Of a stretch of 64,000 bases of DNA, positions 1 through 64,000 are shown one piece after another; positions within the stretch are counted from its first letter, which is position 1, and every line of letters starts with the position of its first letter. This DNA comes from Parasitella parasitica (lineage: Eukaryota; Mucoromycota; Mucoromycetes; Mucorales; Mucoraceae), in assembly GCA_025201805.1 (NCBI GenBank), contig MU619300.1, positions 70,962-134,961 of the forward strand. The letters are read 5' to 3'. The notes under the pieces are model-generated. The model had not been told where the DNA came from, made no database searches, and saw only the letters and a list, made by a program, of their open reading frames with translations. The position numbers and the translations under genes are program-made.

Positions 1-590
1 GGTAGACGAATACCTCACCAGTCAAGTCTGCAACAACTGCAAAAAAAGAAATGTTGAAAACGTTGTGCAACGATCAGCAAAGCGAAGAGTACATTATGTA
101 TATTACAGTGTCAAGAAACCGTTTGTAATATTATTTGGGATCGCGATATAATGGCTGCAAAAAACATCCTCAACATGTTTTTACATGCAGCAAGAAACAA
201 TGACGCTCGTCTTTCACCATTCCAGAAGAATAATTGCAAGCATTGTGTGTCATTGATAGTACTCTTTGATACGCCATGGGTATTCGGTTTATCCTATACA
301 CCATTATAGGTGAGTAAAATTGTCCAAAAAAAAAAAGAAAGTATCATCCTCTCACCAATTTTCTTTTGGAAATATTGTAAAATTAGCATCTCCGTTGGAG
401 ATGCTCTTAAGGATGCAATATAGTTATTTCATTAGTTCGTGGGATCTCATTATAAACGTGAAAAAAATAGAACCACCACAATAGGAGTCTTTGACTGAGA
501 AAAAAATTAAAAGGTGTAGGACAAGATAATAAAGTCTTTAGATTAAGCACACAATAGAATGACATTGATCTGCTTGATTTTATTACGATT
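1..590. other. Intergenic, 3' of AFI1-like gene
   Basis: No gene recognised. The stretch is AT-rich with short A runs (for example around 327-338). Short open frames in it show no family resemblance. It lies downstream of the minus-strand AFI1-like gene, so its right end should hold that gene's 3' UTR and poly(A) region. The left edge of the window may cut a neighbouring gene or a decayed element, but nothing could be supported. Confidence 0.5.
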
Positions 591-3035
591 TCAAGAATCT
601 TGACTGGCAGCAGCGGCTTGTCTCTCGTACGCAATACGCTGAAACCTGGATAGGTCCTGAATGAATTTAATACCAATAGGGCTGCGCTCCAGTCTACGAA
701 AGAGGTCAACAGTCTGTCTACGGACATGAGGATTCGAATGAAATAACCCTGCTCCTAATGCCGATAAACCGCCTTGGTGTTGAGGCAAAAATGACAAAAA
801 CTGTTTTGTGAATGTCGTTAATCACCCACATTTTCAAATTTCGTAATTAAAACAGTTACCTCTATCATTTGACGATGTGTAATTATACTGCTCAAGAAAG
901 CTTCATAGATGGAAATAACTTCGCTGTCCAGCATTTTCCGCAATCGCTTCAGTTTATTAATCTGTCTATACACATCCAAGTTCTTGATGCAAGAATTTTG
1001 CAGCCAATGATGCAAGTCCTATACAGTATTACATGAGCAAAAATACAGTCTATACACAACTTGGTATCGCTTACCCTTTGGTAGTATTTGTAAGAGATGG
1101 ATTGTCTCCATCCTTCAATTCGACCGGCATTTGCATTGAGTTCTCTCTGTTTTGATGTTTCGTCTTGGAACACGGGCCCATATCCCAAAGGTGTTTCATC
1201 CGAAGACCATCCGATTTGCGTTTGTCCGTACACTTGTTCTTCATAAAGCCCTGCTAGGCGGACAAAACGGTACAAGTAGTCTTGGAATTTAGCTCGAATG
1301 GAAGTCTCGCCATAGTGAGCTTGAATAGAGGCCATGACTTCACTCATAAACTCCACATCAGTGTCTCTCGAATCCTGCTGTTGTTGTTGTTGTTGCTGTT
1401 GCATCTGCGCTGAAGATGACATGTTTTGTTGTTTATGCTGTTGTGAACCAATGCTTGAAGTGCGACCCAAAGATAGTGCGGAAAAGGCCGACGCAGCAGC
1501 AGTGGTAGTAGCGTCTTCCGACAGCACAATCGACTGTTTTCTGCCAGTTGTAATAGCATAGTTGGTTTCGATGTTGTCACTGACAGTGATTTTTCCAGTG
1601 CTGATGTTGCAAAGGACATCCCACCAGCTTGTGTGTTCCTCGTATGTTGGGTTGGTCACGCCTGCAATGAAGCCAGGGCTTGGGTGTGATAGTGTCAGCG
1701 TCTGTTGAATGCGAAAACGCAATGGGACTTACCACTTTAACAGGTCATCAACGCTGGTCAAATTGGTGTACGGAAATGCACGCTCTGTAAATCCCTTCAA
1801 AACAGTACCGCAGCCGCTCCCTAAAGCACAAGCTGCCAGGACATAGTTGGCTACTTCTCCAGAAGGGTGTCCATAACCGAGAAAGACAATTCTTTTCTGC
1901 GTCAGTAGAGCATTCAGCAGTAACATGATAGGATGTGTATATGGCCCACTGCTGTCCAAGTGGGGATGGTGTGGGTTTGGAGAGCCAGGGTGGCTGGGAT
2001 TTGGGGTGAATGTGTTGACCAACTTGATGACTGAAAACTAGGTTGGAAAGGAGCGCTTTTGAGTCATTTAAAACATCAGTAAAACCAATGATAGACACCT
2101 ACATCGCCAACTTCCTCAGCGTTCACGGTAAGAGGGATTTTGATGGGCAGTTTGATGCCATCATACTCGATCTTGGTTTCGAAAAAATGTCTGTCTTTGC
2201 TCAAAGTCGGTATTTTTTCACGGACATGGCCTGATGCAAGGTCGATATACGTGCCCCTTCTCAACCGGCTTGCGTCTGTGTCCTCCATGATGTTGATGTC
2301 TTCCATACTGGTGCTCGTTTCTTCGATGAACATCTCTTCAAACATGGTTTTGTTGTCTGACGCTCTCAAAATTTGTCTCTCGTGCCAGGTGAATTTTGGC
2401 ATTCTCGACAAATCCATTGAATTTACGGCTCCATACAAGCATTCCAATATCTCGATGGTGGGATTTTCAAAATATTTTTCCATGGCTAGCAGCAGCACAG
2501 GCTTTAGTGGAGGTTAGTATTGTGGGCACTGCTCCAATTCATTGTTGTCTACCTTGTAAATGTGTAGATACTGATGTCTTGTGCAAATGGCCATAGCCTT
2601 CACTCTTGCGCCTCTATATGTAATATATACGCACACATGTATGTCAGTACAACTGCTTATAGCTGATGTTTGTTTACCTTCTAGCAGTAACATCGTGCTT
2701 TGTTCTGACCAAGTTCAACACATATAACAATGGCTTCGCCGAGCCAGCTTTTACTTGCTCGGCGTCTTGGTTGGGATCTGGAGTCAGTTGGTTCAAACAA
2801 AAGATGGTCCAGTCTTCTGCTCGCAGATGAGCACCGTCTGGGAGCATGAGTTCAGACAGAATGCTACAGTTTTGTTGGATTAATCGTCACCACGGCCACA
2901 CCCTCACAAGCCAAAAACTTACTGTTCGTCAGTCCCTGTTTCGTTTGGATACTGATACTTGAGATTGGCGCCTTTGTCGATATCGAATTCTGCCAGCAAA
3001 ATGTACTGAACGTGTTTGTTATTGTTGATGGCCAT
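591..3035 (-). CDS. AFI1: AFI1/Mesa-type DENN-domain polarity protein
   Basis: Multi-exon gene read leftwards. Exon 1 starts at 3035 and encodes [19 protein letters not shown] followed by a [11 protein letters not shown] stretch, the hallmark N-terminus of the Arf3-docking (Afi1) domain. It ends at a GTAAGT donor near 2924. Later exons carry [14 protein letters not shown], then [20 protein letters not shown] around 1890-1830, typical of the SPA (stabilisation of polarity axis)/DENN core. A Gln run (about 1372-1402) sits in a disordered segment within the SPA part. The last exon ends at a TGA at 591-593. In yeast, Afi1 binds the GTPase Arf3 at the cortex and supports polarised growth; the same role is inferred here. 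Exon borders in the middle are approximate. It is divergent from SKP1. Confidence 0.85.
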
Positions 3036-3507
3036 TGTGTCTGTATTTAGTAAAAGCTCAAAGAAGAAGGAGGCAAACAAGCAAAATCATTTCAAAAAGC
3101 TGTTGGTACCACAATGCGTAAATTAAGTGGTTCAGTTGGCCCTGAAAATTGGAATGTCGAGGGCAATTGCTTAAAAAAGCATATGCTTAAATGCAGCTAT
3201 AATAGCATATAACAATCACGACACGTTATATACGTCCATTGTTTATTGTTATTATTATTATTATTATTATCCAGCAAAGCCCTCGTGGCATTTCAGACAT
3301 ATCCATGAGACCACTTTTGACAATGAGGATCCCCCAATTTCTCTACATCTCCTCTCAAATCACGCGAGCTGCTGCCATGGAGATGACGTACTCTTGGGCT
3401 ATTCTTTAGAAGTCCTTTGGGGGTATAAATACTTGTTCTTGAAGCAGTTTTTCTTCTTGTTCATTACAAATTACATATTACAAAGCAAAACTTACCAATC
3501 CCATACA
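3036..3507. promoter_or_regulatory. Divergent AFI1/SKP1 promoter region
   Basis: A 472-bp gap between the start codons of two divergent genes. It contains a (TTA)n microsatellite at about 3247-3270 and a TATA-like GGTATAAATA at about 3421-3430, some 80 bp upstream of the SKP1 start. A pyrimidine-rich leader follows. No operator or known factor site could be assigned. Confidence 0.45.
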
Positions 3508-4238
3508 ATGAGTGTCTTTCTTCAGAGTTCAGATGGCGAGGATTTTAAAATCGACAGGGATGTTGCTGAACGTTCCGTTTTGATCAAGAACATGCTCGAA
3601 GGTACCAACAAGAAAACTTTTTTTTTTTTATGAAATTGAGCTCTATTTTCTAATCGTCATTTTTAATGGCTTTTGTAGATATTGGAGAAAGTGATGCTCC
3701 TATCCCTCTCCCTAATGTTACAAGCAAGATTTTGGGCAAGGTAAATACCGTCGCGATGGAGACTTGGGCAATGGATATGTCCAATTAACAAATTTAACAG
3801 GTGATCGAGTGGTGTATACATCATAGAGATGACGCTTTGGTTCAAGATGACCAAGAAAGACGTAATACTGATATCGACGAGTGGGACCAAAAGTTCATGG
3901 AGGTTGACCAAGAGACTTTGTTTGATATTATTTTGGTAAGAGCAACAGGGAATAAAAATTTGCTGTTTCTGGTAATTGATAAGTTGTGGTGATAAATAGG
4001 CTGCCAACTATCTCGATATCAAGCCTCTTCTTGATATTGGATGCAAGACTGTTGCCAACATGATCAAGGGTAAGAATGCGGAAGAGATTCGCCGTACTTT
4101 TAATATCACCAATGATTTCACTCCAGAGGAAGAAGCCCAAATCAAGAAGGAAAACGTAAGTATTTTGTGTATCAGCGCAGACAGAACAATTGTAATCTGA
4201 CAACGCTCTAAATACAGGAATGGGCCGAAGATCGTTAA
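3508..4238 (+). CDS. SKP1: SKP1, SCF ubiquitin-ligase adaptor
   Basis: Five exons (3508-3601, 3679-3740, 3801-3935, 4000-4155, 4218-4238) sum to 468 nt and give a 155-residue protein, the usual SKP1 size. The N-terminus [20 protein letters not shown] matches the SKP1 BTB/POZ start. The C-terminal half has [20 protein letters not shown], then [16 protein letters not shown] and a final NEWAEDR, the F-box-binding Skp1 signature (family ending WCEDR; Trp-Ala here). SKP1 bridges Cul1 and F-box proteins in SCF ligases; two F-box proteins occur elsewhere in the window (36295-37440, 49467-50525). Introns are 60-77 nt with standard borders. Its 3' end lies about 105 bp from that of GPN1 (convergent). 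Confidence 0.97.
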
Positions 4239-4342
4239 ATAGCTCTTTATTTTTTTTTTTTTTTTTACCCTTGATAAACAGAATGATTCACATGCATTAA
4301 AAAACGAACTTTTTGTTGAAGCAAAACTAGTGGGTTTATTAT

Positions 4343-5689
4343 TTATGTGCTATCCTTTGTATGAGACAGCCAGCTTTTGAATTTTTCATCCTCTTCTCGT
4401 TGAGCTTTGGAAGGGGGATATTTAGAGGCACTTGGTAACGGATTCTGGTCGCTATCGTACTCTTCACCCTCATCCTCATCCTCATCCTCATCCTCCTCTG
4501 CTTCGGCATCATCCCAGCGATCATCTTCTAAATTGTCTATACAAAAGAAAAACGCACATCAGTTCTTTTGTCTGGTCCAGATAAAAAAAAAAAAACGACT
4601 TACGTTCTTTGTTCAATGAGACTTCAGACCCCTTTGTCATTTTCATGTCTTTCATCAACTTGTTCAACTGCTTTTCCCGATTTTTCTCTTCTTTAGCCAT
4701 CTTTTCACGGATCATTCTTTCTATTTCAGGCTTGTATTCCACTTCATACTCGTCGGCTGCTTCTGACACAGCTTGGAAAAACTCATCAATGCCAGCGCCT
4801 GTAACGGCAGAAACGCCCACCACCTTTAGATGGTTGTAAAATTCATCCAGCACCAGGCTCATGGAAGACATTAGACTGCTCATATAAGTCGTATCCTGGC
4901 TCAGTGCTTCCTGGAACTTTTCAAAATCAGTCATCCACTCGACAGCAAAATCGTGCGATACGACATCCGTCTTGTTGAATACCAAGATGAATGGCAGCTT
5001 GGTCTTGTAAAGAATGCTGCAAGCGTATAACATGTTGCTCATGAATGTCGCCGGTGAAGTAGTGCGTGGTGTGTCAATAATGTACGCAATCATGGTGGGA
5101 TAAGATGCAGCTAACGTATCTGTGATGATGGCGCCAGATGCTGACCACGTGAAGATCTCAATCTGTCCAGGTGTATCGACCAGAATATTGCTGCAAGCGG
5201 ATTAGCACACAATTATTGCACAGTTACTTTTGACAGTTGATTAGTCCCCTACCTAACACTTTGTGAGCGCTTGGCTACAAGATTAAGCACTTGATCGAAC
5301 TTGGTTGTGAATAAATTAAGGCTGGTCAAAATGCCGCCATTAGGACCGAGGTTATATCTAACGAAATGTGTCAATATTGACGTATATGGGTCAATCGCAC
5401 TCGGGTACTTGCTGCTTCATCACTTCTTTGTAGTTGACAGTATCTCTGATATCGATGTTTGCGGTGAATGGAAGAGAAGCCACTGCAGGATCCAGATTCA
5501 GGACGTACGGAGGAGTCTTTTTCTCGTGAAGGTAAGCGTTGATTCTCTACCATGTACGTGTTTAGTAAAACGCCATTACTCTATCGCTAGCTAATAAATT
5601 ACCTGCATAAATGTCGTTTTTCCAGAACCAGCCATACCAATACAAAGGATGACAGGAGGTTGCTTTTCTTCTTTATTCTCGGCTGACAT
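4343..5689 (-). CDS. GPN1: GPN-loop GTPase 1 (Npa3/XAB1 family)
   Basis: The start at 5689 gives [18 protein letters not shown] followed by [11 protein letters not shown], a P-loop (Walker A) placed as in GPN1. Downstream are [20 protein letters not shown], which resembles GPN switch II, and [16 protein letters not shown], which carries the NKxD guanine-specificity motif. The C-terminal tail is acidic (poly Asp/Glu around 4460-4500) and ends [13 protein letters not shown]1 works with GPN3 in assembly and nuclear import of RNA polymerase II; the role here is by homology. Several short introns interrupt the gene (for example after the P-loop exon and at about 4540-4600, the latter with an A-rich stretch). 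It is convergent with SKP1 and divergent from the aldehyde dehydrogenase gene. Confidence 0.93.
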
Positions 5690-6965
5690 GTCTAATATCT
5701 TGTTGGTTTCCAAACAGCAACCTATTCTCTATTGATCAAATCTTTTTGATTACTCTGGAAGAGGGGTCACAGTCGAGTCACCACCTTGATGCACTGCACT
5801 GCAAAAGTTACATGGTGGGTAGTGATCGACAATGCTTTTGGTTTTTTAACAGTGGTATTTATCTATGCGACCACTCAACTATCTACACAAAAACACGTCT
5901 CGAGTATTAAGCAGATTTGTATTCTGTGTCTTGAAGTGCATTGGTAGTAGATATTTGGAGTTCCAATGACTACAAAACTTGCCTTATATTAGCAGCTGAG
6001 CACAATTCTGACATATGATCTATATTTTGCAGATGTTGGCTAAAAAAAAAATTCGACCATTATATTTTCGCAAATTTTGTTTTTAAAGATGAATATATTG
6101 AATTTGCTGGACAGCACTCGTTTTATCATTTTGTCTCATTTGTAGCATGGACAGTCGAACAATTGTTTACTTGATTACAAATTTTTAAAAGTATAATTTA
6201 TCAAGATGTGAAAGTTATAAAAGTTTGACTTGGCCAAAAAAAAAAAAAAAAAAAAAAATATCAGTGCACATTATCCTCATTAAACCTCACACGTTATTAG
6301 GTGAGCGTAGAGACATCTATGGTTGCTACTTTTAAAAAAGCAAACGACAATTTGCTTACTGTTAGTAGTGGAAATGCTACTTGTAATTGGCTGAGGCAGG
6401 CCGACCTTACATGCACTCGATTTAATGATGAAAAAACAAAATGCCAGTGTCACGATGAATGCGCTAAAATTTAAACGCGCAAATCACATTGCAGAATTGT
6501 TTCTTTCTTGACGAACAGATTAGGAAAAAATGGGATCAACACATAAAAGCATAAAAGAGACATTCCCTTTTTAGGTGGAAATAATTGTAATCAGTGTAAC
6601 TGACATTTGTCATATACTCTATGTTTCCCACGTCTTTCTCGGTTTGGACATCAGCGGACCAACTTACTATAACTAAACAGCTTCGAAAGCCCATCAAACC
6701 AACAATAGACGTATCAAGTATTCGATTTGCTATTATATTCCTAGAGAGAAAGATCTAGCGAGCGTATACAGCATGAAGCCAGCCGTATGCATAGAGAGAT
6801 CAGAGAATAGTAAATGATCACCCATGATGCAAATGCAAATTCTCACACAGTTTTAGTCACAATGTTTGAAAGTCCTTGGTAATAGTTTGCCAAATCCAAT
6901 ATAAAAAGGAAGCTAATACGGCTCATTTTACTTGATTCTTTTTATTTTTCTTTCAGTTCGCCAAG
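5690..6965. other. Intergenic, divergent GPN1/ALDH promoters
   Basis: About 1.28 kb between two divergently read genes. AT-rich, with a 22-bp A run at about 6237-6258 and several shorter A runs. A TATA-like TATAAAA lies at about 6900-6906, roughly 65 bp upstream of the aldehyde dehydrogenase start, followed by a T-rich leader. No coding potential was recognised. Confidence 0.5.
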
Positions 6966-8774
6966 ATGACCCAAGCAGATATTCAAACTATTCGTTTAAC
7001 AAACGGAAAGACAGCCAATGGTATGTGTGTCGTCTTTGCGTATTGAATGATACTCGATGCATCTAACATGAACCGCATAGTTCATACGCAGCTTTTCATC
7101 AACAATGAATTTGTCCCGGGACACGGACCTTTGATCGAAACCATCAACCCTGCCAATGAGGAAGTTATCTGCAAGGTGCACTCTGCCGACGAAAACGATG
7201 TCAATCTAGCAGTTGAATCTGCATACAATTGCTATTACAAGACATGGAGAAAGGTGGCCCCCGCTGAGCGTGGCCGACTCCTCAACAAACTTGCTGACTT
7301 GATGGAGCGTGATAAGGACGAGATTGCTATCTTGGACGCTGTCGATAATGGCAAATCTTTTGTCATTGCTCGTGATGTTGATGTTACCGAGTCAATTGGC
7401 TGCTATCGCTACTTTGCTGGCTGGGCTGATAAGATCCACGGTAAAACTATCGACACAACCTTTGACAAGATGTGCTATACACGCCATGAGTCTCTCGGTG
7501 TCGTTGGCGCCGTTGTTGTAAGTATATCAAGGCGGGATCTCTCATGTGTTACTCACAGCATTTTTTTTTCCCTTTATTTTTCTAGCCCTGGAATTACCCC
7601 ACTATGATGGCTGGCTGGTAAGTAGTGTATTTGGAAAGGAGGTAATAGTAGACGGTAGCTGACTAACGTTGACAATTAGGAAATTTGCTCCTGCTCTGGC
7701 CACTGGTAACTGTAGTAAGTGTCACTTGCATCCAGTTTTTTGATAAAAAAAATTAAACCATGTTGACATGAACTTTGTTGAATAGTTGTCTTGAAATCAT
7801 CCGAAGTTACTCCTTTGGCTACTCTCAAGTTTGGTGAACTTGTCAAGGAAGCTGGCTTCCCTGCTGTAAGATATTCCGTCGCAAGCTGTATGCCAAATAC
7901 TGATTTTTTTTGCATTCAATAGGGTGTCGTTAACATCATCACTGGCTATGGTCACACAACTGGTAACTACTTGTCTGCTCACCCCAAGATCAGCAAGATG
8001 GCCTTCACAGGCTCCACTGTTACTGGCCGTAAGATCATGGAAAGCAGTGCCGGTAGCAACCTCAAGAAGCTCCAACTTGAGTTGGGCGGTAAATCAGCTC
8101 AAATTGTTCTTGCTGACGCTGATCTCGAAAGCAGTGCTTATTGGGCTTCTGGTGGCATCTTCAACAACCATGGTCAGAGCTGTAATGCTGGTTCTCGTAT
8201 CTTTGTTCACGAGTCTGTCCACGACAAGTTTGTTGAGCTCTTTATTGAGGAGACCAAGAAACTCAAGCTTGGGGATCCTTTTGACGACGAAACTTTCCAA
8301 GGCCCTCAAATCAATAAGTCTCAGTTTGATAAAATCTTGAATTACATTGAGATTGGCAAGAAGGAAGGTGCCAAGGTTGCTTATGGCGGTAAACGTTGGG
8401 GCAACAAGGGCTATTTCATTGAGCCCACTGTTCTCATCAACTGTAATAATGACATGCGTGTCATGCGTGAAGAGATTTTCGGTCCTGTTGTTGCTATTGG
8501 CACCTTCAAGACCATTGAAGAAGCTATTGATCTCGCCAATGACTCTGACTATGGCTTGGCTGGCGGTGTATATACCCAGAACCTCGACGATGCTATCAAA
8601 GTTACTAATGAAGTTAGAGCTGGCACAATGTGGGTCAACTGCTATGATGTCTTTGACCAATCTACTCCCTTTGGTGGCTACAAGCAATCTGGTTTTGGCA
8701 AAGAGCTTGGTAAATACGCTCTTCATGAATACACCCAAGTCAAGGTTGTCAAAATCCTCCTATCAAAGATCTAA
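6966..8774 (+). CDS. NAD(P)-dependent aldehyde dehydrogenase
   Basis: Short first exon (6966 to about 7020, MTQADIQTIRLTNGKTAN), then exons joined across introns at about 7021-7079, 7518-7585, 7619-7679, 7714-7785 and 7866-7920. The protein has the class 1/2 ALDH order: GVVGAVVPWNYPTMM (cofactor-binding PWN), FTGSTVTGRKI, LELGGKSAQIV (general-base Glu), FNNHGQSCNAGSR (catalytic Cys in the GQxC context), and EEIFGPVVAIGTF near the C-terminus. It ends HEYTQVKVVKILLSKI, like cytosolic and mitochondrial fungal ALDHs. It oxidises aldehydes such as acetaldehyde to acids. No clear mitochondrial presequence is visible, so a cytosolic enzyme is favoured. Its 3' end converges on the dehydratase gene, 167 bp away. 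Confidence 0.95.
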
Positions 8775-8941
8775 TAAGCTATAAAAAATATCAGCATTTT
8801 GTATACAATTACCTGTTTCAATAAACCATTCCTATATTTGTACAGTACAGACTGAGTATATTACTACATGTATGGACGGCAACCTTTACTTTTCATGAGA
8901 CCCGTTTAGGAATCGATCTGATATACAACATTTTATTTTTC

Positions 8942-10631
8942 TCATTGGTTTATGGGAGTCAGTATATTATTAGGGGTAGACGTTGAGTTTTCTTGATCGA
9001 GATTCATGTCTTGGTCATGTATGGCTGTAGTCGTAGCGATGATACTTTGTTCCGATGTAACATCTTCCATCAGAGCATCTACCATCATGGTTGATGAAGA
9101 TGGGGTCGAACTTTCTAGTTTTGACGGTTGTGGGTGAACTTGTGGCTGCACTTGTGGCTGTGGCTGTGGCTGTGGCTGTGGTTGTGGCTGCACTTGTGGT
9201 TGTGGTTGTGGTTGTGGTTGTGATTGTGGCTGTGGCTGTGGAGGTGGAGGTGGAGTAGGCGGCACAGCTGCTGATGGCGGCGGCGGCGGCGGCGGCTGAT
9301 GAGAATGTGGTTTATGATGTATTTTTGCTAAATTATCTTTGGATATGCCCATAGGATCTGCGACATCCAAATGATTTGCAATATGAGTCAACTTGTCTTC
9401 CATTTTCAAAAACACTTCGCCCCCGCTCTTGACAATGACAGGCGGTCTAAAGTACTTTTTTCTATATTCATCCAACTGAGACAGACTGATATCCGACCCA
9501 CCAGTGACCAACACCACAATATCACAGTCTTGTTCCAAGGAGGGCAGTATGTCGCGGATTACTTGGGTGTAGCATAAAGATAAGCCAGCTCCTGATGCTG
9601 CTTCGACAATGAATTTGTTGTCTTCTGCAAAAAGACGAACAGCATCGGCTGCCATGGCGTCACTGACCGCAAAAGGCACAACGGGGTGCACTAGACTGAG
9701 CTCAAGCGACTTGGCACTGACGCAAGCCGAGGCAAGCCCCGAGGCAATGGTGCTAATTTTGCTCAGGGTTACTAGTTTTCCTGCAACGACCGAGGCTTGA
9801 AATGCGTTGCTACCATGTGTTTCTACTGCAATCACAGGGACTTGTTTCCATCCGATCTCTTGGAGACCTGTAATGACACCATTCAGCAGGCCTCCGCCTC
9901 CTACAGGACAAACAATAGCTGCGGGGGGATTGTCGTCGCCTAATTGTTCTCGTAATTCGTACACAATGCTAGCATGTCCTTCAAAAATATGCTCGTGATC
10001 TGCAGAGGGAACATAGACGCTGTGCGGTAAAAGCCTTTAATTTTCTGATCTGCCCCCCCCCTCTCTCTCTCTCTGAAGGACACTTACCCGTTTCTTTTGA
10101 CCAGCTTCCTCGCATGAGATTCAGCAGCATCCCAGTTATCGCCGTACAAGATCAACTGCGCTCCCTCTAATCTAACGGCGTCGCATATGTGAGTTGGTGT
10201 GTCCTTGGGCATGACGAGGATGGCATTCACATTCAACTGTCGAGCACAGTAGGCCACTGCAACCACTGTGTTGACGCCGGACCCGCAGATGAAATGAATG
10301 TCTGTTCCTCTTGACTCCACTGCTTTATAGCAAAAATTGCCAATGCCTCTTTATCAAGTTTGCATTAGCTTCTGCTTGGCCGAGTAAAATACCAAGTCAA
10401 GATGTAGTTTACCTCATTTTGACAGATCCAGAAGGCTGGATTGATTCAATTTTGAAATATATATTGCTGCGATAAAACTGATGAATACATGCAGGTTATG
10501 CTGCATTTGATATTTCCACATTACCAGTCTAGCTTGATGCTCAGTTTTGGAGAGTGGATCAGTGGAGTTTGCACATGAAGTGCTTCTAGATGAGAATACC
10601 CTTGAGTGTCGTCATCTGAAGAATCATCCAT
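8942..10631 (-). CDS. L-serine/threonine dehydratase with Gln-Pro-rich tail
   Basis: The start chosen at 10631 gives MDDSSDDDTQGYSHLEALHV. The next exon has IYFKIESIQPSGSVKMRG, which contains the PLP-binding Lys in the (S/F)-x-K context. Then come FICGSGVNTVVAVAYCARQL, CPVGGGGLLNGV (tetraglycine PLP-phosphate loop) and VLVTGGSDISLSQL. This is the fold-type II PLP dehydratase family (Cha1/serine dehydratase), which deaminates Ser/Thr to pyruvate/2-oxobutyrate. The C-terminus carries a non-catalytic extension of about 125 residues: a Pro run, then many Gln-Pro dipeptides, then a Ser/Thr-rich end. It is encoded at about 8945-9305. Introns lie at about 10024-10088, 10350-10415 and 10450-10525. 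An in-frame upstream ATG at 10772 is an alternative start. It shares a short divergent promoter with FANCD2. Confidence 0.88.
9121..9300 (-). repeat. Gln-Pro and Pro coding microsatellite
   Basis: Hexanucleotide-like repeats (GGCTGT/GGTTGT on the plus strand) encode long Gln-Pro alternation, next to a GGC run encoding seven prolines (about 9279-9296). The tract lies inside the C-terminal extension of the dehydratase and stays in frame. Its length is likely variable between strains. Confidence 0.85.
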
Positions 10632-10776
10632 AGTATTGGTAACAGCGAGAGATAAAAGAGAGAGAGAGAGAGAGTTTTGTTCGTGTCTTCCTTCAGCATT
10701 TGCATCTTGATTTGGTGCACCGATACGCGAGACGGGAATAAAGTGTGAACCGCGTATGTTCGTATTTGGCAACAGA

Positions 10777-10815
<39 letters not shown>

Positions 10816-10826
10816 TTCTGCGCAAC
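10632..10826. promoter_or_regulatory. Bidirectional dehydratase/FANCD2 promoter
   Basis: Only 195 bp separate the two divergent start codons. The interval holds a GA microsatellite (about 10657-10674), a perfect ACGCGA motif at 10725-10730 (MCB/E2F-like core) and an uninterrupted T run of about 30 bp at about 10783-10812, directly before the FANCD2 ATG. Poly(dA:dT) tracts of this kind disfavour nucleosomes. Co-regulation of the two genes is inference only. Confidence 0.55.
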
Positions 10827-13800
10827 ATGCCATTACTTGATTTACTTGAGGATTCAGGTTGCTCAATAGGGCCTGATGGCATTATGTTTGGTGAGTCACA
10901 GCACACATGCACTTGGGAAGCAGCACTGACAAATCGCTACTCTAGTCATCGAGCCCGTTTTGTTTAGGAGAAAACTCTCCAGCCTGCTGAGAGCCCAGCC
11001 CCAAGCTCCCGAAGCGTTTATTAGAGACATTCAGGACTACACTGAAGACCCGCTAGAATTTAGAAAGCTCCTACTGCCATCGAAAATGGATGAAAATAGT
11101 GTAGGGAGAGCTGGTCGGTAAGTCATGGTATACTGCTGGAGGGAGGGATCGACGTTTCCGAAAACTGACAGGCTTACATCCGCAGCTCATCATGTTCAGA
11201 CAGCTTGTTCAAAACTTTACTGGCAATTGATTCCGTGCAAGCTGATTTGATCACCTATCTGCTAGAAAGACTGCCTGAATTTTACGACGAATTGGAGAAT
11301 GAGTAAGTGTGGCGATTGATTCATTCATGCGAGAACTGCGGCTCATAATGTCCCTGCTGTAGCAACTCGAGTTCTTGCACGGCTCGTTTGATTTTGCATC
11401 AATTGCGATGGCTAGACTACATTGTCCAGCCCGAAGCGCTCACAGGCAAACTGATCGAGATTATCCAGATCACCCCGCCCATCATTCAGCATGAAATGAT
11501 CACTTCTCTGCCAGACATTGTCAACGATTCCGAGCACAAGCCCATTGTCGTGTTTTTAAAGGAGCTCATGAACGACAACGGCGATCTGACTGTGGCTATT
11601 CTTGACGCACTTTCCAACCTGACGCTCCATTCAGAAAGCCTGGAGGATGTGAGAGAAACCGTGCTGGATCGATTGGAATCAGCACACTTGGATGACTTGG
11701 CAGTAATCATCAAATTTATGCTCCAGACTGTGACGCCAGCCACCGTTGACCAAGTTGTATGGGGGATTCGGCAGAAACTTAACTTTCGCTCTCTAAGCAG
11801 CAGTAAATCCAACCCAAGCCAAAACAGCCATGCAAGGACAGCAGCGCCTGAAGCACTCATAGTAGAGTCCATCAAACTGGGCTTGCAATTTCACAAGTTT
11901 GTGTGTGATTCGTGGTTCAAGTCCATCATTGCACTAGAGACAAAACGAGACCACAAGCTGATTGACATGATGGTGCTGATTATTTTGTATTCCATGACAT
12001 CGATAAAGAAAAAGGTAGAAGGCGCTGTAAAAAAGAAAATTATCTGCGGTTATATTACTGGGCCTTTGGTTCAAGAAACAATTATCAATCATCCAGATGG
12101 ATTGGCGGGTTACTGGGGCACCGTCTTGTCTTTGGCAGAGAGTCTGCTGCGCGCTAGTCAGCAAAACAGTACATTATCACCGTGCGCCAGTGCCATGTAT
12201 ATCAGTGCATTCAAATCGACAGATGCATACTATCGACAGGAGATCATCGGCGCACTCGTTACTCATATTGGCAGTGGCGTCGAGGTGGAAATGAATGTTG
12301 CATTGAATGTGTTGCTGGAACTAGTCAAGACGGATGTTTCCAGTGTTGTAATTTATAGCGTATTCATAAAGGGCATCTTGGATTACTTGGACAACTTGAA
12401 TGAATTTCAAATCCGCACCTTGTTTGATATATTTAGTTTGCTGGCATTAACGGTAAGCGACGTATTAGCATCATGTAACGATTTTTTTTTTCATGACAAA
12501 ATTGTCTAGACGGGTACTGATGCGGATGGTTCTGGTAACCTCTGGTCTGAAATACAGACGATTATAAGAAAACAATTGTCAAACCCAAGAGAGAAATACA
12601 AAAGCATTGGCATAATCGCAAGCTTGTCGGCTGTCAAAGTGCTAGGATCTAAAAAGCTGTGCATAGCATTCCAAAATCAACATTCCGAAGCAGGAGGGTC
12701 CTCCAGCACTCAAGTTAGTCGAGCAGCATTAGCACAAACTGCAGAAAGACACCCATTATTACAGAAAGCTACTGAATTACTCGACTTTGCACTTCGCAGT
12801 TCAGGAGAATATACCAATTGTATCAAACTTATCTATGATGATTTGGCCCACATGATCCAAGAAGAAGACATTGACGAGAGATTGGAACTTTGGATCAAGG
12901 AGAACATGACTTCTGATTTCACAGAATTTTACATGGCTGCCGTAGTGGATGCGGATGCTTATATCCAGGAATCAAAGAATAACGGGTACCTTAAATTGGA
13001 ACCAGTGCTACAAATGGGATTAGATGAAGTATGTGAGTTTGCTTGTAAGCTTGAATGGTCCTATTTACCATCTTTCCCCCCTCCCCCCTCCCCCCCCCCC
13101 TTTTTCTTGTTAGAGCGAAATTACTGTCAAGATGTTTGAATTATTGCACAATAATTTAGATTTTCGAAAAAAAAAAGCTCAAATTGTCCCCATGTGCTCC
13201 ATCTTCCACTTAATTCAAAGCTGCGAAAAGAAGCTTAACAATGGCAGCTTGGAAGAAGTAGATGCCTTATTTGGTTGCAGTGTGGTTCTGTTTGACGGCG
13301 AAAACCTAGACGACTTACCAGTAGAAGAAGTTGAATGTGCATGCGACATGCTTTTTTATACTATCAATTGGTTCAAGCAACTACTAAACGCATTCATGTT
13401 TAGTACTGAAGAAGAAAACTATCAAGCACGATTGTTCGAAAGACTGAGAAACATTCTTCTAATGGAATCCTTGCTAGAACAGCTAATGAAAAAAGTACCA
13501 AATTACGTACCATTGGAATTTCATACTATTGATACAATAAAGATGACCACTGCAACTACACTGTTGGCCATAGGTGATAATACCAGTCAGTCTACTTTGG
13601 ACGAAACAACTAGAACAAAATCCAGTAACGGCAATATCGCAGCTAAACCACACACCAACATCAAACTGAGTTCTATCCAAGATTTACGATCATATACTAG
13701 AGCCTTCGATGTGCACGTGTTGGAATTATTGAAATACAGTGAGCAAATGGACGACAATGACACGAAATTAACCGTGAAAGAAATCGACTACCTGCTACAG

Positions 13801-15944
13801 GATATTGAGCAAAAACTAGACATCAAGGTGTCGCCACCGCCAGTAGCATTCTTTGGCAAGAAAAAAGCGGACAAGCATCAACAGAATACATGCAATTTCA
13901 TCATGTTGGCAAGGGTAGATGCTCGACGATTAATGAAAAAGGTAATATTTTTTTTGTGTGTGATTTCTCGGTTTCTCACATTTTAGCTTAGGTTTTGGTG
14001 TATTTGCCAGAGATTCTACAAACATTAGAGAATCTCTATGCAGAGTTACAGGAAAAGGTACTTGTCATTGAGCATGAAGCTGGCATTATTACTGACTCGT
14101 TCAATTCTAGGATATAGAGCCAGGACATATAGATGTAAGAGATCTGATTTTATAGTGGAAAAAAAAAAGGATCCGGCTTGACGTTTTTATAGGGGTCAGA
14201 GACACTTGTTGAATGCATCACTAGGATTTTTGATATCGTCTTCAAACTAGTCTCGTGGCCGGACATTGAGATTGCGGATAATAAAGACATCCTCAAAGAT
14301 ATCATCCGCATCGTTGCTGAGAGAGTCTCTGGCAAGGATCCACAACAAGCATTTGAGTATCTATCCAACTACATTGTCGGCATCCCCAAAGCAACCACAG
14401 CAGTATTGCTATACAAGATATTACTACGGTTCATGGCACTGTTTAATGTCATTGACAACAAATATGCTCTCAATGTGGTAAACCAGATTGTGTCTACAGA
14501 TTGGTTTGACTGGAGAGACATTCAAAAGGAAATTCCGTTCTTGTTTGAAGAGTCTATTGAAAAGAGCCAAGCGTCATTGTCATTGCTGTCTGATTTTGTT
14601 AATATCGTACTACCCCGATATGAAGCAGAGGGCGTTTTAGAAGAGTATCCACTACTGAAACCAGACACCATCAACCAGCACTATCAGGTCTGTTTCGTAG
14701 TTTAGAGCGCATTTTATACTCGATCACTGATATTTTAGTATTCAATAGGCCATCTTTAATCAAACCGTCAAGGCATTAGATTTGCTAAAAGATACAGATC
14801 AAGACGCTGAGATTGTCTTGACGCAAACTGCACATATTGTCAAGATATTCGAACGACTCACAGATTATGTAAAAACCAAAGAGAACAGAACCCTGATGGG
14901 TGTCTTGCTAAAGGCAGGACGTATATTCATCGACCAATTTACAAAACACTCTGTTCCGTACTTTTCAAGCGTTTTCAAAGAGCATTCACCTAGTATCCTT
15001 AGCATTTTCAAAGATTTACAATCTAGTACTCGAATGCTTCAGGTAAGAAAAAAAATAAGCGGTTTTGCTCGAAAGATGTGTGTTTTTTTTTACAATTCAT
15101 AGATTATATGCTCTCATGTTAAAGTGTTGAAGGATGTGTCTCAAAGTGCCTATGTACCGCCATTGAAAAAGTCATTGGAAATTGTAATTTACCAGGTCAA
15201 GCTGGTCCTCATTGAAAACCGCATACCACAATCTGCATTTTTTATGGGTAAGCTGAGTCAATTGAATGACGACTTGATAGGGGAGCTAAAACTTGAGATT
15301 TTTAGGTGCATTGAAACATAGAGATATTCATGGCGCTGAAGTGTCATCACAGGTGATAATGATTGTCTGCGCACTTTTTACCAAGAAACTGATAATGGCT
15401 CTAGATTCCAAAGGACCTCTCAGCATCTTCAGAAGAAGAACAAGATGAAATTGTTGATGAAGGCGTAGAATTGCAAGCAATCGAAGAGGAGGATGAGCAA
15501 GAAGAAGAAGATGAGACTGATTCCCAGGAGAAGAAGCATAAAAAAGCCAGAAAATCGGCCGCTCCCAAACGCAAAAGAAATAGCAGTGCAATCCGAAAAC
15601 AAAAAAGTGTCCAAATTACTTACCGTACATCGAGCGTTGTGCCTTCTTCATCTGATGAAGACAATGGAGAGCCTGAATACAAAAGAAAGAAAGCTACTAG
15701 AAAAGCACAATGCCAAGTTGAGGATGAGAGAGAAGAGGAGGAAGAGGGCGTGATTGTATTTACTGATGGCGACCTTCAATCTGATGAAGATGAACCCATG
15801 GACGATAAAGAAGTATTACCGCCTTCTCTATCACCTTCGCCCTCACCATCGCCTCCACCTCCACCTATAAAGAAGCAATCTGCACCTAAGCGCGGCAGTC
15901 TTGGTTTATCGAAATCTTCCAAGACTTTCAATCTAAGTAAATAA
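10827..15944 (+). CDS. FANCD2: FANCD2, Fanconi anaemia DNA-crosslink repair protein
   Basis: Large multi-exon gene starting with MPLLDLLEDSGCSIGPDGIM (10827-10890). The next exons are 10946-11117, 11186-11302 and 11363-about 12451. Helical-repeat sequence runs collinear with animal FANCD2 over the whole length: HEMITSLPDIVNDSEH, LDDLAVIIKFML, EIIGALVTHIGSG, FIKGILDYLDNLNEFQIRTL, LEEVDALFGC, VPPLKKSLEIVIYQVK and FFMGALKHRDIHGAEVSS. The last needs splicing from ATGG at about 15247 to GTGCATTG at about 15306. The mono-ubiquitination site (FVKGILDYLDN in animals) keeps its Lys, here residue 454, codon 12369-12371. The C-terminus is acidic, then Lys/Arg-rich, with a short Pro run. In animals FANCD2-FANCI clamps DNA at stalled forks after FANCL ubiquitination. 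S. cerevisiae and S. pombe lack it. Confidence 0.95.
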
Positions 15945-16112
15945 ATGCTTCAATATGTATCGCAATGGTGCGATGTGTATAATTAAGATCTTTACTGTCT
16001 CGGTGCTTCGCATCTGTAGTCATGCATCTGTAGTCAAAGTATCATATCTAAATTGGGGAAAAAAGAAAGAAAAAAAAAAAAAGTCTTTGATAACTACATA
16101 TGAATCTCATAT
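15945..16112. other. Convergent 3' ends of FANCD2 and SREBP-like gene
   Basis: 168 bp between convergent stop codons with poly(A)-type AT-rich sequence and an A run at about 16063-16082. If the last SREBP-like exon (16113-16251) is wrong, this gap extends to 16314. Confidence 0.4.
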
Positions 16113-17829
16113 TTAGTTTGCTTTATTCCTTTTATAAAAACATGAGGGTATAGTTGTATGCATCGAATGATTCCTTGATTGTTTCGGGAAAATGTAACGC
16201 TTTAAACAGTGAGCAAGAGCCAGTAGAACAATCGCAAACTTAAGCCATAAACTGTTATATTATGATTAGTTGTCTATGCATCTAAGTAGCCTTCTTTTCA
16301 TCGAATCTGATTGCTTACCAATATTCCAATGAGCTGACTGATGAAAAGGCTAATGTTTGTTTCTTCAAAGACATGGTCTGGTCTCCATGATGTGATTGAG
16401 CAGCTTCATTTTCAAATGATAGAGGAGACATAATAATCAAGCATAGAAACATGGCCATGAATGCTTTGTTGCCGTTGTTTTCAGTTGGTGTGTTTGTGTT
16501 GGATCGAGATTCGTTGCTGCCAGCAGTAGTTTGCTGCTCTTCCTGGACACCTGTAAAGATTGCGGTGTTACGGCCGTTCTTTTTAGCTCTTTTACGATGT
16601 GGTCTTCGCGCGGCTTTTGGCAACAGTTCAGCCAAAGCCGCTCTCTGAGCCGCTCTTTCGCGCAGTATCCTTTGGTGTTCGGCTCTTTCCTGCTCCATTA
16701 ACTCTTGTCGTTCAGCTAGCACTCTCTGCTCTTCTGCTTGCTGGAAATCTTGTTTTTGAGCTTGAAAGCGATCCAAGGCCTTGGCACCACCCGGCATCTG
16801 AGCCAAGATTTGCTGCAGCACTTGGTTTTCACGTTCTGCCAATTCGTTGCTATGCTTTAAATGATGAATGTATTCAGTGGCTTTAAGTAAAATGGTGGCC
16901 TTATTGAGTTTTTTGGCGACTTCTACGCCTTCTACAATATCGACTGGGTTGGAGGAGACAGCGCCATCATCATCATCAGATTCGGCAGCTTCATCTTCGT
17001 CATCTCCAGCATTACTCGAGCTAACACTCTTTTTTCTCCCTCGGATCTTGGCCTTGTAAAGCACAGGTACAACGTTCTTCAAATCGCGGATACGGTCGTT
17101 AATATTGTTGCGATAACGGCGCTCAATGGCATTATGAGCTACTTTTTTCAGCTGGCGACCTGTTTCGACAGGAGAATTGCGACGAGTGGAGCGAGCCGCG
17201 ATGGCGGCAACAGCAGCAGCGACCATATTAGATGTGTTGCTACTGACAGAATCGCTACGATGGCTCTTTCTCCCATGACGAATTTCGTGGCAATCTTCTT
17301 TTGGAAATTCAGAGACGACTACGTTCGTAAAACGTTAATTAAGCGCGTATTTTTAGTGGCATGATTGCTCTGTACCTTTATTTTCGCTGGTTGATTTTCG
17401 CCATTGATCAATTACAGCATATGCGTTTGCAAGTTGAGGAGGAGATGTCGGAGATACAGTTTTAGACGGTTCGGAAGTAGAACAGGGTGAGTTTGCTTCA
17501 GTTGAATGCAATGATGCGCGGGATTGAGGTGTACCAGGGAAGATAGCATCAGACATCGGTGTAGGAAAATTAGTGGCATTGCTTGCCATAATGGTGGTAA
17601 TGGGTGGTACACTGGCTGCTACAGCGAAACAATGACCAGATGTGACGGTAGTAGCTGATAGCTGCTCAGAACAAGCAATACTATAGTTGCAATGTCCATG
17701 TGGGTGCCGTGCTGAGTAGAAACGACCAGGACTTGACAGACTGGGTTGACTGACCATGTCTAGAGTGGAAACAGGAGTATGCTGATGTAGCATTTGTTGC
17801 TTTGAACACCAATTGAGCTCCTGGATTGG

Positions 17830-17889
<60 letters not shown>

Positions 17890-18075
17890 GTGTAGGTAAT
17901 ATTGATGCTGCTGTAATTGAGCAACAAAAGGAGGGGCCCCAAATCGATGGGGTAGTGTAGGATGAATAATTTTCCCGTAGTTTGACATCTGTTGCTGGTG
18001 ATTAGGATGCAGTGAGCTGGAGGTCACATCGAAATACGTATCGAAGTCTAAATCTGGCATTTCTTGTTGAAGCAT
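16113..18075 (-). CDS. SREBP-type bHLH membrane-anchored transcription factor
   Basis: Rebuilt from three exons (18075-17376, 17297-16319, 16251-16113) summing to 1818 nt, 605 residues. The N-terminus is disordered, with a glutamine run at about residues 63-82. The bHLH begins AHNAIERRYRNNINDRIRDL (about 286-305); the Tyr in RRYR is the SREBP hallmark. The loop is long and acidic, helix 2 is KLNKATILLKATEYIHHL, and a charged leucine-zipper-like coiled coil follows. A membrane segment FMAMFLCLIIMSPLSF lies near 513-528. The third exon, not visible as an open frame with an ATG, adds a second hydrophobic segment KFAIVLLALAHC, giving the SREBP hairpin topology. SREBPs are cleaved from the ER or Golgi to activate sterol or hypoxia genes. 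Lack of a recognisable long SCAP-binding domain is notable. Exon 3 is supported by a CTAAT branch point and frame. Confidence 0.82.
17829..17887 (-). repeat. Uninterrupted CAG (polyglutamine) repeat
   Basis: About eighteen consecutive CTG triplets on the plus strand (CAG on the coding strand) inside the SREBP-like gene, encoding a near-pure glutamine tract just N-terminal to QELNW. Pure CAG runs of this length are unstable. Neighbouring Gln codons are mixed. Confidence 0.95.
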
Positions 18076-19440
18076 TGCGTTTTCCTGGCAAGCGACTTGA
18101 TCAGCTTGTTAAATGAAATAATAAACAAGGAAGAAAAAAAAAGCCAACGCCAAAAAGAGGGGAAATATAGATTCAATACGGAAATCAAGACATTGTTTCA
18201 GCATGAAAGTGGCATGTTGTTTTGGAAAAAGGGTCATGTCAATAGCAGCATTTCTTACATTACAAGTAGAAAAAAGCTTAGAGCAAAGAGTACTATACAC
18301 AGGCAATGAATTTCATGATTCTTGTCTACATTTCAGGTCATTTACCAAGATTCTTTACGTACATTGTGTATATTTTTTTTTTGCGTATACGCTATTTTAA
18401 ACCAGACATTGTATTCGGAAGCATTTTGAAATAAAAAAATAAAAAAATCACTCTTATTTACAAAATACCTTTGAAACTTTTAAAATATAGAAATTTTGAA
18501 ACAATTCAGAGGATGAAAATGCTATCAATAACTGTGATATTGAATAATACATTGTTTTATGCCACTAGACTTGATGCAAAATAAATATATCAAATTAAAA
18601 GGCCTGTGGTACGTTCAAAGTTACAGACATTAATGCAATGCCATGTAGAGTGCTTAAAATCAGCTATCTATGATATTGATCTTTTTCAATCCCCAATTAG
18701 CCGTTTGAACCGAGAAAAAAAAGAAAGGAAGTTTATCATGTCATTCAAGCTACTACAGTATGCTTAAAGTTAAATTAAGTTTCCAGAGCAATATACGAGG
18801 ATCACAGTTATTCAACGTATATATGTCACCCATCCAGATGATATTTTAAAGCTAATAGTGGTTACCAATGCCAAAGATTTGGGAAGGGATACTTTTTTTT
18901 TTTTTTTTTTTTTTTTCTAAAAATAAAGCGCGGCTGTACTCAACTAGATATCAACTCACACTCTTCTTCCTGAGAGGTGTCCTCAGCATAGCGACTTTGG
19001 AAAGCAGCAGTAGTGCCAGCAACAATATGGAATATATAGAAAGGCTGTCCATTAATCGCAAAACGGTAGTTGGTCTTCGATAACTTGAAAATGGCAGTGA
19101 TGGCGTCAAGTGCGGGCCCAGATGGCCCAAGGAAGATACTTGGTCGCGTTTCTAAAATCCATTTGCGTTTTACTGACATGGAATCATAAATATGTTAACG
19201 GTTTCACATGAATAAAATAAAACTAATGAAAGAGGCAAACATTGTATCTGGTACTGCTGTTATGACATATACTTTTAACAAAAAAAAAGGAACTTTGCTA
19301 ATATACCAAACTCTTATTGCATTTTATCAATTGAAAATCAATAAGCGTCAATTCTGAATAAACAATGAAAAAATCAAAAATATTAGGTGTATTACGTGAG
19401 CACAGACTCTTTGAACAGAGCAAGTCGGGCGATACATTTT
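18076..19440. other. Intergenic, gene-poor
   Basis: AT-rich DNA upstream of the SREBP-like gene. It contains a T run at about 18894-18916. A 79-codon minus-strand open frame (18940-19179) with SIFLGPSGPALDAITAIF and a FYIFHIVAGTTAAFQSRY stretch has balanced, protein-like composition. I recognise no family, and it may be a fragment of a decayed gene. Nothing else coding was found. Confidence 0.4.
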
Positions 19441-21425
19441 GCAGTTTCTGAAAAAAATTCAAGTAAACGATAAAGGTCATGGTGATTGTGATAATATACA
19501 TTAGGGCTTCTGGTAATAAACCTTTTATTTCTAATAAAAGCCAAAAAGAGAAATGTCTCCGTAAAAAGATTTCTCTCCGTATTTAGAGAAAAAGAGCAAT
19601 TGCTTTCTTTCATTCATAGTGAATATACAAAGAGAATGTGTTGTAAAATAAGCTATCTACATCATATCTTTAAGTTCAAGTAGTCTTTAAAAAAGATTAC
19701 GGTTGTCTATTGACAAACATCAGTGATTCAGGGTGTTAGTGTGTCTGTTGACTATGGATCAAAAACCTTTAATTGGATTCAAGAACGGAGAGTATAGTTG
19801 AAGATAAACACATTTATGTCCTTAGGATTCCATAAGTTTCTATACAGACAGTTTTTTTTATGTGTACGCGTTATATTCTGGTGGCTGTTTGTTTGCTCTT
19901 CTCTGGCAGTTTCTTGTACCTTCAATTGATTTGGCGTCTTCTAGTGTATAAGGTCATGTCAGATATATACCAAGCTTGGCTCCCTATATCCAATTGCACA
20001 GTAGAATAGCCATCCTTTCCATAACATTAGAAAGGTACAAAAGTGTGCGTAGATTTCAGGCGCCTGATTTTATTTTATTTTTTGGTCTACGCGAACTTCA
20101 GTGTGTTGTTGTCAGAAAAGAGACAAAAACTGTAAGAAAACAATGTTTAGCGATCTCAAACACTAAAAAAAAAAAGCAATGCAAAGTAATGCATTAGATT
20201 ATAAGGCACCTTTTGATTACAAATTTGCATAGCTTAGAGCAAGTTTTTATGCTCTCTGAGTTGAAAACAGATGAAGACAACGACTTTTCTGACTTTTTTC
20301 GGAAAAGTATTTTTCAAAATCGGAGCGTGAGATCATCAGGTCCGTTACAGATATGCAAGTGCTATCATTAGAAAGCCAAGAAGCACAAAATTTGAATAAA
20401 TTAAATTGCAACTGTTTTTCTCTTCAATTGGGCAAGCTATGGCTTCTCAAAGCTCAAAAATCACTATTTTTCTTGGATAGCGGAGATTAATGTGTCCAAA
20501 ACAAGGAAGGAAAAATTCTTTCAGATACTCCATTTGGACAATTTGAGAACAAAATTACTTTTTTCAGGCAAGATATCATCTTCGGATACTATGCATACCA
20601 CGGCTGTCGTTCTATGATAATAGTTGTAGTTCTGGGCGCTCTACACGATGGTATCATTTCATAATCTCCATATGTTCATGGAAGGAATTCTGTCGAAAAA
20701 ACCTCAAAATCAGATCAAGCGAGAAAAGTCAATATTTTGCTTAATCAGAGCGCATCTCCAGTCTTTCAGATCAAGGAATGGTCTTTTGCGACCATTTTCC
20801 TCTAATATATGCTATAGTAAAAAGTTTTATTTTTGAGGTCAAAATTGAGGATAATGCATAACTGATGATTTTGGATGTGTGGATACAAGGAAAAAACTGA
20901 AAAAAATCGGTCATTTTGCATCGAAAAAAAAATCATGCTCAAATTGCACCAAAATCATATATAATATTGTTTTTTCCCAATGGATACTATTTCCGGTGTA
21001 ATCAGGGCACTTTTGACTATCAAAATCAATCAATAAATGGCACAGGAAGCTCAAGTTTTTGCTTTTAAGCTGTAAAAAAATATCTATCTGCAGATGATAT
21101 CACGCCAATGTCAATTCTAATACATGACACAGCTCTATAAAGTAAGTATTCTTGATGCCACAAGTATACATTTCTTCATAGTAGTATGGCAAAACAGGTA
21201 TGGCTCATCGAGTTGGAAGCAAAAGAGGATAATTAATGAACCCAATGTTTTTTCTGTAATAACCCCTTGCTATTTGTGAATAATTACCAAGTTGCCAATT
21301 GCTAGTGGCAGAGAGGCCCTATTACCATTGTTGCTTATATAAATGATAAATTTCAGTTCTAGAGTTCCTTTTTTTTTTGTAATTTCAATGCTAAACTTGT
21401 AAAAATAGAAGGTAAAATTGAGGGT
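19440..21425. repeat. 2-kb dispersed repeat, left copy
   Basis: This segment reappears, reverse-complemented, at about 41205-43245 with long identical runs and scattered substitutions and small indels. Anchors: ATGGTATCATTTCATAATCT at 20649 equals the reverse complement of 41939-41958; the ACGCGAACTTCAGTGTGTT area near 20090 matches about 42512-42530 in reverse; the CAACAATGGTAATAGGG block near 21323-21339 (reverse) matches 41290-41306. Boundaries were placed where similarity fades and are accurate to about 20 bp. It has no convincing long open frame. A 62-codon frame is open in both copies but carries no known motif. It looks like a non-autonomous transposable element; no terminal repeats or target duplications were established. 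Confidence 0.85.
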
Positions 21426-23150
21426 AATTTTATTAACAAAAGTTAGGCTTCATAATAAACTTCTCGTAGATTTCAAGTTCCAGGCACTGTATTATCCAAT
21501 TCTGAACAGGGGATAATTCGCTATACCAAGCACATTTTTGTATACCAACCCGTCTGTTTTAACGATCAAGCTGACGGAATATTTGATAAGAATGTGTATC
21601 GTTCGGATCTGGGGGCCGGAAAATACACCATCATTGCAGTAATGGTGCAAATGCGTCAGAAGCATTGGATGCAGTGGTTGGGATGATGCATCCACAGACA
21701 CTAAGGATATTGTTAAAGAACAATATGCCAGAAGAGAAAGAGACTAGCCCGCAATGAGAAGACCACATACTGGGTTTGGCTTGGAATTACGAATGTAATA
21801 TAGTACCCTGTATTGAGGAAGAAGAGGCATACGTTTCTTGACGTACAAGTGAATCAAGGGAACGGGTCCTAAGATTACGTACAAGTTGACTACGAGTGGA
21901 CATGTCGCAAAGAAATTGGTAAGGCCGCGGCAGTTGAGTGATCCAGTATTAAATTTAAGAAGTATCGGGGGTTGTTGAAGTCGTGTTAGGAAAGTAAGCC
22001 GAGTCTATGGATATATAAATCGTATAGTTATTAGTAATAGGATCTAACAAATTCATTTTATTATGATTCTTTTTCAAAGCAACAGTGAGTTAAAGAAGAA
22101 GGACGTATTGGAAGCGAATTTGTCTGAAACCAGGCATGATGAGTGTGGGTAGGTTCGTGAACGTTCACAACATCAGTAGAAGGGTCCGTAGGAAAAGATT
22201 CAGAGGCAACTGTCAATGTGACTGATATAGAAGTAGCATCCACGACAGTGAGAGAGGCAACAAGAGGTAGAAGCAGTAATGATCGCAGCGGGAGAGGTTG
22301 GGGAAAGCCCTGATGCATTATTAGCGAAAGGATAGAGGGGAGAACGACCCCCTGCTCAATGGCTCGTTTCCCGAAGAAGCTTTTCGCTTCTTACCACGCT
22401 TTTGCTGATCTTCATATATTACGGCGGGGACATTGCTTACGAATGTGGCCCTTGCATTCACATAAGCGACAATTGACACTTTGAATAAGCGAACAGGGCA
22501 ATCAACGAAGGTGCGGTCGACTGAGTGACATAGTAGTGAGGGTACGAAGGCATGGCTGCCCAAGTGGCACAAATAAGGATCTAGTCAAGATTCGTGGTCA
22601 ATGAATCATTGGTAGACGAGTAGTCCAATGGACGGTAGGCCCATTCCACTCGGTGAGGTAGTTTAGGTATATCTTGCTGGGCCGCTAATACAACGTAACC
22701 CTCACCAGAGTAAAGACTGGCCAAATCAGTTACGAAGCCACAACCAGTAGCAGAACTACATTCTTAATAATTTTCTTGCATGCCAGAGTGAAGATTGTTC
22801 CTGGCGACCGTAAAAAAAAGGCCACTTTCACCGTGGCAACGAGGATTCAGGGATGTAGCCATAACACTCGATTTCATGGAGACACCTGAGAAAAATTTTG
22901 ACCATAGCTTTTTTGTTTGTTGAAAAATCACTTCTTCAGACCTTGCAAAGCACCGTTTGATTCTTTAGCGGAGGAAACCATGTTTGCAAGTACCATCTTC
23001 CTTAACAGATGTAAATGGGTCCTGTAGAACACTCCCGTATTACAAATAAGGGATTCCCTTTATACCAAGAGCGAAAATCAGTGCAAGATAGCTTACATTA
23101 CCGAAATTTTACGGTGAAACCACTTTTGAAATGAAATTGTGAGGATCAGG
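21426..23150. other. Decayed sequence between repeat and Fanzor relic
   Basis: No intact gene. Unlike the surrounding AT-rich DNA, 21.5-22.9 kb is less AT-rich and has broken protein-like frames on both strands. One is a minus frame at 22321-22572 with CPVRLFKVSIVAYVNARATF and KKRKASSGNE; another is a minus frame at 22061-22318. Stops and shifts break any longer reading. It may be the 5' or accessory part of the element holding the Fanzor-like relic, or a separate dead gene. I could not identify it. Confidence 0.35.
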
Positions 23151-23160
23151 TTTTCACTGA

Positions 23161-24210
23161 TAAAATGCACAATGTCGTGGATTCCATTACTCACCTCGTA
23201 CATGCGGCAATTTTATTCGTGAACTACTATTTGCGTCGTTTGTTGGAAGAGAAGAACATTCCACCGTTGGCCCCAAACTACTTGTAAAATTGCTTTGCGT
23301 TATTTGCATATCAAGGCAAAAATGCTCCTACCTTACGTCAAGCAAACAGTAGCTGATTTCAAGAGTTCCTGAGTGGCCCAATGATTTGGACGAATTTTTA
23401 AAAAGACACAACACAGTGCTATCTCAATTGTGTCAATATTATGCCAATATGAAAAAGACATTGCCAATTATGTTGCAAAAATTTATGAATCCGTGACAAT
23501 CAAGCACTTTACTCATTTAATATCAATACTAGTGGTGATTCCTCTATAGATATTTTATTGAAAAATAGAAAAGCTCTTGCTTGTTTTGTTTACCAAGTAA
23601 AGATTGAAAGAGCATCTTGGCCACCATCGGTGGAAAAAACAGTTACAACAACAGATGGTGTACATTGATTGCTCAATCATTGGAACGAAGCTGGTGGAGG
23701 CTTTCCTATCCCTACAGACCCAAACTTATATGCACGATCACATCAATTTTCGGGATGGATTCGCCGGATTCAAGGAAAAGTACAAGAGGAGCCGTATATA
23801 ATGGAGAATGTGCAACTAAAGTTTGCCTCAAAGAGTTTCTCTACAGAAAATTGCCAATTGCTGTCAACAAAAAGAATGTTGCAAGATTCTGCTGTCGGCT
23901 GTCGTGTTGGACCCGTGAAAAGTTTTGAGGAGGCGATATTCAAAAAAGCCTTCAACAGCAGAGACCGCTTGATATTGTTTTCAATAGATGAATACATGAG
24001 AAGTCAAGTAAGCAATGTATACATGCAAAAGAAACTCCATGATGCCTATAATCAAGCCGGATCAACTGTTCATTCTATTTTATATTGTCCTAGTTGCAAA
24101 ATTTACCAACAGCTCAACAACAAAGCATGAAAAATCTCTTTGCTGGCAATTGAACAAGTACTTTATCACAATAGAATGTATTTACGGTCGTTTGATTTTA
24201 TCATATACTC
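23161..24210 (+). pseudogene. Decayed Fanzor/TnpB-like RNA-guided nuclease gene
   Basis: Broken plus-strand frames follow one another: ITHLVHAAILFVNYYLRRLL (about 23180-23240), NCFALFAYQ after a stop, DIANYVAKIYESVTIKHF after a shift, then an open stretch 23669-24130. The latter ends with FSIDEYMRSQVSNVYMQKKL, then YCPSCKIYQQLNNKA, then a stop. The layout equals the TnpB/Fanzor C-terminus: DEY-(K/R/M)TS-xx-CxxC, then CxxC-xxYWQRD(V)NA. Here the first Cys pair is Ser/Tyr, while the second (24086-24097) survives. The QRD catalytic Asp is Asn, and a TGA follows where NAARN would continue; the sequence after it (KISLLAIEQVL) still fits the family end. Family assignment is from motif memory. The gene is clearly dead. 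Confidence 0.6.
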
Positions 24211-25039
24211 ATTGTAAGTGCACGCGATACCTGTTCTGATATATATGTTTACGAAAATTGATTTACGCATGACATATTTTAGAGCTTATTATATGACAAC
24301 TGGATAGATTTCCAGAATCGAATATCTATTTTGAGGAACTCGCTTGCTGTAAAATCATTGGTGGCTATACAGAAAACTCGAACCAAGGGACACTTGAGGT
24401 TGATTAACACCCATCTAATCTTTTGTTTCTCTTCCACTCCAAAAGGAAACCGAGTGCAAATTGAATTAGGACACATGCAAAATTATGTAGATAATTGAAG
24501 TTATGGCATTTCAAAAGCAAACTGGGATTTATCGAAGTTACCAATGAAAACAGAGGTGATGATATCATTTTTGTAACCATGGTAGCGTCCCACAAACGTG
24601 GAGATTTGGCAGAAAACTGACGTATTATGATACACAGAATTCTAATACAGTGGCATTAAATGGCGATCTTTACCAAACTAGTGCGACGCACAATTACCAC
24701 TATGAGGTAAATACTTCCATTTTAAACATAATCTGTCAAATAAATAAGACATTGTAGACTCAAAATTCTGTTTGCTGAACTGCCAATTACGAATGGAAAA
24801 TTAAAGCCTTCGACCAGCGTTCTTCAACGTGTAACATGACGTATAAGAAAGAAGCGAAGTTTCAGTTTTTTCGCAGTGTATCGACGATATATACCCAATA
24901 TAAATGCACTTCTCCGTCTAAACCTTAAAAAAAGGAAGCCTCATTCGGAAAAAATTCAAAAACCGTTTGGAAGACATTTATAAATGCACTGGTTGTTCAT
25001 AAACTTTCATCAAACTTTCTTTCTCTTTTAATTCGCAAA
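24211..25039. other. Intergenic upstream of amino-acid transporter
   Basis: About 0.83 kb, AT-rich, without recognisable genes. It includes the 5' region of the transporter: GATATATACCCAATATAAATG near 24887-24907 and TTATAAATG near 24978 are TATA-like, and the leader (25010-25039) is pyrimidine-rich. Confidence 0.4.
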
Positions 25040-26842
25040 ATGTCCAACGAAAACATTAGAGGTACAGCCGATCTCTCAAAAATTCGTAGCAAATCGTACG
25101 ACCTTCCAAGACTTAGACCCACAAGTGGGGCCCGTCAAGCCAGCCATGCTCATTTTGCTGACATTATCGAAGACGAAGGCGCTCCTACTTCTCGTCCCAA
25201 CTCTGAAGCTATCACTACTATGCCCAATCACATCCTCCGCCCTCATTTCGACGAATCTAACAGAGTTAATTCCACTGGTAATGTACGCATAGCGCCCAGA
25301 CCCAAAATTTCAAGCAGAACCACTTCATTTGCCTCTGTTGCTGCCAAAAGAAAGTCTATAGCTAGAACTATTTCCTCTCTTTCTTTGTATAGCAATTTCG
25401 CAGGCGAACGTTTAGATGACAACTATCGGGGTCCTGGATCACGTCGCAATAGCCTCGCAGACGCAGAGAAAAGACAAAGCTACATCTCGCAAAAATCTTC
25501 AATCCACAAGCATGAGGAATCTACTGTGGGCGACGAAATGGTGGAGGACATTGAAGATGCAGCGCCTAAGGCTTCTGTTGGGAAGGCCATGTTCATGTTT
25601 CTCAAAGCGTTCATTGGATCTGGGGTGCTATTTTTGCCTAAAGCGTAAGTTTATTGTGCTCGGGCGGGCGGAAAAATATGCGGGAAACTAACTCATTGTA
25701 GGTTTCAAAACGGTGGTCTAGCACTATCGATTGTATTGATGGTTGTCATTGCCGCTATTTGTTTCTTTGCTTTCCTGAGATTAGTGAATACGCAAAAAGT
25801 AATTGGTGGGTCTTATGGTGATATGGGAGGTCTGCTTTTTGGCCAACCCCTTCGTTTCACTGTCTTGTTCTTTATCGTTATCTCTCAAATTGGCTTTGTT
25901 TGCTCTTATTTCATCTTCGTATCCGGCAATCTTCTTAACGCTGTCAATGTGCTTTCAAATTGCACCGCCGGAATCGAGCAAAAATATTATGTTTGGATGC
26001 CCCTTGCTATTTTGATTCCACTTGCGTTGGTTAGACATATTGCAAAGTTATCTTTTACTGCCATTATTGCGGACGTCTTTATCTTGTTTGGCCTAGTTTG
26101 CATCATTTACTTTACTGCTGATCAATTGGCTCATAGTGGCGTTGGTCCCAACGTTGCGGCTGTCAACCCTGCCAACTTTGCCCTTATGATTGGTACTGCG
26201 ACATTCTCATTCGAAGGTATTGGTCTTATCATCCCCATTGTCGAATCTATGGAGCATCCTGAGAAATTCCCCTTTGTGCTCACTCTGGGCATGGCTATTG
26301 TTTGTGTTATTTATATTTTAATCGGAACCATCTCATATCTGGCATACGGTGATACTATACAATCTGCTGTCATTTACAATTTTCCTCCTGACAACAACCT
26401 CACTATCGCTGTTGAACTGCTGTATTCTTTGGCTATTTGCTTAACTGCCCCCTTGATGCTTTTCCCTGCTTTAAAAATTATCGAAAATGGACTTTTCCGT
26501 AAATTCAGATCCGGTAAGGATAGTCTTCGCGTAAAGTGGTCCAAAAATGTATATAGGACTGCCTTGTGCGTACTCTGTGCCGCTATTGCTTTTGGTATCG
26601 GTGGCGATAATCTGGATAAGTTTGTCTCGTTAGTTGGCTCTGTCGCTTGTGTTCCTTTGTGCTTCATCTTCCCTGGCATGTTCCATTATAAGATTAGTAA
26701 GTCAACTGTGGACAAAATCCTCGATTCTCTTTTGATGATCTTTGGTTTGGGCATCATGATTTATACTTTGTATGTTTCAATTGACTCCTTTATTAATCCT
26801 GTATCCACTGGCGAAGCACTTGCGCCTTATTGCCCTGCTTAA
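25040..26842 (+). CDS. Vacuolar amino-acid transporter, AVT3/AVT4 type
   Basis: Two exons (25040-25644, 25702-26842), 1746 nt, 581 residues. The first about 185 residues are hydrophilic, Ser/Arg-rich and probably cytosolic. The AAAP-family core then starts with ASVGKAMFMFLKAFIGSGVL, the typical first helix, and continues to FLPKAFQNGGL across the intron. About ten further hydrophobic segments follow, including TATFSFEGIGLIIPIVESME, the conserved Glu-Gly helix, and end near FGLGIMIYTLYVSIDSF. Length and N-terminal extension match fungal Avt3/Avt4, which export neutral amino acids from the vacuole. The TAA is followed by AT-rich 3' DNA. It is convergent with YHM2, 203 bp away. Substrate specificity cannot be read from sequence. 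Confidence 0.92.
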
Positions 26843-27045
26843 ATATCCTTTATATTTCCCCTTCTCCTAAATATGCATATATGTATGTTGGCGCTTTTGT
26901 ATTCATGCGAAATCAAGAAGCATTCTTTTTTTGTAAATATACCATATAAATAATGTAATCTTTTAATAAAATTTTTCAATCTTGAAACAATATACTCAAT
27001 TTCAGGCTAGATCCGTGCTATAAACAAATGGTTTTTATGGGACCT

Positions 27046-28128
27046 TTACAAGCGAGCACGGAAATAATCGCCCAGGGCCACCATCACCAAAGTTTGCCAA
27101 ATGCCAAGACCAATGCGAGGTACGACGCCTCTGTAGAAGCCTTTGAGGCCATTCTTGCTGTAAATATATTTGGTTGCAGAGCCGATCGTCATTTTCTCAG
27201 GGCGCCCTTCAGTCCTTAGCTGACTTTGCATTTCAACGCGAATAACTTCAAGTGGTTGATTCCAGCAAGACAACGCACCTGCAGCAATAGATGCCAAAGC
27301 TTTATCTATACCATCAGCTACACCTTTTTCTCCATGTCTTGCCTTTACAATGGCTTCCTGTGCAAATCTTGCAATGCCAAATCTAGAAGCCCAATTGGTA
27401 CATTGGCGAAGTGCAACTGCGTTTACACCTTTATTGATGCCTGCAAACCCCTCCCTTCTATAGATATCTGCTGCAATCTTAAAAGTAGACTCAGTGCCAG
27501 CTGATAGGAGTGTTAGGTGCGATGATTACTACTACTCATTTCACGTATATACCTGATTTTTGTCTAGTCACTTCAACAGTCTTCATAAATGTACAAAACC
27601 CCATGGTACTGTAAGCTTGAGCAATGCCACCACCCATCCCGCCAATAATACCAGCCTTTGATAGAGCATATCAATTATATAGGTTTATGCCTAGCAATAT
27701 TAACTTACCATAAATGGAGATGCACCAGCTACAGAAGCTCTGTACTCTAATTCTGAGGCAGTGAATAGTAACACAGCGCCTTTGGTACTTGCTTCAATCC
27801 AAGCCCATGGGATGAGGCCTTGGTAGAAGCCAAAAACACCACCACGACCATAAATGGCCTTTAATCCCTCCCACATAGGCTGTCCGCGGTTGGCTGCCAT
27901 TTGTGTCTTGATCACTTCAAAAGGCTGACCTAACGTTGAGGTCTCGAATAAATTCAAACCTGTTTTTGATTGGAATTCACACGTCTTGTAAATGCCAATT
28001 CACATACGCTAGTAAAGAGCCTACATACCTGCACCAAGCAGCAATGTTTGATATGAGATTGGCTTCTTTTCAGCAATAGTTTTGTTAGAGAGAGGAATCA
28101 CAGCAGTGGGTAACTTTGTAGTTGACAT
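27046..28128 (-). CDS. YHM2: Mitochondrial citrate/oxoglutarate carrier YHM2
   Basis: The start at 28128 gives [20 protein letters not shown]. Four exons follow, with introns near 27961-28027, 27648-27708 and 27503-27552. Key blocks are [91 protein letters not shown] and [17 protein letters not shown]. Diverged Px[D/E]xx[K/R] carrier signatures appear as QPFEVIK and QPLEVIR. The [13 protein letters not shown] and NKGVNA(V)A(L/I)RQ blocks are diagnostic of Yhm2, first found as a mitochondrial DNA-associated protein and later shown to exchange citrate for oxoglutarate. An inner-membrane location is expected, with no cleavable presequence. The stop is TAA at 27046-27048. Confidence 0.95.
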
Positions 28129-29085
28129 ACTGTTAAGGCCGAAATGGGGATTTACGAACTTGTTTGGAACAGAAAAGAAAAACAGAGATGATTTTTATAA
28201 CTAATTGAATTTATATGAGGTGACTTGAATGGTGCTTACTTCAAAGCATATCTTTTCCCTCGAGACATTTCACAACATGTGCAAAAAATCATGATAATAT
28301 TCATAAACTTGTACTTGAGGGGATAACGAGCAAACCAGATGCACTAGTGTATGTGGATGCTCTGTTCAGTGTTTTGTACTTCAAAGCAGAAATCCATACA
28401 TAATATGTGTTTGTTGTTACTGATGGCAATGTGCTCGGCTATATTTTCACATGTCAATTAAAAAAACATCCAGAATCTCACAATATTTATGAGCCCATAA
28501 ATAAAGTATTTACTATGTTGATATCAAGGCACAAGAAGAAGGCGTAAAACTTTGATGGGGGTGGTGTATTTCCTTCTTGACGTGTTCAATTCTCCAGAAC
28601 TAAATGGGCCGCTCAAACTCATAGTTTTTATTTAATGCCCTTTTTTTTAAATTGATACATTAGTCAAATATAGTGCAACATATTTTACAAACTCGCAGAA
28701 CACAGACTTTTTGTCGACCGGTTGAAAAAAGTAAATTTTCTTTAATCGCAGATCCTAAATGTGATGCCAGTAGGATATTTTTGGAAGTCTGCTTCAGATT
28801 TGCACGATCTTGCATTAATTTATGAATAAATGTATCTTTTAATAGCACGTTTCTAACATGAAACAAGGAAGGACATGCTCTACCTTATGCCAAGGCTTCA
28901 AAAACTAGAGTTTAAGGGCGGTTGCAATTCGACTAAGAAACATACAATATAGCAAGTTTTCCTGCTTTTGGATTTTCCTATTCAGGTTTGTACCTGTGCT
29001 TTCTCATTATACACAACACTGCTAATATAAATGGTGATATGGTAAAATAAAGAAAGAGATTTTATTGATTTATATACAAAAATAA
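28129..29085. other. Intergenic, AT-rich
   Basis: About 0.96 kb upstream of YHM2 (on the minus strand) and downstream of the small minus-strand gene. No protein family or RNA recognised. Short minus-strand frames such as 28660-28866 have no recognisable content. Confidence 0.45.
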
Positions 29086-29089
29086 ATAT

Positions 29090-29287
29090 TTAATGAAGTT
29101 TTGGGCATTGCTTGGCCTCTTCAGTGTTGGTTTGTATATTTCCATGTTCATCAATTGTCATGGCATGACCAGTTTCCTTTTGATGAATTTTGTTTGCTTG
29201 TTCAGCAACCTTCTTGCGTTCATCATCGGTAGTAACTTGATGAGTTTTTTCGACAAGTTCTTCGAGTTTGGCTCCTTGAGAATTCAT
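29090..29287 (-). CDS. Small hydrophilic protein of unknown function (65 aa)
   Basis: A single-exon frame, MNSQGAKLEELVEKTHQVTT followed by DDERKKVAEQANKIHQKETG, then HAMTIDEHGN; no Trp, no membrane segment, highly charged and probably helical. Gene-like context supports it: a strong TATA box on the minus strand (ATATATAAATAA, about 29340-29351) lies some 55 bp upstream of the ATG, and AATAAA-like signals follow the stop (about 29053-29088). The ETGHAMTIDE(H/Y)GN block reads like a conserved motif, but I cannot name a family. It could be a stress-induced small protein. Expression data would settle it. Confidence 0.55.
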   Translation of the reverse strand: MNSQGAKLEELVEKTHQVTTDDERKKVAEQANKIHQKETGHAMTIDEHGNIQTNTEEAKQCPKLH

Positions 29288-29356
29288 GTTTTATGTTGTA
29301 ACGTGTGTACCGAATACTTGAGGTCTTTTGAAAAGAGTCTTATTTATATATAAGGC

Positions 29357-30544
29357 TTGTTTATGCGATTTTTGTTTCATTATCTCATCGGTACTTTACT
29401 AGTGTGGGAGTCTGATCCGCCTCAAACCAAGCAAATGTTGACTATGACGATGTTTCTCGGCAAATATGATAGAATTTGCGACATTACTTTGTAGTCAGGA
29501 AGCTTGAAAATCTCTTACTTTATAATTTCACATTTGGAATAGCTAAATAAGTAAAAGTACCTAGCTTTTATTGTGATACATAGTCGATTACTCTCAAACT
29601 ATCCGTGAAAGACGGTGTTTTGCGTTTACAAAAAGGCTTGCCAACAGGGAGTAATTAATATGAAACCCATTAAGCCAGGATTTTCATATACCAACAATCA
29701 TTTCAATTGTCCCCACATGTTTCTAATGTGGAAGTTTGAAACGTCCTATTGCAGGGTACTCTCAAGCCTCATGGAACTGAGAAGAGCATCAATCTAAATG
29801 TTACTTGGCCCACACTTGCGGGTAGTAAAGTTGATCTACTTGATAATATGAATGTTGACCCTTCACAGTATCTCAATAGAAAGAAGGGGAAAGCAGAGAC
29901 TAGATCTGTTAACTGAAAGAAAAAAAAAAAGACAAGTTCTTTCAAGTTTTCGAAGGGACCTAAATGTTGGAAAGAAAGACATTTACACGCTTTGCCTGCC
30001 ATTAGAGGGCATTTGAAAACTCATTAAATCTGGTAGTCACCCTAGTCAAGAATTAACAAGTACTGGTATCTACTATTCGTGTCTAAACCGTGGAGCTAAT
30101 CAACAATCATCAATGCAAAAAAATTAAAAAAAACAAAACCAAATATAACAGAAGAAGAAGCAGAAGAGCTCAATGAACAATCAGAGCTTATTCTGATAGA
30201 GATGAAGAGACAGCCCAATTACCCACCATTGTAATTAAAAAATGTGGTTCGTATTGAATTGGTTTTTCTGTGATATGTATTTTGAGGAAGAGCTTCACAT
30301 CAGCAGGTCTTTTGAAAAAATTCGTGTCTTGACTGTATATGTCTTGCTTTCGACTTTTTACCAAACGTGCTATGAAACTCTCTGATAGGCCCAAATGAGC
30401 TCGGTGAAACTTATACATGAAATACAAGCTAAAGTCCGAAGTGGCAATTTAAATCGAATATGAAAAACATGATCATTGAGATAAAATTAAATGATTTATT
30501 AAGTAGTAGATTGTAATTATGGGTTGCTAAAAAGTATTAGAGAT
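29357..30544. other. Intergenic, possible decayed coding fragments
   Basis: About 1.2 kb with no intact gene. Short frames near 29615-29797, 29769-30002 and 30188-30427 have some protein-like composition (for example SCFKC-poor, Lys/Glu-rich segments around 30140-30230), but all are broken. No family was recognised; it may be a transposon remnant. Confidence 0.35.
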
Positions 30545-31658
30545 TTACTGAGGCGTGTTGGCTGGTTGAAGGACGGGCGTCTGGTAGCCGTGCATGGGAA
30601 CAGAAACCGAATTGGGATCATTTACAACATTCGCGGTATTCGCAGTATTTGCTGTATTGATGCCATTGGGATCATAAGTCTGTCCAGCTTGCATTGTGTG
30701 TGATATTCCAGGAGATAGTTGTTGTTGGCCCATGGAAGGAGAGACCATGTAGGGCTGCTGCAACATAGTAGCGTCTTGTCCATGCTGTGGTGTATGCTGA
30801 AAGACGGGAGAAGTAGCATACAATGGTTGGTTGGTGCCAGCAATGACATTGCTATCCTTGTAGTTGGGGTCAACTTGAGCCTTGTTTCTCTTACGACCGA
30901 TACCACAACATCCACGACGACCACCAGTACCAGTAGAAACATCTTTGTAGCTATTATCGTAGTAAGAATCCTTCTTGCGACCACAGCAAGTGCCACTAGA
31001 GTAGCAAAAGAAGGAAACAAGCAAGGAAAGAACTGCGCCAATGGTAATCCAAAGAGCATTACCAGCATGTGCATTCCAAGTGTTGTCTGCGCTTGTTATC
31101 TGCCTGATGCCAGATAGTACCAGCACAAGAGCCAAGATTAGAGCAACCAGCATGATCATGAAGTTGATGAACACAAGTGTGGACATGGAGTAACCCCATC
31201 CTCGTTTCTTCAAGCAGCAAATTGGAAGACTCATGAGCCAGAAAATGAAGCTCAAGCCGAGGGCAACGAACACCAAAATGAACAGACCTAAAAATAGGCC
31301 TTTTGTCATCCAACTGTTGGCTAGGTTGGGAACAAGATTGACAATGTTGGGCGTCTGGGCCCAGTTGTAAGCAGGAGTTGGCTGAGAGCAGCTTGATATA
31401 CCGCCATTGCCATCACCAGTGCAGTAATTCCTACCTGGAGTTAGACGAGCAAACAAACAAACAAACAAACAAGCTTGATTAGGCTTACCACAAACCAAGG
31501 TTGTACGACAGATTCTGCTGATTATTCCATGCCGAAACGTAGTAGATCTCAGTCAAGAATTGCCTATTAGACAGTTGGCCTATCATAATGAACAGTTCTA
31601 GTATAAAACTAAAGACCAAAAATAGGGAGCCTAATGCCGTAAAAGTAGGGAAACACAT
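30545..31658 (-). CDS. SUR7/PalI family four-pass membrane protein
   Basis: Two exons (31658-31489, 31430-30545), 1056 nt, 351 residues. The intron carries an AAAC tetranucleotide repeat and uses the second of two close acceptors, which restores WNYCTGDGNG. Topology: a first membrane helix FPTFTALGSLFLVFSFILEL; an extracellular loop with NYCTG...SSC, a Cys-containing pattern like Sur7/PalI proteins; then helices near GLFLGLFILVFVALGLSFIF, FINFMIMLVALILALVLV and ALWITIGAVLSLLVSFF. The cytosolic C-tail has a Cys/Gly-rich patch and a disordered Gln/Asn/Pro end with (TANTAN) repeats. The family includes eisosome Sur7 and the pH sensor PalI/Rim9; which branch applies is not clear. Confidence 0.85.
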
Positions 31659-32560
31659 TTGTTGACTGAATAAACAAACAAAAATAAAACAAAGAAATAG
31701 AGGTAGGCAGTAATGCTGATCTGAAGGGTTATATAACGTTGCATGAGACTGAAAGTCTCGGGGCATTACCATGGTGGTTATCCAATGAGACCAAAGACCA
31801 AAAAAGAAACCCTTGGTAACATGTATTGTTTATGTCATGATGAGAAACACAGTTAGAGTCTATTTGGGTGCAATCGAATGCATTATGGTGCGACGTACTG
31901 GTATCCATAATAATCTTTTGTTTCATATAGATACAGTGCTTCTGGTGAATTTTAGCCTTCTTTTTAAAGAAATTCATGGAGATTTCTGAAAGTGGAAAGG
32001 CAGTTTTTTCACCTTTTTAAAATATAATATGCACTAGAGTATACCATTAACGAGCAATCTCAATTTTGCTTACGCTTGAGTCATCGTCGCTCTTTGAGAA
32101 GTTTATCAATCACTGCCATTCATAAGGCAAACAATTCTATTGATTTTGATGAATGCACAACAAAAAACTTGGTGTTTTCAATATATAAAATTTAGAGTGT
32201 AATTCAATTATAAATACGCCCTGTTTCAACATTGAATGTCAATAAAGTTTTAACAATCAATACGCAGGATTTTGTATATAAAACTACTTATGATTCAAGA
32301 GAATTCGGGTGACAGTCAAGGTGAAACTATATAGATGCGCTGAAGAATAGATGCACTTTAATGGATCCAGAAAGGCGAGATTTACTTTACTGTATGCAGG
32401 AAACAAGCAGGCCATGGTGCATGCAAAGATGACAAGAACAAAAGCTATAAGACATTATGAAGTTCTAAGAAATAAACCAAACCTGCTTCCGTTCAAATCA
32501 TCAGAAGCGAAGTTAGCAAAGACCAGATAATGATCAGTGGCTTTATTATCACAAAGGCTT
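31659..32560. other. Intergenic upstream of SUR7-like gene
   Basis: About 0.9 kb, AT-rich. The first 300 bp should include the promoter of the minus-strand SUR7-like gene. No other gene was recognised. Confidence 0.4.
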
Positions 32561-32564
32561 CTCT

Positions 32565-32845
32565 TACAAACAAATCATCAAATCAATTGATAGTTTGGGA
32601 TCACTGAAAAGAACTCAATCACATCCATCGGCAATTCTTGATGAAAGGGCCTCTTCTTTGAAGAGCCTCTCTCTTTTTAGCTTGCTCTTGCAAACGCACC
32701 AAAACTGCTTAATGGGATTGAGCTTTGAAAGATAGACACATCTATATCCACGGCTTTCTGTAATGCTTTTGATACCTCCATTTATGTAAAGGAGGGGTTG
32801 TTGTTTTTGTCTATGGTCAAGCAAAATCATTAAAACCATTTTAAT
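32565..32845 (-). pseudogene. Tc1/mariner (DDE_3) transposase C-terminal fragment
   Basis: The minus frame contains ESRGYRCVYLSKLNPIKQFW followed by CVCKSKLKRERLFKEEALSS and RIADGCD. This is the end of the DDE_3 domain, where intact copies read RGY-xx-(V/L)-PPYSP-(D/E)LNPIE-xFW-xx(V/L)K. The PPYSP segment is shortened, the catalytic-region Glu of NPIE is Lys, and no upstream transposase domain is intact. It is a dead 3' remnant. Terminal inverted repeats were not found. Confidence 0.75.
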
Positions 32846-33403
32846 GTAAAGTTATGAATGTTTGCAAGATAGCTAATTGCAGATACAGTAATGTGTCTAA
32901 AACCTCTACTTTATTTACCGCCGTAGACATAAGAAGCGTGTTTGCCTTTATCCCTCTAATAACAGCTGCTTGAGTATACTGAGACACAATAAAGCAGATA
33001 TTTATTTTCTTTGCATTTTCTACAACTAAACAAATACATCAATTCGAGTGAACGCAACTCTTAATGTGCAGCAGGTAGCTCTTCGCACTTGGAATGTGAT
33101 GCTATCTTCCTACCATAGGAAATAATGACCTATGGCCCCAAAAGGTCAAGAGTCTCGTTTACAAGGGCAGTTTATGTTGTTGACATGAACATGATTACAG
33201 CAACAATTTCATTCAGGCAAATGATGGCATACAGCATAATGCCAACTCCTGCGCCACTTCGCGTTATTCTTGCATGAAAGGACCTTGCATTCAGCTTATC
33301 GTCACGCGATTTAAGACGCGATGTTTATTTATTTATAATCCAAAAAAGGATGTTTCATCGTTTTTCCCTCTTTCTTTCATCAAATAATTTTCACTGCCAA
33401 ACT
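32846..33403 (+). promoter_or_regulatory. Promoter region of R1-like gene with ACGCGA motifs
   Basis: The 560-bp region upstream of the ribonucleotide reductase homologue holds ACGCGA at 33304-33309 and 33316-33321, and the reverse-oriented TTCGCGTT at 33258-33265. These match the MCB/E2F core used by MBF- or E2F-type factors at S-phase and DNA-damage genes in fungi. A TTTATTTATTTATAA tract at about 33325-33339 may serve as TATA. Regulation by MBF is inference. Confidence 0.6.
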
Positions 33404-35958
33404 ATGTACGTTCTAAAGAGAGGTAAAGTATAGATGTCGTCGCATGTACGCAACGTGCCGCTCACCAGCTTGCTTTATTCGAAAGACGGAACCCAAGAAA
33501 AAGTCTTTTTCGATAAAATTAGCTCTCGCATCAACATCTTGTGCAAAGGCCTGGATGAAAACTTTGTTGATCCTCCCAAGATCTCTCAAAAGGTAGTTAC
33601 TGGCATGTATCCTGGTATTACCACTGTTCAGTTGGATAATTTGGCTGCAGAGATTGCTGTGGACATGACGGACATTCATCCTGACTATGCCGTTCTGGCT
33701 GCCCGGATCTCTGTCTCCAACCTTCAAAAGGAAACGCATGACAAATTCTCAGATGCCATGCAAGAGTTATACAACAACAAGCACCCCAAGACAGGCGCTT
33801 CCAATCCTTTGGTTTCCAAGGAGTTTTTAGACATGGTTTTAGAAAATGCAGACAAGATCAATGCTGCCATCGATTACCAACGTGATTTCGACTTCAACTA
33901 TTTTGGTTTCAAGATTCTCGAACAGAATTATCTCTTGAAGGTTGGTGACAAAATTGTCGAGCGTCCTCAGCAAATGCTGATGCGTGTTGCGCTCGCAATT
34001 CACGGCCACGATTTCGAATCTGCATTCCAGGCGTACGACTACACCTCCCGCCAGCTTTTTACTTATGCCGAAACAACCATCTTGAATGCTGGTACTGCAA
34101 ACGGTCAGCTCTCTAGTTTCTTTCAAGTTCAAATGAAGGAAGATAGTATCGAGGGTATTTACGATACTGTCGCAACTTGTGCTCGTATCTCCAAAGCGTC
34201 TGGTACTGTCGGTATGAGCTTTCAAAAGATTCGTGCCTCGGGCTCTTATATCGCTGGTACTAATGGTACGTCTAACGGTATTATTCCCATGTTGCGTGTA
34301 TTCAATGATGCTGCACGTTTCATCACTCCTGGTGCTAAAAAGGTAAAGGGTACGTATGCTGTTTATCTCGAGCCTTGGCATGCCGATATCTTTGAGTTTA
34401 TTGATCTCTCGAAAAACTCTGGCGAGGAGAATCTCCGTGCTCGTCATCTCCTTCTTGGTCTTTGGATTCCTGACATCTTTATGAAGCGTAAGTTTTGCAT
34501 TGGCATAATTGTGCCATGTGTTCTGTGCTAACCCTGCGGTGGTTTTATAGGTGTCGAAGAGAATGGGGATTGGTCTTTAATGTGTCCTAATGAATGTCCT
34601 CGTCTTGATACCACTTATGGCCAAGAATTTGAGGATCTCTATCTGGGTTATGAAAAGGCTGGTAAGGCTAGAAAGACTGTATCTGCTCAAAAGCTATGGT
34701 TCTCTATTTTGGATGCTCAAATCGAGAGTAGCATGCCTTTCATGTGTTATAAAGGTATATCTGGCTTTAGTGATGAAGAGATACATTTGCTAACAGCATT
34801 TGCCATGCGATAGATGCTGCTAATGAAAAAAACAATCAAAAGAACCTTGGTGTCATCTCTGGATCCAACCTTCGTGCTGATATCATGCAATATTCGGATG
34901 CTGAAGAGGTCTCTTCCACCAATATTGCCTCCATCGCTCTTCCCAAGTGTGTTGATGCTCACACTCGCACCTTCAACTTTGAAACTCTTCACGACATTGT
35001 CAAGCTTGTCATCAAAAACCTAGATAGAATGATTGATGCCAACAAGTACGTACTGGAAGAGGCCGAGAAGAGTGCTCTCAAGCACAGAGCTATCGGGTTA
35101 GGTGTTCAAGGCTTGGCTGACGTATTCTTGATGATGCATCATCCTTTTGATTCCCCTGAAGCCCGCCAGTTGAACAGAGATATCTTTGAGTCCATCTATT
35201 TTGCTGCCCTCGAAGCTTCTAATGAATTAGCACAAAAAAATGGTGCTTATCCTTCATATGAAGGCTCTCCCATCAGTCAAGGCATATTGCAACACGATTT
35301 ATGGAATGTGGAAGGCTCTGATCGTCTTGATTGGGCTACGCTTCGTGCTAATATCAAGGAGCATGGTGTGCGTAACTCCCTCCTCGTCGCTCCTATGCCA
35401 ACTACCACCACTAGCCAATTTCTCGGTAACAACGATGGCATTGAACCTTATCAGAGCATGGTTTTCACTCATCGCTCTGCTACTGGCGAATGCCAAGCTG
35501 TCAACCCTCATTTGCTCAAGGACTTGATTGAGCGCGGTATGTGGAGCCCTCAAGTCAAAGATATGTTGATCCAATCCAACGGCAGTGTCCAAAAGCTTCC
35601 TTTGATCTCTGATGATCTCAAGAAGCTGTACAAGACTGTGTGGGAAATCTCACAACGTGTTGTCATCGATATGGCTGCTGATCGTGCTGCTTTTATCGAC
35701 CAGTCGCAATCACTCAACTTGTTCTCCGCCGACCCTAATTATAGTCGTCTTTCATCTATGCATTTTTACTGCTGGAAGAAGGGGCTGAAGACTGGTATGC
35801 AATATCTCAGGACGAGTCCTCTTGAAGCAATGAGATTAACTATGGGTGAAGAACAAAAGGAAGATATCGAACAGGAAATTGAAAAGACGGCTGAAGATTT
35901 GGCTGCTATCGCTTGTTCTCTTGAAAACCCTGAAGCTTGTGTTAGCTGTAGCGGATAA
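33404..35958 (+). CDS. Ribonucleotide reductase large-subunit homologue lacking catalytic cysteines
   Basis: Four exons (33404-33422, 33486-34487, 34551-34754, 34814-35958) sum to 2370 nt and give 789 residues. The 19-nt first exon restores [20 protein letters not shown], the canonical R1 ATP-cone start. Collinear class I R1 blocks follow: [98 protein letters not shown] and a C-terminal CVSCSG. The conserved positions are altered: Cys218 is Phe ([10 protein letters not shown]), Cys429 is Arg and Glu431 is Asp (SNLRADI), Cys444 is Thr (EVSSTNIAS), and the first radical-path Tyr is Gln (TGMQYLR). Asn427, the second Tyr and the C-terminal Cys pair remain. Normal R1 reduces NDPs to dNDPs using these cysteines, so this one should be inactive. 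A true RNR1 should exist elsewhere in the genome. Confidence 0.95.
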
Positions 35959-36294
35959 ATTGCTTGATTTTATTTTATTTTTTGCATTGTTTAAACTTGT
36001 ATCATATAATATCATTGTCAACCACTCTCCTTTCCCCTCTCTCTTACTTCAAAGAATCAATAAACAAAAAAGAACCCGTTTTCGCTAAAAGTAGTGGTTG
36101 TTGCGCATATAAATATTCCTTTCCTCTTGGAAAATCACATTCACGAGGAACTACTGAGAAGCCTATTATACAATGATAAAGCTAAATTTTATTAATTATT
36201 TTTGTATTTTTAATACAAAGACGTGTGTAAGAATGTATGCATGTACATTGGGTCATTCAATATAAAGCTATGGCAGGGTTGCACAACTAGGAAT
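35959..36294. other. Convergent 3' region
   Basis: 336 bp between the convergent R1-like and F-box genes. AT-rich; AATAAA-like elements near 36057-36066 fit polyadenylation of the R1-like gene. Nothing else seen. Confidence 0.4.
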
Positions 36295-37440
36295 CTACTG
36301 TAAATGGACAGTATACTGTAATTGAAGTCGATCCAAGTAGCTACAAACAAGATTCTTTGCAAAGCTATTGTCAAGTGCAATCCCAAAGGTTCGTTCCTTG
36401 TGACCCGTTCGCGTAGAATATGAAATGACTGGATCAGCGTAATAAGAAGGGCGAAGAAACACTAATTTAGTCTTCCAATCTTCTTTTTCAGGTGGGAGTG
36501 TATTGAAAATATACTTGAGGTACGTTAAAAGATTTGCTGGCTTGATATTCTTGATGCATAATTTGCTGTCTGCGAGGACATTCATCCATAGCATAAAATC
36601 TCTGACGGCTTCGAGCTGACTCGGTGGTTGTGAATCGTTTACTGAATCAAAGATACTGATCGTCAACTTTTCAGCATTAGTGAGGTTGAAGAGGAATTTG
36701 TTTAATTCTGCATGGTTAAACCCATTTGCTACTTTTGATGAAATCTCCAAATCTCGCAATGAGGAATGCTCCTTGGCCGGTATACGAGACATCAACGGTG
36801 ATTGTGTCAATTGGAATTTCACGTATGAAAGTCGAGTACTAGTATTTAGCACAGAGGAAATGATTGCAAGCGGATCAGTCAGAGCACCTAGAGTCAATTC
36901 TCTAAGATTGGGAAAGCCGCAATTCAACACTAGCTCGCAATTTACTTCAGGGCTTTGTAGATCAAGCTGTGTTATTGACAGCCGAAATTTTCGGACGCAC
37001 AAGCCGTAGTATATATCATAGTTAACGATAGGGATGCGCTGGAGCCGATCCAAGTGCATATCATCAGGCAATGAACTGAGTGAATGAAGCACAGCATTAT
37101 CAATAACGTTATTGCTGGTTATTGAGCGTATATCTCTGCAGTATTGAATAAACGATCTAACAGTTGTCGCAAACCTGTGCATGCTACTAATCTGGTAGAC
37201 ATTGAAATGAATACTTTTGACCAATGAGCCGCGCGGTGAGGAGCTGTATTGAGACTTCTGCATGTAGAGGGTGAACTTTACGAGGCTTATCTCGGTATTA
37301 AAATCCACTTTTTCGTATGGCTTTGATCCAACCGCGATATGCCATGTGTGACAAACAAGCTGGCATGCTGCAAGATCTGTCGAGTACAAGTTATTAAGTA
37401 CGTTTTCAAGTAGCTCAACAGGCAAATTAGAAATTGACAT
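36295..37440 (-). CDS. F-box protein with LRR-like C-terminal region
   Basis: Single exon, 381 residues. The first about 45 residues are an F-box: MSISNLPVELLENVLNNLYS, then TDLAACQLVCHTWHIAVGS. The rest is a diverged leucine-rich-repeat-like array (for example RKFRLSITQLDLQSPEV, GFPNLRELTLGALTDP, SSLRDLEISSK). It should act as a substrate receptor of an SCF ligase by binding SKP1. Large families of such proteins are common in Mucoromycota, and the substrate cannot be inferred. It has the same general architecture as the F-box gene at 49467-50525 but is not a close copy. Confidence 0.85.
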   Translation of the reverse strand: MSISNLPVELLENVLNNLYSTDLAACQLVCHTWHIAVGSKPYEKVDFNTEISLVKFTLYMQKSQYSSSPRGSLVKSIHFNVYQISSMHRFATTVRSFIQYCRDIRSITSNNVIDNAVLHSLSSLPDDMHLDRLQRIPIVNYDIYYGLCVRKFRLSITQLDLQSPEVNCELVLNCGFPNLRELTLGALTDPLAIISSVLNTSTRLSYVKFQLTQSPLMSRIPAKEHSSLRDLEISSKVANGFNHAELNKFLFNLTNAEKLTISIFDSVNDSQPPSQLEAVRDFMLWMNVLADSKLCIKNIKPANLLTYLKYIFNTLPPEKEDWKTKLVFLRPSYYADPVISYSTRTGHKERTFGIALDNSFAKNLVCSYLDRLQLQYTVHLQ

Positions 37441-39540
37441 TATAAAATGACTGATGTAAACTGAAGAAAAAAAACGAAAAAAAGAAAAGATACCCAGTAC
37501 AGATTTATTCTTTGAGTGTGGAAGAATAAATTCATATGCATCAGCTTAATAGCTTGACGTCAATAGCATATAACACTCTATAAAATAAGCAAATAATTTG
37601 TATCTGTGATGTATCCAAAATACCATGTGCCTGATTTAAGTAAACACATCATCTTTGTACTCTTGGACTAGGATATGACTAAAGACTTTTCTTGTGATAT
37701 AAAATTCAATCTAAGCAATATGGTGGCTACATTGTACATATTGAAATGGCTCTCTTCAAACGAAGATTAGAAAATTTCAGATTATATTAGTGCCTCTTCC
37801 TATTAATTAACAAAACTGCGATGACGCATCACCTGTACATTATAAATATATTCTAGATTATCCCTATAGAATGCACAGCAGTGGTGGCAGTAATTTATCA
37901 ATTTAGATTCAATAGATCTAAAAGGACTCAAATTACAAGTGATTTACCAAATTCCAAGTTTATGTTTATTGTAAATTTAAACAATACCAAATAGATTCGG
38001 ACGCAGCTAGTGCACAGTTCATATTTATATTCTTAAACTCTTTATCTTTAGACTTTGTTTATTGCTTTGTCTTTGTCGTTTATGTGGCTAAATAGTTAGA
38101 TGTTCAGTCATCAGGGGGTAACCTTGATATTTCTGCTCCTTCCTCTTCATTTCCAGGAGTTAATGTGCTTACCCAAAATGCCAAAAATCACCAATGCCAT
38201 CGATGTCAGAGTCAAAAGGTTACTAGAAATGAGCTCGTTGTAGACTACTTCAGACAGAGACCTTCAAGCTTCTCCTTGCAAAAGAATCCAACCAAAGCGT
38301 TACAGAGAGAGGCGTTCCCGTATGGATAAAAAAAAACGCCATTAGTTCAATCACATTGCTTACCAAGTTTGAGTATGAAACGTATTACCTGAGCTTTTTT
38401 TCTTTTTTCTTTTTTGAACCAGCTGCAAGAAGAAATATCAACACCTAGACGGACATATTTATAAACAAAGCTTGTTGGAAGCGATGTTCTTACAAATAAG
38501 CGGGGTTGTCGCTTCTTAAGGGATAAGTACCCAAGTCTAGCTTATGCTGTGTTAAGCAGGCGGGCATCTTTTATCTTAAGTTCCTAGAAGGAATCCCTTA
38601 ACGATAAAAAGAAACTGGGTTGGCGAAACTTATCTCATGGTTGAGTATGAGGTGAAGAGTCCTAGCCTGAGCAATATTTTGCTGATTCTTACAGAAGAAG
38701 AGCCATTTTCTTTTTCTTTTTTAACTTCAGTATTTGAACCGTTGAGATGCTGAATATACTGTATTAGGTAATTGTGACAACACTTTGTATAAGGTTTACA
38801 AGTTATTCATGCATGAAAAAAAAAAGGTTTATGAGTTTTGTTAAAGAGAGTCTCAAAAGCACCATCGACACTGTACCTATGCACGACCATAAATACCTTA
38901 AATCAAGAGATAGTTTTTTCTCAGAACATCCCCTTTCTGAATGGGATTTGACTAACTACATCAAGTATTCCTAATGAAAAACATTCACAAGAGCAAAAAA
39001 TGCCCTCGAAAGAACGTTTTTATAACATCTGAAAAGCATTGCAAGAGATCTATCAATATCAGTGAGTAATTAAAAGGCTCTGTAAACAATATCTTCAAAG
39101 AAAGTGAAAACAAAGATGAAAACCAGGTACGTCAAGGAAAATTGTAGCAGACGGTCAAGTCGCTAAACTTTAATTTGCAACGATGTCTTGTTGTAAGAAT
39201 GAGTCAAGTTTATAAAATAAACTGCAATGTGATTTCTAGCAATATTGGCCTTATCGTTTCGTCAAGCAATACCACTATTAAAAAATATTGAAGGAAGACA
39301 AAATTTGAGGTATTTACGTAAATAACAAGTTTTAAGACTTTTTTTTTCTTGAATGATGTAGCTTTTTGTAAATATACAAAAGACAACAGCTACGTTAATG
39401 CTACAGATAAAGTATGGATTATGTAGCGTTTCCTCTGTTGGTAGCCACTCTTACATCTATATCTCCAACTGGTGCCAGTCTCCAGGTCTATACCATACAG
39501 AACTAAAGAATGAGGTGGTATGATGCAGATTCTACAGGAT
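37441..39540. other. Intergenic, gene-poor, 2.1 kb
   Basis: AT-rich sequence with no intact gene. A plus-strand segment near 38190-38330 can be read CHRCQSQKVTRNELVVDYF and on to a stop, and a 66-codon frame lies at 38774-38974. Neither matches a family I can name. Pyrimidine-rich stretches occur at 38396-38415 and 38706-38722. Probably old transposon debris. Confidence 0.4.
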
Positions 39541-39549
39541 TCCTCCCTT

Positions 39550-41075
39550 AGGGATTCCTATTTGGTGTAGCTTAAGCCAACGTGAAGCCTTAATAACTAC
39601 AATGCTCCAACAGATTGATTCGGTCCTGGAGTTGCACAGTCAACGCCACTTACCTTTCTACGGCAAAACAACTATTGTCAATGTCCTCACTCTGATCAAG
39701 TTGTGGCATATCCTCCGTTTCACATTTCTGCCAAAGGTTTTCTTCCAGCAGATGCGCAACAGGGTCCATCAGTTCATTTACGGCAAAATGTTCGCCCAAA
39801 CTGAAAAATAGCATCGTCTACCTTCCTCGAGGCAAAGGCGGTCTCGGAATTTTTGACGCTGAAGTCGAGCAGCAAATCTTTCAATTTTGGTATATTAAGG
39901 CTATGGTTAATGATTCTTTATCGATCGTCAATGTGGTGCCTTCATTCTTGGTTCACCTGATTTCGGATTCCCTAAAACCCACCTATGCGGCTCCCTTTCC
40001 TACCATGTCTCTACTGTTTGAAGATTGGCGCAGACCAAGATCTCCATGAATAACCTCTTCTTTCCTACCGCTTCTAACTCAAGCTATAGATGCCTGTTTT
40101 CCTAACATGGATCATGCATCCATCTGGCTTCGAATCCCTCCTGCTCCCTCCTATTTACCTCTGCCTATTCGTGAAGTCCTTTGCTGCAATCCAGATCACT
40201 CAGATCCCACAATCCATTCGTCAAAACATCTCCTAACATTGAAAGTGTCAGACTTTTTCTTTTTTGGCTCGACAGATCAACTCTTACATTACCGTCCGCC
40301 CGCTGAGTATTCCTATCCATGCACCCTGCGTAAACTTCGCAAAAATATCACTGAACACAAGCTTCTTGTCCAGCGGTACATGGCGTTTCATTTGGGTATC
40401 ACGGCATCCCCCTACAACACATCCAGCACACATCAGACAAGTCATTAACAGCGCCTGAATTACAACCAACCGTTTCTTACCACATTCCCTACAATTAAAG
40501 ATCAATTTCTCTCCTTCTGCACGAACCACACCACCCGCCAATAGATCCTTTGTTCCAAACCACCCATCTCCCATGGTCGCTTCTATAACCCTCATATTTG
40601 CTCGTCTCGCTGTGTTTTCTGCAACCAAGTTGAAACCGCTGCGCATATGATCATTGCATGCCCTCGCAAACAGGACATCTGGCCTCCTATGCCGCATTTC
40701 TACTTGAGCAACTCGGCTCGTTTCTCCTTGCATCGCGTCTTCACAGACCTTGGCAATCTTACTCTTATTCCCTACCTTTTCCGCCCGACAGTTTCTTCCA
40801 TCACCATCTTTGACTTCTTTTCTGTGATTCCCTACCAAGTCTGGTGGGCCCATTTGAGCCATCACTTCGGCGCTGTTCCATTCATTCCTTAGCATGTTTT
40901 CCCTTTGATACACAGGGACCTGTTATTCCTAATCAAACAACAGCAATAATTATCTTTCTTTTGCTACTATTTTGAGTTGTCCCTATTCTGTACACCACTC
41001 AATCCTAATTTTTTTTTTGAAATTTATTCATTTAACCCCTTTCATAAATAAAATCTTCCTCTCACAAAAAAAAAG
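39550..41075 (+). mobile_element. 5'-truncated, decayed non-LTR (LINE) retrotransposon
   Basis: The reading GIPIWCSLSQREALITTMLQ, then RHLPFYGKTTIVNVLTLIKL and WHILRF, is the region after the reverse-transcriptase catalytic core in LINE ORF2 (family pattern YLG-(Y/I)P, then R-xLS-xxGKA, then LWH). Later pieces, after shifts, include LPRGKGGLGIFD (39818-39853) and a zf-RVT-like CVFCNQVETAAHMIIACPRK (about 40610-40669). The element ends with AATAAA at 41046-41051 and an A run at 41066-41074, as expected for a target-primed insertion. Several frameshifts and stops make it inactive. The RT catalytic domain and the endonuclease are missing. It abuts DNA leading into the right 2-kb repeat. Confidence 0.8.
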
Positions 41076-41204
41076 TATCTCATTTTTCAACGCAATGGAA
41101 ATTCTTTATCACTGAATCAAAGTTTAAACCAACTATTTTATTCTTTTTTCTCCTTTGATTATTTGTCTGTCCAAAAATTATAGCATATTCAAGAAAATGA
41201 CAAT

Positions 41205-43245
41205 CTCTATTTTACTTTCTATTTTTACAAGTTTAGCATTAAAATTACAAAAAAGGAACTCTTGAACTGAAATTCATCATTATTATAAGCAACAATGGTA
41301 ATAGGGCTTCCCTGTCACTAGCTATTAGCGACTTGTGAATTATTCACAAATAACAAGGGGCCATTACAGCAAAAGACTGTGTTCATAAATTACCCTCTTC
41401 TGCTTCAACACCTGTTTTATCATATTACCGTAAAGAAAGGTATACTTGTGGCACCAAAAATATTTACTTTATAGAGCTGTGTCATGTACTAAAATTGATA
41501 TTGGCGTGATATCATCTGCAAATAGATATTTTTTACAGCTTACAAGCAAGAAATTGAGCTTCCTGTGCCATTTATTGATTGATTTTGATAATCAAAAGTG
41601 CCCTGATTACACCGGAAATAGTATCCATTGGGAAAAAACAATATTATATGTGATTTTGGTGCAATTTGAGCATGATTTTTTTTTCGATGCAAAATGACCG
41701 ATTTTTTTCAGTTTTTTCCTTGTATCCACACATCCAAAATCATCAGTTATGCATTATCCTCAATTTTGACCTCAAAAATGAAACTTTTTACTATAGCATA
41801 TATTAGAGGAAAATGGTCGCAAAAGACCATTCCTTGATCTGAAAGACTGGAGATGCGCTCTGATTAAGCAAAATATTGACTTTTCTCGCTTGATCTGTTT
41901 TCGAAGTTTTTTCGACAGAATTCCTTCCATGAACATATGGGGATTATGAAATGATACCATCGTGTAGAGCGCCCAGAACTACAACTATTATCATAGAACG
42001 ACAGCCGTGGTATGCATAGTATCCGAGGATGATATCTTGCCTTAAAAAAGTAATTTTGTTCTCAAATTGTACAAATGGAGTATCTGAAAGAAGTTTTCCT
42101 TCCTTGTTTTGGACGCATTTAATCTCCGCTATCCAAGAAAAATCAGTGATTTTTGAAGGAAGTATTAGCTTTGAGAAGCCATAGCTTGCCCAATTAAAAA
42201 GAAAAAGAGTTGCAATTTAATCTATTCAAATGTTGTGTTTCTTGGCTTTCTAATAGTAGTACTTGCATGTCTGTAACGAGTCTGACGATCTCACGCTCCC
42301 ATTTTGAAAGATCCTTTTCCGAAAAAAGTCTGAAAAGTTGTTACCTTCATCTGATATCAACCCAAAGAGCATAAAAACTTGATCTAAGCTATGCAAATAT
42401 GTAATCAAAAAGTGCCTTATAGTCAAATTAATTACTTTGAATTACTTTTTTTTTGTGCTTGAGATTACTAAGCATTGTTTTCTTACAGTTTTTGTCTTTT
42501 TTCTAATAATAACACACTGAAGTTCGCGTAGACCAAAAAAAAAAAAAAAAAAAAAAAAATCAAATGCCTAAAATCTATGCTGACTTTGCAGAGACACACA
42601 CTTTTGAAGCATTCCAATGATATGGAAAAGAAGGCACAGGTTTGACTAGCTGTTCTACTGTGCAACTGGATACGCAGAATCCAGCTTGGCACTTGCCTGA
42701 CAAGACCTTCTACACTAGAAGACGCCAGGTCAACTGAAGGTATAAGGAAATGCCAGAGAGAAGGAAGCAATCTGTCACCAGGATAATATACCCATTCATA
42801 AAAAAATAATCTGTATAGAAATTTATGAAATTCCAAGCACATGTAAATGAACCTTGCTGTCCGCTCCTGAATCCATTTAAAGATCTTAGATCCAAAGTCA
42901 ACAGACATACTCACACCCAGAATCACAAATGTTTGTCAACAGGCAACCGTAAACTTTTCTAGAGACTATTTTGAACTCCAAGGTATGATGCAGATAGCTT
43001 ATTTCACAACACATTCTCTTGATATTTTCACTACGAATGAAACAAATTAAAGCAATTACTCTTTTTCTCTAAATATGGATATCCCCACTTGAAATCTTTC
43101 TAGGGAGCCGTTTCTCTTCTTTCAGAAACTTCTTGGCTTTTATCAGAAATAAATGGTTTTTTTTTTACCAGAAACCCTGATATGTATTGCCACAATCACC
43201 GTAACCTTTATCATTTTCTTGAATTTTTCTTTAGGCTGCATGACA
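41205..43245. repeat. 2-kb dispersed repeat, right copy (inverted)
   Basis: Reverse-complement partner of 19440-21425. Similarity begins after the LINE tail near TTACTTTCTATTTTTACAAG (about 41212) and continues to TTATCATTTTCTTGAATTTT (about 43208-43227). Differences include a longer A tract at 42536-42559 and small indels. As in the left copy, the only shared open frame is short (41772-41960, minus). The two copies face each other in opposite orientation about 20 kb apart. Confidence 0.85.
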
Positions 43246-43273
43246 AAAGCAGGAAAGAAGAGTCACTGTCAAA

Positions 43274-43309
43274 AAAAAAAAAAANNNNNNNNNNAAAAAA
43301 AAAAAAAAA
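43274..43309. other. Assembly gap (10 N) inside an A homopolymer
   Basis: Ten N bases at 43285-43294 are flanked on both sides by runs of A (13 and 15). This indicates that assembly failed in a homopolymer. The true length is unknown. It lies about 85 bp upstream of the SET-domain start codon, so the promoter of that gene is incompletely known. Confidence 0.95.
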
Positions 43310-43380
43310 CAAGAAAAATTTTGACATCCCAAATCAGTTGATCACTTTTTCGCTTCCATCAAACTAACATAGCACAAAGA

Positions 43381-45413
43381 ATGTCGAGTAAGCTGGAAAC
43401 CCTCCTTCAATGGTTCCAAGATAACAAGATTGAATGGGATAAGGATGCTGTGGAGATCAAGGAGAAGGATGGTTCGTTTGGTGTTTATGCGAAAAAGAGC
43501 ATGAAGAAGGACAATGCAGGCAAGTTAAATGGAGGTAAATTTTCGAGCTTTCAGGCCAACAGTTGTGTAGTTGTCAACATCCCCAAGGAAAGCATTTTGT
43601 CCATCAAGACAACTGGCATAGCCAATCTCTTGGATGAAGCTAATTTGGAAGGCGGATGCCCTCTTGCTTTGGCAGTTTTGTATGAAATCGCTCAAGGCGA
43701 ACAGTCTCCCTGGTTTGGCTATTTGCAAGCTCTGCCCGAACATGGCGAAGATCTTCCCATATTTTGGGAGGAGCAAGAAAAGGAATGGTTCCATGGCACT
43801 GAAATGGAATCTGCAGTTCACAATGATTTGGTATAGTAAAAGGACAGCATAAAATGCATTTTACATACTTAATTGCTATTTAGATTGATCTGGAAGATGA
43901 TTATGAGGAGCTAATTGAACCCCTTTTGGAGGCACATCCTTATGTTTTCAACCGTGGCACCAATTTGGATGACGATCCTTACTCCTTTGATAAATTTATC
44001 AAAATCTCTACTTTAATCTCCTCGCGTGCGTTCCAGGTCGACGCTTACCATGAGAACGCATTGGTACCTTTTGCTGATATTTTCAATCACTCGGGTAAAA
44101 ACGAACATGTTCATTTTGAAACTGAATTCGAAGTCTGTGATGCTTGTGGGCAACTGGAATACTGTGAGCATCAATATCTCAATTATCTGGATGACAGTAA
44201 TGCTGAGGAAGGCGAGGATGCCGGATGGGAGGATGAGGATGCTGATGAGGGTCGGGACATTGACGATTCAGAAAATGACGAGCTTGAAGATTTGGGTTTA
44301 GACACTGAATTACCTGATCTGGAAGAACTGGAAAATGCTGGTGTTGATTTTTACAACGACAATGATTCTGACGAAGATGAAGATGAGGACGAGCAAAAGA
44401 AGGATACTTGCGATATGGTGCTTGACCGTGATGTGCAAAAGGGCGAAGAAGTCTTCAATACATATGGTGACCATCCCAACATTGCCTTGCTGAGCAAGTA
44501 CGGCTTCTGTTATGACGATAACAAGAATGATTTTGTCTCCATTACTGAAGATTCACTGGTCGAGTGTTGCCTTGCCATCACAGGTGAACTTTTGAAGGGC
44601 GAATTCTCAAAGGCCTCTGCCAAAGAAATTGAAAAAATGGCTGTTGACCGTACTAGACCAAGATGGGAGTTCTTTTTGAAAAATGAGCCAATATTATGTC
44701 CTTCTGAAGATGATGATGAACATCAAGACGGAAGAGATGACTTCGATGAAGATTGCCAGGATGACTGTTGCGGTCCCGATGACCACGGCGATCATGATGG
44801 CCATGAACACGATCACAGCCATGGACACGACCATTCCCATGATAGCGATTCAGAAAAAGAGCACAAACACGATGAAGAAGGTGGGTGTTGCGGCGGTGGA
44901 GACGACGAAGAAAAGGAGCAATCTCGTCCATATTTCATCAACTATGAAGGCCTTTTTGAAGATAAACTCATGTGTTTGCTCCACATCATGTTTGTCAATG
45001 AAAAGAAATTTGCCACATTCACTCAGGACGTTGATAACGCATTAGCTTACTTTCAAGACGTCGCCAATGGCCAGGGTGAGAACAAGACCAAGGCTGCGTC
45101 TGATCTCAAGCGCAATATATATCAAGTATGTAATGCCCTTGCCGAGTTTAGACGTCTTGAGTATCTTGAAGATGGTGAATGGGTGCCTGTTGAAAAAGAC
45201 ATTGAAGAGCGCAAGAAATGTGCTGATAATTTAAGAAAATATTACGCTATGACATGTCGCATTAGCGAAAAAAAAATCATTGAAAGAGCTGTTGAATACT
45301 ATAGTGCATTAGTCAAAGAATATTCACAGCCTGCTGCTGTTTCCTCAACAAACAGAAAAGGCAACAAAAAGAAGCCAGCTGTTAACAAAAAAAACAAAAA
45401 GATGAAGTTATAG
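43381..45413 (+). CDS. SET-domain protein lysine methyltransferase (SETD6/Set10-like)
   Basis: Two exons (43381-43830, 43884-45413), 659 residues. The split SET domain is recognised from VEIKEKDGSFGVYAKKSMKK (N-terminal SET strand), SSRAFQVDAYHENALVPFAD followed by IFNHS (the Asn-His of the cofactor site), and GEEVFNTYGDHPNIALLSKY (catalytic-site Tyr). An alpha-helical Rubisco-LSMT-like C-terminal region follows and ends in a basic tail. Relatives methylate ribosomal proteins or nuclear proteins. Two acidic insertions are unusual. One lies between the NHS motif and the Tyr motif (about 44190-44400). The other is at about residues 435-490 (44740-44925), dense in His, Asp and Cys (CCGPDDHGDHDG, HEHDHSHGHDHSHD, GGCCGGG) and looking like a metal-binding segment. 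Confidence 0.88.
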
Positions 45414-45640
45414 ATAGCCCCTAGTTGCGTAGAAACGAGACGTGTACAATATAATTAAACCTCATATTAAAAAGTATTCTATTGCCCGTTTTGTGTATAT
45501 ATGTGAGAATACCATAAATGACACAATACCAGCACGCGTTGCGACATTTCAGATACACTGGACATTGTACTTTTTTTTTTATTCAACATTGAATCATTGA
45601 AAACTGTAAAAACTTATTCATAGAAAATGTGAATGTAGGT

Positions 45641-47977
45641 TCAGATTTTAGAAGGCTTGAAACCAAGTCTTTGTTGACCTGATTTAGCTCTCTCTTCATG
45701 ATATCCTGCGTTGGTGATTCTAGCTCAAAAGTTAGTAGTCATGTACTTGATCCCTAGTTCAATAGCATTGGACATACTTTCTGTCAAGGTAATAACATGA
45801 TCGTTTCTTTCTATTCGTCAAAGTTATAGCTTCAAGAGCATCGCCTAAAGCATGATACTTTTTGATATGGATCCGATAGCTATTTGCATGCGCAAACTTG
45901 ACGTCACATATGCAGCAGTAATGGTTTGGATCAAGAACATCTGGTGAGACACCAGGCTCAAGAGGAGGCCGTGGTTTCAGGGCGCCAGGTCGCCTCTGGG
46001 GGATATCCATAAAGTGCATCTTGTTCAAATGAATCAAATAGCTTGATCTTTGAGTGTAGCCTCTGCTGCAGTATGCACAAAAGTAATCTGGATCATTCAT
46101 GTCAGGCTTTCTTGACTCGACCGTAATGTCATCAACAGCAATGCGAATACCTGATGCGATGGTTAGATGACGGCATATATTAAGCATGCACGCATACCTG
46201 GCGATTTATCGAAAGGAATGTCCATGTTGTGAACTTTTCTCAAGTGGTATGTATAAACCAGTTTTTGAGAATAAAAGACATTGCACACACAGCAGTAGTT
46301 TTGGGGATGGTGGATATCTGGCAGAGGGCCATTGTATGCTTTTCTTACTTTTTCGGTGCTTAAGGCGAACGGAAAGTTCATCTTGTGAGTGCCTCGTAGA
46401 TGGACGTGGAATTTGCCTCTATCTGCATAGGTGATATTGCAGACACTACAGTGAAAATCAGGGTCATTGACATCCGGCGGCGGACCCTTGTGCTTTAAAA
46501 TAGCTGCTTGACAGTATCCCACTACGTACCACGTGTTAGTCATTTACAGCTTTCTAAAACGACTCTTATGATAATACTTGCAGTTTTTGTGATTCTGAAG
46601 ATATTTGCGCGATGGGTTTCTGACATTATTTTCAGGTTTCTCCATCATATTCCTCCTTTCTTGCTCCTCCATCTCGTCTTCTTCAAGATCCAACTCGGTA
46701 GGTGACTCTCCTTTTCTGCGTTTGTGGGCTACTCTACCCAGCTTTATCTTTTCAGCGCCATGATGCAGTTCATTGTGATGCTGGAAACGGTCGTAGCTTT
46801 CGTATTGCTTTTGGCAGTGAGCGCAGAATAAAGATGCGTCTGTTATCTTGGGCTGTGGGCCGTAGTTGAGAACAATAAATTTGCGTTCCTCAATGTTGAT
46901 ACCGTGCTTCATGTTGACATGGTTAAAAAACGTTTTTTGCTTGTCAAAGGGTTTAGAGCAGACTTTGCAGCAGTAGTTGGGGTCAAAGATGTCTGGCTCA
47001 AGTCCATCGTGGATATTTTGAAGCAATACTTTGATTTGGGACAAGCTTAAATCAGTCTCAGGAGCAGCAGGCGGTGATGACCGCACAAAACGCAGTTCAT
47101 CATCATTGGGTTCACTTTTGACTTTGCTTTGATTTCGCACTTCTACAGCATTAGCTTGTTCTTCGCTTGTCGTCTCTTCTGGATCAGGCTTGATAAGTCG
47201 TCTGGAGGATGAGCTCAGGTTATGACGAGGATTTGCAGACAATGGAACCTTTTTCTTTGGACATGTAGGTGCCTTGGGAGCCTTGGATGCACTGGGTTCT
47301 CTGGGTGCTTTGAGTGTTTTGGGTGTTTTGGGTGTTTTGGGTGTTTTGGAAGTTTTGGGTGTTTTGGGTGCTATGGTCGCTTTTGAATCGCTAATGCTCG
47401 TGCTGGCTGTTGTTTCGATTTTTACTTTTACATTGTTTTCAATAGAAGGCCGAGCAGGAGGTTCAGCAATCGGTTTGGGCAATTTAAAGAATTTATTAGG
47501 GTCAAAATGTCCAGTCGAAAAGAAATCAGTGATCTTGCGTACTTTGGGTCCTTGAGCAGACGTAAGATTAGACGTCTCATTCAGAGCAGTCGAGGATGAT
47601 GACTCACCGCTATCCCTTTCAAGGATATTCTTGGTGCATGCAGTTTCATCCGTTGGCACTTTTCGTACATTTTGAATCAATCCAGGGATGGAAGGTGACT
47701 TCATGACTGGTAAGAACATGGGAGCAGGCACGCAAGGGCTTGATGGGCCTCTCTGGATATCAACTTGAGAAAGTGATTCACTGATTTGCTCAAAATCTTC
47801 TTCTTGTATCTCTCGAGAATCAGGCCTTGCTGTGGTGCGTCTTTTCGCGACAGGCTGTTGCTCTGCGTCGTTACGGGTCCGCTTTAACGCCGAGATAGCA
47901 TTGCTCAAAGAAACGTCAGGTTCAATCTTGACGCTTGACGTTTTGAACTTGTCTGTTTGGTTTGATGCTGCTGTCAT
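45641..47977 (-). CDS. Multi-C2H2 zinc-finger protein with repeated DPxxxC linkers
   Basis: The start at 47977 gives MTAASNQTDKFKTSSVKIEP. The first ~310 residues are disordered, Lys/Ser/Pro-rich, with tandem KTPKTP repeats. At least six fingers follow, each introduced by a P-D-(I/V/M)-x-(D/H)-P-(N/D) linker: DPNYCCKVCSKPFDKQKTFF, DASLFCAHCQKQYESYDRFQ, DPDFHCSVCNITYADRGKFH, HPQNYCCVCNVFYSQKLVYT, DPDYFCAYCSRGYTQRSSYL and DPNHYCCICDVKFAHANSYR. Each ends in H-x(3-5)-H, often followed by a hydrophobic Met/Ile. Introns interrupt near 46500-46545, about 46150-46197, and 45713-45767 (TACTAAC branch point). The last leads to a final exon ending LGFKPSKI and TGA at 45641. It is probably nuclear. The uniform linker suggests tandem duplication of one finger unit. 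Family function unknown. Confidence 0.82.
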
Positions 47978-48199
47978 GGCTGATGTTGGAAAAAAAAAAA
48001 GCAGCAGAAATTATGGCTGGCAGTGTCCTCTTTTTTTTTATGCCTTGTTTATGTCAACAAACAACTCTGGCTGTTGCCATGAATCAAACCCCATCGTACG
48101 TCATTGGTCGCTTACAAAAGTGTGGTTTTCAATTGTGGGCACAAAAGCAGACAGACTCCTTTTTTAATCTGATTTTACCCTTTTCAAAAAGAAACAAGA

Positions 48200-49128
48200 A
48201 TGTCGAGCACGATTCAAAGGTTTTTCGGAAAGAAATCGCCAGAAGAACTTGTAAGTAGTTTGTGAAAAGAATCCCCTCCCCCCAAACAAGGAAATGTAAA
48301 AAAAAGCTTGGCAAATACGTAGGTAAAGAAATGGAGGCAAGAGATACGTTCACAGCAGAGACAAATAGCCAGAGAAATACGAGCCATCGATGCCGAGGAA
48401 CTGAAAGTCAAAAAATCAATCAAACAAATAGCAAAGAAGGGAGACATCAAAAACTGCAAAATGCTGGCTAAAGAGTTGGTGCGCTCTCAAAAACACAAGA
48501 ACCGATTGTGCACCAGTACAGCACAGATGAATTCTATTATTATGCAATTGGAAAGCCAACTGGGTAAGAGCCATCTGTAAACACATGTCTGCAAAAGCCA
48601 ATCGATCAACGTTTTTTTTTTTCGTATAGCAACACTCAAAGTCGCCGGATCAATCCAAAAGAGTGGAGAAGTGATGAAGATGGTCAACCAATTAGCTAGA
48701 CTGCCCGAAATCTCAAACAATATGCAGCAGATGTCCATGGAAATGACAAAGGTGAGCTGAAGGACATGGCTAGTCAGTTTGACCGACTATTTATGCTTTT
48801 GCGCTAGTCTGGCATCATGGGGGAAATGATTGATGATACAATGGATATGATGGATGATGATGATATTGAAGAAGCAGCGGATGAGGAGGTTAATAAAGTA
48901 CTGTTTCAAATTACAGATGGCATGTTGGGTGAAGCTGGATCAGTCGGTCCTGTACTTGTCACTGCCGATCAAGAAGACGAATGGGAAGAAGAGGAAAGTC
49001 CTGAGCTGAACTCGATGAAAAAGCGTCTACAGGTAAAACAAAATGGGAATTTTAAAAAAGTGGCAGGGTTTCTTATGTCTTTTTTTTTTTTTTTTTTTTT
49101 TCCCTTGTAATAGGCATTAAAAGGATAA
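48200..49128 (+). CDS. VPS24: ESCRT-III subunit Vps24/CHMP3
   Basis: Exons start at 48200 ([17 protein letters not shown]), continue at 48323 ([20 protein letters not shown]), then at about 48630 ([19 protein letters not shown]), at about 48809 ([20 protein letters not shown]), and finish with a 15-nt exon 49114-49128 (ALKG). The basic N-terminal core helices, the KxAGSxQKSxEVMK block and the acidic C-terminal half with a terminal MIM1-like RLQALKG match CHMP3/Vps24. The protein polymerises on endosomal membranes to drive vesicle budding and is disassembled by Vps4. The last intron holds a T run of 22 (49079-49100), so splicing from reads should be checked. It is divergent from the C2H2 gene. 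Confidence 0.93.
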
Positions 49129-49466
49129 TAAGATATAGGAGCGAATCTATAATCAAACTTAATGACTTTGAATCCGGCTCATGCTGCCAATCACCCTTTG
49201 GGATATCTCAATTGTTTATAAAAGAGCTATTGTAGAGCAAGCAATCAATAAATCATCGAATTCTTTATTTCCTTAGTATTAGATACTCTATTTTTGATTA
49301 CTTTATTGACATTGTCTTTACGATAGACACATCTGTTAATCTTTGTTAACTCCATCCCTACAACCTTCGGGGTCCTTGTTAAACATTTAAAGCACACTTT
49401 TACACTAAAATTTGTCAAGACGCTTGGAGTGATTAATCACATATAAAAAATTATATGTAAATTTTT
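49129..49466. other. Convergent 3' region
   Basis: 338 bp between the convergent VPS24 and F-box genes. AT-rich with AATAAA-like motifs (near 49245-49250). No gene. Confidence 0.4.
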
Positions 49467-50525
49467 TTAATTCGATACATTTCTGACCCTTATATGTACG
49501 TGGGTATCTGTATCATTATAAAGATTATTTTTGAAAATGACGGTGCCATTTTGATAATTGATATGATCCAGGATACACTCCTTAATGTCATATTCTTTGT
49601 AATCGTAAAACATGAGATCGTAAACTGGTACTTTTTGGAGCGCATCAAGCACCTGAATATAGCAATATTTGATCTGTTCTTGATCTTGGTCCTGGTTTTC
49701 GTCTATACAAGTCATGTCGATGATGGCCGTTTCAATTTTTGAAAACTTTTGCGCCGCGTATTGAACACAATTGGGCCAGGCACCAAAGTTTTTGGCTTGG
49801 AGAAGCTTGAGTGAATCGAATTTGTTTGAGCTCTCTGGCAAATCGACAGCTATCTCGTTGAAAGGCGGCTCACAATGGTAAAACTTTAGTTTATCTAACG
49901 AGCGTCTTTCGTCTTGTGAATGGCAACTGTCTATGGCGCGATCCAATTCCGCATAGCAGTTGACATTGCCTCCAACAACAATTGATTTGAGACATTTGAA
50001 TTCATCCAGTTTCCGATTGTCATCATCCTGTCGAAGAGAAATGTATATTTCTTGCAACCTGTCTTTGAGGTGAGGAACCAGCAAAGTGTACTCAAAGGGA
50101 GGATCAAAGTTAGGGTGAGGGATAACAGCCAACTTGCTAAGCTTGTTCTTTTGATTTGTGATCAGTTTCAACAGTTGGCCGTAGCATGCATCGTCATCAA
50201 CCTCTCCTTCCAGGACCGTCAAGTTTGGAGTCAAGGCAAATAAATCCCAACAATTCTCCGTGAATGCTTGGTCAATGTACCATGGATAGTTGTCAATGGA
50301 CAGTTTTTTGATCAATTTCCCATTCTCTGGATATGTTTTCAAATGATGGTAGAGTCGCAAAGCTTCTTCGCTTGAATTGAGGACAATCGGCCTCCCAAGA
50401 ACACTTGGGCTAGCGATCCTATACCATTCCGCGCAGACTAGTCTGCATTGGCATAATTGTGCAAGTGTGTTGACGTAACCAAAGATTTCAATCAAAATTT
50501 CTGCAGGCAAGGAATTGTTTGACAT
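49467..50525 (-). CDS. F-box protein
   Basis: Single exon, 352 residues. The N-terminal F-box reads MSNNSLPAEILIEIFGYVNT, then LAQLCQCRLVCAEWYRIASP. The rest is a diverged repeat region with leucine-rich segments (NLTVLEGEVDDDACYGQLLK, LPESSNKFDSLKLLQAKNF). It is likely an SCF substrate receptor that binds SKP1; substrate unknown. A short DQDQDQ run occurs near residue 280. It differs clearly from the F-box gene at 36295-37440 outside the F-box. Confidence 0.85.
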   Translation of the reverse strand: MSNNSLPAEILIEIFGYVNTLAQLCQCRLVCAEWYRIASPSVLGRPIVLNSSEEALRLYHHLKTYPENGKLIKKLSIDNYPWYIDQAFTENCWDLFALTPNLTVLEGEVDDDACYGQLLKLITNQKNKLSKLAVIPHPNFDPPFEYTLLVPHLKDRLQEIYISLRQDDDNRKLDEFKCLKSIVVGGNVNCYAELDRAIDSCHSQDERRSLDKLKFYHCEPPFNEIAVDLPESSNKFDSLKLLQAKNFGAWPNCVQYAAQKFSKIETAIIDMTCIDENQDQDQEQIKYCYIQVLDALQKVPVYDLMFYDYKEYDIKECILDHINYQNGTVIFKNNLYNDTDTHVHIRVRNVSN

Positions 50526-51354
50526 GAGTTGGTATTTGGAAATACAAAAAGTATTGAATAACCAAAATAAACAAGTGCTGCATATTTATATACACCTTAC
50601 AACTGGCTGATTCATCATGGCACGCCTGTTTACAATGTCATCATTGTTGCAAACACAGGTAAAAAAAAATAAAAAAATAAACAATAAAACCATCGCAATA
50701 GTTGTATAATAAAACTTGCAGCTTGCATGTATATTCAGTTCTTCAGACGCCTGTTATACTCGACCTTCCGGACAGAATTACTCTTTTCCACTAAAAGCCT
50801 CACCCCTAATACAGGCCTGTTACTGTACGAAAGCTTTGATAATGATGATAATAATAATTGTATATCCCATGTCAGACAAAGGCCAGCTCTGCGTCATGTG
50901 CATTGACCTTGGACGCTGTATCGTATGACAAAACCACACCTTCTTCAAGTCGTCGTGGCCCCATCTTGATCAGGAAGAAACAATATACCACTTTTTCCCG
51001 GCGATTAGTAAAATACACAATTAACACAGGCAGTGATACATGGTACATTTTTCGCAGTGTGGGAAACAGAAATACAGTACAATCTACCACACGCATGATT
51101 GTATAAAAATGAATTTTACAAGTGTTTATACATTCTGCAATCAGCATCTATGGATTGTTTGCCAGCTCAATGGACGCTGCAAATACAGCGGAACGTATTG
51201 ATTGAATTTGATATATGCTATACTGTATCCAATATGGCCAGCCAATCGTCGAATTCGGACAAAAGGAAAATTAATGCAACTACTTTTGCTATAAATTTTG
51301 ACCCTAAAATTCTCAGCTGGTTCCTCTTTACCCTTTCAACAACAAACTCTGCAG
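50526..51354. other. Intergenic, upstream of aldo-keto reductase
   Basis: About 0.83 kb without a recognised gene. It holds the promoter of the minus-strand F-box gene on its left (TATATAAATATG on the minus strand near 50580-50591). On the right it holds the aldo-keto reductase promoter (GCTATAAATTTT at about 51289-51300, a TATA box some 60 bp upstream of the ATG). Confidence 0.5.
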
Positions 51355-52530
51355 ATGGCTCTCAATAGAAAAATTAGTAAGTATTTTCTTGGATTGCCTA
51401 AAGCTGGAAAGCTCACCATATACTCAGCTTTAAACACTGGCGCTACAATGCCCTTGGTCGGGCTTGGTACCTGGCTGTCCGAGCCTGATCAAGTCAGGAA
51501 GGCTGTCAAGTACGCACTTGAAACAGGCTATCGCCACTTGGATTGTGCGTATGTGTATCGCAACGAAGATGAAGTCGGACAAGGTATCCGTGAATCTGGA
51601 GTACCCAGAAGTGAAATATTTATTACTTCCAAGGTAGAGGAATAAGACGCACGTCATACTACTGTATTTGATTTTAAGCATGTTGATATACATAGCTCTG
51701 GAATACTCATCATCGCAAAGAATACGTCAAATCGGCTGTAAAGGCATCTCTTCAAGCTTTAGGTCTGGAATACCTCGATCTCTATCTGGTCCATTGGCCA
51801 GTCTCGTTTGTTGTAAGTTTCAAGGATTCACGTAAATGCGAGATAATGACATACCAACTGCACGTTTAGAACGCTGGAAAGCCCGAAGAAACTCCTGTAG
51901 TACCTACTGTTGACTATCTCAACCCGAAAAAGTAAGTTGGAACATATACAAGAAAGCGTACTTGGCAGACGATTTTGATATTTACAATGCTCGGGTAGGG
52001 ATGGCCAAATTCAAATTGAACAGGTTGATCCGCTGGAAACATGGAGGGCCATGGAAGAGCTTGTTGACGAAGGTCTTGTCAAAGCCATTGGCCTTTCCAA
52101 CTTCAATATCCAAAAGATTCAGGCAGTTCTCGATGACGCCAGGATCAAGCCTGCACAACTGCAAGTTGAGTTGCATCCTGGATTGCAGCAGCCTGAGCTT
52201 GTTGAATTCTGCCACAAGAATGGCATTCATGTAACTGCCTATTCTCCCCTCGGCAACAATGTTTATGGGCAAGAGCGCATTGTTGATGATCCTATCATTG
52301 TTGATCTTGCGAAAAAGCTAAACAAGTCCCCTGCCCAAGTATGCATCGCGTTTGCCGCTCAAAGAGGCATTGTTGTCATTCCCAAGAGTGTCACTGAGTC
52401 TCGAATCAAGGAAAATTTCCAAGATTTTGAGCTTTCTAAAGAAGATTTCGATGCCATTGCTAGCTTGGGATCTAGAAATATTCGCTACAATGATCCTGGT
52501 GTTAAGGAATGGAATTGCTCCATCTTTTAA
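51355..52530 (+). CDS. Aldo-keto reductase
   Basis: Five exons (51355-51376, 51428-51633, 51696-51812, 51870-51931, 51999-52530), 939 nt, 312 residues, the usual AKR size. The start [20 protein letters not shown] fits the family only if the first 51-nt intron is removed; unspliced reading stays open by chance. The catalytic tetrad is visible: Asp in GYRHLDCA, Tyr in [10 protein letters not shown], Lys in ITSKLWNT and His in [12 protein letters not shown] signature 2 ([16 protein letters not shown]) and the NADPH-binding [14 protein letters not shown] follow. Such enzymes reduce aldehydes and sugars (Gcy1/xylose-reductase-like); the substrate is not deducible. A fifth-exon acceptor at 51998, not the later one at 52023, keeps the frame and gives [16 protein letters not shown]. 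Confidence 0.93.
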
Positions 52531-52686
52531 TAAACCTGATTTCAAGATGTTAGTATACTCGCTTGGATGGTTTTTTGTGTAATCCCAAATCGGGCGTCTG
52601 AAACCCCCCTCTTGAGCCATTTCAATCATTCGCCCCTTTTTTTTTTTTTTTTTTCTATACCAATACACATCATCACTTGCTCGGAT

Positions 52687-53839
52687 ATGAGCGTACTGGA
52701 TTATATCGGTAGGGCTGTGGAAGCATGCTCATACAATTTCAGACCTGGGAATGAGACTGATTTTGCAGACTCTCTGGGAGGCTCATGGTAAGATTAAAGT
52801 GGCGGTAGATTATTCTCAAAACTGATGGATTCAAGCAAGGTATGTGTCTCCCACAGCACACGGCATTGAGTTCTTGACTGTGGTACCTTTTTATCTGGCC
52901 ATGACGGCGTATTTTGGATATAAAGCCGTAGTCAAAAAGTAAGACGTTAGGGTTATATAATACGAAAATTGACAAGATGGGACTGAAGGCGTTTGCAGCA
53001 CACAGAACTTCAGCATGCTGAAAACAGTGAAAAATAGACCCTCAAGGCCAGCATTGGAGACGCTTTGCTTGATCCTCGTGATTGCGTCATATGCAGTAAC
53101 TGTTATACACAAGTCTGTTACAGGAACAAAATACTTTTTATTACAGGTAAACAGCAATATGTAGCCCGAAACAAGATGCATGTCAACAGACTGAACAATC
53201 AAGAAATAGCCTTGCCATGCAAGCGCAGTTATTCTGATTGTCATTATGGCGTGGCCTAATGATATGCCACAGTTTGTGCCTCAGCTACTATTCAACATCT
53301 ATTTGCATACTTTATGGGGATCTGTTTTGGCATTGGTATTTCCAGATTTAAGAGACCATGACATGTTGGGCGAGGTGTTCAACTTTTTTTTGGGTAATTG
53401 TACTTGCATGGATGGGACACAGTCGAACAATCACATTGACATTTCGACAGAACATGGGCTCATTCTAGTGCTGCCATTCTACCTACTGACGACCAAACGA
53501 TACGTTGTCCTACCACTCGATGTAAATATGGCACTCTTCAGCTTCTTTTTGTATGCATCCTATCATTCTCCTCTCCTCCATGCTGTGTCCCTATGGTCTG
53601 GCTATAATATCAACTATACCCTTGTTTCTCCTGCACGTAAGTTATTGTATACGCGCATTTTATACACGCAAGAGGTTAATCCTGCAATGGTAGTTGGATT
53701 TTTAATTGTAATTGGACATTGGTATCGCTTTGTCATGTACGGATCAGCATTTATTTTAATGTTTATAACCAGATATGTGGTCGTGGAGCTTTTCTCCAAG
53801 GCATTTTTAAATGTAAAAGACTCTAAAAAGTCTCTATAA
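52687..53839 (+). CDS. TMEM164: TMEM164-like multipass membrane protein
   Basis: Five exons (52687-52787, 52840-52938, 53014-53146, 53210-53393, 53451-53839), 906 nt, 301 residues. Several membrane helices are seen: FLTVVPFYLAMTAYF, LETLCLILVIASYAVTVI, AVILIVIMAWP, WGSVLALVFPDL, LILVLPFYLL, and FVMYGSAFILMFITRYVVV near the end. The order and the diagnostic pieces PCH (residues 112-114), LWGSVLALVFP and EHGLILVLPFYLL match the TMEM164 family. Human TMEM164 is reported as an acyltransferase using Cys123 and His181 to make arachidonoyl ether phospholipids. The matching Cys113 and His174 are both present here. Chemistry in a fungus is inference. The middle exon borders depend on frame logic (acceptors at 53013 and 53209). 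Confidence 0.75.
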
Positions 53840-55437
53840 AGTGTGTCTGTGTGTGTGGGGAGGGGAGGGTAGCTTCCAAATATTATACAGCTCATAAACA
53901 ATGAATGAAAATTTGCAAGTCTCTCGAATGCTTGATTTAGCACTGGGCCACGAAAAGGATGAATGGATGTTGCCAAAAGCCTCTCTTGCATTTCAACGCA
54001 GTCTGAGATCGAGGATTTTTACTTTGCAACTTTTTTCCATTTCGATACCTTGATACGCTTTGAAAGAATCCACCTGTTGTGTAAAAACCCACGCGAATGT
54101 GGTATTAGAAAGGCTAAATCACAGATTCACATTTGAAACATGGATTACCACAAAGTACTATGCCGATACGATAATGCATCCCATGGGCTGTTAAATGTGT
54201 TGTTATACGAGACAGTCATGTATTGGTTCGACCATTAAACAGTTTTGAAAGCATATCGAAAATAATTCTCGCCTTACCGCTCTTGTGCACCAGCCATCTG
54301 CTGCTAATTCGCATGCTCATGCTCTGATAGGCTCAGTGAACATGACAGCGATAAGGGCTCTTGGGACAATGCTTTGGGTATTTATTGCTTGTTACATACA
54401 GCACATATTTCGCTGATTTCGCTGATTTACGCTTCCTTTAATTTCAAAGCGACCATTAGCTTCAAAAAGCCGAGCCGTATGTTAAGTGAGACAATGCTTA
54501 ATTCTGTTGACAAGTAAATATAGAAATGAGAAATGCTCGAGTTAGGGGGTTGGAACGCATCATGACCAGTTAATCAGCACTCAAAGAATAAATGAGTTTG
54601 ATATTCCAGCCACAGATAGCATCGTCTACTAGTCCTACCAAGCATTGTGTAAGGACAGAAACTATAGTTATGTTTGAAAATGTCTATTAATTTCTGGGGG
54701 AATAAATTGTCATGGGTGTGGCCCAGATTATGAAAAGCTGTTCATCACTATGCTGTGCACAGAATAATGCATGCCTGACCAGTCGATGAATCAATTACAT
54801 GTCTCTTGCTCAAACTATTCAATCTTTTCTTGGTTGCTCAATGCTTAATTGCTGTGCAATAGAGAGACACTATGCCTATGTATTTCCATGTTGAATCATT
54901 GATAATAGACACACAAGGGTGACATGTTAGAGAGAAATGATTCCTGGCCTAGTTATCCTACATGTCGCCACTCATTTAACGACTCAGTTTATGACAACAA
55001 AGATCAAAGCAGGAAACACAAAAGGATGAAGCGCAGAGATAAGCAGAGAATGGCGAGCAAAAATCTCGTCGCACGCCGAGCTGTCCAAAGTGATACTAAA
55101 TTAACATAGAATATATGCCAACTCGAAATCAGGCAAAGTAGAAGGCATGCGGGTAGCACAAGTACGAATCAGGCCACAAAGATGCAAAATCAGTCGAAAA
55201 TACCAAGAGTCTTGTCATTGGAGCCCAAGAGAACATTTGTCAAACGACAATGCACGAGCTAATATAAGCCAGAAAAAAAAAACCAGGAGGAACAGCAAGA
55301 TAAAGTAAGGGTGAGGGGCTGGAAAGAGTTCCCCTTGAAAATTCCCTTTACATTTGATATAATGTTTGTTTGTGTACTTTGACCCATCTTGCTCTTTCTT
55401 TTCGTCTGCTCGTTTTTGTCTAAAAATAATTGCAAGA
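53840..55437. other. Intergenic, 1.6 kb
   Basis: No recognisable gene. A GT microsatellite-like stretch follows the TMEM164-like stop (about 53840-53858). A 61-codon Lys/Arg-rich frame at 54924-55109 has no family match and is probably chance. The right end is the promoter of the disordered-protein gene, with a T-rich leader at about 55366-55430. Confidence 0.45.
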
Positions 55438-56253
55438 ATGGAGATTACAAGTGCGAGCAACGATTTTAAACTATGGTCACCACCGCTGCTGGATCTATCA
55501 CTGGATTCATTTTCTAACGATCTATTTCAAGAGTTTGACAAGACAAGATTGAGCATTCAAGACGGCGATGAATCTGATATCCAGACACAAGACAAGGTCC
55601 CTCCTGCACCTGCATTGTCTTCCAAGGAAAACTCTTTGAAGCAGCAGCACCAAGAACAAGAGCAAGACGAAGAAGAAGATGGCTCGTCAGCTGCAAATCT
55701 ATTCCGTAAATCATCTACATTTCTAAAAAAGAAATTGAGTACAAACGGCAGCCAACGAAACAGTGCAATTTCCACTGCTACAATTAATAACGCAGAAGAG
55801 ATATCCAACATTGCCTCACGCCAGTATCCTCCCAAGCCCTTGCAATACTCTCCAATTATTGAGCCTCCTTCTGATAAGAATAGCAGGCATAGTCGTGATA
55901 GTGCCAATGTGCTAACCATCACAGAAGAAGCGTCTGAAGAAGAAAACCACCATGACGCACAGCCAGCCACTGATAAACAGCAGGAGGAGGAGAGAGAGAA
56001 CGAAGAGAAGGCTGTAAGCCCTGCTCCTTCTTCTCCGTCTGTCATATATACAACAGCGTCGCCTCCAAATGTTGCTATTACAGTAACGACATCTTTAGAA
56101 AGTTCCACTACAGCAGATCGAACAGCACCTGTGTCCAATGCAACTCGAGCTGTTGTCAAACCATCGACTACCACTGCCGCCAATGCAGCACCAACGCTAG
56201 TAGCGCCTAATACACCCAAAAGACGATCCTTTTTCTCTTTTCGCTTTTGCTAA
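55438..56253 (+). CDS. Disordered low-complexity protein, unknown function
   Basis: Single exon, 271 residues from the ATG at 55438 (MEITSASNDFKLWSPPLLDL). An upstream in-frame ATG at 55366 would add 24 residues but lies in the T-rich leader. Almost wholly Ser/Thr/Glu/Gln/Pro-rich. Short ordered-looking patches are LSLDSFSNDLFQEFDKTRLS near the N-terminus, SSTFLKKKLSTNGSQRNS (basic, a possible phosphorylation region), and the terminal TPKRRSFFSFRFC. The end is aromatic-basic and could bind membrane or a partner. No known domain was recognised. Clean single-frame coding with fungal-like codon use makes it a credible gene. Confidence 0.7.
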   Translation: MEITSASNDFKLWSPPLLDLSLDSFSNDLFQEFDKTRLSIQDGDESDIQTQDKVPPAPALSSKENSLKQQHQEQEQDEEEDGSSAANLFRKSSTFLKKKLSTNGSQRNSAISTATINNAEEISNIASRQYPPKPLQYSPIIEPPSDKNSRHSRDSANVLTITEEASEEENHHDAQPATDKQQEEERENEEKAVSPAPSSPSVIYTTASPPNVAITVTTSLESSTTADRTAPVSNATRAVVKPSTTTAANAAPTLVAPNTPKRRSFFSFRFC

Positions 56254-56780
56254 ACCAAGAAGAAACTCTATTTTTATATTGCATATAGATACATGTAGAT
56301 GTATGCTGGGACATAAACAGGATACTATTTTCAAATTTTAAATTAGGGGATGCAAAAGGGATCATGGTGCGCTCTTTATGTCTCACTAGGAGAAGCAAAT
56401 CTATATAATGTCGTCGATCCTACTGATCATTTAATACAATAAAGCATTCCTAAATTTCATTATATTACAGAAAAGTGTTGTGCATTGCGTTCAAGACGAA
56501 TGTTCATTGGTGGAGATACTCATACAACGACACACTTTGCTATTGTAGAAAAATTACGTGCAACAAATGGAATGGAGACTCGATGAAAATTGCTTTCACG
56601 CAGCAAAAAGCAACAGGCAAAAAAAGTACTGACTAATTGCTTGTTTTTTCGATTTTCGGACACTCGTGTGTTTTCAGCACCTGTTATCCGGCGTGGTTTT
56701 GTGACATTGAGCACATTGAGGAACACATAATCTGTAAAACTAAAATTTTCTTTTCACTCCTTTTCTTCAATTCAAAAGAA
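56254..56780. promoter_or_regulatory. Intergenic, MUS81 promoter region
   Basis: About 0.5 kb between tandem genes. AT-rich 3' sequence on the left, then a leader rich in T/C before the MUS81 ATG. No ACGCG motif was seen here, in contrast to the FANCD2 and R1-like promoters. Confidence 0.4.
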
Positions 56781-59700
56781 ATGGCGTCGCACTGCGGAAA
56801 CCCTCTTCTACGGGACTGGATGAAGGAAGAAATGAACAAGATCCAAACTGTCTCCAAAAACATCTATTTCACATACAAAAAAGTAACTCTACGATAAAGA
56901 TCGCTTCCCTTCGGTTTCTGACACAAATCATGCACAGGCCTATGAATCTCTCAGTAAATGTCCTTTAGAATTTGCGCATCCTGCCGAAGCTGTTGTGTTG
57001 GAGGGCATTGGGCCTGCCATTGTTAGGCTCCTCACTGACAAGCTTAAAGAATACTGCAGGGAGAACGGACTGCCGATGCCCCCAGAGCCAACAAAAGGTA
57101 CGAATCCTATCCATCAGCATTATAATTTTTTAAATTTTCCCCACTCATATCCGTGCAGTCAAAAGGAAACGAGCGGCGGCCCAGTTTGAAGACGACAATA
57201 TCCAAGTAGATGATAACGGAGAACCTATACCTTTTCGACCAGCTCCTAAAAGAAAGCAGAAAGCCTATGTCCCTAAATTTAGAAGCGGCGGCTATGGTAT
57301 TTTGGTGGCCTTGTTAGATATCCACGACGTTGGTAGAGCGGAGGCAACAGAGCAGCAGATTTGCAGATTGGCCCAAGATCATTGTGACGCATCGTATACC
57401 TTGAAAGAGCCAGGAAGCAATTATACCGCCTGGAACAGTATGAAAACACTAGTGGAAAAAGGATATGTATATAAAAACGGAACACCAAAAAAATACCAGT
57501 TGACAGAGACAGGATTTACACTAGCCGAGAGATTGAAGGAAGTGAATAGCGCTAATAGAGGCAGTAGAAGTGGAGGGTCTTCTTCGACGCCCAGAGCGAG
57601 ACCTACTGTGCTACCTACATCGTCAGGAGCAGCGTTTGCGGCAGCTATCGGCAGCGACAGCGATGAAGATGTCAATGCCATCGATCTAAGCCAATACGTC
57701 CTTAACCCTGACCAGTACTCTTCCATCTCTATCAACGGCCGCTCATCTGGGCCATCATCTAGCAACCCATCAACCGCGAGATTTCGTAGTTCCCGTAGCA
57801 CATTTGACGATGATTTGGATTTGGGCAGTATTGATTGGGATGCTGTTGATCGACAGGAACGACCACCAAATCCACCGCCATCTACGTTAACGACATCTTC
57901 GAGGGCTGATATTATGGCTGCGCTATCGGTTGACAATAGTAATAGTAGAGGCAGTAGCGCAAAGATTAGGTATACCAGAAAGCCAAAGAAAGACAAAGGA
58001 AGATCAACGGCATCCATTTTTGAGAGTTTGCTTGAAAGCATGGGAGGGGAAGAAGATCTTACTCGACCTGATATGAGTCTATACGTGATGAACCCAAGTC
58101 AACATCAAACAATTTCGCTGAACGGTCGAACCGTCACCAATACACCATCGCTTAATAGACCTGCCGACCGAAACCATAGCAACAAAAGTGCCAGCAATAT
58201 ACCCAGTAGATCGCCATCGAGTGCTTCATCTATCACGAATGCCGCCAGTACCTCTGCTTTTGCGCAACAAGTCATGAACGAAACCGACGGTCCCTCGTTT
58301 GGCGACCTTGTAAGGCCGACTAAATACAAAACACCTGCGACCTCATTGATACTTTTAAAAGACGCTGCCAAAAAAAAGGAAATAGCAACGAACAAACGGC
58401 AATACAACGTCGATGAATTCGAAATGGATCTTTCTGACATGCCTTCTTTACCACTACTTTTAGGCTCGTCGCAGCTTTCTCAGCCAACTCGAGACGACAT
58501 TGTTGATCTTTTATCATCGCCAGAGCCATCGCCAGAGCCATCGCCAGAGCCTCCATTTCGACCTGCTGTCTTGATGGACGACGATCTCACATTTGATAAT
58601 GATGATGATGTTGATCCAGACAAAGACTACTTTCCACTATCTCAATCACGGAACAAACACATAGCGGACAAAGCATTTCATTTTACATATCTGGACACAA
58701 ACAACCAACCGCAGAGGCACGTAGCCAAGGCAGCTGTGGAAATTGACCATGTTAGTGGTGGGCTGTCCTATCTGGTAAAATATCAAACAAAGCAAAGCAG
58801 CCATCCTAAAGCGCAGCATATGATAAAAAAGAAGGTAAAAAATGATTTTACGATAGCGTATCTTCCAGAGTTGCATACGGAAACAGTGTGTCCTGGGTTG
58901 CCTGCAGCGCCGATTTTACCGTTGCATCGTGAAGAAGAGGATAGCTTTTGGCCAGACACGACAAGCCCAAAAACCACTGTGCGCCAAAAGACAGCTGATT
59001 CAGCTTCCATTGCCAGTCAATCCCTCATGCAGCAATCATCTCAGAATGACTTGGAATCCCAACCCTTTTTCCCGCCCCAGAAGCAAAAGAAACTGGACTT
59101 TGATGCTCTGGTAGCTAGAGAACCCATTACTGAAACATTGCTCCCCGATGAATATGAAATTGTGCTCATTTTGGACAGCCGAGAGATTCAGATGAAGGGC
59201 AATCGAAGCTATTTTCAAGACAGTTTAGCTGCCAAAGGAGTCCAATGCATTACGCGATCCATGGATCTTGGTGATGTGATCTGGATCGCACGACCTATTG
59301 GCAGCACTAATCAAGCCGAAGAATTGTTCCTAGATTATATCCTGGAACGCAAACGACTAGATGATCTAGTGTCCAGCATTAAGGATGGCCGATTCGTGGA
59401 GCAAAAGACAAGATTGAAAAGGACAGGCGCCAAGAAGGTGATCTATGTCGTGGAAAACTACAATCGCGAAGAAGCCGAACGTTTTAGCCTCCAGGCTGTG
59501 CAGACTGCCATGTCCCTTACGCAAATAATTGATGGCATTTTTCTGAAGCGCACAAACACAATTGACGAGACCATTGAGTACCTCGTATCTGCTACAAAGC
59601 TTGTCAAACGCATCTATCAGGGCCATAAGCTGCACGCCATTCCAGGACACCTTATCACACGACAGAATTATCTGAATCTGAAGCAAGCCTATTCTACAAA

Positions 59701-60064
59701 AGAAGCAAACGCAGCTGACCCAGAAGCCTATTTGGTGAGTTACCCGTTGTTTGGTCAGCTAAATTCAAAGAATGGCTCGGTCAGCGTTCATGAGGTCTAT
59801 CTGAAGATGCTGATGACGATTCGCGGCGTCAATGCTGAAAGAGCTTTATCCTTGATGAAGGTTTATCCAACCCCAAGAGCGCTTTTAATGGCTTTTAAGG
59901 ATAAATCGCCAGACGACGCAAAGTGTTTGGCCAAAAATGCTACACAAAATCATATCAATCGGCGAAGATGGAATGCCAAGATCAGCGAAAACTTGTATGA
60001 CGTTTGGGGAGCTTTGCAATATCCTACCGAGCCCGCAACTGACGATGAAGAAGGGGATCATTAA
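56781..60064 (+). CDS. MUS81: MUS81 structure-specific endonuclease subunit
   Basis: Exon 1 (56781 to about 56882) encodes MASHCGNPLLRDWMKEEMNK. The second exon gives the HhH-like KCPLEFAHPAEAVVLEGIGP. The third (from about 57160) runs to the stop at 60062-60064; total about 1,050 residues. Winged-helix region: GGYGILVALLDIHDVGRAEA through LTETGFTLAERL. The C-terminal ERCC4 nuclease has LILDSREIQMKGNRSYFQD and the catalytic ERKRLDDLVSSIKDGRF (ERKxxxD), then VIYVVENYNREEAERF and a C-terminal HhH. MUS81 with EME1 cuts 3'-flaps and stalled forks or Holliday junctions. About 450 residues of Ser/Asn-rich linker between winged helix and nuclease make it longer than usual MUS81 (about 550-650). The linker holds two copies of a YVxNPxQ-containing motif. 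Confidence 0.95.
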
Positions 60065-60299
60065 AAAAAAAATTACACTAGAAAGAATAAATACCAGGGA
60101 GTTTGCGTATTCATGTATCATTGTTATATAATACCACAGTTTGCGAATAAAATTACTATTGGCTGTATTTAGCCAATAACACATCTGATGACAACCGGAA
60201 TTTCATTTCTGCCATCATCATCATCATTAATTCCTTGTTCAACAACCAAAAAATTTGTCTCTTTGTTTCCGTCTACTTTTTATGACACAAAATTCCAAA
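60065..60299. other. Short intergenic region
   Basis: 235 bp between tandem MUS81 and the WW-protein gene, with a TTTATAT-like 3' area (about 60123) and an ATCATC repeat (60212-60226). Nothing else seen. Confidence 0.4.
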
Positions 60300-61016
60300 A
60301 TGAGCGACTCAAAGCAAGAGATTAAACATGACGAGAAGCAGAACATTGAAGAGAACAAAGATGTGACAAAAAATGTAGAGAATAAAGATGCATCGGTTGA
60401 AGAAAAGAAAGAGACAGAAGTAGATCTATCAAAATGGACTCCTGTGTGGGATGATAACGCACAAGCCTACTACTGGTGGAATACAAACACGAATGAAACC
60501 ACATGGATTGACCCAAGCGCACCTGCCGAAGCTTATACTAAAGAAAGCCCGTCAACAACAACAGCAAGCACCAATCCTTTAGATTTTTTATTAGATAGGA
60601 TTGATAATGTTGTAAAAAAGAAATTGGACGGACAAGACGAGAATACACCCTACCCCAATAACAGCACATACACCACCGCCGCATCTTATGATCAATACTT
60701 TGACTCCAACGCTGGCACTAATGAACCATACACATCTCACGCACACTTTAATGCTAGAACTGGACGTTTTACAACACAAGCCGATGTAAATCGTTTGAAT
60801 CCAGAAATGCTCTCCATAGAAGCTCGTGCCACTAGACAAATGCAGAATTACTTTGACGTTGATAGTTATACCGAACAAAGAAATGCGCAATTAAACATGG
60901 CACAGGATGGAAGAATCAACAAGAAAAAACCCTTGACACGCAAAGAAGTCGAATATTTCAAAAAGATGAAAAAGGAAAAGAAATCCAAAAGAGCAAGAGA
61001 ATGGTTGCTGCAATAA
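60300..61016 (+). CDS. WW-domain protein, possibly spliceosome-associated
   Basis: Single exon. The start was chosen at 60300 (MSDSKQEIKHDEKQNIEENK, 238 residues); an in-frame ATG at 60283 is possible. The acidic N-terminus is followed by one WW domain, WTPVWDDNAQAYYWWNTNTN followed by ETTWIDP, with both Trp residues and the aromatic centre in place (WW binds Pro-rich ligands). Past a flexible middle, the C-terminal third contains HFNARTGRFTTQ and a basic end LTRKEVEYFKKMKKEKKSKR. This combination occurs in small fungal and animal nuclear WW proteins linked to pre-mRNA splicing. That link is from memory and not certain. Pro-rich partners in this window, such as the FANCD2 tail, are not implied. 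Confidence 0.8.
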   Translation: MSDSKQEIKHDEKQNIEENKDVTKNVENKDASVEEKKETEVDLSKWTPVWDDNAQAYYWWNTNTNETTWIDPSAPAEAYTKESPSTTTASTNPLDFLLDRIDNVVKKKLDGQDENTPYPNNSTYTTAASYDQYFDSNAGTNEPYTSHAHFNARTGRFTTQADVNRLNPEMLSIEARATRQMQNYFDVDSYTEQRNAQLNMAQDGRINKKKPLTRKEVEYFKKMKKEKKSKRAREWLLQ

Positions 61017-61287
61017 GCATACTTTGTAAAGTGAAAAGAAAATAAAGGCAGGTTTTTTTTAAACCATGTTTTGGAAAAGCGTTATTTTCTGTTTTATAGT
61101 GATGTGTTTGTCGTAGCTGAGTCAAGGCTCATCAAAAGCAAAGATACGTATCCATGACAACATGAGCAGTTTGAAGCAGAAATTAAGGCCATTTGACAGT
61201 GTTTACATTCGCAATCATGAGCAAGTAAATACTGGAAATACTGGAAATAATACCACTGGATTCAATATGGTAATAAGAAACGACATT
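61017..61287. other. Convergent 3' region
   Basis: 271 bp between the convergent WW-protein and Sel1-repeat genes. AATAAA at 61041-61046 suits polyadenylation of the WW gene. A tandem ACTGGAAAT duplication lies at about 61230-61248. Confidence 0.5.
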
Positions 61288-63104
61288 TTATTTTTTAGAA
61301 TCTGAATCGTATTTAGATTTCCAGATCCAATTGTTTCCCATTATACCTTGACCTTGCTTGTCAGCCATTCTATAATACTTGGCAGCCATGAATAAATTCT
61401 TTTTAACACCATGGCCATGATAATAGCAATGACCAAGGTCATTTTGTGCATCGGCATCATTCAGATCCGCAGCAATTTTAAAGTAATAGACGGCAGTCTC
61501 CTTGTTCTTCTTGCACTGCACAAAAGAGAACTGTAATATTAGCAAGGTCAAACTTGGTCGAAATAATCAACATACTCCCCAGCCATGTCTGAATGAAACA
61601 CCCAGCTCGTAGATAGCCATAATCAGTTCGCCTTTGGAAGCTGATGCACTTACTGCGTTGGAAAGATTGTTGAGGTCTTCTACAGCATGCTCAGCTGCTC
61701 TTTGAAGATACTGAAAGGCTAAATGTTCGTTTCTTTTGCAGCCCTACAACACATGTAGGTTTAGTATGCGAATCTACACCATTTCAAGACTTACCCATCC
61801 GTGGCGAAGAGAGACACCATACAAAAACATTGCAATTGGCAGATTCAATATGGAAGCCTGTTTAAACTTGTCTGTAGCTTGCTCTAATTTTCCAGCTTCA
61901 TGATATTTGATACCTTCATGCACAAGACCCTCAGCTTTGTTTTCTGGCTGCAATGAAAGCTTTTTGCTGGACGAAATTGCTTTCTTTAGGCTAGTATTGC
62001 GTAATATAGAGTGCGAACCCAATGGAGATGGAAGCGTATGATGGGATAGAGCTGTATTAGGTGAGGGTGTACTAGGTGAATAAAATGGAGATAACCCCAA
62101 GGGAGAGTTAGCGCTCCTAGAAGAGCCTGGAGTACTAAGTCCACCTGGAGTAAATAATGTTGTTGTTATTGCAGGTGAATTTTGTTGCATGGAAGATGAA
62201 CGAGTCGGGGTGGTAGCCACAAAATGTGCACTGTTTGGAGAAGAGGACGAGCGTATGGGAGTAGGCGGGATTACTAGAGGAGTAAGAGGAGGTTTTGGCA
62301 ATTTATTCGAGTTTACTGCTGTTGTAGAAGTTGAGGAGCTTGGCTTCATTGTCATGTTAATATTACTGTTGAGCTTCTTCTTTTGTGGTACAGGCTGTAA
62401 ATTGAAGTCGCTGATTTGTTCGCATACAGCCACTGAATGCTGAGGCACGTTGACATATGCATGTTGAACATGTAAAGGTGCGGACGTTGAAGTACCCGCT
62501 AATTGTATATTTGATTTTATGTGAGGACTGTGCTGTTTCTGATGGCGGTAAGGTTGAGGATTTACAGATTCAACCGCATGGGAAACAGGGATTTTATGCA
62601 TAGAATAATTTGCAATTGAAGGCTCAATCACGAGCGTTGACATGTTGGGCTCTATGAAAGTTTCTCGAGAAGAATATCCATGATGACCTGCTGGGTCAAT
62701 TAGAGATTCACGATCATAATAAAATTGCTGCTTAGTTTGGCTTTCCGGGTGTTGTAAAGACGATGTTCTGGCAGGCTGGATGTATGTCTTGAGTATGTAT
62801 TTCGTATCTAGTGACTAAGCAAACTTACCTGTCTCCAGTAATCACTATGATTAGTCTATGAATTTACAAATGTAAAATAATTTAGAGATAATATAGACTG
62901 GTACGACTCAAATATATATTATTACATGATAGTCATCGATGATAGATAAAGTAGAAGATATAGGAGCTATTCTATTGGGAATCACATATATGAATATAAA
63001 TTTGTATAGAATATGCATCTCATTCTGTACCTTGAGTTTGGAGTTGGATGGCTATTTTCATTATACAGATGCTCTACTGGGTGATAGGTATTACTGTTAA
63101 ACAT
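61288..63104 (-). CDS. Sel1-repeat protein, Nif1/Dsf2-like
   Basis: Ends at a TAA (61288-61290). The C-terminal exons (introns at about 61518-61574 and 61743-61795) encode Sel1/TPR-like repeats: AMFLYGVSLRHGWGCKRNEH, AFQYLQRAAEHAVEDLNNL, IMAIYELGVSFRHGWGCKKN and AQNDLGHCYYHGHGVKKNLF. The large exon upstream is Ser/Pro/Thr-rich and disordered. The RHGWGCK repeats with the AVEDL block resemble yeast Dsf2 and fission yeast Nif1, a mitotic inhibitor. The 5' end is uncertain. The frame stays open above the ATG at 62643 to an acceptor near 62810. A short exon containing SDYWRQ (about 62832-62850) and a first exon MFNSNTYHPVEHLYNENSHP at 63104 give a consistent frame. Confidence 0.75.
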
Positions 63105-64000
63105 TAAAGGGAGAAGGGAAAGGAAAAATTGAAGAAAAGGTGGCTCGAAGGAGAATTCTTGCCTACAGCTTGATATTTTTTTAAAAAAAAAAATAGGGAT
63201 AAAGAAATAAAGAAACAAGGATCTACGCACAACGATCAAGCACATAATATTTCAAATTATATATTGAAAAAAAAAAAGGGGGGGGGAGGAATTGGCTATT
63301 AGAGGCTACTGTAACACCATTTTTGGATAATTTTGTATCACGCATGTATAAACTATATATATTAATAAAATAGCTTGGAAAAGCAATGTATTCCGATACC
63401 ACTCTATTGAAATTAATATACGGTATTATATATTATTAGATAAATTCATTCTCCATGTACATTTTCTACTTGAAAGTACTACGGTGGCGCTGTGCATGCG
63501 CACAGAGAACGAACAATTGCGGTATGCTAAATTAAATTGATACCAGTAAATAGGGCTGATCCAACAAAAGTATACATTTTGCTAAAAAAAGGGAGTGAAG
63601 ATTTAAAAATAGAACTTTGAAGCTTGACATAATTTTGTAATAGTTATTAGATGATTCAATCGTTCAAGTAAACATATAATTTATGAAGAGGTGGGGGCCT
63701 TCATACTTTTTATTTGGCCTCATATATTGCAAACTATCTTTGTATTACATTCTTATGCAAAATGCTGTGTCCCTAAATTATCTAATATGATTTATAAATC
63801 GTCGATTAAACATGGTTTAACAAGAAGATCTCGGACTTGCTAAGAATGTAGGAAGTCATCCAATGTATAATTAATGCCTCGTTTGTTACGATAATAAGTT
63901 TGAAACATTCAAATACATCTAAACGACGCCTCGCCGAGAAATAAGATAAGCTGGTAGTAAAGGTTGGTAGGCTCTAATTGAACGTTTTGGCAACAAATAA
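63105..64000. other. Intergenic, right edge of window
   Basis: About 0.9 kb, strongly AT-rich, with an A run followed by a G run at about 63267-63287 and several TATATA stretches (63350-63435). No coding frame was recognised. It should include the promoter of the minus-strand Sel1-repeat gene. Confidence 0.45.

Follow-up and report, generated by a model that had tools for sequence, protein, structure and literature searches.

A catalytically dead ribonucleotide reductase large subunit kept by Mucor- and Rhizopus-type fungi, with control sites and redox tail intact, suggests a partner or regulator of the active enzyme

Almost every cell has its dNTP supply set by ribonucleotide reductase (RNR), whose large subunit (R1) is usually viewed as a homo-oligomer in which all active sites are the same. 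In Saccharomyces cerevisiae, a second R1 paralogue, Rnr3, is said in the title of a 2002 report by Domkin to form a 'cross-talking' mixed R1 complex with Rnr1. Rnr3 is itself described as a (minor) catalytic subunit (PMC6545439). The same yeast has another paralogous RNR subunit, Rnr4, which contributes structurally to the tetramer (PMC5673236) but belongs to the small-subunit (R2) family. R1 homologues that are retained without enzyme activity have been described in betaherpesviruses, namely HCMV UL45, MCMV M45 and HHV-6B U28 (PMC11772975, PMC5469499). A fungal R1 with a non-enzymatic role is UN-24 of Neurospora crassa, which acts through its C-terminal tail and enters a complex with Rnr1p (PMC3618301).

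The gene described here lies in a window of 64,000 nucleotides of Parasitella parasitica DNA, and its product, which we call pseudo-R1, differs from each of these systems. It resembles the class Ia R1 (RRM1/Rnr1) in descent, domain order, fold, effector-site residues, the activity-site residue D57 and the CxxC tail, whereas it lacks the catalytic cysteines, E431, the loop-2 residues Q288 and R293, and the radical-transfer tyrosine Y737. Unlike Rnr3 it cannot, by known chemistry, be a catalytic subunit, and unlike in the case of Rnr4 it is the large subunit that is affected, the three R2 genes of Parasitella looking canonical. The betaherpesvirus proteins, compared here by description, share the retention of an inactive R1, but the pseudo-R1 family belongs to fungi, branches off among the Mucorales R1s and coexists with active R1 paralogues in the cell. 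UN-24, finally, is an active R1 with an allele-variable tail, whereas in the pseudo-R1 clade catalysis is lost and the end of the tail is invariant. By title and abstract, we found no description of a cellular R1 pseudoenzyme family in the open-licence literature.

The gene runs from ATG to stop at positions 33,404 to 35,958 of the forward strand, in a four-exon model that is backed by the spliced coding sequence, Pfam and orthologues. Exon 1 (33,404–33,422) has 19 nt and encodes MYVLKR plus one nucleotide, and is followed by a 63-nt GT..AG intron (33,423–33,485). Exon 2 (33,486–34,487) carries the remainder of the ATP cone, the all-alpha domain, the strand of residue 218, the effector site and loops 1 and 2; exon 3 occupies 34,551–34,754; and exon 4 (34,814–35,958) holds the strands of residues 429 and 444, the remaining barrel, the tail and the stop codon. 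All three introns (63, 63 and 59 nt) are of the GT..AG type, and the coding sequence of 2370 nt specifies 789 residues plus stop, with no internal stop or frameshift. A previous examination of the letters of this DNA, hereafter the sequence-only reading, had arrived at a 789-residue R1 homologue in four exons, and we recovered the same splicing and intact frame. The exon-1 N-terminus recurs as MYV(I/V/L)KRDG.QEK in full-length orthologue models (e.g. P0002, P0003, P0011 and P0013). P0002 sits on a contig of 2698 bases, which could be either a cDNA or a spliced genomic prediction, and it was excluded as evidence of expression.

PF03477, PF00317 and PF02867 all score above their cut-offs in pseudo-R1, giving an ATP cone (residues 1–89), an all-alpha domain (142–213) and a barrel (217–739) in the domain order of the class Ia large subunit; the Pfam scan found no extra domain, and an Rfam scan of the whole 64-kb window gave no match. 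The protein also reaches 596.7 bits against TIGR02506, whose curated cut-off as an 'equivalog' of the working enzyme is 341.05, and orthologues are labelled, for example, 'alpha subunit of ribonucleoside-diphosphate reductase'. Annotation therefore hides the pseudo-R1.

Residues are given in human R1 numbering (3hnc), to which a profile of the clade aligns collinearly; window numbering is the same to about residue 455 and is human plus one thereafter, such that Q738 of the window protein is human Y737. Codon reading and alignment confirmed every substitution that the sequence-only reading had listed. The two redox cysteines of active R1s are replaced by Phe at codon 218 (TTC, 34,118–34,120) and Thr at codon 444 (ACC, 34,918–34,920), the thiyl-radical cysteine by Arg at codon 429 (CGT, 34,873–34,875), the Glu of these enzymes by Asp at codon 431 (GAT, 34,879–34,881), and the first radical-transfer tyrosine by Gln at codon 738 (CAA, 35,800–35,802), all on the forward strand. 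The retention of Asn427 and of the C-terminal CxxC, likewise noted before, also holds: the window protein keeps N427, D226, K243, R256 and Cys776/784/787. Further losses came to light. Loop 2 (residues 286–295; 34,322–34,351, ends counted by hand) carries Q288P and R293V, residue 202 is Glu where active R1s have Ser or Thr, and codons 606–607 (35,404–35,409) read Thr-Thr in place of the Ala-Ser of the substrate phosphate loop (human A605 and S606). In the active enzyme, Q288 and R293 place and seal the substrate, S202 and T604–T607 bind its phosphates, and radical transfer requires both tyrosines (PMC5819950). Judged by its residues, pseudo-R1 cannot carry out ribonucleotide reduction by known chemistry.

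Orthologues that share this loss, for which the sequence-only reading had proposed a search and whose absence, together with a neutral dN/dS, it would have counted against a retained pseudoenzyme, number 15 among the matches listed. Two protein searches, each taking the best 120 of 8000 scored candidates, together listed 160 proteins, and among these matches both rank the identical set ahead of the active R1s, namely 15 proteins with 68–92% identity to the window protein or to P0003, plus the defective P0015. They come from Mucor lusitanicus, M. mucedo, Mycotypha, Benjaminiella, Cokeromyces, Choanephora, Gilbertella, Rhizopus microsporus, R. arrhizus, R. stolonifer and five others. C218, C429, C444 and both tyrosines are present in 142 of the 160 listed proteins; the remaining 18 are the 15 clade members, P0015 (a mis-spliced clade model from M. 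lusitanicus that misses several stretches), P0061 (a deletion over 427–429) and P0012 (a partial protein from a Sarcophaga record, poorly aligned at the last site). All clade counts below refer to 16 rows, that is, the window protein and the 15 database proteins, with P0015 and P0012 left out.

The losses are largely clade-wide. C218, E431, Q288, R293 and Y737 are gone from all 16 rows, C429 from 15 and C444 from 13. The earlier claim that all three cysteines are replaced is thus right for the window protein and for 12 of the 16 rows, but C444 survives in P0007, P0011 and P0014, and C429 in P0021. Position 737 is Gln in 15 rows and His in one, and R293 has become Val, or Ile in one row. The pocket otherwise varies, with His, Asn, Arg, Ser, Tyr or Cys at 429, Phe, Ala or Asp at 218, Asp, Asn or Ala at 431, and seven different residues at 202. 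The specificity effector site (D226, K243, R256, A263 and G264), at which the effector is bound at the dimer interface (PMC5819950), is kept in 16/16, including the window's D226 (codon at 34,142–34,144), and so is D57 of the activity site. D16 and F15 of the hexamer interface are present in all six rows that cover them. The C-terminal tail (residues 772–789; 35,902–35,955, ends counted by hand) has C776, C784, C787, S788 and G789 in every row. Ten residues are new in 16/16: Q55, I63, V235, A282, I286, P288, N322, M351, S443 and M624.

A broader comparison used the 349 positions at which at least 98% of 59 active R1s share one residue; of these, 208 are kept by every pseudo-R1 row, 105 by some rows only and 36 by no row. 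The proposal that exactly the chemistry residues had been lost is accordingly too narrow, since these 36 positions, loop 2 included, are changed in 16/16. When segments that were partly picked after the alignment had been viewed are compared, the effector/dimer segment (226–244 plus 255–271) keeps 23/26 positions against 185/323 elsewhere (p 0.0015), the active-site segments keep 16/48 against 192/301 (p 0.00011), the beta-hairpin beside the ATP cone keeps 0/9 (p 0.00025), and the ATP cone, with 31/46 against 177/303 (p 0.26), is no different from the rest. Because the cone is kept no better than the rest of the protein and the hairpin is degraded, activity-site control of pseudo-R1 may be altered or lost. 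The tail keeps 6/7 positions against 202/342 in the remainder, which is not significant (p 0.25), and the linker before it keeps 0/6 (tail versus linker, p about 0.005 by hand count).

Sequence identity follows a similar pattern (mean pairwise values, clade versus active paralogues, computed without P0006, a near copy of P0004). Loop 1 (34,229–34,279, ends counted by hand) falls in a stretch, residues 255–280, that is 99% identical in the clade (0.99 versus 0.95), and residues 300–400 are alike in the two groups (0.85 versus 0.84). Values are 0.72 versus 0.98 around residue 218, 0.67 versus 0.93 around 429/444 and 0.68 versus 0.98 at 601–640, and the linker is lowest (0.49 versus 0.77). An AlphaFold2 model of orthologue P0003 has a pLDDT of 84.7 and superposes on human R1 (3hnc_B) with a TM score of 0.98 (target) and an rmsd of 1.5.

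In a 60-row tree, the 16 clade rows form one side of a branch with an SH-aLRT of 100, and in a 37-row tree built with a mixture model, 11 clade rows stand together with support of 100/100. Both trees place the clade inside a second, 'NG-type' R1 lineage of Mucorales, and its stem is long in each (0.50 changes per site in the 60-row tree, 0.63 in the 37-row tree). In the quicker 60-row tree its neighbours are the active NG-type R1s from Mucor, Rhizopus and their kin (SH-aLRT 91), and the more careful 37-row tree does not settle the sister group. By the evidence of these trees, pseudo-R1 is a descendant of the second R1 of Mucorales, the NG-type represented in Parasitella by the R1 on contig C106. 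This paralogue is the nearest in kind; introns 1–3 of the pseudo-R1 gene match its intron sites at the same protein positions, and its fourth intron is missing from pseudo-R1. A herpesvirus-like or viral origin was rejected on the grounds that the clade nests within the Mucorales R1s, in trees that contained no herpesvirus R1. A scan of viral contigs returned two R1s of 52–53% identity, with the catalytic cysteines kept in the parts covered.

The sequence-only reading had regarded a genome with no other R1 gene as an objection to a retained pseudoenzyme; there are three others. When the assembly that contains the window (30.7 Mb in 232 contigs) was searched with the barrel family, it gave four R1 loci, that is, pseudo-R1 on contig C64 and the R1s on C106, C157 and C172, and each of the latter has C218, N427, C429, E431, C444 and both tyrosines. 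There are also three R2 loci, canonical by eye, with C-termini of the FTLDADF or FSLDADF type named in PMC3483043. Since three other R1 genes hold the catalytic residues and R2 is encoded three times, catalysis in this organism is independent of the pseudo-R1 gene. An active NG-type R1 accompanies pseudo-R1 in six species of the set analysed, which are Parasitella parasitica, M. mucedo, Benjaminiella, Choanephora, R. arrhizus and R. stolonifer.

We take it as almost certain, from these comparisons, that the gene is an old, selected and retained R1 pseudoenzyme. The conclusion follows from the 16-row clade together with the lack of nonsense codons on the window's lineage, where we observed none and expected 28.3 (range 16–45) from 200 simulations of unconstrained random mutation (transition weight 2) run to the lineage's approximately 568 replacements. 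Crown distances of pseudo-R1 relative to the active paralogue in the same species pairs have a median ratio of 2.27 (range 0.98–3.30; 15 pairs from six species), and the direct paralogue pair, C64 versus C106, has a dN of 0.28 and a dS of 2.04, which is saturated. As judged from such distances, pseudo-R1 is evolving faster than its active paralogue and far below the rate expected without constraint. The retained pseudoenzyme that the sequence-only reading had suspected is hence borne out by clade-wide loss, an intact frame, the nonsense count and the three active R1 genes.

What, then, might a large subunit without chemistry do? The role that we favor, with moderate confidence, is that of a partner or regulator of the active enzyme. 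From the kept residues, we infer that pseudo-R1 can still form dimers and bind dNTP effectors, the simplest partner being an active R1 of the same cell; the role of regulatory partner or structural subunit that the sequence-only reading had proposed agrees with this retention. According to this model, the dead paralogue of the class Ia R1 (alpha') would form mixed dimers or rings with an active R1, would bind effector within the mixed complex and thereby shape loop 2 of its neighbour as well as the oligomeric state, and would use its swinging CxxC tail to reduce the neighbour's C218–C444 disulphide in trans. Instead of catalysing, alpha' would tune dNTP synthesis, either by activating it or by buffering the active pool. 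The catalytic disulphide of yeast R1 is re-reduced by the two cysteines in the tail of the neighbouring subunit (PMC3618301), and the C-terminal cysteine motif is indispensable for regeneration (PMC6382339). An alpha' homodimer would have no complete disulphide for its own tail, because C218 is gone in 16/16; that C784 and C787 are nonetheless kept in every row fits a tail that acts on an active neighbour. Several observations run against the partner reading. The clade has an altered loop 2, the element that couples effector and substrate inside one subunit; C429 or C444 survives in 4/16 rows; and the effector-site residues could be kept just for folding of an alpha' homodimer.

Competing explanations can be weighed against the same data. 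That the gene is a decaying pseudogene, a product of sequencing or assembly error, or a wrong gene model is exceedingly improbable. Eight of the 15 orthologue models (742–743 aa) begin at residue 47, so the 5' end differs between databases, but such an account must contend with a monophyletic clade supported in both trees, with the missing nonsense codons and with a crown rate that exceeds the active paralogue's by a factor of just 2.3. Sequencing error was ruled out by orthologues with the same losses, and pseudogene, error and mis-splicing were rejected together on the basis of the orthologue clade and the nonsense test. Very improbable, too, is a new chemistry in the old pocket. The fold appears intact in the P0003 model, and P288 and Q738 (the latter in 15/16) are fixed; against this, residues 429, 218, 431 and 202 vary within the clade, and identity in the 429/444 and 604–640 segments is 0.67–0.68 where active paralogues reach 0.93–0.98. 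Conserved pocket residues are wanting, and this candidate was rejected.

Two further rivals share much of their evidence with the partner reading. Pseudo-R1 might be an inhibitor or titrator, a dead alpha' that disables the mixed dimers or rings it joins, or ties up R2 in non-productive complexes, and so restrains dNTP synthesis, for example in dormant spores or outside S phase. Here the mixed complex would still have to assemble and be responsive to dNTPs, which would account for the kept tail and effector site; the retention pattern is identical to that behind the partner reading, and segment 640–735 keeps 24/32 active-invariant positions. Upstream of the pseudo-R1 ATG lie ACGCG at -100 and -88 and CGCGT at -144, like the ACGCGT boxes 5' of C157 and C172, which we take to be S-phase boxes. 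Inhibition would not need a redox-competent CxxC tail, yet all 16 rows have one, and we regard this alternative as unlikely. The other rival, for which the chances seem slimmer, is by analogy a moonlighting function in which the R1 fold is reused outside dNTP synthesis. Signalling roles are known for inactive viral R1s (PMC11772975, PMC5469499), the C-terminus of a fungal R1 functions in nonself recognition and forms a non-reducible complex with Rnr1p (PMC3618301), and the ten new residues fixed from Q55 to M624 could be read in the same way. The best-kept parts of pseudo-R1, however, are effector-site and tail residues that serve RNR function, its tail is invariant where that of UN-24 varies, and Pfam finds no added domain.

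Overall, our analysis shows that Mucor- and Rhizopus-type fungi keep a catalytically dead R1 with control sites and redox tail intact, which may act as a partner or regulator of the active enzyme. A bolder possibility, to which we give only tentative credence, is that the class Ia RNR of Mucorales is naturally asymmetric, with alpha and alpha' joined in a heterodimer or a mixed ring and with catalysis on one of these paralogous large subunits, allostery and re-reduction on the other. If true, one protomer would perform all chemistry and the dead protomer would be a dedicated effector-sensing and re-reducing subunit, giving the enzyme a built-in, genetically fixed operation of one active site at a time. 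The dead R1 clade is also a natural system for asking which functions of a protomer serve its neighbour, be it effector sensing, ring assembly or re-reduction in trans. The clade includes genera that cause mucormycosis, and the RNR make-up of these organisms may be of general interest.

The fourth R1 of the Parasitella parasitica genome (L010; contig C172, positions 3500-8000) has the catalytic residues present, but its loop 1 is altered, reading ASDSYIAGSNGEAHG in place of the usual 15-residue stretch, and its TGMYYLR is replaced by TGQYYLR. Its end branch in the tree is long (0.33). Judged from these sequences, effector control of this enzyme is possibly changed. The two R2 (small-subunit) genes that lie adjacent on the same strand of contig C55 (90414-93133) represent two of the three in this assembly.

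Upstream of the pseudo-R1, the R1 homologue that has lost its catalytic residues, ACGCG occurs twice (−100 and −88 relative to the ATG) and CGCGT once (−144), all within window 33260-33316. Complete ACGCGT occurs 5′ of other R1 genes, twice for the locus on contig C157 and once for that on C172. Directly 3′ of the pseudo-R1 is a convergent F-box-like gene (36295-37440, minus strand), the second of two such genes being at 49467-50525, also on the minus strand. The same 64-kb window carries FancD2-like exons (11388-13986, plus strand) and a MUS81-like gene (57302-60064, plus strand), and their proximity to the pseudo-R1 is perhaps a coincidence.

Public models of eight pseudo-R1 orthologues (P0001, P0004, P0005, P0006, P0007, P0009, P0010 and P0016) are 742-743 amino acids long, with residue 47 as their first. 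The 19-nt first exon has probably been overlooked in them, and the annotation therefore lacks half of the ATP cone.

In the second R1 lineage of Mucoromycota, the NG-type (L011 on contig C106 and its relatives P0017-P0055), the catalytic residues are all present. Specificity-loop residue D287 is T or N in all 34 NG-type rows examined, comprising sister and other NG rows, and KRPG is KRNG in those rows displayed. On its residues, the NG-type R1 is predicted to be active as an enzyme, and its loop 2 is different.
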